Position numbers and translations under genes: made by a program
Assembly: GCA_036872755.1 (NCBI GenBank)
Contig: JAVHNS010000004.1
Span: 496,001 to 560,000 of the forward strand
Origin: Orbilia blumenaviensis
Taxonomy: Eukaryota; Ascomycota; Orbiliomycetes; Orbiliales; Orbiliaceae
DNA length: 64,000 nucleotides
Direction of reading: 5' to 3'
Notes under the pieces: generated by a model
What the model was told of the DNA's origin: nothing
Databases searched by the model: none
What the model saw: only the letters and a program-made list of their open reading frames with translations
Part shown: piece by piece, positions 1-64,000 of the stretch
Layout of the letters: every line of letters begins with the position of its first letter
Numbering within the stretch: position 1 is the stretch's first letter

Positions 1-1783
1 TGGTTTCGCAACGAATCATATCAGGGTCCCATTTTTACCCGGCCCTTTAACCACAAAATCCACCAATGCAGGCCGGTTTCGATATCTCGGATTATATCTC
101 ACCGACCTCTTCTTGCACCATTATCTCTGACCAGGGCGTTGATTCGAGGAGGGAAGCAGGGACTGGGGCTCTGGCGGAATTCCACGGATACTCTCGTCTA
201 CTACGAATAGAAACACAGCATGGACACCATGAACACCGCTTGGTATTCAATAACGAGCTATCCTCGTACCTGTCATCTCGGATATTTCGCTTCCCCTGAG
301 CTTCTGGAAGGATTTGGTCTTAAGGCTATTGCAACCCATTTTGATGAGTCCAAGCTTCTACGCCACATTAGCTCTCCGAAATCATGAGCATGAACCCAGT
401 TGGCACTAATACTTTTGCCGCAAGATGCAAGTCGCTCCAGATCTTACGAACTTCGATGGGATATCTAGGAGGATGCCATGGGCATCACATGGCCGAAATG
501 ATTCGCTCGTTATCTGTGGCGTTCCAGGAGCGCGAGCTAAGCTCCATTTCTCCGGAACCTCAGATATTACTTCCCGGAACAATTTCCTTCTAGAATCTTG
601 GCCTTTTTAAGTGGCGTTTCGCTTTCTGCAGGTTCCAGAGATATCACCTACGTCCCGTAGGATTTATCTGCCAGACGCGTTCAGTACCAGGTTTAATATA
701 GACCTCTCAAGCCAGGTACACTCGGAGTTTCAAGGTGGGTGATTTGGGGGTCTCCTTTCCTCATGACCCCCAACGCTTGGGATCGATTTAGAAGGACCCT
801 GTCGATCTCTCCCTTCCAGAAGCCCAACGTTCGGATCAATGGGCCGGTGGGAAGTCCCGGGCCTCATCTGATCCCAAATATCTCCCCTTTTGTAGTTTTA
901 AAAATGCGGATATGGATCATACGAACACGATGCAGGCCTCCGTATTGCACGTCGCGCGATTGCGAATTGGAGAATACGAGCTTATATCCCCAGGTAAAGT
1001 TCGGATAATACCTGATAACACATATCTTGATGCGATCATTTGACATATAACATCGGGATTTTTTTTCATTTCATTTTTTAATGCTTCCAGAACACCAGAC
1101 CCCTGGGAAGTCATCAGACAGACACCCTCGTCACTAATGAGTTTGCCGCACACACACAACCCCAATTCTTCAGGAACCGTTTTGCCTTTATGAGTATGCG
1201 AACACATCAGTTGATTCAAGGTCATCGATGCTGCCACACCCAGGATCTCTATTCATTCCGAATAGAATCAAACATTCATACTCTCTACATCAAATTGATT
1301 TACCCGGATCTACTGCTTATATATCACTATCGAGTTATCCTATTCGGGATGATTTTCGGAGTTCCACTTTATAATACATATACAGACCTACAATTATTGT
1401 GAGCAGGCATTGGAGTGGATACGTACGTATCTTCCAAATTACAATACAGCATGGATCTTGGGATATTGAATTTACATCGATATCCTCGGTTCTATATGTT
1501 AAGGTTCTGTTGGCTTTAGCTTCGATATCTGGTCAGCTACCTGAGTAGGTGGTTTAAGCTTTAAACCACAGATTTCCAAACTCCTGCCTGCCGTACGAAG
1601 ACCGATTGGTGTGCAAACAAGCCGCTGTCAGGTTGTACCAAACACCGCAAGCGAACATGACAGCAGCAATTCGCCTGTATTATATGAGATAACCTGCACG
1701 CACGATTGCATTTTTACTACTTCTTTACAGTAATATGTAAATCTACATCTATATCCGCCTGTTCTTCCGCCGACTCCGGGGTA
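1..1783. other. no intact gene; possible decayed DNA
   Basis: No open frame here has a start, codon pattern or domain that I can defend. Frames are short and interrupted on both strands. Around 90-150 (+) one frame reads TIISDQG, which resembles the start of the Ty3/Gypsy integrase motif (I-x-S-D-x-G), but the following 50 residues do not continue the family pattern, so a degenerate retroelement relic is only a possibility. The stretch from about 1240 to 1780 is AT-rich and is the 3' flank of the minus-strand methyltransferase gene. Confidence 0.4.
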
Positions 1784-2590
1784 TCATGAACGATAAATTC
1801 TCCAAATACTCAGTATTTCACCACCAGCTCTCCTCTCGATGACGCGTTCCATCTTCCAGCCAAACTCCATCCCCGTGATTCTCTCTACCACTTCAGGCGG
1901 TCTATTTCCAGCACACAGAAGGAGATAAAATACCCCCCTGTCGCTCAAGACCTCATGAAGCTGGTCCAGCAACCTATCTGTCGTCTCCATGCCCTTATCT
2001 CCACCGGCATATGTCAATGAAAATAGATAGTCCTCCATATCATAATCCTTCTTGCTCTTCGAGTTGACGATAACTTTCTGCTGTCTGCCATCACGTAACG
2101 TCGATAGCGACGGATGCTCGGAAGTAGGGACGTATGGTGGATTAAACACTAGTATATCCACGCATTTTGGTTTTAGACACGATGTGAGGTCCGACGTAAC
2201 GCAGTCTAGGAATGTAGCCGATGTTTCAGGATGTTGAGAACACGCTTTTGAGATCGTGGTGTTTGTGACCGTGTTGGCCGTGTAACTGACGTCGAGACCG
2301 ATGGTGATGACATCTTGTCGGCCGAAAAGTGTGCCGGCGTGGGCGGCTAGGAAAGCAGAGACGACGCCGGAGCCCGTGCCTATCTCGACTAGAAGTGGGG
2401 ATGGTGTCTCCGCTGGGAAGCGGGTGGATATGAATGCGACTTCGGAGGGAAGCGAGAAGGCATCGAGAAGGAGGTAGGAGTCTTCGGATGGTGGATAGAC
2501 CGCCTGGGAGGTTATATGCGACGTTGATGGAGTGGGGAGTTTGAGCGGGGTGTCCGATGGTACCAACGGAGGATTTACAGTTGAAGTCAT
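1784..2590 (-). CDS. MTQ2: eRF1 methyltransferase catalytic subunit (MTQ2/HemK2 type)
   Basis: A single-exon gene encoding 268 aa, the normal size for the eukaryotic HemK2/N6AMT1/Mtq2 family. The S-adenosylmethionine-binding motif I is visible near residue 68 (VEIGTGSGVVSAFLAAH). The diagnostic NPPY tetrapeptide that positions the glutamine amide lies near residue 149, inside VFNPPYVP. Members of this family work with the zinc-finger protein Trm112 and methylate the GGQ glutamine of release factor eRF1 in the cytoplasm; this role is inferred from the family. The start is the first ATG of the frame and leaves a 222-bp intergenic region shared with the divergent pfkB kinase gene. No signal peptide or intron is seen. 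The motif order makes a DNA methylase or a bacterial PrmC less likely. Confidence 0.93.
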   Translation of the reverse strand: MTSTVNPPLVPSDTPLKLPTPSTSHITSQAVYPPSEDSYLLLDAFSLPSEVAFISTRFPAETPSPLLVEIGTGSGVVSAFLAAHAGTLFGRQDVITIGLDVSYTANTVTNTTISKACSQHPETSATFLDCVTSDLTSCLKPKCVDILVFNPPYVPTSEHPSLSTLRDGRQQKVIVNSKSKKDYDMEDYLFSLTYAGGDKGMETTDRLLDQLHEVLSDRGVFYLLLCAGNRPPEVVERITGMEFGWKMERVIERRAGGEILSIWRIYRS

Positions 2591-2812
2591 CGTGGACGTT
2601 TGGTGTATGGCAACATTATCGACGAAAAGAAGTCCGTAGACGTTGGTTTATATTGAAGTGTGTGGCTGAACCCAAACTCTGCCAAGTTGTAGCGAGAATG
2701 GTGTTGCAGGGCCTGCCTGCTGCGACAGATATAAAACCCTCACTGGCTAGTAGCATCGTGAGCACATGGGATATAGATATAGCAGCTACCGATATTATCG
2801 TACTACCAAATC
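2591..2812. promoter_or_regulatory. shared divergent promoter of MTQ2 and the pfkB kinase
   Basis: These 222 bp separate the start codons of the minus-strand methyltransferase gene and the plus-strand sugar kinase gene, so both promoters must lie here or overlap the neighbouring coding regions. I see no strong TATA box. A short AT-rich stretch (atatagatatagc) near 2770-2785 lies close to the kinase start. Confidence 0.5.
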
Positions 2813-4221
2813 ATGGATCCAACCACGGGCCTGATTAGAACTTCAACGCCTGTAGAGGGTCCGCGATTCTCAATCCTAGCTATTGGCGCCCTTTACCGCG
2901 ACGTCATCGTCAAGGTTCCCAAATTCCCGGCTGAAGATGCAAAGCAGTGTGCTACCTCAGAGAAGGTTCGTGTGGGGGGTAATATCTCCAATACGCTCTC
3001 CGTTCTGTCGCAAGTAGTTACACCAAGTACGCAATTACTGTATGCGACAGCGGTAGGGGGACCTGAAGCTATCTGGCGGTATGTTTCGAAGAACGGACCC
3101 AGCTTCTCACTTTCGAAATTCATGATATCGTAACATGTAGAATCGAGGATTCCTTGATTACATAATAATACCACGCTGACAACGCAACGGCGTAGATGAT
3201 AGGCCACTTATAACGGCTCTTGAGGCGCAGGGGATTACCATGCTTTATGAAATCCGAGATGGAGAAGGACAAACAACTCCAACAGCGTATATCTTTGAAT
3301 CGGAGAGTACGGGGTCGAGAACTATAATATCACATCAATTGTCAGTTCCACTAGCTTAGATGATGATATCATGATATCTTTGATCGATGAATTCACCAGC
3401 TAACCACTTAGGTTCATTGTAGGATTCCCCAACTGAAAACATCGGAAGTTACATCTCTTCTATTTACCCACTTTTTCCCAAAGGCTACTTTTATGTCCCA
3501 CGCGTACGATGACATGCTCTCGCGGGTGTATAATGCCCATTCAAGCTTCTACCCTTCGTGGATCCATTTCGAAGGCCGCGAATGCTTCATGGTTGAGGGT
3601 GTGATAGATCATTTCACGGGCAGAAGGGAATATAAACAAGCTCCCTGCGTGATCAGCGTGGAATTCGAAGCCTATGGCCGCCCTGGCTTAGACAGATTGA
3701 TGGGAATGTGTGATGTGGCGTTCGTGGCTGAGGGGTATATGAAAGCGTACCTGGAGGACGTCGGTAAAACTTCCTGGGATGGGAATGAGGCCGATAAAGA
3801 GTACATGGTAAAATTGTTTACGAGTCTTGTGAAAAGAACAGTGAAGAGACGGGCGACTGCGTTTGTGACAATCGGCTCTAAGGGCGCTTACGCGGTACGG
3901 TTTAATAATGGGTCTGTGGAAATGAGGCATATACCAGCTCCGAATATCCAACCTTCGGAAATCATAGAAACTACGGGTGCTGGGGATACATTTATTGGTG
4001 CAGCTATTTATGCTCTAGGATACAAGAGATTAGATGCCGTCAAGGCAGCTAGGATTGCAGTTAATGTCGCGAGTAAGAAGTGTATGCAGATCGGATATAA
4101 TGGGCTTGGGGATCTGGCTGATGGATTTGGGGTTTTGGAAAGCGACGACCCATTTGCTACTCCTAGGGCGGATATGAGCCCTGAGCCGCCAGTAATCAGG
4201 CCGATGGATGGACTTTTATGA
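2813..4221 (+). CDS. pfkB-family carbohydrate kinase (ketohexokinase-like)
   Basis: Three exons by my splicing: 2813-3078, 3203-3340 and 3423-4221, giving 400 aa in a single frame. The introns start GTATGT and GTCAGT and end TAG. The second acceptor (3421-3422) was chosen because the AG at 3410-3411 would put a stop in frame. The N-terminus has the pfkB opening (SILAIGALYRDVIVKVPKFP, then VRVGGNISNTLSVL). The C-terminal ATP/anion-hole signature ETTGAGDTFIGAA lies near residue 315, with the catalytic Asp in GAGD. The segment SWIHFEGR resembles ketohexokinase-like members. The protein should phosphorylate a sugar or related hydroxyl compound with ATP in the cytosol; the substrate cannot be read from the sequence. 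It is divergent from MTQ2. Confidence 0.88.
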
Positions 4222-4505
4222 TAGGGATTTATATGGGATTCTAGGGGACAGGGGCTTGTATTGTCAACTATTATGAGTAATGAGGATGCATGTGCAGTGA
4301 GGATAAGGAAACATAATAATAAAGCAATGACGGGATCCACGAGACCATAGTATCTCAAGTAATACGAATCAAAACGGCACTGACTATGGATAGCCCGGCT
4401 GGGTCAATCGGCTAAGATATACCTAATATGCCAGGTTCAAGATAGAATGACTAAGGCAGTTGCGCCGGGAGAGGTCAGGGAATAGTATTCCACCCGCTTT
4501 TGAAG

Positions 4506-6248
4506 CTAATTATAATAGTTTGCTTCGTGAGACTGGTCTGAGTCCGAAATAACAAAAGTGTCATCGTCGGTGATAGATTCACCGTTTAGACCAGATCCGG
4601 GTGGAGATACCATGGTAAAATGGTTTGAGGGGTGAAGGACGGCATTTTCTCCGACAGCCCTTTGCGGGGCAGTTAAAAACCCGCTTAAAGGACTCGCTGA
4701 CTTTCCAACCTGGCCAGCGGGATACTCAGAGAGGGCAGACTGATTCAAGCTATTCCCTGAAGTTGCTTGCCCAAAAGATTTCCTTGTCAGACCTGTTGGA
4801 CCGTGGAAAGTGCTTCCAAGATGTACCCCCTGACCTGACGAGCGCTCGGGAGGAGCCAATTGGGTAAGGGTGTTCTCCGCTGGGTCAGACGAGTTTAGAG
4901 CGTTCAGATTGCCACCCTGCGAAGGGGATCCATTAGAAATGCCAGTGCTTTGGGGAAGCTCCCGAGATGGATCCAAGAGAGTGGCTCCCGGACCCGTCCC
5001 AACAGAATCAGAACTTTGGCTTGAACTAAAGGCATTGGATGACTGAACGTGTCTACCAGAGGTATCAACGCTTGGAAGCACTTGGCCAGGTTGTTTAACA
5101 CGGCGGAAAGGATGGCCGAATGCATCCGCAGGCTGGGAGTAAGGAACTCGCGCTCCAAAGCTTTTCGTGCTTTGAATAGGCTGGAGTACAGACATCCCAG
5201 TGTCCTCAGGCAAAGAGGGCTCAATAGCCAAGGGAGAATCTTTAGGTATTGGGCCAAACAGTTGGAGAGCACGTTTGACGTCTTCGCTTGCCGAAGCAGC
5301 CAGGCTTGGAGGCGCGGGTGGGAAATCGAACCTTTGCAACGGATATATTGGAGTTGTCCGAGATGACTGCCCTGTCTCCACCAAGCTAATGGTTGGAGTC
5401 GATGAAGTGATCTCATGTTCAACTGGGAGGGCGCTGTGAGTGATTTGTTTGGGCGTAGGGGTCGCAGGAGTGATGGGAGTCACAGGAGTGGTGGGGGTGA
5501 CGGGGGTGGTGGGAGTGGCAGGAATAGCTTCTACGGCCACGACCTCGGGAATGTCTCGCAGAAGGCCCTCTCTCCTCTCATCCCCCCTTTCAAAAAAAAT
5601 ATCTTTTCCATTGTCTCGTTTTCTTTCTTTCTCATTCTCTTCCCTAACTTCTGCATGAATGTGACGCCCACCTTCTAATCGTCCGATGTTTGGCTCCCTC
5701 CGGCCCTCCATTTCCACTTCTCTCGATTTTTGCGTTCTCTTGGGAAGCTTATTTGTTACTTCCGCGATTTCGAAAACCTTTTCGATGAACTTCTCGTCTT
5801 CCTATTACAGTTTCCACTAGTTTAGTAACCCCCTAATCAAGAATGGTAAGAATTCCAATACCAAACACTTACTAGAATGCATTCGATTAACATAGTAGTA
5901 GCCACATCATTCGCATTATATCTGGTTACCTGGCCCCGAGCTAGTAGTTCTTTTGCGACAATCTCAGGCCAGGTCGAGACCTCTGGTAGAGTCGGAGGGA
6001 GAAGAACCAATGCAGCGATGCCCTAACAGTTGTTTCAGAATATGTAAGTACTTAAACGACCAGTCAATTGAATATTTAAATATTTGGACGGAAAGTTCCA
6101 GAATATTGTTCCAACTTACATCAGAGGTGAGCTTGTGACGGAATAGTGCATTAGCATAGTTTGGGCGATGAATGATCTGACTAGATCTCCAAGGGATAAT
6201 CTGTTTCCAGTATTGCGATGGTTTGTTTGAGTTTCCGCCAGTGCTCAT
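4506..6248 (-). CDS. orphan protein, conserved-exon family, member 1
   Basis: I reconstruct three exons on the minus strand: 6248-6120 (43 codons), 6022-5873 (50 codons) and 5801-4506 (431 codons plus stop), 524 aa in total. Both introns are phase 0, with GTAAGT donors and TAG acceptors. I do not recognise a known domain. Residues 1-93 look folded (aromatic PSQYWKQIIPWRSS, then WPEIVAKELLARG in exon 2). After a charged helix-like segment (EDEKFIEKVFEIAEV) comes a long low-complexity tail rich in Ser, Pro, Gly and Thr, including a (T-P-x-T-P)n run coded at about 5450-5520. No signal peptide or membrane segment is present. Exon 2 matches exon 2 of the genes at 6723-7954 and 12885-14848 in length, phase and residue pattern. 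Function unknown; the tail suggests a scaffold or regulator. Confidence 0.72.
5445..5525. repeat. Thr-Pro coding minisatellite
   Basis: Within the long exon of the orphan gene, GGAGT/GGGGT-type units on the plus strand repeat in steps of 9-15 bp. On the minus strand they encode alternating TP, VTP and ITP units. It is a slippage-prone coding tract and probably varies in copy number between isolates. Confidence 0.7.
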
Positions 6249-6394
6249 TGTTGCGATTTCGTTTATAGCCGTGTGCGGCCGCATGAAAATCGGTAGTATG
6301 CTCAGGGTAGCTTCACCGTTGGGATTCAGAGATGAAGGAAGAAGGGATGAAGAATAGATGAAGAGGAAAGAGAAGAGTTCTGGTTTAGTCCCTA

Positions 6395-6402
6395 TATTTA
6401 TA
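6395..6402 (-). promoter_or_regulatory. TATA-like box of orphan gene 1
   Basis: On the minus strand the sequence reads TATAAATA, about 147 bp upstream of the proposed ATG at 6248. It is the only strong TATA-like element near this start and supports choosing the 6248 start over the upstream in-frame ATG codons at 6449 and near 6285, which would lie on or beside the box. Confidence 0.45.
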
Positions 6403-6722
6403 GTAGAGCTGATAGAAGGTAGCGTCACTTCGACTCGATGCTTCTTCAAGGCGGTATATTAGTGTATACATGAGCGCTAGAGCTGGCTTAAGAGTTGTAT
6501 TGATGTTGAAGTCGGCTGTGGGTTTGGATAGATGTTACAAAATCCAACACTAATTACCTGTATGACGACGATATTCTAGGGTGAAGACCCTGTAGTGAGC
6601 AAGCCTACATAGTACTTAAGTACTTTGCTTGAGTACAAGATTCAAAACCAGATCGATCCTACTCCTCCACTTTATTCAGTCTCGTAATTGCTATTCCCTA
6701 TTCTTCAACACTGAAACGTATC

Positions 6723-7954
6723 CTAGTCGAGCTTCAGTCTCACATAAGTCAGGTCTGCCGTTTTTCCGTGTGCATATGCTGAAGTCAAGAGCGTGGCGAT
6801 GTAATCTTTGTCGCACTGTAAACCCTCAAGAGCTTCCTTCAGCTCCCACAAGCTGGTATGCTTTTTGGTGCTTTCTTTCTCGAGGTTGTCCCCGCCATCT
6901 TTATGATTCAATAGGCCTTCTAGCTTGTTCTCGTTCTTTCTTCCGATATTTTTATAATCTCCTTGTCTTGGGGTCCTATGGCCAGACTTTTCCGGAGAAG
7001 AAAAGGATAAATAGGAGGAAGACGATGGATCTACCTCGAGGATCGTAGAAGGGCGCCTTGTTGTCATATTAGTATTCCCTGCTAAAACATACTCCAAGTT
7101 CAAGACATCGAAATCGATGAGCTCGCACGGCTTCGGGGGCTCCGGTAATGGCTTATTCGTTAAGCTTGGAGAGTCGTCATTTAGTGATGATCCCGATAGC
7201 AACATCGCATCAGAGGACCTTGAGCTTAGGGCCGAAAAGCTCAGCCGCGACGCTGGTGGTGACCCTACCGGGGTGTGAGACCCAGATTCAACCAGTCTAC
7301 TGCCGAAGTTTTGGATATTAGGTGGGGCCTAAAGTTATCGTTGTTAAAACCAAACTCCGATTTCCAGCTTCCGGAAACGAGCCAAACTGTATAGGAATTT
7401 GACAAAACTTACCAATTTGATCTAACCATGATGCCCATACACGATTGATATGGCATTTTATGTCAGCCGTATCTCCATTCACGCTAGTGGTGTAGTGTGG
7501 TGTGGTATATTTTACATCGGGAACCCGTTGTATGCCATCATTATAACAGCGAGCTAGGTTTGCAGCCAGACTACGACCTGAATTGGACTGTTGATTATTC
7601 GGAATATACAGAAAACATGCAACAGAAATTTAGTCCAACTACTAATATTAGATGATATACTCGGGTACCTACGTACGTTCCAGTTGGTATTATCGAGCAT
7701 CGATATAGCTTTGCTATTCGCAAGCAACGGATCGATCCCGGTTCGCATTAACTCGAACGCGAGAACTGCAACTATGCGCATCTTATCTGGTCCATCAGAT
7801 TGTACAATTCTGGCAACTTGCTAAAAGGAAGTATTAGTATTTCGATGAGTTTATGTGTAGAAAAGTTGCCCTTGTAACGGCGATTTTATCAAACTTCTGG
7901 GGCTATGGGAACTTTAGGATCCAGCATAGTTGTTTGGGCTACTGTATTAGCCAT
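6723..7954 (-). CDS. orphan protein, conserved-exon family, member 2
   Basis: Minus strand. Proposed exons are 7954-7895 (20 codons, start uncertain), 7820-7677 (48 codons), 7587 to 7441 or 7413, and 7328-6723 (201 codons plus stop), giving about 318 aa. The second exon (VLAFELMRTGIDPLLANS region) aligns with the second exons of the genes at 4506-6248 and 12885-14848. The third encodes a Cys/Trp-containing stretch (KCHINRVWASWLDQI). The last is Ser/Pro-rich with a proline cluster (NKPLPEPPKP) and a helical end. One junction is unresolved: the best donor (GTAAGT, 7412-7407) leaves phase 1, but the natural acceptor (TTTAG, 7330-7329) needs phase 0. The weaker donor GTATGG (7440-7435) or the later acceptor TAG near 7268 would fit; otherwise the gene is frameshifted. 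The first donor (GTTTGA) is also weak. Function unknown. Confidence 0.55.
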
Positions 7955-9293
7955 ATCTTTGCGCTATATCGGAAGGTTCATAATCCGTTAGCATATACAC
8001 TAGTACCATAATTCGTATGAAATCACGTCAAGTAGGATAGATAATCAAATTGTTCAAACTGGCAAGTAGGGTTCGCCATCAGTACTTTCATCGCTATATT
8101 AATAAGTCGAGGTTTTGAATTATAAGCGGTTAACACCGGAGACCGTCTTTCAGCTTATCTAACGTCGCGACGGGTACGGCCAGTGACCTTGGCGCTGAGG
8201 CTGTTAGTTTTCGTGGAATTAATAATTAATCATCAAGTTGGAATATGAAATATTTTTTAAAGATATGGTCATAAGTTCATATACCTAGTTATGGTTGAGA
8301 TACCGATATAAATACTAAATTTAAGGAGCTACCTGGCCTGGGAAATCTATATATGAGAGGATAAACCGTATTTTTAAGGCATCCACTAGAATGGTCTGAT
8401 ATAAAGCCGCCTTATATTTTAGATTAGCGAGCTCCAGGCCTATAGGTTTGAAGCGCGAGCTACCCGAGGCTAAGGTCTATTAAATCGATTGGATCGGTTT
8501 GATTTATACTACCATATCATACGAGGTCACAATCAGTTATGTGCACATGTGTTACACAGAAAAATTCACGAAGTATCCTGGGGCATTTTATAATTTTGCA
8601 AGGCAACTAAGCTACCGATATGCCACTGCACTGTGTTGCATTTTACCCAAGACTAGCACCGATTCCCGTCATTGCATTGCATCGGTCGATACACTAACAA
8701 AACCTATATTGCGACATACATTTACAGGCAACTAGGGTTACTAGCAAGGATGAGTCACGCTAGAAACATCAGATTAAAGATTACACTGTCCGAGACCAGA
8801 CCACACTGTATATTTCAAACTTCGGCTATCAGCTAAAACTAACTAGCAATGCCTATACTACCGACAAGTGGCAAGTCGATCCGGCAGATGGAAGCCAAAC
8901 GAATTTTGAACCTTTCTTTTAGCCTGCAGCTTCGCGCGCATATAAACGAAACGCTAACTCCGGGAAGTTACTAGCGCGCCATAAAGCTTAAATTTGGTCA
9001 TCCAATTTCTACGATATTAGGGTAGTGATAGAAAGGGCCAGGAATCAGAGCCTTTTTTTCTTCTCGTTTTGCCGAGGACCCCTCTTTATAGACATGTCGA
9101 CAGTTTTTATGTTTCGTTAAGTTAAATGTATTTTTCTCTTTGATTGTAATACGCAAAAAAAATCTATATTGTCATTCCTAGGATACGAAACGCCTGGCTA
9201 ACCTAATTTACATTGTCTTCCATGTTTGTTTCCTCCAAAGCATCGGCCAAATGAGTTACTAATTCGAACGCCGTGATTCCGTATTGCCAGCAC
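7955..9293. other. AT-rich gene-free stretch
   Basis: No supported gene between the first exon of orphan gene 2 and the 3' end of the secreted protein gene. Frames are short and broken on both strands. Composition is AT-rich, with runs such as TATATGAG and several TTTAAA-like stretches. The last 200 bp probably contain the 3' untranslated region of the minus-strand secreted protein gene. Confidence 0.5.
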
Positions 9294-9812
9294 TTAAACT
9301 GGGTTCCTGTTGGCGTAGATGGTCATCGACTTGGGGGCATCCAAGTAGTTAAAGTTTCCGTTGGGGTTGACACCATTCTTCTTGGTCTTGATCTTATTAC
9401 GAAGAGAAACCCCGCCAGAGACAGCTGTCGATCCAAATGTCTGGCTAAGAGACAAGAAGAAGCTATTGGATTTGGCATCATATGCGAAACCAAACCCGGT
9501 CCTCTGTCCACCTTTTGCGACTTTACACTCGGTTATCCATTTAGGGGAAGCAACGGTGCTCTTTGTACCGGCGGTACCAGCACCAATGGGGTGGGTGGCA
9601 GTGCACTTGGCAGCATAATTGTATGGGTTGGTCTTAACGTCGAAGGAGATGGTGACTTGATTGGAGTGTGGGGAGCCCGAGTTAGAGAAGTTGGTGATGG
9701 AGAAAGTAGGGGATTCTACGCTCCGGCCTGGACCTGATGGCGTGCTATTCGGGGCAGCCTGGACAGCAGCGGCCATACCAAGGACTGGGAGAATGAAAGA
9801 AGCGAAATGCAT
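9294..9812 (-). CDS. small secreted AA1-like protein (effector candidate)
   Basis: Single exon, 172 aa. A clear signal peptide (MHFASFILPVLGMAAAVQAA, cleavage near residue 20) is followed by a compact domain of about 150 residues. The pattern NF-x-N-S-G-x-PHSNQVTISFDV, one Cys in AAKCTATHP, a Trp-x-x-x-Cys (WITEC) and an FGFAYDAKSNSFFLSLSQTF-like strand resembles the fungal AA1-like (Alt a 1-like beta-barrel) family. The two mature cysteines could form one disulfide. Proteins of this type are secreted; many are cell-wall associated or expressed in planta, but the function here is unknown. It lies alone, with about 1.3 kb and 3 kb of gene-free DNA on either side, and a TATA box is present about 190 bp upstream. 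The family assignment comes from pattern recognition, not a search. Confidence 0.75.
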   Translation of the reverse strand: MHFASFILPVLGMAAAVQAAPNSTPSGPGRSVESPTFSITNFSNSGSPHSNQVTISFDVKTNPYNYAAKCTATHPIGAGTAGTKSTVASPKWITECKVAKGGQRTGFGFAYDAKSNSFFLSLSQTFGSTAVSGGVSLRNKIKTKKNGVNPNGNFNYLDAPKSMTIYANRNPV

Positions 9813-9999
9813 TTTGACGGTTTAAGATTTTTAGATTGAAGATATATCTAAAGTTAAAGATTGAAAGGATTTTTGAGAGGTTTAACGAGTGGACTCCGAA
9901 AAGAGTTTAACAGAAGCGAATTGGATCTTAGGACCGCCAGGTATGGGTGCTGTGGAAAGGATAGGGAAGAGGGAGGCGAGAGGAGCGGGAATTTGGCCG

Positions 10000-10007
10000 T
10001 TTATATA
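10000..10007 (-). promoter_or_regulatory. TATA box of the secreted AA1-like gene
   Basis: Minus-strand TATATAAA, 188-195 bp upstream of the ATG at 9812. The intervening sequence is free of in-frame starts for this gene, so a 5' leader of about 150 nt is plausible. Confidence 0.5.
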
Positions 10008-10264
10008 CATCTTCTTCACGGGAATATCGCATGCCTTCCGCGAGTTTAACGTTATAATGGCATGTCCCTATACGGGTATAGACTACACAAAGGTTGCGTT
10101 TTTCTTAGATCCACCGCTGTGTTCTTCGTTGAGGCTGGTTTACGAGACCAGATCCACTCTTGTCTCGGAAACCAACCACTTGGACTGCCATGGTGGTTAG
10201 GATCAAGTTCTCGCTAACGCTCGCGGAGGGGTTATACTAGTCATTTAAAGTCTCAAAGTTAACT

Positions 10265-10304
10265 TCGAGTCGAGTCGAGGCGGCTGATGGCTGATGGCTG
10301 ATGG
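10265..10304. repeat. adjacent CGAGT and GGCTGAT short tandem repeats
   Basis: Three units of CGAGT/CGAGG (10265-10279) are followed directly by three perfect 7-bp units of ggctgat (10282-10302). GTCGA-type runs recur at about 26247-26262 and 47234-47250, so this pentamer is a scattered simple repeat in this genome. Confidence 0.8.
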
Positions 10305-12535
10305 CAATAAAGTACCGTGGTATGCACGTTCGTACACACGTATACGACGATGCCTGTGGGAATGGCATGGAATACTCACTTTTATGGAATGTCAGGGCGA
10401 TCTCCCAACCAATTAGAATCGGATTTCCGACGGATGGAATGGAGAAGACGGTCCATCTACAGGCTGGCAAGGCCGAATATCTAGAGTCGAGACGAATTTG
10501 CGAAGCGAATAGCACCTGTATGTTTGTGGGCCAACGGGCGCCCTATAGACCAGATCTAGATATTCGAGACTATATCGACTCATGTATGCTATGCATGATA
10601 ACAAACGCTCATTATTACTCGACCCTGAATTGGGTCCCTGTATTTTTCTAGCGTAACGTTATATTTTAAAGTTTCAAATATTATGTGTAATATAGGTCCC
10701 CGAGCCGCTTATGACAAGTTAAGGCGGATACCGCCGTCGAGGCCGGCTATCCCAAACGGGCAATGTGCCGGATCGGGCGGATTCTTTGGTCTCAGTTTCG
10801 GTTGGTCTAGCATAAATGGAACCTGCCGGCCAGCCTTTGAACTAGCTAACCGACGAAACAAGAAGGCTTATATGCCGCGTGCCAGGACATTTCTAGAATT
10901 TTTGGTCGAATGTGGGCGTCTGAGTTCATGAAACGTTTGAGTATCCTACGGCTTTGATGCCATGAGACGCTGTGGAATACTCTTCTCGTCAACAATCTAA
11001 GACGAAAACCCACATATGCATACCAGCAAAAAAGCACATGAAAATTTGTAGCGTTTTGTGCCATTCTCACTCATCGACTTACAAAAGACTCGAGCATCAG
11101 GATCGAATTAAAATTACCGTGGATCTAATATTCGCAGTTGCGCTACCTCCAAATATTTTGAAAGCCTTTCCAGCTGGCCACCATAACGCCACCCCCGTCT
11201 TTGCGTTGAGGCCAGAGTTCCTATGCATAGTAGACCAGTGCCATCGCTCCGGAGCTCTCAAGCGGACAAAACTATCTTTGAAAACTTTATTCCCAAAAAG
11301 TAAAACACGCCGTAGTGCTAAACGACCTGGGAACTGTGGACCCCTGAATTCATAGACTATTGGTCTGTTTTAGAGCTATATGGTAACGAATCTAACGTTT
11401 TCATTACCGACTTGCTAATAAAGCACAAGTTGTTCATGTATGACTATGAAAGAGTCTAATTGTTTGCTTATATGAAGCAATGCTACCATGGCACGATTAT
11501 AATGCCATCACACAGTGCTGCGTTTAAGGCGTTGAGTTTGGTACTTCAGTCCGATAGTCGTGACGCCCGAAGTCTTGCGTAAATGCGCATCGCCCAACTT
11601 CAAAATCCCATATGAAGGTTAAATCTAGCCCCACACCTTGGGTCGAGCCGAAAATTACATTCGAAACCCCTGTCTCCGTGGCGTGCAACGATACTTAGGA
11701 TAGTTAGAATTCTAAGAGAAATAGCAAGCTCTGATTTAGCATAATGCATGAGGCTTGCTTGGCTTTCACTGCATCTGCGGAGCAATTTAACAACACACCC
11801 GCACCAACAAGTACTAGTGTTCCAACTTTCTTCTAACTTCCCTGTTTGTGAGGCGTCAGGTGGCGGTCGACATCTCAATGCAAATAATTCTAGCCGTTCT
11901 ATAACCCTTGCTAGCGAGAAAAGAAATATGTCGAAAAGGGACTCCGCTCTAAATCGAATGTTCTGTCGGAACAATGCTACCCTTAATAGACGGGAATTAT
12001 ACATTCCCGATATGCAATATTAATATTAACACCGTAAGGCTTAATAATTCCGAAGGATTATAAGTGGGACACTGCTTTGTCAACCATGGATCAATGGGTT
12101 CGGCAGAAACTTGGACATTCCATGTTCAGAGTACATGCCAAGATACGTGACGACCAGTCCTCAGAAATAGCTTCAGAAGTTCGGCTCTTGAATCCATGTG
12201 TAGATACTTACAAAACGAAGCCTTTACTGGGCGATTTGGGCTGCTCGTTCTTTATGTATAATTATTATATCAGTTATTATGGCAGTTGGGTAGTATTTGT
12301 GTCGCGGGACACCATATCCTCCTTTTTTACTTGACATTTTGAACAGGGAACTTGAACCTTAAGGGACCTTGATATGGTATGGGTGTGTTGAGAGTGTGGT
12401 ATTATGTACTGCCTAATTAGAGCCCCCCCATTTATTACTATCTTGAGCTAGCGAATATTCTGCTTTTAGGCATCGGATTTCCTAGATTAGAAAGGAGCGT
12501 ACCAACTAGCACACATTTGAAAACATCATGCAAAA

Positions 12536-12568
12536 GTAAATTCTACGAAGTAAATTCTACGAAGTAAA
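12536..12568. repeat. 14-bp tandem repeat
   Basis: Two perfect copies of gtaaattctacgaa followed by a partial third (gtaaa). It lies in gene-free DNA and looks like a simple tandem duplication. Confidence 0.85.
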
Positions 12569-12884
12569 GCAGATAATCTGAGAAAATAATGACTTGAGAA
12601 TTTCTAGGAGGATTTCTACTATACATGCTCAGACAATAAGAGTCAAACAGGTAACGAATGAGAATGAGTAGAAGGTTAGAGGGGTGTTAATATTAAGACT
12701 CTCTGAGGTTAGGAAAATAGTCTGGCATGCATGTAAAACTGTCTAGACAGACAAGCAGAAAGACAGAAAATAGGAGAAAGGCCTATGCAGAAAAAGAATC
12801 GAAAATGCGGTAGTCATAAAGGATAAATAGCGTAGCTCAGGGCATTCACTATGCAAAGCAACAATGTGAGAAGGTTGCTTCGTA

Positions 12885-14848
12885 TTAATTTGGTCGGCGG
12901 GGAGGGCTTTCTCCGAACTTAATGGTAGCAGACCCGTGGCGTGAGATTTTGATCTCGCCCCGTTGCCTAGAGACTGTTGGAGCCCATCTGTTGAGGAAGT
13001 CGACCACAACTGGGGCAGCTGTAGAAAGGCAAATGACGTCAGTATTGGACGTAGGCTAGGTTTAACGAGATTTATGGGTTTGAAACTTACGCGCAGTAAT
13101 ATTAGCCGAGGCAGAGGTTATTCCGGAAGCCACGGAACGATTTTCTGGGTATGAATATCCTGTACCGCTGTTGCCGACCGGGTTCCCATAGTGACCGTGA
13201 TAGCGATGATGATGATAATGTTCAGGCCGAAGAAATTGACGTTCTTCCCCATAGGTGTTACGGTTTATATCGCCATCGGTACGAGGAAGAATTGGCCCTG
13301 ACTCTGGATTCGCGGCACCAGACGACTGGGGAAGATAGGGGACAGCCTGACCAGAGAACCCGATAGGGATGCTTCGACTCACCCCGCTCAAGCTCTCTAG
13401 CTCTGTTTTATCTCCTTCATCATTATTATGATAATTCCCTTCACTCTCCTCTACGTGTTCTTCAAGTCCCTGATGTTCCTCATTTTCTTCATTCCCGGCG
13501 CCGTCAATAACATCCTCTTCTTCTTCTCCATTTCCATCCTCGCCGCCACCACCAGATTCATCATCATGACCGTAGCCATAATCATCATATTCGTCGTCGT
13601 GGCCATACTCATCATCATGATCGTTGTTGTCGTCGTGATAATTACCTCCATGGTAACCCTCTTCGTTCCAATGGGCATCATTGTAAAAGTCATCCTCGGT
13701 ATCATAAACGCTAGTGCGATCTATATCCGAAGGGTTGATCAAAGTTCGGCCCGGAGAATTTAGAATCTCACCACGAACAGCGACAAAGTTGGCTCTTTTG
13801 ACCATTGAATTACTCATGAAAAACTTCCGGTCGTAAATTTCCCAGCTCTCCTATGAATGGCAGCCATGATATTAGCATGTGAACCAAATACAATTAGTAC
13901 CGGAGTGAGGATACTTACTCCTGGCCTGAGGTTTAATAGACGGTTGTTGTACACGGACTATATGATTAAATTCTAATGTCAACAACAATGAATTAACAAG
14001 TACAAAGAATAAACATCCCATCTTACCCGATGGAATCGACCAAGAAGCGAGGAAACCAAGTTACTAGCTCGTCCATAATCCCGATCACCCTCGCAAACGA
14101 AGTGATGGAGGATAGCATCTTTCCATTGGTTATAACTCTCAGAAGGGTTGTGAAAGATGGCACAGATGATATAAAAGACATCCTAGTAGAAATATGAGGT
14201 CAGATCTTGATAATCTCAAGGTATTATGGGCAAATATACTCTACGAACACTTAAAGTAAACTTTGGCATTCGAGCGCCCACGTGGAGCTCGTGCTCCAGG
14301 AACTTGCAGATACATGCGGGGGGCTTGCGAGGATCACCTGGGCGGAGAGAACAGGTGCACAAGCGGGAAGCGCCTCCAGCACGTCGGGCCAGAGCTGCCC
14401 TGGCGGCTTGCATGGCTTGGAATTGGGCGTGGGCACTTCGAGCCTGGCTGTTAGACCCAGGCAACTGCTGGCGTCCTTGGCCTCTTACCGGCCCTCTTCT
14501 TCTAGCTACGAGAGTGGCTCCTCTCTCGTTAGCAGGCAAGGCAGGCTGTCGCGCAAGAGGAGCGCGCCGGTTGCTGCGAGGTGGGGCGGGTCCTCGTCCT
14601 TGTCGCTGAAGGACTAGTTGGTTCGAGGGGGCGGTCTGTCTGGGAGCAGCTCTTCTAGCTCTCCCAGTTCGTGGCTGAGGGTTGGGGGGGTTATTTGCTC
14701 GAGGACGCGTCTGGCGTGCTCGTAGAGCTCGTGGAGGGGGGGGAGGTGGAGGGGTGATGTCGTCGGCGATGGGGAATACTCGCTGGGGAAGGTCAACTTC
14801 CCCAGCTTGTACCCCCAACACCAAAACGACGACGAAATAGTTTGACAT
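12885..14848 (-). CDS. orphan protein, conserved-exon family, member 3 (Arg/Pro-rich and acidic)
   Basis: Five exons on the minus strand: 14848-14240, 14182-14027, 13957-13919, 13850-13091 and 13018-12885, giving 565 aa with consistent phases (0,0,0,1). Donors are GTATAT, GTAAGA, GTAAGT and GTAAGT. The final exon frame was fixed by phase: it gives APVVVDFLNRWAPTVSRQRG and ends at TAA 12885, whereas the other frame runs on without protein character. Exon 1 is unusually GC-rich and encodes a strongly basic Arg/Pro/Ala tail plus a Cys cluster (LCTCSLRPGDPRKPPACICK). Exon 2 (52 codons) aligns with exon 2 of the genes at 4506-6248 and 6723-7954. Exon 4 encodes a strongly acidic Asp/Glu/Gly/His run. 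No signal peptide is obvious, although residues 5-13 are hydrophobic. Function unknown; the split charge could suit nucleic-acid or condensate binding. Confidence 0.7.
13390..13700. repeat. acidic low-complexity coding tract
   Basis: Trinucleotide-like TCA/TCG/TTC runs on the plus strand encode a Glu/Asp/Gly/His/Tyr-rich run on the minus strand in exon 4 of orphan gene 3. The opposite strand gives a hydrophobic Ile/Val-rich open frame that is an artefact of this composition. Confidence 0.8.
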
Positions 14849-15237
14849 TTTTTTAATTTCGTAAACTAAACTTTAGCAAGAATGTCATCAGTATGCCGAG
14901 ACTGTACAAGACCCGTAGGAAGGTTGAATTTTGAAGATTTTAACTGTTAAAATATTCCAAAGGGAATCATAAAGGAGAATAATCTATGCTTACAATTTGT
15001 CTACGAGGGGTTTTCTGATGATGGTTTGGGAAAGGAAGATGAATGAAGATGAAGACGAGGAAGAGTAGAGAAGAAAGAGATGAAAGAACAGAATGGATCT
15101 AGAGCATCGACTTTCAATCTCGTGACCAGACGTTAACACCGTCGATGGTGCGTTCAATTGAATAGGGAGAAAATGTGTTGCGTTGACATAAAAGTGTGTT
15201 GTTTTGTGTTGGAAATTTCTAGCAGTAGGTAGCCCGT

Positions 15238-15319
15238 CACGTGCTCTCGAACCGCGTTCCAAACCAGGAATAAAACTCGGATCACGTGATGTACAGATCA
15301 CGTTAGGTCAGATCACGTG
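15238..15319. promoter_or_regulatory. cluster of CACGTG E-boxes
   Basis: Three perfect palindromic CACGTG hexamers, at 15238-15243, 15283-15288 and 15314-15319, plus a one-mismatch CACGTT at 15299-15304, all within 82 bp. Three of the four sit in the context ATCACGT. CACGTG is the core site of bHLH and bHLH-zipper regulators. The cluster lies about 700-800 bp before the NTE1 start and about 400 bp before the start of orphan gene 3, so either or both could respond. Confidence 0.65.
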
Positions 15320-15690
15320 AGTATCAATTCACATGGAAGTTTTAACCGATTTAGTCGCTTGGCTCCGGCTCGGCTAAAACTGTAGTGATCGGCGGGTTGA
15401 TGCACAAGCCCAACGCACCAACTGTCATTGGCTGGCCACTTCACTGTCTATCACAAGCTTAAGCTTCTCGCGGTCCACCGTCCGTTGTCTGGTCCACCAT
15501 AAAAAGCCCCTCCACTATCGTCCACCTTTGCCATTACCCTTTTGCAGCGCTTGGAGGGTGGACTTTGCGACAAAACAGAAAAGTCACCGCATCGACATCA
15601 TCTTTTCCCTTTTTTACAGACCCCCGTAGACTCAACCACCAGAAGACGCATCTCACAAGTCAACTTGAGAGCGTTAGCCGTTAACGAGAC

Positions 15691-15780
15691 ATGCAGGGGC
15701 CCTTGCTTCTCATGATATTACATCATAGCATACGAGCATGCCGAAGAACCTTCCTTCTACAGCATAACTCCAACTGCTGA
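15691..15780 (+). other. upstream open frame in the NTE1 leader
   Basis: An ATG-to-TGA frame of 29 codons (beginning MQGPLLLMILHH) lies between the TATA-like element and the NTE1 start, about 250 nt before the main ATG. If transcribed and not removed as a 5' intron it could lower NTE1 translation. No evidence beyond position supports that it is used. Confidence 0.35.
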
Positions 15781-16031
15781 ACTCCACTCGCAATCGATCG
15801 TTCCGAAGAAAAACACCCCCGGACTTCTCCTCAGGATCTTCTATATCAGCTGAAATCGCCAAAGCATATCTGTAAACTGGTGTTTCCAAATAGCAGGGTC
15901 GGAACCTGCTTGCTTACCGCTAGCCGACTGAAACTCTAAAGAATCGCTCAAACTCTAGAGAACTCTCGATCTCCCGCCATTCATACAGTATATCTAGACG
16001 CCTCCCCCCCTCCTCGAGGTCCGCTTTCAAA

Positions 16032-19000
16032 ATGGCCTCAGCTTCGCCTTCTGTCGTTTCGCACGGCACTTTTAACGCCTCTTCCAACCTACCGGCCGCC
16101 ATGACTACCGCGCCGCCAACTCAAAACCTTAGTTTCATTGGAAACCTAATATATTACGGCCTTTGGATGGTCCAGCTTTTACCATGGATCACATACTGGA
16201 TTCTTAGCTTTACAACCTATACGGTACCTGCCGTACTATTTACGCTCTTTAGCACTAGCTTTTCTATCACTATGAACTTCACCACTCTGTAAGTTTGTCA
16301 CAAGGCCTATTCCTTTGGGTTTACGGATCGAGCTAACAGTTTGTTTAGACTTGCCATTGCGCTCATGTTCGCAACGTTAATATCATATTTCGTACGCTAT
16401 CGTTACCTGAATATGTACGCTCATCTGCCGCCTGAGCCTCAAAGAAAGGAACCACAGATAGACCTGTTCACTGATGGACCGGAAGCCGACGACACAAAAC
16501 CGGGAATTGCGAGCTACCTCGACGAGTTCTTGAGTGCTATAAAGGTTTTTGGATATTTGGAGAGGCCTATATTCCATGAGTTGACCAGACACATGCAAAC
16601 GAGGAAACTGATTGCTGGTGAGACTCTGTTGCTCGAAGAGGAGAAGGGATTTTGCGTAGTTGTCGATGGGCTGGTGCAGGTCTTTGTCAAATCTACCGCT
16701 ACTGGAAATGCTGTTTCTGGCGATGATGATGAAGACTTGGCCGGCGGACAAGGCTATCAATTGTTAACCGAAGTCAAGAATGGGGCTCCAATGAGCAGTC
16801 TGTTCACCATTTTAAGCTTGTTCACTGAAGATGTGCAACTACGGCACGATGACGATGATGACAGTAGCACTGCCCCAACACCACCCCAAACCCAAGATAG
16901 CTTCTCTTCTGTTGGCAGTGACCTGAGAAGAGGTCCGAGGGACTACCAACAGGGTGTAGGCCCTGCAATGCAGGAGCACCCATTCTCACAAAACGGAATG
17001 GCCAGACAGTAGGTCTTTCAACCCTCTTAAACCAGATACGATTATAAGCGTTTCTAACCAACCTACCAGAACGTCAGAAGGGGTGACGCTACCGAAGGTG
17101 CCTACCTTCCCTATGCTAGCTGATGATTTATCGGAATCGCCTTCAACCTTCACTCCAAGCTCCCGACCAACAACTCCAGCTCCAAGTAGATCATCGCATG
17201 GAAGGCCCGTTCGGCCAAAACTGTACAAGTCGAAATCTGTCCACCCCGATATTATTGCCCGTGCGACAGTTGATACGACGATAGCAGTTATCCCAGCAGC
17301 CGCATTCAAGCGTCTCACAAGAAGTTATCCCAAAGCATCGGCCCACATTGTATCCGTTATCTTAACGAGATTCCTTCGTGTGACGTTTGCGACTGCAAGG
17401 AGCTACCTTGGGCTTACCGGTGAGGTTTTACGCGCAGAGAAGAGCATGAATAATTATACTTCATACGACCTCCCGAATCATCTTCGGGGTTCCGCCTTAG
17501 ATAGACTGAAGGAAAAATTCGCAAACGAAAAGTCCGCAGCAAAAGACGACGAAGAACTGAAACGTGGTATGGTGCTACACAGTACTTCGTCAGCTACTAG
17601 AAGGAGAAGACGGTCCACATTTTCAATCCAAACCAGGATTGATGTTGCATCGCGGGCTGCGAATATGCGTGGTATGGACAGCCCTTGGGTAACAAATACT
17701 CACCCAGGGGACCTATTCAGCAACGTACCCCTTCACAGACCGCGAAGTAATTCGAGCGGCCACTTCTCACCTCAGTTAGAAGCACCGTTCGGCAGAGGGT
17801 TCACCGTTTCAGTTCCATCGAAGATAGATAGTACACTCAACAGTCTTGGACAGGCGGTCCCTAATTCTCAGGATTCGTCGTCCCCGACCTTATCGATGGT
17901 GAACAGCAGAACGTCACAGATGGACGTAGTTCCCGAGGAAGAAGATGAGGGAACATTTAGAGAGGCTGTTCTCGAATGTATGTTCAAGGCCATCGGACTT
18001 TCGAGCACGAAGGTCGAGGCATTAAAGCGGCCTGGTGGTTCGGTTGAGGCTAGTCCTCGTCTTGTATCATATGATGCTAGAAGACAGAAGGCGGTTTTCA
18101 ATTCATTCGGACATATCGATCCGTTTGAAGATGCAGAGACTGAATCAGTCGCCTCAACTGCCATCTCGACTAACAGCATGCTTGGCCCGAGTGCCCCTAC
18201 ACTCGAAAATATCAAAGACGATGTGGATATCGTTTTCTTCCCAAAGGGAAGCGTGTTGGTCGAAGAAGGTGAACGAAGCCCTGGGTTGTATTATGTCATC
18301 GACGGCTTTTTAGATATTACAATGGCCGTCGAAGACGAAAAGAAGGCCGGTGTTCTGGGCAATAATTCGTTCAGAAAGGGTAGCACGGTCAATTTGAATT
18401 CCGCACTGCCAGCTCTAAGCCGAACAAACACAAGCAGCTCGATAAAGACTAATCCGTCAACTCCAGCACCAAAGAAACCCACCAGGAGATCGCTCTTTAT
18501 GGTGAAGCCTGGCGGTGTTGCAGGGTATATTGGCTGCATCTCTGGGAGCAGAAGTTTTGTTGAGATCCGGGCGAAGACAGATGTCTACGTCGGATTTCTA
18601 CCACGAAGCAGCTTTGAGAGGATCATGGACAAGAACCCTGTCGTCTTACTTACTATGGCGAAGAGAATTACAAGTCTGTTGCCAAGGTTAATGTTGCATA
18701 TCGATTTCGCTCTGGAATGGCTGCAAATTGATGCCGGGCAAGTCATTTACCGAGAGGGCGATGAAAGGTGAGAGCACCGTATCCAGCCTTCCCTGGACTG
18801 ATCAGACATACTAATCGGCTTTAGCGATGCGATATATATCATCTTGAATGGCCGTCTCAGAGCCATCAGAGGTAACCCAGATGACGGCGATATTCATGTC
18901 GTTGGTGAATATGGTCAAGGGGAGTCTGTTGGCGAGCTTGAAGTTTTGACTGAGTCTACCCGACCTGTCACCCTACACGCAATAAGAGACACGGAAGTGG

Positions 19001-20841
19001 CCAGGTTCCCAAAAACATTGTTCAATAGCCTTGCACTTGAGCACCCTGGAATCACAATTCAAATCTCTAAGATAATTGCGACAAGGATGCGGTCTCTAGT
19101 CGAGCAACCACTCGACAGGAAAGACAATGCCGCTATCGGAACGACCAAAACAGCGAACAAGATGAACCTGAGAACCGTTTGCATTCTACCCGTTGCAACA
19201 GGTGTTCCTGTGACAGAGTTTAGCAACCGTTTATCAACCGCCCTACAACAGATTGGTGTTCCTAACGGGGCTGTGACACTTAATCAGGCCGCCATTCTCA
19301 AGCATCTAGGGCGACATGCTTTTAGCAGGATCGGGCGGTTAAAGCTTAGCCAGTTCCTAGCAGATCAAGAAGAGAAGTACGGTATGGTGTTATATGTTGC
19401 TGATACCAGCGTTAACGCTCGATGGACTCAGACTTGCATAACGCAGGCTGATTGTATCTTGCTTGTGGCGTTGGCGGAAGGCAACCCTGGCATTGGTGAC
19501 TACGAAAGATATTTGGTTGGTATGAAAACAACAGCGAGAAAGGAACTAGTGCTGTTACATCCTGATCGATTTGTGAAGCCTGGTTTGACTAGGCAATGGT
19601 TGAAGGTGAGCTCCTCCTCCTTCTTTACTCCAGATTTAACTCATGCTAATTTTATCCGATAGACCCGTATATGGATTAATGGTGGACATCACCATGTTCA
19701 AATGGCAGTCAACTTGACCAGTGTTCCCGAGCCTGTCCATCAACGGAAGCAATTCGGTTCCGCTATCAGAAAACGGGTTAAAATTCTTCACGATGAGATT
19801 TCGATTTATATATCGAAGCGGACAAGACAAACGGTTTACCCCTCAGAAGCGCCCTTTAAGGGCGACTTCCACCGCCTGGCCCGGAGGCTTTGTGGTAAGA
19901 GCGTTGGGTTGGTTTTAGGAGGCGGTGGTGCTCGCGGTATTGCCCATGTTGGTGTTATCAGAGCCCTCGAGGAAGAAGGTATCCCAATCGATCTCGTAGG
20001 TGGAACTAGTATCGGCAGCTTTGTTGGAGCTCTATACGCCCGAGACGCGGATATTGTCCCGGTGTACGGTTGGGTAAAGAAGTTCTCAGGTCGTATGGCC
20101 AGCTTGTGGCGACTGGTGTTGGATTTGACATATCCAGCCGTCAGTTATACCACTGGTCATGAATTCAATCGGGGTATATTCAAGACATTTGGGGATTCCC
20201 AGATTGAAGACTTTTGGCTGGAGTTCTACTGCAATACTACTGATATAAGTAGGAGTAGAATGGAGATCCATACGAGTGGATATGCATGGCGATATGTTCG
20301 AGCGTCCATGAGCTTGGCAGGTCTGTTACCGCCACTGTGTGATGAAGGTATCATGCTGCTCGACGGTGGATACGTTGACAATTTGACGGTGTCACACATG
20401 AAGAGCCTGGGTGCGGATACGATATTCGCCATTGATGTGGGTAGTATCGATGATAATACGCCACAAAATTATGGTGATACCCTCAGTGGCGGGTGGACGC
20501 TGTTTAACCGCTGGAATCCGTTCAGCTATACACCTAACCCACCTACATTGGCGGAAATCCAGGCGAGGCTAGCGTATGTGAGTAGTGTTGATGCGTTGGA
20601 GAGGGCGAAGCAGGCGCCTGGGTGCTACTACATGCGGCCACCGATTGATCCGTATGGAACACTTGATTTTGGAAAGTTCGACGAGATATATAATGTTGGA
20701 TATGTTTACGGCAAGAGATTCTTGAGGGAGCTGAGGGAGGTCAAAGGAGGGTTGAGGGTTTGGGGTGGTGATAATGGTGGGGAAGGGGTTGCTGGGAAGG
20801 GAATTAGATGGAGAAGAACGGGTAGAAGAGCTAGCATATAG
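16032..20841 (+). CDS. NTE1: lysophospholipase NTE1 (patatin-like, neuropathy target esterase homologue)
   Basis: Five exons by phase-consistent splicing: 16032-16288, 16349-17008, 17070-18767, 18825-19605 and 19663-20841, encoding 1,524 aa, the usual length of fungal NTE1. Hydrophobic helices occupy residues about 38-80 and 87-104, followed by the family segment [20 protein letters not shown]. Three cyclic-nucleotide-binding-like domains follow (near residues 165-240 and 690-830, and from about 870). The patatin domain has the glycine-rich oxyanion loop [12 protein letters not shown], the nucleophile motif GTSIG near residue 1245 and the DGG of the Ser-Asp dyad (LLDGGYVDN) near 1365. The enzyme sits on the ER membrane and deacylates phosphatidylcholine to glycerophosphocholine, controlling phospholipid turnover. 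Serine-rich linkers separate the domains. The upstream CACGTG cluster may regulate it. Confidence 0.96.
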
Positions 20842-21190
20842 ATGATGGATATCGATATTTTGTATATATGATCATTGTAGAAATTTGTAACGATGCATTG
20901 GCATTTTGAAGCGGCGTTTTTGAGAGACGGAATCTATTTTTTCTTTCTTTCTATGAAATTATGAGGGTTTCATAAAAGTGTATGTATTAGTATTAATTAA
21001 CATCGAGGCATTATTACATGAGATTATTGAACAGATATTTGTTATTTTGAAGATAGCAGTACGTATCGCTGATGATTACAACGTCAATATGAGTGAATGC
21101 AATATGGTGCTCAGTATTATGACAAAGTGCCGATACTGTTGTAAATATGCTTGTTTGAAAACTTTTTTTTGTTACCCAGTCTCAACTATG
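20842..21190. other. convergent 3' ends, no gene
   Basis: About 350 bp between the stops of NTE1 (+) and the GPI-type secreted protein gene (-). It is AT-rich and probably holds the two 3' untranslated regions. No other feature is seen. Confidence 0.6.
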
Positions 21191-23001
21191 CTATGCGGTA
21201 ATCAAAGCGACAAGAAAACAAGCAAGTCCGGCAAGCTGGAAGAAGTATTGAGGTGCAATACTATTAGCACCCGAGTTATTAGGTGGTTCTGGCGTCGGTG
21301 TACCGGTGGTACCTCCTGACCCGGGATTTGTTGTGGCAGTGCTAAGAGATGAAAGGTCGGTATTTCCAGGTCCCCGATTCACTGTGTCGGAAGGCTGCCC
21401 GGGTGACGAGTCCGATGTTGGGTTTTGGGAATTAGGTCCCAAGGATTGGGAGCTTGGTGGCTCATCGACGGGGAGGCTGTCTGATGGTGTCCCAGTAGAT
21501 GGAGGGTTTGTTTCTGTAGGTTGTCCATTTGTAGGGTTTGGCCGGGCCGATCCTACAGGGTCATTATCTGATGGGGATGCCGTGGTCGTTGTATCGACCT
21601 GGGCCGGCTCGCCTGTTTAATTGATACGTTAGTTGAGCTGCCAACAGGATCGAAATGAAAATGCTCTAGAACTTACGAGTCCTTGATCCCGCTCCACCGG
21701 TTGTAGGAAAGAACTCAGAACCAATTGTGATCTCATCCTCTTCATACGATGTCAGCGTAACCCGAGGATCTAACACATGCGGCACCTCGCAAAAGAATAT
21801 AGTTCGCGGGAAAATCTGTGGGCCTCCTGGTAAACACTTTGTGATGTCCGGGTACAGCGAACGATAATAAGGATCTGCTTTTATATCATCAAGAACATCC
21901 TGTGGGAAGTACCCCCACATTTCCTGGGGTGCATCTGATTCAATGGCACAGTCCATGAGACTAAAAGTGACCGTTTCGGAAGCTGGGGCGATCCGAACGT
22001 ATGGTTTTGTTAGTTTTATTTCTGTGACGACAGAAGGCTCCACTCCACCAGTGGAAGTGAATGAACAGTCCAATGTTATTTTTCCAGTTGCTACTGAGGT
22101 TTTGGTTGTGGTTCCGGTGCCCCCGCCGTTGTCTTCTATTGTCTCCGTGTATGTAATTATGTCTGGGAAGCAGCTTCCCAGACCGTTGTAGTATGCTTGT
22201 GCATAAGAATTTATCCCGGTGAAACTTCTGCTGCCGGTCATGCCTAGTTCTGGGTTGTACGGATTCCAGGAGATAGTGGCACAAGCGGCATTACCATTGC
22301 TGTCGGTGACTGGTGGGACTGTTATGATTTTGAATGAGTTATAGATGTTGAAGGCACTTGGTGAGAAACTATACATTATTTTGCAATTCATTGTTAGGAT
22401 CACTTTAAATCATATATATGCATGTTGAGGTCAGAGTAGAAGGTCTTACACTGTAGTCCCACCAGCCACATACTTCGTCCCATCCTTGCTGACCAGCTGC
22501 GTTGACTGTACTTCCACACCAGGTGCTTTATTGGGCCGATTTCCTCGTGGTGCCCGAAGAGGGTTGTCATTACGGTATATTGATTCATAAAATTCCCCCT
22601 TTGGCGGCCGATATGCCGGGTTAACTCTCGTGATCGTGTTCGTTTCAATATTCGTGACTTTCCCTGTGGAATAGACAGATACATGCGTGGTCACTGCATA
22701 GACGGTCTCCGTAACCGTAAATGTATAGCGGCGCCAATAGTAGTCATCAATTCGGTCTTGAATGATGAAGCAGCACGAATCGGCTGCCGCTGTGGTAAGG
22801 GGTCGCGTGTCGGTTGCTGAAGTATTTACGGCAACAGCTGCGCAGGTATTAGTTACTATCATCCCAATTGAAGTCTGGTGGATACATTATCAAGCACCAT
22901 ATGCATTTGCATATCTTACCTATATTTCTAGGATTGCCTTCTACCCCTCTTATTAGAATTAACCGTACAAACAGGCCAAGAAGAGCTTCGGGTAGAAACA
23001 T
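21191..23001 (-). CDS. secreted, probably GPI-anchored, Ser/Thr/Pro-rich protein
   Basis: Minus-strand exons 22450-22874, 21677-22368 and 21191-21612 join in frame (GTAAGA and GTAAGT donors); from the ATG at 22862 they give 508 aa. The ectodomain begins with Cys motifs (NTCAAV, DSCCFIIQDRIDDYYW) found in fungal surface proteins, continues with Thr-rich strands, and ends in a Pro/Thr/Gly/Ser stalk. A small-residue region (NNSGANSIAPQ) and a terminal hydrophobic run (YFFQLAGLACFLVALITA) look like a GPI-attachment signal. A hydrophobic leader (MFLPEALLGLFVRLILIRG) is encoded at 23001-22945 and could join the CAG acceptor at 22876-22875 in phase, but only through the poor donor GTAGAA. The better donor GTAAGA at 22919 breaks the frame, so the N-terminus is unresolved. 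Probable cell-surface protein of unknown function. Confidence 0.65.
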
Positions 23002-24211
23002 CGTGAGGCTTAACGTTATCTCGGGAACATATGGTTGGTGGATTCGTCATGCGCATGCAGCAGCAAATGCAAAGGCAGTCCGCCAAAATGAGAAAAAAAA
23101 AGGGAACAAGAGTTTCTGACAGCTTTTTAAGCCGCAAGTGAAATTCGACAGCCTTGAAAAGGTTCGATGACGAAGACGCTGCAAGTCGGAGATATTTGAA
23201 TTCCCGTTTCTTCGAGAGCTTCTCTACAAGAAACAAAACCTGGTCTGGGGCAAGGAGGTTTTTTTTGGGTTGCTGTTTAAGCTGTGCAACATCAAACTCT
23301 TGAGGCTCGTTTCTCTCGGCCCCTTCCCCCTTGCCGATTTTGGTGTACTTCCCCAAGGAATGCAATGCACAGCCTCCCGTAACGCGTTTTTCTACCAGAC
23401 GAATGGGCTGCTGTAAACCTTCTGTCGACTGTCACCGTGCTGACCAAGAGGAGTAGATGATATGCACTTAGGCAACATTGCAGGGTTACCTGCAACTGTT
23501 CACGGCCTTTGGGTCAGTTGGAAATTACCCGGCCAAGAAACGGCATATGTTTGCGGAGAAGGAAAGGCTCGAGACATGGACAATTGTGGCTCCGTGCGCT
23601 GGGAGATTAGATCTTGGTGATCTTGCTTAGGGGGGGCTTGTCTCTCGAATCGGGCTTCCTTCTTTTTCTCTGGGATGCAAGAAAAAGCTGGCCGGTTTTG
23701 AGGCTTAAAGGGTTCAGCGATTATCTAGCTACTTGTGCATCGACGACTATATGATACACGATATCTATGTAGGCAACTACTTAGTCATTCGATATCACAT
23801 GCGATAACTTATTTATCCTGGTATGCAAATCGATAGTGAGCTATAGACGCACCTGCTGAAGCTTTTTTTGTTTTGGAGCCTAAAAGCGAAGAACTTCCAG
23901 GGGCCCTGCAAGCCGGAGACAAAGACAAGACATTCCACGGTCGCGAAAACAGGTCGTCTCCACAGATTTGCAAGAAGCCAGAAACCCACTTCTTCCGTCA
24001 TAGGGCGAAATAGCCATCCGACCTTTAAAAAATCCCCTCCACCTAGAAAACAAAAAAACCGATGCGGGAATTCATTACCGGATTCGAAACGGAGTTTATC
24101 TCGACGTCGCGATACGACAGATCAGTGCGAAGTTGCGGTTGACGGGGGAAAAGTGTTCAACGCAAAAATCCCTGTTGCAACTTACGCCCCTTATAATATA
24201 CCATAGGCCAA
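23002..24211. other. intergenic region, no supported gene
   Basis: About 1.2 kb between the divergent secreted-protein gene and the protease-like gene. It includes homopurine/homopyrimidine patches (aaaaaaaa near 23093-23102, tttttttt near 23261-23266). I searched the plus strand for a hydrophobic leader exon that could supply a signal peptide to the protease-like gene and did not find a convincing one. Confidence 0.5.
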
Positions 24212-25986
24212 ATGGAGAACACGAACGTCGACACTGGTAACTTGCTGCGGCGACGGGAGACCGCCATCCCGTTTCCGGTGGAAGTCGACCCTTCGCAAGA
24301 GTGGTATGCATATATATTGCCGTTTCTTCGATTATAAATGCATATAGAACTACGTCTTTCGATTCTAACTTATGATAAAGGGATGGGAACGATGGTCCTT
24401 GGTCAAGTTTCGCCGTTCGGGTCGGAACGCCACCGCAAGTCGCCAGAATACTTCCCGGCACAGGATCGAATCAACAGATGGTAGTTCTTCCAGAAGGATG
24501 CATGTCATCGCGCGATACGGCAGACTGTCCGACATATCGCGGATCCACTTTCATGATGAACGAATCAACGACTTGGAAAAATAATACTCTTTATTCTCCA
24601 ACCTCGATATACGAACTTGGCGTTGAGAAGAGGTTAGGGTTTAAGGGAAATGCGGTTTTTGGATACGATAATATGATTTTAGGTTGGCTGGGAAGCGATG
24701 GTCCACATTTAACAAATCAGAGTATTGCGGGCATAGCGACGAAGGATTTCTTCGTCGGTGTTCTGGGACTTAATCCAAGGCCGACCAATTTCTCGACATT
24801 CAACAATCCAGTGCCGAGTCTATTGCAAAATCTCAAGGATAGCCAGAAGATACCGAGTCTATCTTGGAGTTATACGGCTGGGAACAAATACCGTAGGCTT
24901 TGTCTATATTTATAACTCCATAAGTTTACTGGGTGGCCTCGACCGGCTTCTAACTTGGCATGTTCGTATATACTAGGTTTCAACAGCGTTTTCGGGCAGC
25001 TGATTCTGGGGGGCTACGATAAATCAAGGTTCGTTCGAAATAAGATATATATACCATTCGACTCGCAGGACCTGGTGGACCTCAGCATCAACATCGAGCG
25101 TATCACCAGCTCGGACGCCAATGGAACGCGAGCCTTATTACCGTCCAGTGGTATAAGCGCATATCTCGACTCCTCAGTGTCGTATATGTGGCTGCCACTG
25201 GAAGCCTGCCAACGTTTTGAAGATGAGTTTGGCATTATTTGGAATGAGAGCCTTGGGCTATACCTAGTCAATACCACACAGCACGAGAAACTGGTCACTC
25301 GTAACGCCAGTATTGTATTCAGGATTGGCCACTTTTCGACAAACCAGACCGTCGATATCACTTTTCCATATGCTGCATTCGATCTGACACTAAACTACCC
25401 ATACACCGATACTCCAATTCATTATTTCCCACTGAAAAGGGCCACGGATAGCTCGCAATATACGTTGGGACGAGTCTTCTTCCAAGAAGCTTATGTGATA
25501 GCAGACTACGAAAGGAAGAATTTCTCCGTGTGTCAGTGCAACTGGGATGCCAGCCGAAAAAAAGACATCACGCCGATACTGTCTCCCCAAGATGTTCAGA
25601 TCCCGCAGGACAGCTCTCCCTCAAAGATGCAGCCTGGAGTCTTTGCCGGAATTGCAATAGGAGTGGTCGTGGCTATTATCATCGCAGGTTACTTCATCTT
25701 CAGGTACTTCGTGAAGCCGAAGATCATCCAACATGGTATAAGTAGGTCGGGTCCGTCGACGGATTCTAGCGAAGGGGACAAACGCGGGGAACTCGAGGAA
25801 ACACGGCCCCCCACGCCATACCAAATGCATCTATGGGCAGCCACCGAAGACGCAGAGAGCGACGTCAGCGGCGCTTCAATTAGATCAGAGAATATGACAA
25901 TTGCCTCTTCTATAGTACCTAGCCAACGAGCTAGTATTCAGCGCGGGACGAGCCCCACGCGAGATAAATCCAACCCCTTGGTTTGA
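24212..25986 (+). CDS. membrane-anchored aspartic-protease-like protein, degenerate active site
   Basis: Exons 24212-24303, 24381-24892 and 24977-25986 join in frame to 537 aa. The fold of the A1 (pepsin-like) family is recognisable: DGNDGPWSSFAVRVGTPPQ near residues 31-50, FGQLILGGYDKSRF near 205 and DYERKNFSVCQCNW near 395. The first catalytic DTG position reads GTGSN, so the Asp is missing, and the second reads YLDSSVSYMWLP, with Asp but without Thr-Gly. Proteolytic activity is therefore unlikely. A single transmembrane helix (VFAGIAIGVVVAIIIAGYFIF, coded near 25640-25705) is followed by a cytoplasmic tail of about 90 residues rich in Ser, Pro and charged residues. The proposed N-terminus lacks a signal peptide, so an upstream exon is probably missing; an acceptor TAG sits at 24204-24206. 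Probably a surface receptor or sensor. Confidence 0.75.
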
Positions 25987-26675
25987 GACTTCTCCCCGCG
26001 AGACCAAGCCTTCTCGCATGTTTGTTTGTTTCATATCGATCGCCTCATCCCGCCGGCCGCTCCTGAGCTTATCTCTCTCGATATATCTCGATATCTCGAT
26101 TTATCCAGGGTGCAATGCGCGCGCATCTGCGGGTGTGCAAAGATATCAGATGTGTTGCGGCGAAGAATACCACGCCCGGAACCAGCCGACCTCCACGGGC
26201 ACTTGTTTCCGGAACCAGGCTCGGCTTCAAAATCTCATCCACGACTCGACTCGACTCGAGCTCCAGCCATCGAGATCTGTTTCAACCGCAATCACACGTT
26301 TGCTCATTCCTCACCAATCTAGCCTCAAAGACCTGCAAAAGGGGCAGGTGGGGGGTTCCAACCGACGCTATGGCTTGGATAAGGCAGCTCAGCACTAGCT
26401 AGTCGCACAGCAGCAACCTGGAACGCGGAAACCTATATCTTGATCCGCATTCCTGTCAATTCCAAATCGCTGGTTCTTCGACCTGGTTTCCTCTTTTTTC
26501 TTTCGCTCCCTTTCCCTCGCCGTTGCCTTCAGACATCCCCCGAAAAAGACATTTCGGGACCTTGATGTTTGGCTTTGGGATCCGAAACTTAATCCCAAGC
26601 TCAAAGACCGTGATATCTTGCTGCCCTAACGTTGCTTGGCCTCGCTCCACATCCTTTTCAAGGAAAAATATCACA
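25987..26675. other. promoter region of guanine deaminase
   Basis: A 689-bp gap with no gene. It contains short CTCGATAT repeats near 26078-26101 and an ACTCG-type run near 26247-26262. An open frame continues upstream of the deaminase ATG to 26523, but the residues there are not family-like and are taken as leader. Confidence 0.5.
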
Positions 26676-28195
26676 ATGGCAGCATCGAGCTGGAAATACA
26701 AAGTCGTTAATACTCCGACCATCTACGTCGGCACCTTTATTCACAGCACTCGTGACGAAGCTTCAAAGCTCGACGTGTGCGAGGAAGGTGCAATCGGTGT
26801 CAATTCCGATGGAGTGATCGAATTCGTGGAAAGGGAGGCGAAAGACGTCGATAGTATCGTAGATAAATATCCCAACTTTAAAAATGCCGATGTCGTCCAG
26901 ACAAAGCCAGGGAAGGCACAGTTCTTTTTCCCAGGGTTCATTGGTAGGATATCCTCGCTAGTTCTCTCAAAAGTGGAACCGTACTGACGGACTTTTGTCC
27001 CCACCCAGATACCCACATCCATGCTCCACAATATCCAAATGCTGGCGTTTTCGGATCCTCAACTCTTCTTGACTGGTTGAACAAATATACCTTCCCTCGA
27101 GAGGCGTCTCTTTCATCCTTATCCGTCGCTCGAACGATATACTCCCGTTGTGTCGCCCGTACCTTATCCCATGGAACAACAACAGCAGCATACTATGCCA
27201 CTATCCACGTCCCGGCTACCAATCTCCTGGCTGACATATGCTCTGCAGCTGGCCAAAGAGCTTTCGTAGGCCGTGTCTGTATGGATCATAAAGACATTAA
27301 TCCCGATTACTACCGTGACGAAAGCGCCGACGAGAGTATTGCAAACACGTGTCTTTGCATCGACCATATCAAAAATATCGATCCGAACTACGAACTCGTA
27401 TCTCCCATAATTACGCCTCGATTCGCACCAAGTTGTACAGCAGAGGCTCTTCATAAGCTAGGGAAACTAGCAAAGGAGACTGGCCTTCCGTGTCAAACTC
27501 ACATCAGCGAAAACCGTAACGAGGTCCAGCTGGTGAAACATTTGTTCCCGGAATACGACAGCTATGCAGAAGTGTACGATGCGTTCGGGTTATTGACGCC
27601 AAAGATGATCCTGGCCCATGCGATCCACCTGAGCAAGAAAGAGATGGAGTTGATCAAGAACAGGGACGCAAAGGTTTCCCATTGCCCGGTTAGCAATAGT
27701 GCCTTAACAAGCGGTGGAGCGAAGGTACGATGGCTGTTGGACGGCGGGGTTACTGTCGGACTAGGGACAGATGTGAGCGGGGGCTATAGTCCCAGCGTCC
27801 TAGAGGCCGTCAGAGCGACGACTCTAGTCAGCCGGCATGTCGCCCTCTCAGACGGTGATGAATGCAAGCTAAGCGTTGAGGAGTCTCTCTACTTAGCTAC
27901 CCGAGGAGGTGCCAAGGTCGTCGGCCTGGAGAATAAGATTGGCGGATTCGAGGTTGGCATGGAATGGGATGCCCAGCTAATCGGACTCGAGCTTGTGGAG
28001 ACTGGGAATGACGAATTCCCGGAAGACGAGGTGGTAGATAAGTCTGTATTTGAGGGTCCGAAGAGCGCTGGTCCGGTTGACCTCTTCGGCTGGGAATCCT
28101 GGGATGAGAAGGTAGCCAAGTGGGTCTATAACGGCGACGACAGGAACACGCTAGCTGTCTGGGTTAAGGGAAGGAGGGTGTGGAGTCGGACTTAG
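26676..28195 (+). CDS. guanine deaminase
   Basis: Two exons, 26676-26943 and 27009-28195, encode 484 aa, typical for fungal guanine deaminase. The splice joins PGFI-D-THIHAPQYPN, restoring the metal-binding H-x-H motif at residues 92 and 94 of the amidohydrolase barrel. Further expected metal and catalytic residues are seen in QTHISEN, in LAHAIHLS and in the late Asp of GLGTDVSGGYSPS. The active-site-proximal RFAPSC segment is also present. The enzyme hydrolyses guanine to xanthine and ammonia in purine salvage and nitrogen use, in the cytosol, with one zinc. The start (MAASSWKYKVVNTPTIYVG) is chosen because homologues begin shortly before the first barrel strand and the upstream in-frame ATG codons add unrelated residues. 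Confidence 0.93.
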
Positions 28196-28523
28196 TTATT
28201 GATGAAGTCGACGACTCGATTAGTATTACCTCTCACGCAGGTGAGGTGTCTACCACCCTTCTATTCTTCAGACCCTTCGATTTCCCCCCTAGAATTAGAG
28301 TAATATGTAGAGCGTATAATACCAATATACAAACGTTCATCCCGATCCAGTCGTTACCCTATGGTCGCTACCCTATCGACATTTGATATATTGAATTTTA
28401 TGCATGAATGCCATGCTTTCGAGACCTTAATCGATCGTGATACGATTCGCAACCTAATTGCATGATGCCGTACGGCTGGTTCCGCATGGATCTCTCGGAC
28501 AAAAGCAGCGGAAGAAAGGAGGC

Positions 28524-28547
28524 TTTTTTTTTTTTTTTTTTTTTTTT
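28524..28547. repeat. homopolymer T24
   Basis: Twenty-four consecutive T in the 3' flank of the guanine deaminase gene; the A24 tract at 63294-63317 is equally long. Such tracts are length-variable, and the true length may differ from the assembly. Confidence 0.9.
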
Positions 28548-29170
28548 CTTGCAGAAAATCCGACAGGATACATGAATTAAATTTCAAAACATCGCGATTT
28601 AATGATAGCAAGCTTTCTCCGCAAAATTGAGCGATTGGGTCGCATATGTCATCCGAGCTTCTGTCCTCGATTAGCTGTTAGTGCATTTGTAACTCCCATT
28701 CGCAGATGGCCCCTTTTAGTCTGGTCCAGACCGTCGGAGTTCCCCGCTGTCACCATTTGTGGCCTGATCCTCACCACAAATCCACACCATCGATAAGCTT
28801 TCACAGCCCTACACTCGCCCTCCAAAAGGCCAAAAAATCTCAGCCTTTACCCAAAATCACACCACTGTCATTCCAACCGCACGCAACTGCAGACTTCGAC
28901 ACCTCCTTTCCTTTGTAGACGTAGCTCGACTATGGCCTGACACTGGTGCTCTCCCACACACCCCATGTTGTAATTTGGCCTTTGTTTTGCGTTGTTTCCC
29001 CGGTTTTTTGTATGGCAAAACGTTAAAACACTCAGAATAGGAAGAAAAATAAGCTCGTCAAGTAAGAAACAGAGGCGGACGAGATTTTCCGACCCGACGA
29101 ATGGCGAATGCAAGATTACTACAGCCTGTTTATTTTCTTTCGGTTCCGTAAATTATTCGCAAGCATGCTG

Positions 29171-29178
29171 TATATAAG
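29171..29178 (+). promoter_or_regulatory. TATA box of the 88-aa protein gene
   Basis: TATATAAG on the plus strand, followed by a pyrimidine-rich leader and an AACA-ATAACATCATTCAAA-ATG start context at 29550. The strong box and long CT-rich leader suggest high expression. Confidence 0.45.
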
Positions 29179-29549
29179 TTTCCCAGAAGTTGCAGAGAGG
29201 GGTGACTTCTTTTTTTATTCCCAGTATCATCATCACATCATCAGATCATATCAAGACACTCCTGTCTACAAAGCCTTCTACAATATATATATATACATTT
29301 CCAAGATCCCTTTCCGGATTCTCAGATCTTATCCAATTTATACAAAAGCTTCTATAATATAAGCTTATATCGACGTCTGCTGCAAGCCTCGTTCTATATT
29401 AAATATCCTCCGATATATATACATCCTCCTGCAAGCCACATTTTGAATTCGATCATATCCTCTTTTGATCCAAAGTTCCACGGATAATATACATCTATAC
29501 CAACTTCTATTAAAGAACATCCTCCTTTAAAACAATAACATCATTCAAA

Positions 29550-29816
29550 ATGCTCGCCGCCGCTGCCCGCCGATCTGCCATCCAGGCTCTCCAGGCCTCT
29601 TCCCGCCGCATGGCCAGCACTGCTGCCCATCCTCCACCATCCACCGTTCACTCCAGAATCAACGCTGGAATCGGTAGCAGCGTTAAGGGATCCAGCCCAG
29701 CTCTTTCCTTCTACACTGCCAGAGTCGGACGAACACTCACACTCGTCCTTCCTGGTGCTGCCTTCTTGGCCTGGCCATGGGTCACCCGTGCCACCAGCTA
29801 CTCCCCCAGAATATAA
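29550..29816 (+). CDS. small probable mitochondrial membrane protein, 88 aa
   Basis: Single exon of 88 codons plus stop. The first 30 residues (MLAAAARRSAIQALQASSRR) are rich in Ala, Arg, Ser and Gln with no acidic residues and would form an amphipathic helix, a typical mitochondrial presequence. Near residues 56-80, after SFYTARVGR, a hydrophobic segment (TLTLVLPGAAFLAWPW) could cross the inner membrane once. The ATG context (TCATTCAAAATG) is strong, and the TATA box and long CT-rich leader suggest high transcription. I do not recognise the family. Size and layout resemble small accessory subunits of respiratory or ATP-synthase complexes, but no residue pattern proves this. Confidence 0.75.
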   Translation: MLAAAARRSAIQALQASSRRMASTAAHPPPSTVHSRINAGIGSSVKGSSPALSFYTARVGRTLTLVLPGAAFLAWPWVTRATSYSPRI

Positions 29817-30747
29817 ATATTACAATTTATAGGCTGCCTCTCTTTTTTCTTACTAGCTTCCAAAAAAGATTTTAGAGAAAGGGGGAACTTTTGTTTAGAA
29901 TGAAGAATTAGTTGTTTCTTTGTGTAGTATTATGATATACGGGTGGTTAATAGCTTTCCTTGGAACTTGTTAATACTGGGGTCACTTTCACTTTTGTCAG
30001 ATTGTTTCGGGATTTTGGAGTTTTCCTTTTTCTTTTTGTTATATGGTTATTGAAACCATGGTACTGTACATAGTGCATCTTTAGGGATCGATTTGAATCG
30101 ATCAATCAATCAAATAAATAACCTTCAAACATCAATATTCTCCAAAGTGTTATTAATGTGCCATATGCTGATTATTGTAATGGCAATAACTACGGCCAGG
30201 CTTACGGTAGGCTAACTGGACAGCTATTCTCGAAAACACGGTATATATTATATATATATTAAGAATGTTTTTTCCAGAATGAATTAGAAATTATGTAGTA
30301 TCAGAACCCGGTCTCCGCAGATTCTAAGCCTTCCTAGGGAGGTATATAAAGAACTACGTGATTCGTTTGTCTAGTTTCCAGTCTCTTCGGACTTAACTAA
30401 CAAATAGTTCAGCTCCATTGGCAGTTCTCAGCTCAGCTAATATGCTATTTTTAAGAAATCACAAAAAAAAACTCCTCTCTAGATACAAAATTCACACAAA
30501 AAAAGAAGTCCATGCATGTACTCAGAAGTCAAAAAGGTCCGTATGCGAATCGAAAAGAAGAAGAAAAAGAGAAGAACAGGCAGGATGGGGAGCGGGTCAG
30601 TGGGGAAGAATTGAAAGGGGTTTTTGTAGAATATATTAAGGAAATAAATAGGAAAGGTAAATAAAAAGTAAAATCCCCGCTCCTCCTGATAAAGTCGAAA
30701 TGCAGATGGTAAGTGGCGATAAGAATCAAATAGTGGTGTTTACTACT
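29817..30747. other. intergenic, convergent 3' flanks
   Basis: About 930 bp without a gene between the 88-aa protein gene (+) and the WW-domain gene (-). Contents are AT-rich 3' untranslated sequence, a TCAATCAATCAA run near 30100-30112 and a TATATATTATATATATAT stretch near 30242-30260. Confidence 0.55.
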
Positions 30748-32369
30748 TTAAGAGCTTGGGTTCGGCTGTACAAGGCTCGATGATGCGTGGGATCGACTTG
30801 GTTCGGTTGTTGGGCTACTCGCCTCGGCGTAAGATGGCAAGCTTGCAATGTTCTCCTTGACTTCTTTCTTCTTCCTGATACGACGGTCTCGCATGGAAAG
30901 TTTCTTTGCCGGTTCAGTTGCTATATTTACGTAAATCGGCATGTTAGTTATTGTTAGTACCTTCGAGATGAGTTGGACTTACGCATTTCCCATTGTTCGG
31001 TCCTGCTCCTTGTGCCCTGATAATAGGCGAATTTCCCTTCCTTGTCGTCCCATCTTGCCGTCCATCCCTGGGGCAAAGACATTGGCGGAGGTGGTGGAGG
31101 GGCAAAGTTATCTGGAACTGCTGTTTTTCCAGAAGGTGCTTTCTTGAATTGAGGTGTCCTTCCGGACAACGTGCGTTCCAGCGACGGGTCGGATGGACCT
31201 GATAATTCGGTGCTAGGCGCCGGTGGCGCAATTGCCCGGATGGGAGCCTTCCCACTAGCGACCGATTCGTCGGATAGATCTTTGAAGGGGTTATTATCCG
31301 CCAATGTAACTGATGGCGACGAGTGCGTTGATGTTGGGGGCGTTATCTGCTGGCTTGGTATAGCTTCAACAGGGGGTGGCGCAAAAGAAAATCGTAAACC
31401 ATTCATAAGACCCTTTGTAGCTGTAATTGGCGAAGCGGTTTGAAGATCCGAATCGTCATTAGATACCTGTGTGTTCAACCTTGGAGATTCGAAGTCTCGT
31501 TGTTCTAGAATTGGCGATACCGGTTTAAATGGACCATCTGCAACTTCTGCCAAATTTGGTGAGGTGGATCCCCACTTTCTGAATGGATTGGTACCCGTTG
31601 GGCTTATTGGAGATGCCATGGTGCTGGCTGGGGATGCGGGAATCGTAGGGAGAACCTGAGAGTTTGTGCCTGGGATATACATCTGAGGCCTCGGTGGGGG
31701 TCCATTGTGAACGTATATCTGTTGAGGTTGAATTGATGGCTCTGCAACTGGCTGCTGTGACTCTGCTGGTGCTGAAGAGCTCGCAGCGTTTGCGGAAGAG
31801 CTTGCGGCATTTGCAGCAGCTTGAGCTTTCGCCCTTTCCTTCAATGGGTCGCAATATAAATCATCCTCAGAATCGTCATATGTTCCACTCGGAGGTGTAG
31901 GTTGGTTGTGCGTGATCAAGCTCAATTGCAATGGAGGAGACTTCTTCCCGGCGGATGGCGGCGGAGTAAGCTCTGAAGATGGCTGCGCTGCAGGTGCAGC
32001 AGCCTCTTGTGTCGGAACTGGGGGTGCTTCATTGTCGAGTCCATAGTTATTCACAGATGTCGTGCTTTTGCCTCCAAACGAGCTCTTTCTGCGTAGCTCC
32101 CTAAGCGATGCCTTGGATCCTATCTTCCTCAATATCGATCCAGATCTCGATGGCGGTCTTTCGCTGCTCTTTCCGCCCTGTATATTAGTTTTCACGCCTT
32201 CCTCCGAGCTGTTCTTCGATTTATATTTGGCAGGAATTGGTGGTGGTGGCGGTGGTGGTACCGCGAAGTGTTCAGAGTAAGCTGGTTGGGGCTGTCGTGA
32301 GAACTCTCGGGACTTTTTGTTTCGTAGGTCCTGGACCAGCGATGCGAATTTACTCTTGAACGACGACAT
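30748..32369 (-). CDS. WW-domain protein with long disordered N-terminus
   Basis: Two exons on the minus strand, 32369-30983 and 30920-30748, encode 519 aa. A WW domain occupies residues about 432-463 (LPQGWTARWDDKEGKFAYYQ, then TEQWEMP). The splice supplies the final Pro of the domain, which supports the intron: unspliced, the codon would read Arg. WW domains bind proline motifs. The first 430 residues are low-complexity and rich in Ser, Pro, Ala and Gln, with several polyproline patches (FAVPPPPPPPIPAK near residue 35; FAPPPPPPMSLP just before the WW domain) that could bind WW or SH3 partners, including its own WW domain. The C-terminus is basic (RDRRIRKKKEVKE) followed by a Ser-rich tail. 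No signal or membrane segment. Likely a cytoplasmic or nuclear adaptor; partners unknown. Confidence 0.85.
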
Positions 32370-33573
32370 GATTACGAAGGTATAATTGTTTCAACTGGAA
32401 GGGAATGTGTTTTTTTCTTTCTTTAAAAAAAAAAAAAAAATTGTACTGTGAAGTGAAAGAAGGGGACCGGCCTGGGCGAGCAAAAGAGGATCCTTCCAGA
32501 AAGAACTTCTGGAGCCTTATAACCTCCCGCGAAGAAGCTGGACGATCTGACGCCTTGGCCAGGAGACTATGTGCCTTTGCGATGTGTGAGTTAGATTATG
32601 AGCGCCTACCGCCAAATTGCCACCAAAAATAGGCCGGTTGGCTGGTTTGTATCTTTTTTCTTTTCTCCGTGCACAGATGAAGTTTTTCTTTGATATCCTA
32701 AGCGCGTAGAAGATGGTTGTTCAGAGTAAGGTGAGTGGAAGTGAGGACGAGGGTATCTGTCGCTAGTGTTGCAGTATGCAGGAACGGGAGGCACATAAAC
32801 GAAGGACTACGTTCGGTCGGACAGATGCAAGTTCATCGACAGGGAGAGAAGGAAGATGGAGGAAGGTGCTCGAGAAACAAGTTCTATAAAAACAAACGGT
32901 GAGTATGAGGTAGTTCAAGAAGAGGAGAAGAAAGGAGACGCCATTATTGTTTCCAAAAGCCCTTGAGAAGCCCTCTCCGTAGACCATAGGGAAAATCTCC
33001 GACCTGCAAAACTTCATGCTCCCAGCCAACCAAAGACTCAGACCGCCGGCAGTGAATAGCATTTTTTGGGCATATTGGGCCTAACCGTTCAAGGTTTGTG
33101 CACCACTGATGGCCCCATCCCGCCTGCAAGTCTCTCGGTTCAGCATTATGATTGATCCAATGGAATGGCCCCGGTCCGCAAAGCCAAGTCTGTCGGCGCT
33201 TATTCTGCTGCCCCGCTTTCGAATTCGGGATGGGTAGGTGGGCAAACTCAGGTGATTGGGCGACTGTCCGTCCAGGTTGTCTCAATGCGGGCCAACCATT
33301 GGTAGAAACGATGGGTAGAAGGACAATGCCCTTGTTCTCTGAAGCTGGATATTCTATTCACTTTGATCACGGTGGAGGCTTTTTTTTTGTGGCCAACGGC
33401 GACGAAGGCGAGACTTTTTTTCGCATTCATAAAGGCTGCGATTCAGCCCGGTTGGATTTTCTCGATAGCAAACATGACCGGTCTTGTATCAAGCTTATTT
33501 CATTATAAATCAACCCAACGAAACCCAATCCAGTGAAAAAAGAAGAAGAAAAAGCGAGGAAACCCGCATCAAA
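32370..33573. other. promoter of the WW gene and flank of the DUF427 gene
   Basis: About 1.2 kb without a supported gene. It contains an A16 tract at 32425-32440 close to the WW start (its 5' leader on the minus strand). Confidence 0.5.
32425..32440. repeat. homopolymer A16
   Basis: Sixteen consecutive A, 56-71 bp upstream of the WW-domain gene start. On the transcribed strand of that gene this is a T-run within the probable leader or core promoter. Confidence 0.85.
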
Positions 33574-34134
33574 TTAGGCGGTAATCTGGACCTTGTTCTT
33601 GTCTGATGTCACGGGTTAATAAATAGTCAAAAACAAGACAAACTCAATATCTTGGAGGGCGGGAATGTCAACTCACAGAAAGCAACGTAACCCTTGATAT
33701 TAGAAGCCGCCTCCTTTGGCTCCGGATAGTACCACGCAGCATCCACAAGAGGGTTTCCTACAGAAAGGGCCTATGTGTTAGCCTCCCATCCAATCGCATT
33801 CATTCGGGAACGCCTTGACCCTGCCAAACTTGGGCGGGCTGTGGCTTTTTTTTTTTTTTTTTTGAGTTGCAATTAACATACCATCACCAATATCAATTGT
33901 ATAATAGCTTGCCAACCCCTTCCATGGACATGCCGTTTGGGTTTGGGTTGGCTTGAAGTAGTCGGCCTTTAGAGACTCGGGCGGGAAGTAGATGTTTCCC
34001 TCGACCTTCTCATATTGGTCGGTTTCGGCGATAACAACGCCGTTAAGAGTGGCCTTGGCAGACATTTTGGAACCAGAAGCTGAGTCTTGAATATCGTGTT
34101 TGAAGATAGATTTGATCCTATCAGTGAGGGTCAT
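33574..34134 (-). CDS. DUF427-family protein
   Basis: Three exons on the minus strand, 34134-33882, 33757-33677 and 33602-33574, encode 120 aa, the usual DUF427 size. Donors GTATGT and GTGAGT pair with acceptors TAG and CAG, all phases consistent. Family landmarks are present: NGVVIAETDQYEKVEGNIYFPP, TACPWKGLASYYTIDIGDG, and after splicing NPLVDAAWYYPEPKEAASNI followed by KGYVAFYKNKVQ. The last exon is only 29 nt. DUF427 proteins are small beta-rich folds of unknown biochemical role, often annotated near nucleotidyltransferases. A second in-frame ATG at residue 24 (MSAKATLNG) matches the usual beginning of the family and may be the true start. The first intron carries a T18 tract (33846-33863). 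Confidence 0.9.
33846..33863. repeat. homopolymer T18 inside an intron
   Basis: Eighteen consecutive T in the first intron of the DUF427 gene. Read in the gene's direction it is an A18 run near the middle of the intron, so it is not a polypyrimidine tract. Confidence 0.85.
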
Positions 34135-34895
34135 ATTCGTCTAATTGAAATATCAAAGGGGTATTCTTTCGACTCGGAAGCCTTTTTAAAGTTTGGGGGA
34201 ACCTTGTGGAGTTTGTCAGCAACAGCCGTCGATTGCGTACATTCCAATGCAATGGCGGGGTAGGTCACTTACTTAAGTAGTGATAGTTAGCGAAGCTTAT
34301 GCTGCAGCTGGTAGGCACGGATATGTCGACATGCACATGCTGACGTCTCGATGGAACTTACCGGAATCAAAAGAAAGGCTTGTCGAAGCTTGTACTCGAT
34401 CGACTGCGTTATCAGAGCTGGCGATGCAGGGATATTTGGAATTATTAGAGATCAAATCACCTTGATATAGATATTAGGTTCTAACGGAACGAAGCTGCCA
34501 GCTGCCTGTAAGATCTCCTTGCATTGATGATATCAACACAATGCGATTTTGGGGTACAGAAATGTGAAGTCATGTTGTAAGTTGGTAATCCAACACAGTT
34601 GAGAAAACATGATTTGTCACAATGATTATAAAAAGTCAACCACCGACATGTCAATATCTCAAATCTTGTTCTAGGATTGCGTATACGAATCGCTGAATCT
34701 TAAAAGTTCAAATATATGCGATTCGAAATTTTATTTCTAAAAGGACTAGTTCGTTACCTTCAATGTCAAATATACGTAAATATGGTGGAACTGAAAATTC
34801 GGAAATACACGACGCCCCTTAGTATTCATTGTTCTAAGATTCGTTAGCATATACTATTTAAGCAGATGGCTAGAAGTACTCACTCGTGATATTAA
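34135..34895. other. intergenic, no gene seen
   Basis: About 760 bp of AT-rich DNA between the DUF427 gene start and the 3' end of the Zn-cluster/ankyrin gene. No protein-like frame. Contains a CTTACTTAAGTAGTG palindrome-like element near 34271. Confidence 0.5.
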
Positions 34896-37231
34896 TCAAA
34901 CCCAATCATCCTGGTTACGAGACTGCCAATCATCGATCCATTCCATATAACCAGCGTTATCCTCGGACCAACCCAAAACATCGCTTTCTTCAAATTCGTG
35001 CAAATGTAAACAACTCTGGCATCGACAACGTCTTCCTTCCCATGTCGTCCCCCCAATCTCACGAAGTACTGTAAGAAATTCTTGTCTTTCAGACGTGTTG
35101 TATAGATACGGTCCCAGGAGCACAGAGAAGCTGTATCTTTCGCCAAAAGCAGTAGTGATGGTGTGCCAGCAATCTTTATAAACTGAAAGAGCTTGATTAA
35201 GTCTTCCTGCCCACGCTATCTCCATCCAGAGTCTGAATATTTCCGGTGGAGCCATCTCAGCGGCGATTCTTGTGAGATTTATAAGATTTTGATCTGCTGC
35301 TAGCATCTGGATCAGAATGGATAACTCAGACAAGGACTTCCCCTGGCCCGGTTCAAAGGCCAGAATGATGAGACCCCACAGGGCCTCTTCGCCACACGTG
35401 ACAGGGTCAGTGCCAGCCGAAGGAGCCGAGATGTACACAGCAAGAGAAATGTCTTGAGAGATTGCTGCAATGGCCATAGGCGAGCATATTTCGATATTGA
35501 CTTTCCTGTCCGGCTCGATAGAGTGTATAGCGGTGTTTGGATCCCTCAACGCGATAGAAAGCTGGTGAAGATAAGGTCCAAAACTGGCGGATATTTTGGG
35601 AAAAAAATCCGCCAAGTTTTTAACATACTCAGCCCCGCCAACTGCAGCAGCAATTTGCTGAAGATTCAGATGCATATGGCTGGCGGATCGGGGTCCGAAG
35701 AGACATGTTTGCGCCTGGCCAAGCACCTCTTGACTCGTTACAAAACACTTTCGATTTTGGATCATTCGGGGCGGCAGCTGCAGCTTTGAATGGAACTCCG
35801 GAAGCCTTTTATAAAGAACAGCCGCCCCTAAGAGATCCATTCCTCGAATGTCTGTGAGATCCAGATACCCGTGCCCAATTTGCTTGGTAGGAATAGTCGA
35901 GCAAATCAGGTCGAGGACGTTTGAGAGACCTTCCTAAAAGCGAGGTGGATGCTGGTTTCACCGAGAAGGTTCCTTTGCCATATTATTTTCTCGACGCTCT
36001 GAGACACGAGGGCTTCTTGAACAAGACCATTCCTTTCCGCAAGGATCAACGCCCGATGCCATAGTGGATCGATGCTATGAAACCCAACGCCGTATGTATT
36101 TTGGTGCAAGGTTACATTGCCTGGTGGTTCTTGGAAATATTGACCGGGCAGGGGCGGGGACGGATTGGATTCCAATCTTTTGATGAAATCTGACAGGTGC
36201 ATCTCCGCTTTTTCGATGTCACCAAGAGATACAGATTGAACGAGACCAAGACCACCGTACGAGGGAATCGTAGAAGATTTAATGGCAAGAAAGAGCCACC
36301 CGCACTTCTTTTCATTAGGAGATATTGTTCTTGAACGCTGCGTGGCCCCTAATCCTCCATGGCGCTCGCAAATTGCCGCTGTCTTGTAGGTTTCAGGCGA
36401 ATCGCGAAGTATATTTTCAAGGGCATACACGTCGCAATACCGCTTCTTCGCGATATTGTATTCGACCGCCACTTTTGCTTCCTCTCGAAAAGCTTCTAGT
36501 GCCTTCGAAAGGGAGTGCATATATGCCGATTTAGTTTCCCGCAACATAGAAACATTATTAGCTAGAATTGATATATCTGAAGGATACGTGTACGCATATC
36601 CATTCAGCGGGATGCCTATCCTGGCTTTTTGGGCTGATGTAGGCATGAGACTGCTTGAAGGCTGGTCGTCCTGCAGAAACGGTTGATTCTCGAGGTCGGC
36701 TAGGGTCTGGAACCCCCTATCATCGTATTCGAGGAGCCCTGATATCAGGTAGAGCAGACAATCCAAATCTTGTATACTGTATATCCATAGCAGACGCAAG
36801 GTTTAGTTTATATCCCAGACCGCACAGACAACACGAGAATAGGGGAGCATTTAATTAAGAGCTCGGGGCGATAATAGAAGCAAATAAATTTAAAAACTAA
36901 AGATAAAATGCGGAGGCTTACATCGCAATTGAAGGTCTGATGATAACTCTTTCTGATGTAGTCTGGGTGCTGACATCCCCCAACCGGTGCATATCCTTGG
37001 GTAAACACGCTTTAGAACAAGGGTATCGTGCTTGTTTGCACCAGTCACATTTGTCTGGCCACTTTCTCTCTGTTGGAGTGCACTGCATATATATATAGAG
37101 TGTCGATGCGAATATAGTCAGATCTGGAGTTACTCGCACAGAAAATAAAAGTATAGAAAAAGCTCGACGCGACAACTATTAAGTTCTGCTACCTTTTTTC
37201 TATCTTTGCGACAATACTTGCACTTCAACAT
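34896..37231 (-). pseudogene. Zn-cluster/ankyrin-type protein gene with an apparent 1-nt frameshift
   Basis: Minus-strand exons 37231-37193 and 37082-36922, then a large exon from 36776 downwards, join in frame. The N-terminus reads MLKCKYCRKDRKK-CTPTERKWPDKCDWCK, then YPCS: a variant Zn-cluster (C-x2-C-R-x-D-R-K-K-C ... C-x2-C ... C) known from fungal DNA-binding proteins. The middle encodes helical segments and ankyrin-like repeats (DPLWHRALILAERNGLVQEA; LLGETSIHLAFRK). At about 35929-35930 the frame ends, but shifting one base continues the ankyrin pattern perfectly as GLSNVLDLICSTI and on through a further repeat (TDIRGMDLLGAAVLYKRL) to the stop at 34896. With one extra G, read as AGG-AAG-GGT, the gene would be continuous at about 780 aa. 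As it stands the product ends after 356 aa. A 47-nt intron with a poor GTCTCT donor and AAG acceptor is the alternative. Either a recent lesion or an assembly error. Confidence 0.7.
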
Positions 37232-37496
37232 TTCAGCTAAACAGAACAGTTTAGAGTACCTAGGTAGCTTCTAAACGTCGCTAACCAGAGAAAAGTTAAT
37301 ATGCGTACACGTATATATACTAGTCATACTGACCATTACCTACATAATCAACTACTTAAGTAGGGACTCAAGTGGCTTTGCAGATAGCTGATGTGCGCTG
37401 TGAGCTTTCGTTTCTGGTCCGCAGAAGCTATTTTGTGTGTGTGATTGACCTCGTAATTCGGAGTGGATTGTTTCTGAAATTGGTGTATTCTAAGTA

Positions 37497-37632
37497 GGTA
37501 GGTAGGTACCTAGGTACCTAATTAAGTGAGTATTCAAGCAAGTAGCTATGTAGAAGCACGAAAGCAGCTGGTATTGCAGTTTGGTAAGCACATAGGTACT
37601 CAGGTAGGTACTTGCCTAGGTACTTAAGTAAG
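37497..37632. repeat. TAGGTACC-type degenerate repeat cluster
   Basis: Overlapping copies of GTAGGTA, CCTAGGTACC and GTACTTAAGTA occur at 37497-37530 and 37594-37632, separated by about 60 bp of ordinary sequence. The same words occur at 39405-39590. Single copies of ACTTAAGTA occur near 6613, 34271 and 37350. Confidence 0.7.
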
Positions 37633-39404
37633 GAGGCATAAGTGTCTGTTACAAAATATTAAATCCATAAATGATTCTGGTGGCGACCTTCCATAGATCT
37701 ATTCTTCGGCGGGAGGTTGGGCAGTATATATATTTCCAATATCTGTGGTTTGTATCGGCCTGGGTGTGTCCATGGATCCATTTTACGCTTCTCGGGTTGG
37801 TTTGAGATCGAACGAATATTGAAATCGAATGTTAAATTTACGCCTCGAAAACCCGAACTCGCGAAACTCGCGAGAGACAACACATAATAATCTGCTCGTA
37901 AACCAGCCCGAAAAGACCAATCATCCATCGCAAATTGACCCTGGTTCGTACGGCAACAGGGCAAGGGTATGGTTATTTTAATAAAATAATCAGTGTATAC
38001 ATGTACCTGTCTCAATTCGGATGTACTTAATGCAAGGACAATCACGATGGCACCAAGGTCCGCGATGTGAGCAAATCAGATAGATGCTCAACCGTGCATC
38101 AAGGCTAAAGGTTCCTCCTTCGAATTTCTCGGCCGCGGCCTCGAAACGCCACGAAAATCTACAGTGATGATGATACAGCTTGCATAACTCGCGTATGCCA
38201 GACAGCTGCAGGAGCCGGGCCTCTCGTAAGCTAGTCTTCACGAAGCGGCCCGGACCTGGAGCATTTAATCAGCAGTATGTAGGGGAAGAGGTTCGTTTTT
38301 CGGGACAACTATCCAATGCAGCCCAGTTTTAATCGGTCTTTGCAGTAGTAAGGACACACTAAAGAGACTTTAAGGCGTCTTCGAGACACATTAATGTCCT
38401 CCGAAAATGCATCAAAATCAACGTTCGACTCTGGGCCGGTTTGCGAAAAATCTTTCGGCACAAAGCCAAGTATTGCCACAGCCTGAACATTTATGGTTCA
38501 GGTGACAAACAGACACGGAACACTGGCTAGCGAATTAAACTTGCAGCCGACTCACAAACCGAAAACTACACCAAAATTTATATGGCAAAAAAGTACCTCG
38601 GCAATAATGATAATAAATCCACTACCAAAATTTACGAAAATATAATTTAGTACTTTTACAATGTTGAAATTCTATTTTATATTTTTTGTGCATGATACTT
38701 TAGTATAGCTAGCGTAGTTACTGTGTAATACATCAGTGAATTGGGTTGGGCTGCGAGTTGTGTGAATGTATTTTGTGTGGTGAAATGGCGGCAAAAATCT
38801 GAGCGGATTATAGAGGGAGTTGTATAGTAGAGTTTTGTTGCTTTGTTTAAGCGCTTTGACCGGCAGGTTGCAGAGTTATAGGTATAAATAACAGTGTCGG
38901 TAGGTAGGTCAGTGGGCAAGTCAGTGGGCGGGCGGGCGGTTTAATACTGTTGTAATTCGGGATAGATGATGTCATCTTAAATGCCCGACCACCCTGTAAA
39001 GGGCAGTGGGATAGAGGAATCCTGTAGGCGAGGGTTTTGTATGGGGAGGTTATATGCCCGCCCTACTGATTTTGCGTGCCGACCCACGTTTAATATTACC
39101 CGTTTCGGATAGTCACGTACCTTCTTTGGGCAGCCGGGCAAATGTGCGGCGTCAACCGCCATCTCTAGTTTCGTAATATTGTCACAGTTGTGGTCAATAG
39201 CGTCTAGGACCGGGACTATAATATTTTATCAATCTTGGTCGCATTTTGGTTGAACAACATTTTTTTTTTCATGAGTATAATACAAACCATTACGATTACT
39301 AGTATATATATGACCAATTGATACTGGTCTAACAGACATTACCACGCTAATTACAATGCTAGATTAATTCTATTCCAACCCTATTCCGATTTCTAGCAAA
39401 ATAC

Positions 39405-39590
39405 TAGGTACATACCTACTTAATTAAGTACTTAGTGCTTAAGCAAGTATTTACGTAGATAAACGGATGTGCCCAACTCACCAACGCAAATTCAAAAGGT
39501 TAGCAGATCTTATCAGTTGATAAAGGGATATATCCTAGCTATTCACGTACCTACATACTCATATCTACCTAGGTACCTACCTACACATTG
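39405..39590. repeat. second TAGGTACC-type repeat cluster
   Basis: AAATACTAGGTACATACCTACTTAATT near 39399-39425, AAGTACTTAGTGCTTAAGC near 39425-39445, and ACCTAGGTACCTACCTACA near 39567-39585. These are the same words as at 37497-37632 in mixed orientation, so the two clusters bracket about 1.8 kb of gene-free DNA. Confidence 0.65.
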
Positions 39591-40496
39591 AGAATATTTA
39601 TTCATATATATCGATAGTCTAGTCTATCTAAGTATGATTTGCAACGGACAATTTCAGCGGATTCGCGTTATATCCGCGTGTATGCGTGGTAACATGTATG
39701 CACATATACTTTGTACAAACGTGTTAAGAGGAGGGATATAGCCATGCATCCGATGAGCTCGAAGAATTCTAATACCTCGATATGTATAACATGCCTAACT
39801 TTGGATGTCGGTATACTCCAAGTATATTAAAATGCACGCATATCGCATGACAATCCGCCAGCGTCAGGCTCGGCTTCGCTAGCTATCTATAAAAGAGGAA
39901 AGATCGGAGAAGAATTGATAAAGAGCCTACTGTCGTAGGGCAAGCAACATTAAAGTTACAGAATATTCGTTATAAAAGGGGGTATATCGAGAAGGCGGAA
40001 GAAATAAAACGCCGGTTGTACATAAAAGGGTCAAAGGTTTGGTAAAATACATGGCCATAACTGTCATCGTTTTTCTTTCTTTCCAGGTAGGCAAGAGGAA
40101 GGGGATACACCGTAAGAAGTGAAAGTGAAGTGAAAGGAAAGGAATCGGTGCATCCTAGTTTAAAAGGTTATGCAGTGAATACATGAGTTGAAGAGAATAA
40201 GTATCGTGAGAAGGGGGCCATAAAATAAAAGTTGCTACAGGGTGGCGTACTAAACGCGCCAATTAAAAGGTTCTGTAGTCCAAAAGATTATTCTGTAGTA
40301 GAATGGAAGGGTAAAAATATCAATGATCAGGCATAAGTGAGTAAAGGGTATATCGAGAAAAAAAGAGGGCTTTACAATGAAATGAAAAAGGGATTAATAG
40401 GCTTTTTTTCAAGCAGGCTTTTGTGAGGTATGGCTTTTAAAGCTCTTTAAATAAGGCCCTACGGAAGACGCCAGGGGCTGGTGGGAAACCTTTGCT

Positions 40497-41799
40497 CTAC
40501 TGTCGGTTCTTCCGGACCTTCGGTCGAGTTCCGATGAACATGCATTGGCAAGAATCATCGCGTCGTCCCTGGGGGAGGGAACAAGTAGGTCCCGAAGAAA
40601 CCATTTGTTTTTCAGTAATCTTGTAGGTTGGAACTCCATTTTCGAATGTAACGAGGCTGTGGTTTTAGTTAGTAAACGCTTTTGACATACTTCCATAGGT
40701 AGGAGTAAGTACTTACATAATAGCAGGTCTTTGATAGAAACAGCCCTCAGTCGACAGCTTGCCCTGGATCTCATCCGAAGGATAGATCCAGCTCGACATT
40801 AAACCGTATCTGCTGGGGCTTAGTTTGACCTCAGTTTTTCCACTCGAGCTGAAGATACCTTCAGAGAAAATACCAGTGAAAGTATTATCCTGATTCATGT
40901 TGAGGTCGAAAGTAAACTTCTCACCGGAACCAGGAACAAGGAATCTGCTGTCGACGCATCTTTCGAATTCTGATTCCTTTGAGCTGCACATATCAACAGC
41001 AGTGGTATCCTCGGACGAAACGGTCTCCAATTGGACCGTGGTCATGTTCCAGTTTCCAGCAAGCATGTCAGAGGTAAGAACAGTATCATTCTCCTCTTCG
41101 ATTTCTTCATTGACACGTTTAATTCTTGGGACAATGTAGCAGTAGTTTAGAAGAAGGGCGATGAGAAGAAGAATGAGTGAAAGGCCAATAACTGAAGCAA
41201 TATTTCGACGCTTTTCATGCCATCTGCGCCCATCGATAGGGGACTTGGACGGATTAATCGATGAAACACGGGCATGGTTGGAGTTAAGTTTAGGAAGGCC
41301 AAGACGACGTTGACGGTTTGTCAGAGTTGGAGAAGTGGGGGAAGTCGTGGAAGTATAAGCCGGTGGCGGTTGGGATGGCATGTCTCTTGGAGGGTAGTAG
41401 TCCCCGTGATTCCGGGGAGGAAAACTGAATTGACGGTCAAACTCGGCCTGTGATTTGGTTAGCCTGACGATCCGCGATCTCAAGGAGCGATTTGACATTC
41501 TGTCAAGCCAATGCATAAGTTGAAGATGGGGTTCTTACCTCTCGTTCTTTCCAGTTGGCGGGTTCAGTGGTATTATTGTTATTGTTGTTATATGGAGAAG
41601 TTGGACTTCTATCAAAAACGGGAGGTGCAACTGGAGCAGTTTCACCAGTTGGAGTAGTAACCTCAATGCTAGGTAGGGGGCTGAGTGGCGGTGGGAGTAG
41701 AGCCGGGCTTTGAGGTCGAGAGCGCGGGTTATGCTCCTGCTCTTCTGGACGACTGGTGATGTCCGTTCTAAGGACAAGAGACTTTGGATTTTGAACCAT
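40497..41799 (-). CDS. single-pass (type II) membrane protein of unknown function
   Basis: Three exons on the minus strand, 41799-41539, 41447-40717 and 40656-40497, encode 383 aa with consistent phases. The acceptor at 41449-41448 was preferred because it alone keeps the frame (KERE-AEFDRQFSFPPRN) and has a GCTAACC branch site 15 nt upstream. Residues 1-195 are Pro/Ser/Thr-rich and basic, with an Asn repeat near residue 72. One strongly hydrophobic helix follows (IASVIGLSLILLLIALLLNY, residues about 195-215). The C-terminal half (about 165 aa) is acidic then beta-rich, with paired Cys (DMCSSKESEFERCVD) and an STEGCFYQRPA motif, and ends with further Cys (GPTCS, DSCQC). Basic residues before the helix and Cys after it suggest a cytoplasmic N-terminus and a lumenal or external domain. 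Family not recognised. Confidence 0.78.
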
Positions 41800-43614
41800 T
41801 TTTCCGTTTCCGATTGTTCCTTATTTCTCGCTAGTAATATCCAGAACCGCGACTTCAAGCAGACTAGAATCCCTGTTCCTTCTTGCAATTGGTTATATCC
41901 TGTGGTATATTTCGATGGCGATTGTAGATGGTTTTAGTGGTGAGGTTGAAGAAGGACCGTTGTCGAATTAATTCCAAGGTGTGTTGGGTGTTGTGGAAGA
42001 CGTTGAAAATGCCAGCGACGCTTTCGTGAGAGATTCGAATGGTCGGCGTCGATATAAAAATCAATCCAGCGCAGATTCTCACAAAGAACAAGCGAAATGT
42101 TAACGAAAGACTGGCTTCGTGGGTTTCCTCCTCTCCTTTGCCCTCAATGCAGCGGACTCTTCTGGTATCAACGGAAATACAGAATACAGACAAATGACAA
42201 TCGGTGAGGAAAAGGGAAATAAAAGTGGCAGACTGGGCAAGAGTTTTATTGCTGACTGGCGGCCTTACATATTAAGGGGAAAAGCAACCAAGACCAACGT
42301 CCCAGGCCGCCGGTTGTCCACGCCGGGAAAGTCAGGAACATCAAAAGCTTGTGTTCCGCGATTCGCTGGGACTGTTCATTTACCGGGCTAATCACACTTC
42401 TTCCTTCAGTGCGATCAACCAGTTGCAGCTGGCCAGCAGGAAACGGTTCTTCTGGGGGTTGATCGGAGCCTGGTTGAGAGAGACATTCCTTCCGACCCTC
42501 TCTACCAATTGGCACCAAGGGACCAGCAAAAAATTTCACCCGGGGTGACATTCGGTCGAGACTTCATTTCGCCATTTCACCCAGCGAAATTGCAAATTGG
42601 CGTGCTGTGACGATAAGTTCAAGCCACTTGCCCCAACAATCAGCGTGCGCAGGCCAGTGCTGAGGACCAGGACTCGGGAAAATTGCGACTGTTACAATTG
42701 CTGTCATGAGCAAAAAAAAGGCGAGTGTCTGGGGAACCGCTTCGGTTCTAGCAATTAAAGACCCATGCCATGCCGTCACCAATCATTTAGGGGGCGCCAA
42801 TCGTTTCAGAAGCTCAAAAGGTGACAGCAATGCCCAAGATTGGAAATTTTACCCAAATTAAATTTCGGGATTCAATCAGAGGTCGCGAGACCATTCGTGG
42901 ACAGACTGCACGGCCCAATGTATTTCACCACCCAAGTGGGGAAAGTAAGTTCTTATCGATTGTATAGTATACAATCTCGCCTCTTGATCTGAGGTTCAAT
43001 TACATGACATTGACACCTGGACTTTTTTTTTTTTGGCGTTTTCGTGAGTGGCACGCCTAACGCCGAGTCATTCCTTGGGCCACAGGGTCATGCGAACCCG
43101 ATGCTTCGATCATCTCTTTCGCTGGTAAATTCACATATGTAAGTAGGTATATATGTATCCCCAGTAGTATGTGCGGACGCGAAGATCGCTAGGGTTCAGA
43201 ATTTCAGTGACAGTTGAATTATGTATGGATACAAAAATATGTAACAGAAGAGGCTCAAAACAAAGTAAATGCAAGTATATATAATGAATGTATCGAAGGT
43301 ATAAAATGCGGACCACGGAACCAAGGGTATATTATATACAATAAGATCTGGCAAAAAATGCCCCAAGGGTTACCAAATTGAAACCGTAACAAATGTAGAA
43401 AACTCCTGAACCAATGAAAGCTGAATATGACTGTCGTTGCAACGTTAAGGAAGGATTTGCAGTAGTAAACTGAAAGGGACGAAATATATTAAGTAATATC
43501 CTGGTCGGAATGTAGTAAAGTAGGGGACATTCCCAGCAAAGAGTTGGGCCCCGAACCGTTCGGTATCATCGTCGTTAATCCTGGATCCATGTCGGTCGTC
43601 CAAGCAAAAAAATT
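41800..43614. other. intergenic, no supported gene
   Basis: About 1.8 kb between the membrane-protein start and the 3' end of the RING-IBR gene. Frames are short and not protein-like. It contains a T12 tract near 43023-43034. The last 300 bp are presumably the 3' untranslated region of the minus-strand RING-IBR gene. Confidence 0.5.
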
Positions 43615-46600
43615 TCAAATCATTGGCATCTTGATGTGAGAGTGTTCCCGAGGCCGTCCCGAGCTATAAACCTTGTCTCTCTCATCCTCAAGCTCAAGCA
43701 TCATAGTAAGCTTGAAGCTTTCCTCTAGATCTGCCTCCAATTTCTTTCTTCTGTACTCATCTTTCTGAGCTTCGAATTGAATTGCAAGATGCTCCTTTCG
43801 GATTTCCTTGACAGCGGCGAACCACTGCTCATCTGCGTATTCCCTTCTGGCGGCTTCATGCCATTGCTCATATTGGGATTCTAACTCGACTTCCCGTCGG
43901 TGGATAATCTGTTGCCTGATATCTTCAATATCCGCAAGGACCTTGTTTTTGATATCAGCAAACTGGATTGCGTAGGTATGCTTTAGCTCCTCCTTCTCCT
44001 CATCTTGTTTTAGCACAAGTCTGTCCACTGCAGCTCGGATACGCTCGTCTCGGTTTGGTTTGAGCCGATGTTGCCTGGTAAGAACCATGATAACGTCATC
44101 CTCTTCTTCTTCGAACTTAGAATCAAGAACCTTTAGCTCAGCTTCTAGTTGAAGATCCAGTTCTACAGATCTTTCTGAAACACGGGTCTGAAATGTTTCG
44201 TCTTGCTCGATCAGAAGGTCCTCCAGCCTAGCCTCTTCTTCCTCGTGCTTCTCCAACAATTCAGCGCGGGTAGCAGCGAGCCTGGCTCCCATTAATTCGA
44301 ATTGCGCATTAAGCAAATTCTCAAGTTGCTTGGTGAGCTTATCGTACTTCTTGGAGAGATCTGTCATTCTCGCCTCTTCCTTGCGCTTCTTCTCCATCTT
44401 CTCCTTGTCCTTTCTCACCCGTCTTGCTTCTTCTTGCGCGTATTGTTCCCGGTTGGCTTTCCGTTCATAAGCAATGATATCAACCATGGCTGAATGTACT
44501 GTCATCTCCTCAATACGCTCGTCTGCATCATCACCGCTTGCGGACTCATACATGCGAGTTTTGCCCCAGTCCATGAACTTATCCTCGTCAAGTCTGCAGA
44601 GGCAAGGTTCCCCACCGGTCGCGCCACAACCAAAGCAAAGCTCATCATCCTTCGGGCAGGTATCGCCGTCGAAATGAGCTCTGCCTTTACATTTGGCGCA
44701 TACCTTTGTCTGACAAAACTGGCACACGAGACACTTCGTCCTAAAATCGTTGACTGATTCTGGAGGGACGAAGCGACGGCAGGTTCCCGCAGGGCAGTAA
44801 ACACGGTCCTCGGGCGCTTGGGAGTATTCGCGAATTTTGTGATTCAACGCAGCCTGCTCCGAGAGGTTGCAGACTGCCTTGATCGTCCGCACTGGGATAC
44901 GAGAAGTACAACATTTTGGTGGGAAGGCAATCTCATCGTTGAGCGAGGCAAGGATGATGGAGCGGAGGCATCCATTACAATACTTATGATTGCAATCAAT
45001 CGCTGTCATCCGCCGAGCGGTGAGGTCTTCCATGCACATAGCACAGCTGTTTTCATTTTTCCTTGAATTTCCCCCAAAGAAAGAATCTCTCATCGGGGAG
45101 TATGCTGGCAAGGAATCACGGTTAGCCGGTCCCCATTTACTGAACGCTGTCCACCTGGCCATTGCAGCGGCCGAGGGCTGCGTTGGCGACACAGGGGATG
45201 TATTTTCAGGTGCGCCAGCGTCAGATACGCTGGTGGCTGTTGTCGAAATGGAGCGGCGGCTGAAGATAGTTCCCTCGGCTGTATGTGTTGAAGCACGGTG
45301 GCTGTTGTATCCAACCTCCTCGACATTGACGCTAAGCTCTTCACCGGGATCGCTCCGCTTTGTCTTAGGTTCGGTTGAACTTTCGACATTAGGTTGAGCG
45401 GGCGCTAAGGTCTGAATCCGCTTAATATCGAATTCCAACTGTTCGTCGTTGTATAGGTTGAGGATTTCAAGGGCAGTGTTTTCGGGGATGAACGAAAGCT
45501 CTGGTGGAGGAGCGTACAGCCTCCACCACTGACCAGCGCGATCGGAACCTCTCAAATGTGCCTTGAGGTCCTCTGAAAAGACAGGCTTGGGTACAGTTTC
45601 TTCTTCTTCGAAGGGGGGAGGTGGCGGGTAGTCGGCTGGGAACTCCCCACAGTCTTCAGGTGCCGGCCTTGGCGCGAAAATAGACGGATCTTTTTCAGGT
45701 CGAGGAGCTGATGTCGATGGTGGTGGTTCTATAGGCATTTCTGTCATATCCAGTGGTAGTTCGTTATAGAGTTTCTCGTTAATGATGTTTGTATGCGGGC
45801 TTAACGGTACCAGCCAATGTTGGCGCTTCTTATCCTTTTCTCCATCTAGATCGGACGATTCTGAGCCTTTTCGGTGACGGTCTTGGTCAGAATCTTCTGA
45901 TCTGGGAGGTATATGCCGTTCAATTGGCGGCGGTATCGATGAGAAAGTCGGTTCGGATTGGGTCTGGAGTGGTGGAGGTCGACTACGAGGTCCTAATACA
46001 GGGCTACCTGGTCCAGTAATCGGGGTCCTTGGTTTCACTACCGTAGCTGGAGACAACGACGACATGATCGGATCCTCTTTTGGATTTGGTATCACAGGAG
46101 CAACGTATGGTTTTGGGGGAGGTGGAGGGGGTATACTCTGTCTACCACCGAATAAAATATCACTAGCAGATAAGTTTGTTTTTGGTTCTGGTGTGTCGAC
46201 ATGATAAATATGAGATGTGTTTATAGAAGGGGGTCCTGAGGATTCTAGTGATGATCTGAGTTCTGGCGCTCGTTCACCAGGTGTCGGTGAGACCACTCGA
46301 AGCGACGATGCCGATGGAACTGGTGAAGTTGGTCGGCCATCCTGTGGCACGGGCGACTGGGATCGCAATCCAAAAATGGGCGAGGAAGGCCTGAAAGAAA
46401 GGAGGTCGAAGCGTGAATGCCCTGATCCGTTTTCTTGTCTGATATCCTTTGACTTCTTCTTCCTCCTATGGCCGAATAGATTCAACCCTCTCTTCAGTAG
46501 TGTTTCCTCAGATTCAGTTGACCCCTTCGTAGATGCAGTGATTGTTCGTCCAATGCCTGGTCGTTCACCGGCGACATCGCCTGTATCCACTCCAAGCATC

Positions 46601-46734
46601 ATTGCTCTTCGTCCTGCTTTTTCTCGTTCGACTTTGGCCGCTGCTGCTGCCTCTTTTTCTAATTTTCGTTGTTTCCGTATGTCTTGTAAAAATGGTGATC
46701 CTGTCATGAGCATATATCCAGACATGCTACTCAT
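43615..46734 (-). CDS. RING-IBR protein with long coiled coil (RBR-like E3 candidate)
   Basis: Single exon, 1,039 aa. Residues 1-555 are largely disordered, rich in Ser, Pro and charged residues. Near residue 561 a RING1-like cluster begins (NSCAMCMEDL, then DCNHKYCNGCLRSI and a late KCC). An IBR follows at about 645-690 (YCPAGTC, then CLVCQFCQTKVCAKCKGRAH). Only a short Cys stretch (CFGCGATGGEPCLC) stands where RING2, with the catalytic Cys of RBR ligases, should be; I do not see a full RING2. From about 735 to 1020 the chain is highly charged and heptad-like (KDKEKMEKKRKEEARMTDL onward), a long coiled coil. E3 ubiquitin-ligase activity is a family inference and is weakened by the missing RING2. 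No membrane segment or signal peptide is present, so a cytosolic or nuclear location is expected. Confidence 0.85.
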   Translation of the reverse strand: MSSMSGYMLMTGSPFLQDIRKQRKLEKEAAAAAKVEREKAGRRAMMLGVDTGDVAGERPGIGRTITASTKGSTESEETLLKRGLNLFGHRRKKKSKDIRQENGSGHSRFDLLSFRPSSPIFGLRSQSPVPQDGRPTSPVPSASSLRVVSPTPGERAPELRSSLESSGPPSINTSHIYHVDTPEPKTNLSASDILFGGRQSIPPPPPPKPYVAPVIPNPKEDPIMSSLSPATVVKPRTPITGPGSPVLGPRSRPPPLQTQSEPTFSSIPPPIERHIPPRSEDSDQDRHRKGSESSDLDGEKDKKRQHWLVPLSPHTNIINEKLYNELPLDMTEMPIEPPPSTSAPRPEKDPSIFAPRPAPEDCGEFPADYPPPPPFEEEETVPKPVFSEDLKAHLRGSDRAGQWWRLYAPPPELSFIPENTALEILNLYNDEQLEFDIKRIQTLAPAQPNVESSTEPKTKRSDPGEELSVNVEEVGYNSHRASTHTAEGTIFSRRSISTTATSVSDAGAPENTSPVSPTQPSAAAMARWTAFSKWGPANRDSLPAYSPMRDSFFGGNSRKNENSCAMCMEDLTARRMTAIDCNHKYCNGCLRSIILASLNDEIAFPPKCCTSRIPVRTIKAVCNLSEQAALNHKIREYSQAPEDRVYCPAGTCRRFVPPESVNDFRTKCLVCQFCQTKVCAKCKGRAHFDGDTCPKDDELCFGCGATGGEPCLCRLDEDKFMDWGKTRMYESASGDDADERIEEMTVHSAMVDIIAYERKANREQYAQEEARRVRKDKEKMEKKRKEEARMTDLSKKYDKLTKQLENLLNAQFELMGARLAATRAELLEKHEEEEARLEDLLIEQDETFQTRVSERSVELDLQLEAELKVLDSKFEEEEDDVIMVLTRQHRLKPNRDERIRAAVDRLVLKQDEEKEELKHTYAIQFADIKNKVLADIEDIRQQIIHRREVELESQYEQWHEAARREYADEQWFAAVKEIRKEHLAIQFEAQKDEYRRKKLEADLEESFKLTMMLELEDERDKVYSSGRPREHSHIKMPMI

Positions 46735-49700
46735 TTTGAAAAAAGGAAGATTTGGCGGGATTCGTCCCGCCTGGCAACTATATAGTATTTAATGCAATCC
46801 TGGTAAGCCAGTAATATTCAGCTTGTCAAATAGTTATAGGGTGGTGTGTGTGGGTTTGTGGAAAGAGCGCTGGGGCGGGTTTGGAGGCGGGATCCTGGCG
46901 CTCAGATTGGATAATGGGAAGTTCAGGGTCGGATGGGCCGCCAAAGAACACCTTTTTGGATGAAATTATGAGAACTGAAGGGATAATGAAATGATCAAGA
47001 GGCCACCAGCACTATATCATCTATCTATTAAACGTATTGGTTATTGTTATTCAAGTTAATGTTTGGTGGTCAATGATTTATTCGCCGAAGTGGGAGCGTT
47101 CGAACAAGGACGGTTCAAATCCAGCCAGGTGCGGTTTATCGTCGCAAATTTGTCGTATTCACGGGAGAAAAGAAATGGGCGGAAACGGCAGAAGCTGCAC
47201 TGCGGTCTCCACTAAACGAGCAAGTAAAAAACCGTCGAGTCGAGTCGAGGTCGGTGGGATTGGGATATGCAGTTTCAGCGGCGTTTGTGAGTGCTCTGTT
47301 AGGTCTTGTTTCTCGAATACAAGCGTCTTGGTCTTTTTCGTTTCCTTCCCTTGCCACAGAAGATTCGGCCGCGAATCTTCAGACGAAGAAGGGAATATGT
47401 CACTGAGCCCACCAGATGAAAGACCTTCCCTGCACCTTGAATGCGCAGCTCGGTCGCAGCGGGTTTTGGTGAGGGTGTGCGCATAAGCACGGGGCTTGAG
47501 TTGTTTCTTCCCTGAAACTAATATCCACTCCTTTCGGGGGAGCTAGTAGCAATCGTAACGAAGGGCGGGTTTTTGAGACCTCGACAGTGCAAAGACTGCG
47601 GCTTTGCATCAAAGAGTCCCGGTTGTGCTGGTGATTGCGAAGAACAAAGCAATCAATATGGAGTCTCGAGTATCTCGGACCGGCTAGTCGAACGCCTCGA
47701 GGTTAGAGTTCAGCATGATATCAGTTTTTTCCATGCAATTCCGTCGACATGTCGGCACCAACAAAGCGATCTTCCACACTGGAACGGTGGGAATATTTTC
47801 TTTGCTAATTCATTCCCCACCTGCAAGCATCAGTTCAGCCCGTAATTAACCCTGTTGACGCAGAGTATCGGCGTGAGTGTGAGACACCCAGAGACCCACC
47901 TTTTGGAACGTCGAACCCCACCATCGACAACCGACCTTTTGGGTTCTTACGATCCAAATCGGTGTCCACTGTAGTTTATTCGGGGTATCGTGGAACGTTA
48001 TCTAATTAAATTGCGGAGCATATACACCATCTGCCGTCCTCCTTCGACGGGGTATGCCTGTCTGGCGAAGCACGTCCTTAAGATATCATCGATCAGCCGT
48101 AAGACCATGTCATAACCTATGTGGTAGTCCAGTTCACGTCATCCCTAACTAGCCACGGTACACAGGTATGTGTGTCCAAAAAATTTCCTGTGGATTAAGG
48201 TCTCTTTCCATCTCACGCAGCGGTGCGGCCAGCCTCGTTGGGTCCGTACACGGAGTTCTCTGCGGGAAAGAGGGATATATCACCCCGAAGCTTGCATTTG
48301 GCTTCGCGCCCTCCTGCAAGCCGAGTTGGATATCCTGCAAGTGGTGCCGATAACCTTTCGGAAGCGTGGCTCTCAGGGATCTGGCCCGTTACCTGCCAAG
48401 GTTGCGAACTCGAACTGTGGTACTAATGGTCTGCCTATCAAGCCAGGACAACCGAAAGTCCCCATCTCAACTTTAGCACCTATTCTGGCAGGTAGCCATG
48501 AGATCTTAGTGGAATTTCATATCCTATTTGGACTTTTGGGGAGGCCACGAGGTATCGAGAATGGTTCTGTGCTGCTTCGAGACCTATGAAAAGGTACATC
48601 TGATACCAAGGCCTGCAGCTTCTTTTCAGTGGCGTTTGGACTGAACAGGCACAAAATTATCAAGGCGGTCGACTAATCATTTCTCGTACACTTTCTTGAT
48701 TTGGCTGCGTGCTGTCATCAAAAAGGATGCTTGTTGTATCTGCCCGAGATTGCGATGCCTGCAGCGACAAGTGCGACACCAACCTTGCATCCCGTGAGAG
48801 CTCGTTTCGAGAAATTTAGAAACCACTAATATATCATCGTTGACGACGACAGTGCATCGATGGAATCAGCGGCGTGGAATCGTCGCCGACACTCAGATCA
48901 GATCTAGTAATAGCCAGTGGCGCTGTAGCTTTTCTATTATCAGTCACAAGTTGCCTCGGGCATGCACAATCATGTTCAAACAATATATCCAAAACAAGCC
49001 TGCGGATAAAATAGCTGTCAAAATTAATATTAATACAACTTACCGAAGCGCAATCTCCACAACCTTGGAAATATTATCGCTGCAACTTCACCTACACAAC
49101 TTAACCTGTCAGATGGTTATCGATAGACCGTTTTTCAAACCTGTCGATGGTGGTCCAATGGGGAAATGTATTTCTGAAGTTTCAGCTTTACAATATGCAG
49201 GAGCTGTTTCCGAAACATCGTCAGGAAAAGAAAAGGTATTAATAGACGGCACGCGGCAACACAGAAATTTCTCACGTCAGGATTTTCCATCTCATCCGAA
49301 GAATGCGGAGGGAAAATTGGCAGGAATGGCGCATCGGGGCTTGGAAAAGATGCCCGCCATTGCCACGAGGGCTTAAGACATCTGTTAAGACAAGCTCTAA
49401 TTTCGAACCAATGAATATTCACCCACGGCCCCAATTAAGCAGTGCGACATTGTGTCGTGGTGAGCTCAATGCATCATGAGGTTCATCACGAAGGTAATTA
49501 ACTTCTAATTGGCTTCTTCAGCACCGATGATCAAGTACGTCAATACGGGGGTTTCCCGTCTTTTCTCTCTCTCTCCTGCGACATGTATTCCCCACTTGCA
49601 TTGCATCAAATTCATAAAACTATACCGAAATCGATTAATCGACATCAGATATCTTGTTTTCTCTTATGCATATGCACAAGCAACGTTAACTTGCCTATCC

Positions 49701-50818
49701 CTAAAGCACGGCTCCCAAGTTTCCCGCGTGTCAACTGTCGTTTAACGACCGAATGAGGTTTCCGTGTCGTCTAACTAGATGATAGGGCAGGGGTAAAAAA
49801 CTACGGAGCCGGGAAACCCATGCATAAGTCCCAGATGAATCCGGTTCTGCATGCCTCATGTATCCGGTTCCTGAGATTGCCGATCAGACTGATGCCTGAG
49901 TGCCTAGGTTCTCAGTGGAGCAAGGACTCACACTTATAATTTCGTTCGTTTACAATGTAACTATTTAAGTAGCTCGTTAGCTCCCTCGCTGGTTCCTGGA
50001 TATCATGGGCCATGCGTGGTGCTCGGAAGCCGTATTACTATTTCGGGCTCTAGCGAATTTCGGAGCTCATGAACGGTGTATGTACCTGTATAAGTACATT
50101 TGCGATTAATACGCGAATAATTTGCCCGCCAGGCAACCGAAACTGAGACCTTGGGCTCGAGAGCGGCCATGTCTCACCATAGTAAGTTAACTTGGAGGTT
50201 GGATTATCCTACACGAGGCTGTGTGCCGGTTATCAGCATATCGACGCTGAATGGTACGAGGGTGGTCGTATATTTTCCGAATAGTGGCGAGCACATAGCT
50301 CTCTTTGAAACAGATGATTGGCTGGATCAGAAATGAGAAATCCTTGTGTGTTTTATATATCTATCGATATACCACCAACTAAAACTGATTCCTTTCAAGC
50401 ATCCCTCCTGCGACAATTAGAGTTATCGTCTGCACTTTCGCACTTTCGCACTTTCGTTTCGCTTTATTATTATTTATAATTAAGGAATCACTTGTTTTAG
50501 TATTGATTAAACGGGTTGACCATCATCACTATTTTGATACATGTAGAAGGAGAGTGGTCTTTGCATGGTTCGTATTATTCACAAAAGAATTGTTAACCTA
50601 GAAGACCTGATACTGTGGGCGTAAATCTTGTTACACCTCTTGGCTTGATAAAATGATCGACCCGCGAGAAGTGACAGGCCAGATGCATGTAAGCTTCCCT
50701 CCCAGTGGTCCTAATGATGTTATTTTGAACTTGATGCAAAGAAAACTCTGAAACGAAACGCTAGATGCGACTCAAAGGGAAAAAAGGAAAAAAATGAAAT
50801 ATAGAGAAATTCGCACAA
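46735..50818. other. long gene-free region
   Basis: About 4.1 kb without a gene I can support. The longest frame (48840-49376 +, 178 aa) has no domain and an unlikely composition. A short tandem repeat lies at 50432-50455 and a GTCGA run at 47234-47250. The last 200 bp before 50818 are the 3' flank of the trehalase gene. Confidence 0.5.
50432..50455. repeat. 8-bp tandem repeat (gcactttc)3
   Basis: Three perfect copies of gcactttc followed by a diverged gtttcgc, about 360 bp downstream of the trehalase stop. Confidence 0.85.
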
Positions 50819-53800
50819 TTAAGCACCGATAAGGGCAACTTCGGCGACTGTAGCTCCGAACTTGGCTTTAGGGCTTGCTTGATTGCCTGAAATGGTCAAT
50901 CTAGCAAAACGACCTTCATACTCCCGGTCGAAGACAACAGAAGTGCTATTGCCATCCTCTATCTGAGGTTCGATATAGCGCTTGGGATCCCATTCAATGG
51001 AGATGGCGACATTCTCTTGTCCCCAAACGCGCTCCCAAGTATTGGTATCATTGGAGACTTCAAGAAGCCAGCTGTGGGGGACGGCTGTACCCCAGGTGAA
51101 GATAACCTCTCGGATTTTTCGACGGCCATTTTCAACTGTTGCGTTGTCTGGGGCCGGTGGAAAGGCAGCTGCAAGGTCGATAGTGATACTGCTAGGTGCC
51201 TTAGAAACTGGCTGCCAGGTGGTAGCGTTGCTACCATCAACCGCAGCAAGTGGGAAATGGGATGGTGCCCAGGTGCTGTTACTTGTGACGGGGACGCACT
51301 GAGCAAGGTTCCCGGGTTGGAATGGTGGATTTTTATGTGGGAGACGGGTAGGGATAGTAAGAACTTCGTTAAGGAAGAGGTGGTATGTGCCGGCCTTTGC
51401 ATTCTTGTCTCCAATACGAACTGGAACAGCACCTTTGTATTCAAGGTAGGAGTTTCGAGAGACAACACGCTTGATTGTGGTATTTTGTTGGCCAATATAT
51501 ACTTCAAAGCTTGCGCCTTGCCATTTAATGGTTTTATAAAGAATACCGCCACTAAGGTGGGGAGGAAGGGATGGTTCCAAGTAGAAAGCGTCCTGCATCG
51601 GTCGGAATCCAGTGTATCCATGGGTCCAGACCTGAAGGTATCCGCCATGACCGGTAAGAAAGGGGAAGGCAGGATTTGTGCCGCCGTTTGTCCGCACATT
51701 GTCATCAACCTGCTCGGAAAACTGGTACCAAGGTGCTCGGATGTATGTTTGAGAACCTTGGAGGGCGTGCGTCCATGATTGACAACCGGTATCAATCAAT
51801 TCAGCGGATACAACGGAATAAACAGACCATGTCATGGCTGGGCCATCTGGCGACTGGGCCTTTGCGTAAAAGAAAAGGTCGTTCCGCGCCTGGGTATCGT
51901 TGAACTTAAATCCCAAAGGATAGGATATCAATGCGACATCGACTTGTTTAATAGTAACGGATCCGTTCATTCCGGTGAATTCTGGGATAATACCAGCTTC
52001 CGCATCATAAGGAATGAACATCTTTTGAGCAATGCTTGTCCAATCAGATGGGGCAGAAAACCCAACAATTTTTGCAAGATCAAGTGCAACAGAGAATAAC
52101 TTCTTAATAGAAGCGTTGGTAAAGGCACCATCATCAATATGGTTCGCGTATTCATCCTATAGTGATGTTAGCAAAATTAATATGTTCCAGCCGCTGCATA
52201 TCCATAGAAAACGTACAGGGTCTGTAAGATTCGTAGTGTGATAGCTTCCGTTGATGAAAGTCACATATTCGGTAAAGAAGTTTGCAACCTTGCGAATGAT
52301 AGGCCACCCCTCATTCTGTAGGAAATCCATATCTCCTGTATTGAGGAAATACTCCCAAGCCGCAAATGCGATATCCGTATTCAGGTGATATTGGTAATCG
52401 ACACAAGGGCCAGTTCCGGTACAGTTTCCAAACCGGCCAGTTGTCCAAGAATACACAGCAGTATCCTCACTGTACCCATATTGGCGTGCATTGCGTTCTG
52501 ATTGGGCGAGTAGTCTACTTCTCAAGTTTATTATCGGAAGAGCATATTCTGGCCAAATTGTGACGAGGCCTGGGTACATCCAGAGATCCGCATCCCAGAA
52601 AACAACTAGAGCATCGGTTGTTAGTTAGACTTACAGGTAATAGACGGTTCGATCAAGGATTATTAAGCTTACAGCCAGCGTAACTGTCGCTAGTCAACCC
52701 GCCAACGGAGATAGAAGCGTCGCTTCCAAGACCCTTAGGACCCTTCCCATTTCTGACAGCACAGAGCAAGTGGAATAGCGTGGCTTGTATACTGATCTGG
52801 AGTTCTTCATCATACTCCGCCAAAATAGTACCGTCCTCCCACAAATCGTCCCAGGAATCGTTGTGCTCCAAGAGCAATTGATCATAGCCAGCATCTGACG
52901 CGGCAAGGGCTGCTGTTCTAGCTACCTTGTCCGTACTTTCGGGGAATGCTTCGCTACTTGCGATTCCAACAGATTTGAAAACTGAGAACTTCTTACCGGC
53001 TGTGAGGCGAGCCTTGAAAACCTGCGAAATGGTGGAAATATCCTTGGGGACCCAGTTGACACCTTCTCCCGAAGCACGACTCGAGGTAGCACCACTAAAT
53101 TTGACGGTGGAGTATACGTATGCCGTGATATCGGGGAGGCCATGAGGGTGGACGGCAGACCAGATAATATTTTCAGCACCCTTTTCCATCCCAGTCCCGG
53201 CAGGCCATGTTCGCAGGGCACCTCTCCCGTCAAGCAAATCCAAGAAGGAAACTTCAACATCGTGGCTGGCTACCACATCCAATTGGATATACCCAACGTT
53301 AGCACGAAACCGACTAGCTATGACAGTATAAGTCAAGTCGTAAGTGCAACCTCCTGCTGGGCTCCAGGTAAGCGACGTCTTGACAATACCGTTCCTCAAA
53401 CTCATAGATTGCATGAAGTTTGAGATCGTGGAGTTCTTCGTGCCAGGGCCGTAGGTATCTCCAAGTGGTGTTATCAAATACATTGTCACCCAGCTTGGTA
53501 ATCCCGCTATGACACTTTCCCCACCATTTACGGCAAGCTCAGGAAAGTTGGTACGGGTGGTATTAGGTTGGCTGTTCCAGAATCCAGAAACGGTACCAAA
53601 GGTGACTCGACGATTATCCAATGGCCACCCGTTTACAGGTTGGGTTGGACCGTCAGAATCTGTATCATTGAAATCTTCCTGAAATCCGTGTCCTTCTGCA
53701 CCGAAACGTTGACCAATATATCCATTGGCAACGTACGGTGTGTGCTGGTAGGCATTTTGAACCAACTGATGTGTGTATAACGTGAAGGTTTTGTTGTCCC

Positions 53801-53972
53801 AGTGAGGAGTTTCCAATGGTTCGTCAGACCAAACATTTTCGTCAGGAGGTGGGTTCTCGACCTGACGTCGTTCTAGGGCATGGAAGGGATCCTTGGCCAA
53901 TTTAGCCCATGGAAAGGCAGTTGAGGTGCCAAGGAGAACTGAGACCAGGGAAAAGCGAATGATGGTCTTCAT
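50819..53972 (-). CDS. secreted acid trehalase (GH65)
   Basis: Three exons on the minus strand, 53972-52673, 52605-52217 and 52156-50819, encode 1,008 aa, close to the usual 1,000-1,060 aa of fungal acid trehalases. A signal peptide is clear (MKTIIRFSLVSVLLGTSTAF). The GH65 N-terminal beta-domain follows (YTHQLVQNAYQHTPYVANGY onward). The (alpha/alpha)6 catalytic core includes GLTSDSYAGFVFWDADLWMYPG, formed across intron 1, then ERNARQYGYSEDTAVYSW and DYQYHLNTDIAFAAWEYF. The C-terminal part has beta-sandwich character. Many N-x-S/T sites suggest heavy glycosylation. The enzyme cleaves trehalose to two glucose molecules at the cell surface or in the vacuole, for use of external trehalose. A TATA box sits 40 bp upstream of the ATG. 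Confidence 0.95.
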
Positions 53973-56900
53973 TGTAGAGAAAGTTTCTATATAAGACTAA
54001 ACGCCGTTTCTTTATATAACCCGCCTTTAATTGTCTAAAGGGCTGGTGCAAGGCAAAGTTAGAATTTTATCAAAGAAAAGAGATTGGGTAGGCTTTTCTA
54101 GCCTGAGTGTAGTAGGTAGGTTCGCTGTGGATGATGCTGTGATGTCTATTTGTGGTGGTGGTGGTAGGGTGCCTTTTCTATGCATCCCAGAAAATGCATT
54201 GAGCACACAGCACCATCAACACCATGCTTTGGATTTCGACCTCCCAACACGAGATGATGAAATAGATGGAATGGAGTGGCGCTGTACGTCATACGCACAA
54301 AGTAGATACCCTCTGGAATCGACGGTATCGCCGCGATTCATGAACAGTTGAGGTAGTGGTAGGTGAGACCCTGTAAGTCCTATGACGCTGCAGAGCTTAG
54401 CTTACCTATTTCGCAGCCTGTCCTATATGTATATCCCTTTACTGTCTCTATAGATATCGTTGAAAATCGGCGTTGATGCTGGCCAATATAGGTAACTGGG
54501 CGACAATGAGGCCACCTCCCGCAGTTCGAATCCTAAAAAGACTACCTGGGGAGCGCTTTGAGGATAGGTATGACCAGTCCTCAAATCGACGAAGTACTCG
54601 CCTTCTTATAATCCTTCATTTCCGAACTTCCAACCCTAGGAGCGATGGCAGCAAGCATGCTGCGCAGCGCCGACACAGGTGTACAAGCAGCCTGCTAAGG
54701 TCCTTCCAATCTTCAAAGACAAACGTCAGTTGGCATACACTTGTTGGCGATCTAACTGGTGTCTTGCACGATCCCCGCAAAGAAAGAGAGGGAAAAAAAA
54801 TCTTTAACTTTCCCCTCCTGCAAGGTTATGAGGGTTGCCTGTTGAGACATGCAGATGGGATGAGAAACTAGACACGAATAAGCTCTGAACTGGAGATTAT
54901 CTCTGACGGGGTTCATGGGTCCGGGGTATATGTCGTATGCCATGACAAGTATTCGGAGGAGCGATGTCAAGGTATAGGGTACCTTGCGAATTTCCAGGTC
55001 GACGCTGCGGTGCTTGCGATAACCAGGTGCTCAACAGTTCCCTGTACGAAGCGGCGACTTTGTATCCCTAGTTGTACTAAGTACTCGCTCTTCCAAGAAA
55101 CAGGTTCTGCATGCCTAGGCTTTAGGGAACCGAAACTATTGCTTGCTTTCATCAAGGCTTCCCGACATGCTTGACATTTAGCTCTTACTGTTACGCGAGT
55201 GCTGATGCCATTGGTAATCTTCGTGTCTTAGAGGTTGACGATGCCTTCCAGAAGCAATAGTTTTGTTTTCTATGAAGTCATCCCGGGGTGGCTTGCAAGC
55301 TTGTCTCCACCCGAGCAAACGGCTTGGCCTGCATGCACGGCAATGCGACTCGGTTTGACGCACTGGCTTGAGTCGGAAGTTGCATCCATTTGCGCAAATT
55401 TGCTCAGCGAGCCGGCTTCGTGAGGTCTGCCTGAAATTCCCTTACATCGCGTTTGCATAGCTCAGCCCAAGCCGACTCGAGTACAGGGGATTTCCGAGTT
55501 CGTGTTACGGTTATCTGTCGCGATTCGACCCAAAGCTTCACGATCCTTTAGACCTAATAACGTGAAGCTAGCTGGTGTACCAACACCTAGAGTTTGTTGT
55601 GACTCCTTGGCATGATATCATGCAGCCAACCCCGGATTTTCCAAGCACAGGCATCATCATGTCCGGTAGAATAAATTGCGACTTAAAAATAGTGTATAAA
55701 ATTTTAGGGACTCTACATCAAAGCGCTTCTTTAAGATTTATAGAAGTAGGAGCCAGCGCCATGCGTTGGTCCAACAGACAAGATGATATTGGAAACATTG
55801 CCAATCTCAACCCAGAATTCGATACGACTCTACTTACACTTGGCAGAAGTGGATGGAAACGTTACTTAAGGATTTTATGGTGCAGACACAAATGCGGGGT
55901 TGTTGCATTGTTCCTGCCATGTAACTCTCGGAGGGGTGCATGAGTATAGGTAACAAGGGTTTTGAACTTTCGCTGTCGACACATCGAGCCGATACTTACA
56001 AAGTACTCAGGACTTAACTACTGGTAGTATTTCCGGAGATTAGGTCACCAGGGTTGGGTTCGTGACGACGCAAAACTAGGGCATCTACCATTCATTATAC
56101 GTTGGTTAGCGCTTCGGATATTGGTTTACTAGCAAACTCCCTAGTGGAATACAGGTTCCCCTGGTCCTTAGGATCTTGGAGAGATTCCCTCCGTGTATAA
56201 TTGCCCCGGTTTCGCAAGACCAACGAGTGAAATTGTATGGATAGTACTGATTAGTCTCACAAATGTAGTAGCGGGGGGTAGTTAGCCATTAGTGCTAATG
56301 TGAAGATATTTAAATCTCGATAATTGAAGGATGCGGCATCCTAAAACTCTTTTAGTTTCCTGAATAGCATGGATAGCCATGTGCAGCCAGATTTCTAGAA
56401 CCTCAACCTTATTCTTCGCATTCTCTCGCACATGGCCGCCCAGATGGCGCAGCTATTTCGAGCTCGATTGCGGTTTGTGGGACCTCACGTTTTGGGAAAG
56501 TGACAACGTTGTTGGCAACACAATTGCACAAACGAGGCATCCTGATATCTTGCAAGCCGCGAACTGCGGTAAGGGATCAGTCACAAGAGTAAATATATCA
56601 ATTCTAACAATGAATTCGAAACACCGCCTCCGAAATTGTGTTTTGCCTACGCAATATACGGACGGCATTACAAATGATAGTACCAGGGTCGTGGCTAGGG
56701 TGTAGCCAACATAAAACTCAGCCGTCATATCCATACCACGGCAGATACCGAGATGGCGATATATACCTTTAATTTCATGCTGTTGAGTTATATACAAGTA
56801 TACCCTAGTGTAAGACTACAATAGCGTATATATTTCCAACAGAAAGTCTTCTTGGTAATGCTGGTCCTAAGAAGAAGAAGAACCCAAACTCGATAGTCTA

Positions 56901-57392
56901 CTTAATAATGAGCCTTCATGAATTTGTGTCCAGAACATATATTATGGGCACCAACATTGCAACTTGAGACCGTACCTTGCATGGATATGCTCTCACGTTC
57001 TTGATTCCAACAGCAACCATGAAAAGAGTTCCTCCATCCGTAGTTGTGGCAGAGCCAGTACGATCAGTACTTATCCCGCTCATACATATATCGCATGCGA
57101 ATAGATTTCATTGAATGATTATACGTACAGAGGGGGATTGCTACATGAATATCGAATCGAAAATAGAAGGGGTAAGTGACAACGACTGTATAAGTACGTA
57201 TATTATGATATATACTAAAAGGAAGGAATTTTTTTCTTGGATTGATTCACAATCTTAGACCCTTGGCCTCCGGAGGACAAGAATCTGGCCTCGGCAATGG
57301 AACCTGCACGTTGCCCGGGTTGCGCAGGTTCAACCACCTCTTTTTTTTTTTTGTTGATGGATGCAACTTTTTTGCAAAGTTCTTGCATTCAT
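53973..57392. other. trehalase promoter and gene-free region
   Basis: About 3.4 kb without a supported gene. Near the trehalase start is a strong TATA box (54011-54018). A GTGGTGGTGGTGG run lies at about 54153-54166. Frames at 54473-54871 and 55575-55943 have no domain features. The stretch 57180-57392 is the 3' flank of the cutinase gene and includes a T12 run at 57341-57352. Confidence 0.5.
54011..54018 (-). promoter_or_regulatory. TATA box of the acid trehalase gene
   Basis: Minus-strand TATATAAA, 39-46 bp upstream of the ATG at 53972, implying a very short 5' leader. Confidence 0.55.
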
Positions 57393-58151
57393 CTAGGAGA
57401 GGCCAGCAGCCCTGATCCTAGCAGTCAAGAAGCTGACGGCTTCTGGAACTCTTCGGACGTAATCAAGATGGGCCGGGAGAATTGTGAGGGTGCCAGCACA
57501 GACTGCGTCTCCAATATTGCAGATGATTTTAGTCTTCTCGGTTGGGAAGTTCGGGATACGACCTCCATCTTGCAAGTTTTGAGTATCCCCATAGGTGACG
57601 ATTCCAGCGATCTTGGCCTTGACAGCAGAGGAGAGGTTTTCAACAGCTCGGTGTGTCAGTGCAGCCCCTTGACTGTAGCCACCTCCAACGAGAATCGAAT
57701 TTGGACACTTGGAAGCTGCGTCGTTGAAGAGGGCGCGCATTTCCGCGATTCCAGCGGGGTCAGCACCACCTGGGAGAAAGTTGGTGGAAAGAAGAGCTGC
57801 ATAGTCAATTCCCTCAACTGCAACTCGGCTTGCGCCAAAGGCCGTCTTCAACCCTTGCCCAGTTGGTGGACCAACAGTCGAGCCCTAAGGTCATCATTAT
57901 AATATTAGCCTGGTATGCTTAGACAGCAATTGAGAAATATATTCATAGATTTAGATTATGCTTACCAAATTACCGATCTCAGTCGACCCTCTGGCAAAGA
58001 AAAAAATAACGGGCTTGCAGCCGCCTCGAGTATACTCGTTCTCGGTGATACCAACACTTTGTCGCTTCTCGAGCCCAGATTCCGTATCAAAACGAGTAGG
58101 GACGGCGGCCGCAAGAGTGGCAAGGGCAGCAATGATGAGTTGGATCTTCAT
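57393..58151 (-). CDS. cutinase
   Basis: Two exons on the minus strand, 58151-57966 and 57884-57393, encode 225 aa, typical for cutinases (CE5). The signal peptide is MKIQLIIAALATLAAAVP, followed by a short pro-region ending in the dibasic KR (LEKRQ). The catalytic triad is complete: Ser133 in GGGYSQGAALTHRAVE, Asp188 in NIGDAVCAG and His201 in LPAHLDYV. The oxyanion-loop ARGSTEIGNLG is formed across the phase-0 intron. Cys residues for two disulfides are present (GGCKP with SKCPNS; IICNIGD with AVCAG). The enzyme is secreted and hydrolyses cutin and related esters, a hallmark of plant-associated fungi. The gene is isolated in gene-poor sequence. A GATATAAAG TATA-like element lies about 185 bp upstream. 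Confidence 0.96.
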
Positions 58152-58333
58152 TTTTCTGGTTGAGGGTAGCTAAGATACTCAATATCTTTATGAAAGGTAG
58201 CTGTTCTAGGTGAGTTAAGTGTAATGTGATCAGGTTTATGAGATACTGATGGTGTTTGGGCGAGCTGGTATCCAGGAGGATTGCTGATGTTGATGATAGT
58301 GGGATACCTTGAGGAGGAGGACGGCGACTCCAT

Positions 58334-58342
58334 CTTTATATC
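58334..58342 (-). promoter_or_regulatory. TATA-like box of the cutinase gene
   Basis: Minus-strand GATATAAAG, about 183-191 bp upstream of the cutinase ATG. I do not see an unambiguous regulator site nearby. Confidence 0.35.
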
Positions 58343-61300
58343 TATTGATCGTGATATAGATATCTATCGATATGGGTGTTGTTACCTGTAGTTCGAAGAA
58401 CCAAATGGGCTCAGTTCTCCGTCGAAAGGTCATTCTGCCGCTCTATACCCTCGGCTAGTGCTTCAACGATTTGAAAGTTGAAGTTGTCTTGGAAGCAGAA
58501 GGATCTTTGCCAGTGGTTTTTCATGATCATATGACGTTCAAGATCTTCGTTTCAGCCGTGCCCTCAGAGGTATTGGTATCATTAATTACTAGCTTTGCCT
58601 CGGGACCCCGCTTTATCGGACGAAGTGGATCACTCATGCAGCCGATCCGTGGCTCCTACTTGCTCAGTCGAAACTAACTTCCTACACACCTAAGCACGAA
58701 AGTGACAGGGTATACCGGTAGCAAACGCAATTCTATAGTTCTATATAGCTCAAGATATCTTCGGTATTAGTAGCTACTCAATTTGGTACGTCTATTGATG
58801 CATGATATATCCCTGCATATAGGTGGGATGAGGTATGGGGAGCAGTCGAGATCCGGCACACAGGATGCCCCGAATTCCAAGAAATTATCTTAATATTATA
58901 AGTTTAGCTAAAAAGGCTTTGGATCGAGGGCCTATAGGTACTGTACAACTTGGATTCACACCTGTATATCTTCATAGGATATGTCGAGATTAGAAGGACA
59001 TGTATCCCACTAGTCTAGGAACTATAGGTCTTGTTAGGGCAAGAATCGAGATACCTTCGGGGGCGATATGGAATATCTAATTCTTTCGATAGTTGGAACG
59101 TTTGCCCTAGATCTGCCCCACACCAAGCTTCGAAGGCAAATACCCCAGAAAACCCAAGCGGGTATATGCTGGACACCAAGTACTATCTGTGGGGTAGATG
59201 GGCTGATTAAGTAAAATATTCTGACTTGAATCCGACCCTGGCTAAGGTAAAATGTAGGAATGGTACAGGGTTATTGATGGCTTGCGGCTCACAGATATCA
59301 TGAAAGCTTGGGCTGCCTTAGAGGTATGTTTCGATGTGATCCATGCGTATCGAGGCCAGCTGGTGTCTTCAATCTCGGTCCCGTTCGGTCAGCTGCATAA
59401 TTTTATCTTGCTAACTCGTGCTACACAATTTAGTTCCAACGGAAGGGAAAGCGAGGATTCCGGTCTTGTTGAAAATGTTCTGCGAAAGTCCTCGTTAGTT
59501 CCAAAAGCTTATTGTTGACCAGCCAAGTTGACCCACTTACCGAGGCATATGTGGAAAAGTGGAGACGATGCCTGCACCAGTAACGCCAAGCCCAGGGTTA
59601 AGTCTGGGGAGCCTGGGTCTGTGCACATAATTCTTGCTCGAGAGCCAGGTTTGAGCCATCGTGATCATCCGGATATCCAAACTGATGCTCTGCAGATAAA
59701 GAGCGGTTGCTTAGCACTAGGCCTACGAGTTTTGCGTGGCTAGAGCGTATGCTCGGCTGTGCTTGGAGGAAAAATTCGAACACCACTGGTCCTTCCCTAA
59801 CACATACTAAATTCAGCTCGTTACTTTATTGATTCAAGTCGACCAGCAGCATAGTTGAATTTTTCGATTTCTTGAACCTATACAGTTCGGCTTAAAATTC
59901 GGCTGGTAGTTTAGACGTTCGTGGCAGCTATGTAGACAACGAAGGTATCGGCACGGCGTAGCGAAACCTAAATTAGATTCAGACCCGAGAATAAGGAGGC
60001 AAGAGGCATCCTGAAATTAGTAGTTATGTCGACTTCCCATACAAAAATCCTGTGTAAATATCCTTTCGTTATCCTTTGCTTTCTTTTCATTCCCTATCCA
60101 CGGACAGAGGCCAGACATCGCCCTGTTTGTATACGAGGACATCCCGATAAGTTTATGCGCCGTCGGGTCATCTGTCTCGAAATACTCGCTCATAGTCGGT
60201 CGGTCATACGAAAGTTTCGGAGATTTAGGAATTTAGGCTGGGGCCGAGTACGAGTATTGGCAAAGGGTTCCTCTTCAGCAAAATAGCTGGTATATACTAG
60301 TTATGCTTACAAACTTTGAACTTGCGAACTAGCCCGTGTTAGTCTGTGCGGGAGGATGACTCGCGTTTTTCGAGAGAGGCTCATAGATGAAGTTAGGTAC
60401 CTCCTACGGACCTGCGGAGGAAGCCAGGGGTTAAAACACGTTTTATGTCTAATTTGGTGGGATCGAGCCAGTAAATAGCAGGAATCAGTCTTTAATGTAG
60501 CCCGGACCACCCTACTACCGCGACTGCCTTTGTAATATCCCACTGAGATGTACATAGTGCTGAAATAACCGAGGTGGTCAGCCAAAATTCACCCGAAGGT
60601 AAGAGATCTGGATTCAAGGTGCAGCAGCGAGCCTATATGGGATCTTGTATGCGTGGATGGGGGAGAAGCGGGGAACAAGGAAGTACTGAGGCTAATACCC
60701 CACAAATGCCTTACACCATGCTCCGGGTATTAATCTGTGTCAAAGCTAAAAGACAGACTAAAGGAACCGCCTGAAAGACAAATAAAGTAGTGCCACAACG
60801 GTAGCCTTGATCTAGCTGACGAAAGGCAGCACTTATAATTACCCGTGAATAGATTGAGCCATATACTGAATCCGAAAGGTCTGAGCGGCCATAGTATATC
60901 ACTTATCAAGCCAATACTATTCGGGTACTCGCCAAAACTGGCAGTATTTCGCTCATACTTTCACATGATTCCACAAGACATTAAGTCTCGACACTCGAAT
61001 CTTTCTCTGGTTTCCCTCTAGAAAGTCCGCAAGTACTAGACAATTTTGTAAAATCATACTTTGTGTCAGTCGAGTCTATGGTCCTTGGATTCTTTAGTTG
61101 ATATTGCGCCTGGAAGTGCTTACCTCCGTAAATCATCTTATAATCGGACTTAAATATATGTACATGTTGATTTCGGGGATTTTAAAGCCGACTCGTTACT
61201 ATATATGCCAATATAGTTGTAACGGGCGGCGTACGCCTTGCGCAGCAAACTTTTCCCACCGTTGCATACGACTTTTGATACCCTTAACGCTAAATGAAAC

Positions 61301-64000
61301 AAAGGAACAACCAACCTAGATGCGACTTAATGCATTTAATATTGGCCCATTGGAAAGAATATATACAGAGACTAGAGGGCTTGCAGCACAATGTTATCAC
61401 TTGCTCTATGACAGTACACAAGCTAATTCGTGTTGTTGACTTTGCAGAGCCAAATATCTAGCGTTAAGGATTCTTTGTACCGCTGAAAATCCGAACAGAT
61501 GCTATAATATGTAGGCGACGGTTGATAGGACAAATAAGTGTTATGCAAATCGTCCTATCTTATCCTATATATGAGATACTGATTCGTCTAGAGCTAGTCA
61601 GCTCGCAAGGTTACACAGGGCAGTCGGTATGTTGTGTTGTGGGTGTTGCATTTTCTAAAAGGTATTCTTGTTCCATTCCGTTTTTTGTGCAACACAAATT
61701 CCTGGCCTCTGGTTACGAGACTGGAGGCTAGCATTAGGGTCGAAATATTGCATTCAAATCTCTCTTTTTTTTGTCAGCATGTCAATGCAGCAAGCTGTGT
61801 CTTGGGCATTCAGATTCTGATAACTGGGTATATCAAGTGCAGTTTATGTTATCGGAGGAGAGAATCCATTAATGCATTTATCGGCGTCTCTACTTATTGC
61901 ACTGGAAAGGTAAGAAGGGGAAATACGAATCCGCGGCTGGTATTAGTGTTTAAAGTACCGAGTAGAAAAGCATTAGTAGTAAACTAGTTGGGTTCGGATT
62001 GGCAAGGGGGTTCTGAAAAGCCTGGTATTTTCTTAGCTTCAACCATAGAATTCTCAGACCAAACGTGGGACTAATGGTCCGTGGGAGCCAGAGATAAGAC
62101 TCCTGCCGGCCGGCAGGATGATACGTTTTCTATGCAAGGAGTTCATCGCCATGCTATCCTGCATGCAGTTTTGCTTAACGGCGTGTCGGACCGGCCAATG
62201 AGGTACCAAATTCGTCCAATCCGGAGCCAGGATATCGGCAGGATCCCATGGTCCTCTTGTGCCGATCAGGTACCTGATTTAACATACCCTTGAGAGAGCA
62301 CAACTTCATACAGGGAAAGAAAAAGGAATGAAAATAAAAACAAAAGCGAAGAAACAAAGGGTCTGAGCTGAGCAATTTGTAGCTTCGAATAGCTAAGCAG
62401 TTTGGGCAAAGAAAGGAACCGTCTGTTTGGAAGACGAGATCTTTCTCAAGAGTATCCCGCACGTGTGGTAGTATGTATCCAAATGATTGAGACTTTGAAC
62501 TGAAACTTGGTTCAGCCGCTCTTCCCGCGTGAAGCGAGGCTATGATTAGGGGGATAATAGTACCGAAAGAACCGCTCAGATCTCTACTTTGTACCGTACG
62601 GGTCGTAAATGGCCGATTAGTAGAGCACACGATGCTCGATGCTGCAAAAAAGGCATGGAATTCACGGGGTTCATTCGCTTAAAATTTCTCCATTTCATGG
62701 TGTTCCGCTCGCTGAGAGTGCCCGTGCATTGCAAAGTTTTTTTTTTTGGCACATATTTGGTCCATGGTATAATTCTACAATTTTGGAAATATCCATCGCG
62801 GATTCCTCCAGAGGTGAGAGTAAGCAACAGACCCACGGGCCAATCCGGCATGAAAGTATGAAGCGCGTAAGCATCAGCTGGATCGTCTCGTTTCTTGTGC
62901 TTTTGGGCTTATAGAGGGCTGACTTTTTTAACTTGATCATTGAGGCGTCCGGAATATTGCGAACAGCCCTCCTGTCAAAATAAATCCGGACTTTCCCCTC
63001 AGGTCCACATTCTGAGACAGCTGAACTAGACTAAATTACTTAGGAATCAAATTTCTGGTAATACTTGTCACGTATGCTATCCGCACTATTTTCTTCTCTC
63101 TTAGGATCTCCCCAATTATAAGTCGCGGATTATAAGACCCGGGAACGTGGCGTCACGATTAATCGATTAACGAATATGCCCTTACATGCATATATTGGCT
63201 GTGCTGGATGTTACGTTCAGAGGCCGCGAAGGGCTTTGCAATTGCTTTATTATCAAATTCGACAATTCTATCTTGTGGGGGGGAAGGAGGAAGAAAAAAA
63301 AAAAAAAAAAAAAAAAACAATAGTAAGCATAGAAACTCGTCGTGAAGGAAGAGAAGGAAATAGCTCTCCTGGATACCTGTGTGCAAGATGGGAGAAGGTT
63401 TGCAAATTTGGGGGCAAGGAACGTTAGTTCCTGTGGGGAAAGCGACGGTCGAAGATATCTTGCCTTCCATATAGGGTAGTGGATGAACATGAGCGCATAG
63501 TACAATCCGTTCACGACTGAAACCTATAAAAACATGTTCGAGTTGGGTTGGGCATAACAATCTACGAAAGAGTTTTCTTCAATGTTGCGATATGCCTGCG
63601 AATAGCTCGATATGCCTTGTGCTTGTTGGCCAGTGCCCGGTGCCTACCCAGCATACCTATTGTTTCGGGACGTTGCAGCCTCAAACGGAGGAATCAAGAA
63701 CTTCCCATTGGAATGCCGCACTCGCAGCTGGGTGTTTGAATATGTAGATTCTGGACAGGCGGTCTAGCGAGAGGACGCGCCACACTTTTAAAAGGAACTT
63801 TGGCCCTGTCTGAATTCCAGGCAGGTACCGAAATTTCGAATACGAAGGTTAACTCCTCGTAATAGGCTATCGATCGATACCCGTCCGTGCGCGAGGATTA
63901 ATAGCCAACCGGATCCTGATACGAACTGTTTGTTATATGTTGGTTGGAGTCTTGTCTCTTACGGTCGCTCGTTTGCAGCGATGTCTTATTTGGGATTCGG
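58343..64000. other. gene-free terminal region
   Basis: About 5.7 kb without a supported gene. On both strands the frames are shorter than about 150 codons, have no domain and are often interrupted. The sequence is rich in TATA, TATC and GATA words, consistent with relaxed or mutated non-coding DNA. It contains an A24 tract at 63294-63317. Decayed transposons are plausible, but no terminal repeat or reverse-transcriptase motif could be identified. Confidence 0.45.
63294..63317. repeat. homopolymer A24
   Basis: Twenty-four consecutive A preceded by GGGGGGG-AAGGAGGAAG. The purine-rich run ending in poly-A could be the 3' end of a retroposed element, but I see no target-site duplication by eye. 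Confidence 0.85.

What the first reader, a model, noticed from the sequence alone, without database searches (positions are those of the whole stretch)
4506..14848. Three neighbouring orphan genes share a phase-0 exon with fixed geometry: candidate undescribed family
Seen directly: genes at 4506-6248, 6723-7954 and 12885-14848, all on the minus strand, each carry a second exon of 50, 48 and 52 codons bounded by phase-0 introns. In each, a glycine (WPEIVAKELLARG; VLAFELMRTG; WKDAILHHFVCEG) is exactly 20 codons before the exon end, and an Ala about 7 residues later precedes an ML or LL pair. Upstream of the Gly is a hydrophobic/aromatic helix-like pattern, and in two of the three a Trp about 12 residues before it. 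Flanking parts are unrelated low-complexity sequence (TP repeats, Ser/Pro, Arg/Pro plus acidic). Inference: a tandemly expanded small helical module on fast-diverging disordered partners. I know of no named domain with this layout.
Basis: partly seen in the sequence, partly recalled or inferred. Interest (0 to 1): 0.75.

Follow-up and report, generated by a model that had tools for sequence, protein, structure and literature searches.

The report
Lineage-specific fungal genes, unproven family
Three neighbouring genes of a fungus each have a second exon of similar size and layout, but relatives of two of them show that these are different genes and only one of the three pairs looks even possibly related, so this is mostly ordinary fast-evolving fungal gene content.

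Summary
The exons are real; the three-gene family is not shown. Exon 2 of A (6022-5873), B (7820-7677) and C (14182-14027) has 50, 48 and 52 codons, phase 0 at both ends, with a Gly 20 codons before the end. One search found B relatives in Arthrobotrys megalospora, A. musiformis and Orbilia javanica and a C relative in A. megalospora. They support both exon-2 borders of B and C and add a 13-codon exon to C. Searches found no second copy of B or C in the genome at E<0.1. One search with the start of A found no relative. Free-register tests show little mutual similarity (held-out ranks 16, 346, unlisted; hhalign P 0.13-0.55). With the register fixed by the introns, A-C stands out: 0 of 1588 exon-like segments score as high, though 219 of 1,119,234 random segment pairs do. 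B joins weakly at best. In a model of a B relative, exon 2 gives three helices of a four-helix domain that runs into exon 3; the Gly follows a helix end. Best reading: lineage-restricted genes; A-C possibly old duplicates.

The parts
6120..6248 (-). gene A exon 1 (43 codons)
   Evidence: open frame from ATG to GTAAGT donor
5873..6022 (-). gene A exon 2 (50 codons, phase 0/0)
   Evidence: splice signals only; no relative found
4506..5801 (-). gene A exon 3, disordered Ser/Thr/Pro-rich tail
   Evidence: 431-codon open frame with the best coding score of three frames
7895..7954 (-). gene B exon 1 (20 codons), GTTTGA donor
   Evidence: aligns with relatives P0002-P0004
7677..7820 (-). gene B exon 2 (48 codons, phase 0/0): helices 1-3 of the modelled domain
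   Evidence: 28 of 48 and 32 of 48 identical to P0002 and P0003; model of P0003
7516..7587 (-). gene B exon 3 (24 codons): helix 4 of the modelled domain
   Evidence: SNSGRSLAANL block shared by 4 of 4 sequences
6723..7328 (-). gene B exon 4: linker with KPLPE[LP]P, conserved C-terminus
   Evidence: alignment with P0002-P0004
14249..14848 (-). gene C exon 1 (start uncertain), ends with a CxC...CxC block, GTTCGT donor
   Evidence: 14252-14362 matches P0001 residues 15-51 at 62%; the part upstream has no counterpart in P0001
14027..14182 (-). gene C exon 2 (52 codons, phase 0/0)
   Evidence: 36 of 52 identical to P0001
   Evidence: fills the gap against P0001, phase 0 on both sides
13091..13850 (-). 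gene C large acidic, His-rich exon
   Evidence: matches P0001
12885..13018 (-). gene C last exon
   Evidence: matches P0001 residues 297-352

Best explanation
These are three separate lineage-restricted protein genes of an orbiliaceous (nematode-trapping-type) fungus; the placing rests on the nearest relatives. B and C are different genes, each with its own relatives, and not shown to share a module. The common exon layout is largely what short helical segments give: a helix, a Gly just after its end, a short turn, another helix. Whether A and C are old duplicates that kept their intron positions is unresolved. Most likely working of B (inference): a cytosolic adaptor with an N-terminal four-helix domain coded by the end of exon 1, exon 2 and exon 3, a long disordered linker with a KxxPxxP motif in 4 of 4 sequences (its reading as an SH3 ligand is recalled) and TP-x-GSPP-type sites, and a conserved C-terminal stretch. 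C joins a CxC...CxC block, the exon-2 region and an acidic, His-rich tail, which suggests metal or polyelectrolyte binding (weak inference). Shown: gene models of B and C, relatives, the modelled helices of B. Not shown: any function.
For: Relatives of B (3) and of C (1) found by one search whose guanine deaminase control also found fungi; gene models agree with them. B-C similarity is nil in free register. The Ala mark is not kept in two of the B relatives. In the model Gly47 lies two residues after helix 29-45.
Against: Register-fixed tests: A-C 1 and 2 of 60,000 in one direction and none in the other, 0 of 1588; B-C column shuffle p 0.0004 and A-B 0.009-0.010; three-way left and right blocks p 0.0007-0.002. 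All three have or have had [LIF]-x-x-[DE] just before exon 2 and V or I at its second codon. The B model is one relative with five rows, mean pLDDT 48.6; C is not interpretable; A was not modelled.
Confidence: 0.6

Rival explanations
1. A and C are ancient tandem duplicates that share a small undescribed helical region and its intron positions; B is unrelated.
Against: Columns were chosen after seeing the exons; 219 of 1,119,234 random exon-like pairs score as high as A-C; with flanking residues p rises to 0.11-0.19; hhalign P 0.31 and 0.42, aligning other columns; no relative of A found.
Confidence: 0.28
2. All three genes carry one undescribed module.
For: Three-way scores p 0.002-0.02 and 0.0007-0.002 with fixed register; equal phases and lengths within four codons; B-C column shuffle p 0.0004.
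Against: Held-out ranks 16, 346 and unlisted; B-C 26 and 12 of 1588 segments score as high; B-C p 0.03-0.08 among hydropathy-matched segments; the B domain needs exon 3; three-way score falls from 48 to 33-46 in the five combinations that use relatives.
Confidence: 0.1
3. The N-terminal domain of B is an ENTH domain, as the UniRef name of P0002 says.
For: That name; an all-helical N-terminal domain.
Against: No Pfam-A family at E<=10 for B or P0002-P0004; no ENTH protein among the listed PDB sequence matches; four helices in about 70 residues is short for an ENTH domain (recalled).
Confidence: 0.1

Closest known systems
Hypothetical proteins TWF281_006540 (P0004, Arthrobotrys megalospora), TWF481_009052 (P0002, A. 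musiformis), TWF718_005693 (P0003, Orbilia javanica)
   Same: Relatives of gene B over its whole length: helical N-terminus, KPLPELP linker motif, conserved C-terminus
   Different: P0004 lacks the second half of exon 2 as annotated; the Ala after the Gly is Val in P0002 and P0003
Hypothetical protein TWF281_006543 (P0001, Arthrobotrys megalospora)
   Same: Relative of gene C: CxC...CxC block, exon 2, 13-codon exon, acidic and His-rich tail, C-terminus
ENTH domain proteins (name given to P0002 by UniRef)
   Same: All-helical N-terminal domain followed by a disordered linker with short motifs
   Different: No sequence-profile match found and fewer modelled helices

Membership tests
   borders of B and C supported by relatives, those of A by splice signals only
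   held-out ranks 16 of 4027 (E 14), 346 of 4134, not listed; hhalign P 0.13-0.55
   A-C strong, A-B and B-C weak, columns chosen after the fact
   kept in C and P0001, Val in B relatives P0002 and P0003, stretch missing in P0004
   B relative modelled, C model poor, A not modelled
ENTH domain family | Match to a Pfam ENTH-type model | tested here: not met
   no Pfam-A family at E<=10 for B or P0002, P0003, P0004
ENTH domain family | ENTH fold | tested here: inconclusive
   four helices modelled; Foldseek and VIA list no ENTH chain
Orbiliaceae lineage-restricted genes without known domain | Relatives only in that family, no Pfam domain above cut-off | tested here: inconclusive
   for B and C the four non-control hits are Arthrobotrys or Orbilia by name and no Pfam family passes its cut-off; for A no relative at all; one search each, of limited reach

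The most novel reading that the evidence does not exclude
Genes A and C, and less likely B, descend from one old tandem duplication and keep an undescribed small helical region coded by a phase-0 exon, with introns placed at the cap of its first helix and after its last, while the rest of each protein has diverged beyond recognition.
Probability: 0.35. Interest if true: 0.35.

Novelty: new member of a known kind. Interest (0 to 1): 0.2.

Why it matters
It shows how short helical exons of orphan genes can look like a family by eye, and that a few relatives settle gene models that splice signals alone cannot. If A and C are duplicates, intron position would be a better marker of their kinship than sequence, which is testable for fast-evolving fungal genes.

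Tried and rejected
A fourth copy: a profile of A and C hit L006:1716-1841 (E 2e-4; 0.009 with the three-exon profile). The alignment covers columns 12-38 only and lacks the Ala-Leu end. The script stopped before its surroundings were printed and I did not follow it further; I treat it as chance, untested.

Exon-like nulls: the first had 4 segments, too few; repeated with looser splice signals (102 segments) and with any [CT]AG...GT (1588 segments).

Coding score of exon 2: A 1.2, B 2.8, C 0.0 bits, between 659 intergenic stop-free segments (mean -4.4) and 478 coding windows (mean 6.1). The stated frame is the best of three in each, but this is not decisive. In one search the coordinates of B exons 3 and 4 were wrong and those two rows are not used.

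PDB sequence matches: none with the three-exon profile A2; P0003 one at E 1.7; the B-family profile four at E 0.17-5.7; P0001 three, the best acetylglutamate kinase 4usj at E 0.0011, over residues 281-353 and partly through a His tag, rejected.

Below-cut-off family matches: A to RPN11_C at E 0.055; P0001 to five Pfam and three NCBIfam models, best E 0.069 and 0.024.

Papers: listings of four searches and passages of PMC3828140. Those four listings show no paper named for these genes; no paper was read in full.
Full report
What is there. On the minus strand lie gene A (6248-4506), gene B (7954-6723) and gene C (about 14848-12885). Splice signals and open frames give each a second exon of 50, 48 and 52 codons with phase-0 introns on both sides. 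The Gly with exactly 20 codons after it is there in all three. The window belongs to an assembly of 42,458,278 bases in 23 contigs.

What relatives show. One protein search with A (residues 1-125 scored; candidates limited to 0.55-1.75 times its length) scored 302 candidates, none at E<=10. A search with the three-exon alignment had 2 candidates, none at E<=10; so short a query cannot reach full-length proteins. The last search used one joined query: the start of B, exon 2 and following residues of C, and a piece of guanine deaminase as control. It returned 71 proteins among 456 candidates. The first four, P0001-P0004, have no Pfam domain; the other 67 rows all list PF01979, as guanine deaminase does, and I did not inspect them singly. 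P0002 (A. musiformis), P0003 (O. javanica) and P0004 (A. megalospora, TWF281_006540) are relatives of B; P0001 (A. megalospora, TWF281_006543) is one of C. The control shows that the collection holds fungi. A has no relative there that this kind of search could see. I looked up only A. megalospora in the taxonomy: Orbiliaceae.

Gene models. The relatives support exon 1 of B with its GTTTGA donor, the exon 2/3 junction (N|SNSG) and an exon 3 that ends at 7516. Identity over exon 2 is 28 of 48 and 32 of 48 for B (P0002, P0003) and 36 of 52 for C (P0001); P0004 lacks the second half of exon 2 as annotated and was left out of that count. In the genome, P0001 matched only gene C (5 matches) and P0003 gene B (3 matches) plus one place on another contig at E 0.675. 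Queries with exon 2 of A, B and C and with the large exons of each found only themselves, and the consensus-like query found A and C only. These searches rest on a first look that only close copies pass.

Mutual similarity, free register. Smith-Waterman against shuffles: A-B p 0.08, A-C 0.03, B-C 0.98. Against coding segments: 0.03-0.07, 0.08-0.11, 0.98-1.0. Held-out profile tests on 5,436 stop-free segments of 264 kb: A ranks 16 of 4027 reported (E 14), B 346 of 4134, C is not among 3877. hhalign of the B family (4 sequences), the C family (2) and A: P 0.13-0.55 in six runs. With flanking residues p is 0.11-0.96. Relatives in place of window sequences: A-P0001 p 0.005, A-P0002 and A-P0003 0.20, the six B-C pairs 0.75-0.99; family-averaged ungapped scores A-B 0.14, A-C 0.006, B-C 0.99. 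The three-way score falls from 48 to 33-46 in the five combinations that use a relative, p 0.0075-0.15.

Mutual similarity, register fixed by the introns. Because the claim is about exon geometry, I also scored fixed columns counted from the two exon ends. Left block (-5 to +8): pairwise p 0.0035-0.008 with families, 0.005-0.08 with window sequences alone. Right block (last 34 codons): A-C 0.00025 (window) and 0 of 4000 (families), A-B 0.05-0.13, B-C 0.07-0.09. Three-way: left 0.0007-0.0013, right 0.0013-0.002, both 0.0008-0.001. On 60,000 segments from each of two pools: A to C 1 and 2 hits, C to A none; A-B p 0.002-0.004 (0.005-0.010 hydropathy-matched); B-C 0.002-0.005 (0.03-0.08 hydropathy-matched); column shuffles A-B 0.009-0.010, A-C 0 of 5000, B-C 0.0004. 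No segment came close enough to the A-C hydropathy correlation of 0.66 to give that pair a matched control. Against 1588 [CT]AG...GT phase-0 segments of the neighbourhood, scored without the upstream residues, the numbers reaching the observed score (each partner in turn) are: A-C 0 and 0, A-P0001 0 and 1, A-B 43 and 36, A-P0003 8 and 4, A-P0002 139 and 135, B-C 26 and 12, P0003-P0001 31 and 21, P0002-P0001 22 and 18. Yet 219 of 1,119,234 random pairs of such segments score as high as A-C. The columns were chosen after seeing the exons. So A-C is a candidate for old duplication, short of proof; B joins weakly at best.

Structure. AlphaFold on the B relative P0003, with four further rows, gives a helical N-terminal domain (helices 18-27, 29-45, 50-63, 69-84; ten-residue means of pLDDT 70-91 from residue 11 to 80), a disordered middle and weaker C-terminal helices; the mean is 48.6. 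Exon 2 corresponds to residues 20-67, three of the four helices. The Gly is residue 47, two after the end of helix 29-45, and is followed by Ile-Asp-Pro and the next helix. A Gly at the end of a helix is common (general knowledge), so its place needs no common ancestry. The model of P0001 has mean pLDDT 41.7 and ten-residue means of 37-54 over exon 2; it cannot be compared. A was not modelled, both jobs being used.

What they are. No Pfam-A family above cut-off for the parts of A, B and C that were scanned or for the four relatives, and no NCBIfam family above cut-off for the four relatives. The UniRef name 'ENTH domain-containing' of P0002 is not backed by Pfam. [quoted passage not shown] Genes like these are therefore ordinary there.

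Most likely working. B: a cytosolic adaptor (inferred from the helical domain, the linker with KPLPE[LP]P in 4 of 4 sequences and the conserved C-terminus). C: metal or polyelectrolyte binding (weak inference from CxC...CxC, acidic and His-rich parts). A: unknown beyond a Ser/Thr/Pro-rich tail; that it shares a helical N-terminus is a guess. None of these functions is shown.

Verdict. Observation partly confirmed; a three-member module family not supported by the tests that could be run; A-C duplication possible.

Noticed in passing
window 9294-9821 (-): Single open frame of 175 codons with a signal-peptide-like start (MHFASFILPVLGMAAAVQA), no Pfam match at E<=0.001; it lies between B and C.
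   Followed up: partly
window 15280-15321: Tandem 15-base unit (2.7 copies) holding CACGTG, between gene C and the divergent NTE1-type phospholipase gene.
   Followed up: no
window 7894-7821 and 14248-14183 (-): First introns of B and C start GTT (GTTTGA, GTTCGT) rather than GTA or GTG; both are supported by the relatives' reading.
   Followed up: partly
window 6723-7328 (-): B and its three relatives keep KPLPE[LP]P and a C-terminal block LW[EQ]LKE...DLTYVRL[KR]L, more conserved than the linker around them.
   Followed up: partly
window 15924-20841 (+): NTE1-type phospholipase gene next to C: Patatin and NTE_Ploop domains in its 19663-20841 open frame.
   Followed up: partly
L006:1716-1841 (+): Partial match to the A-C profile (E 2e-4), covering columns 12-38 only; taken as chance.
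   Followed up: partly
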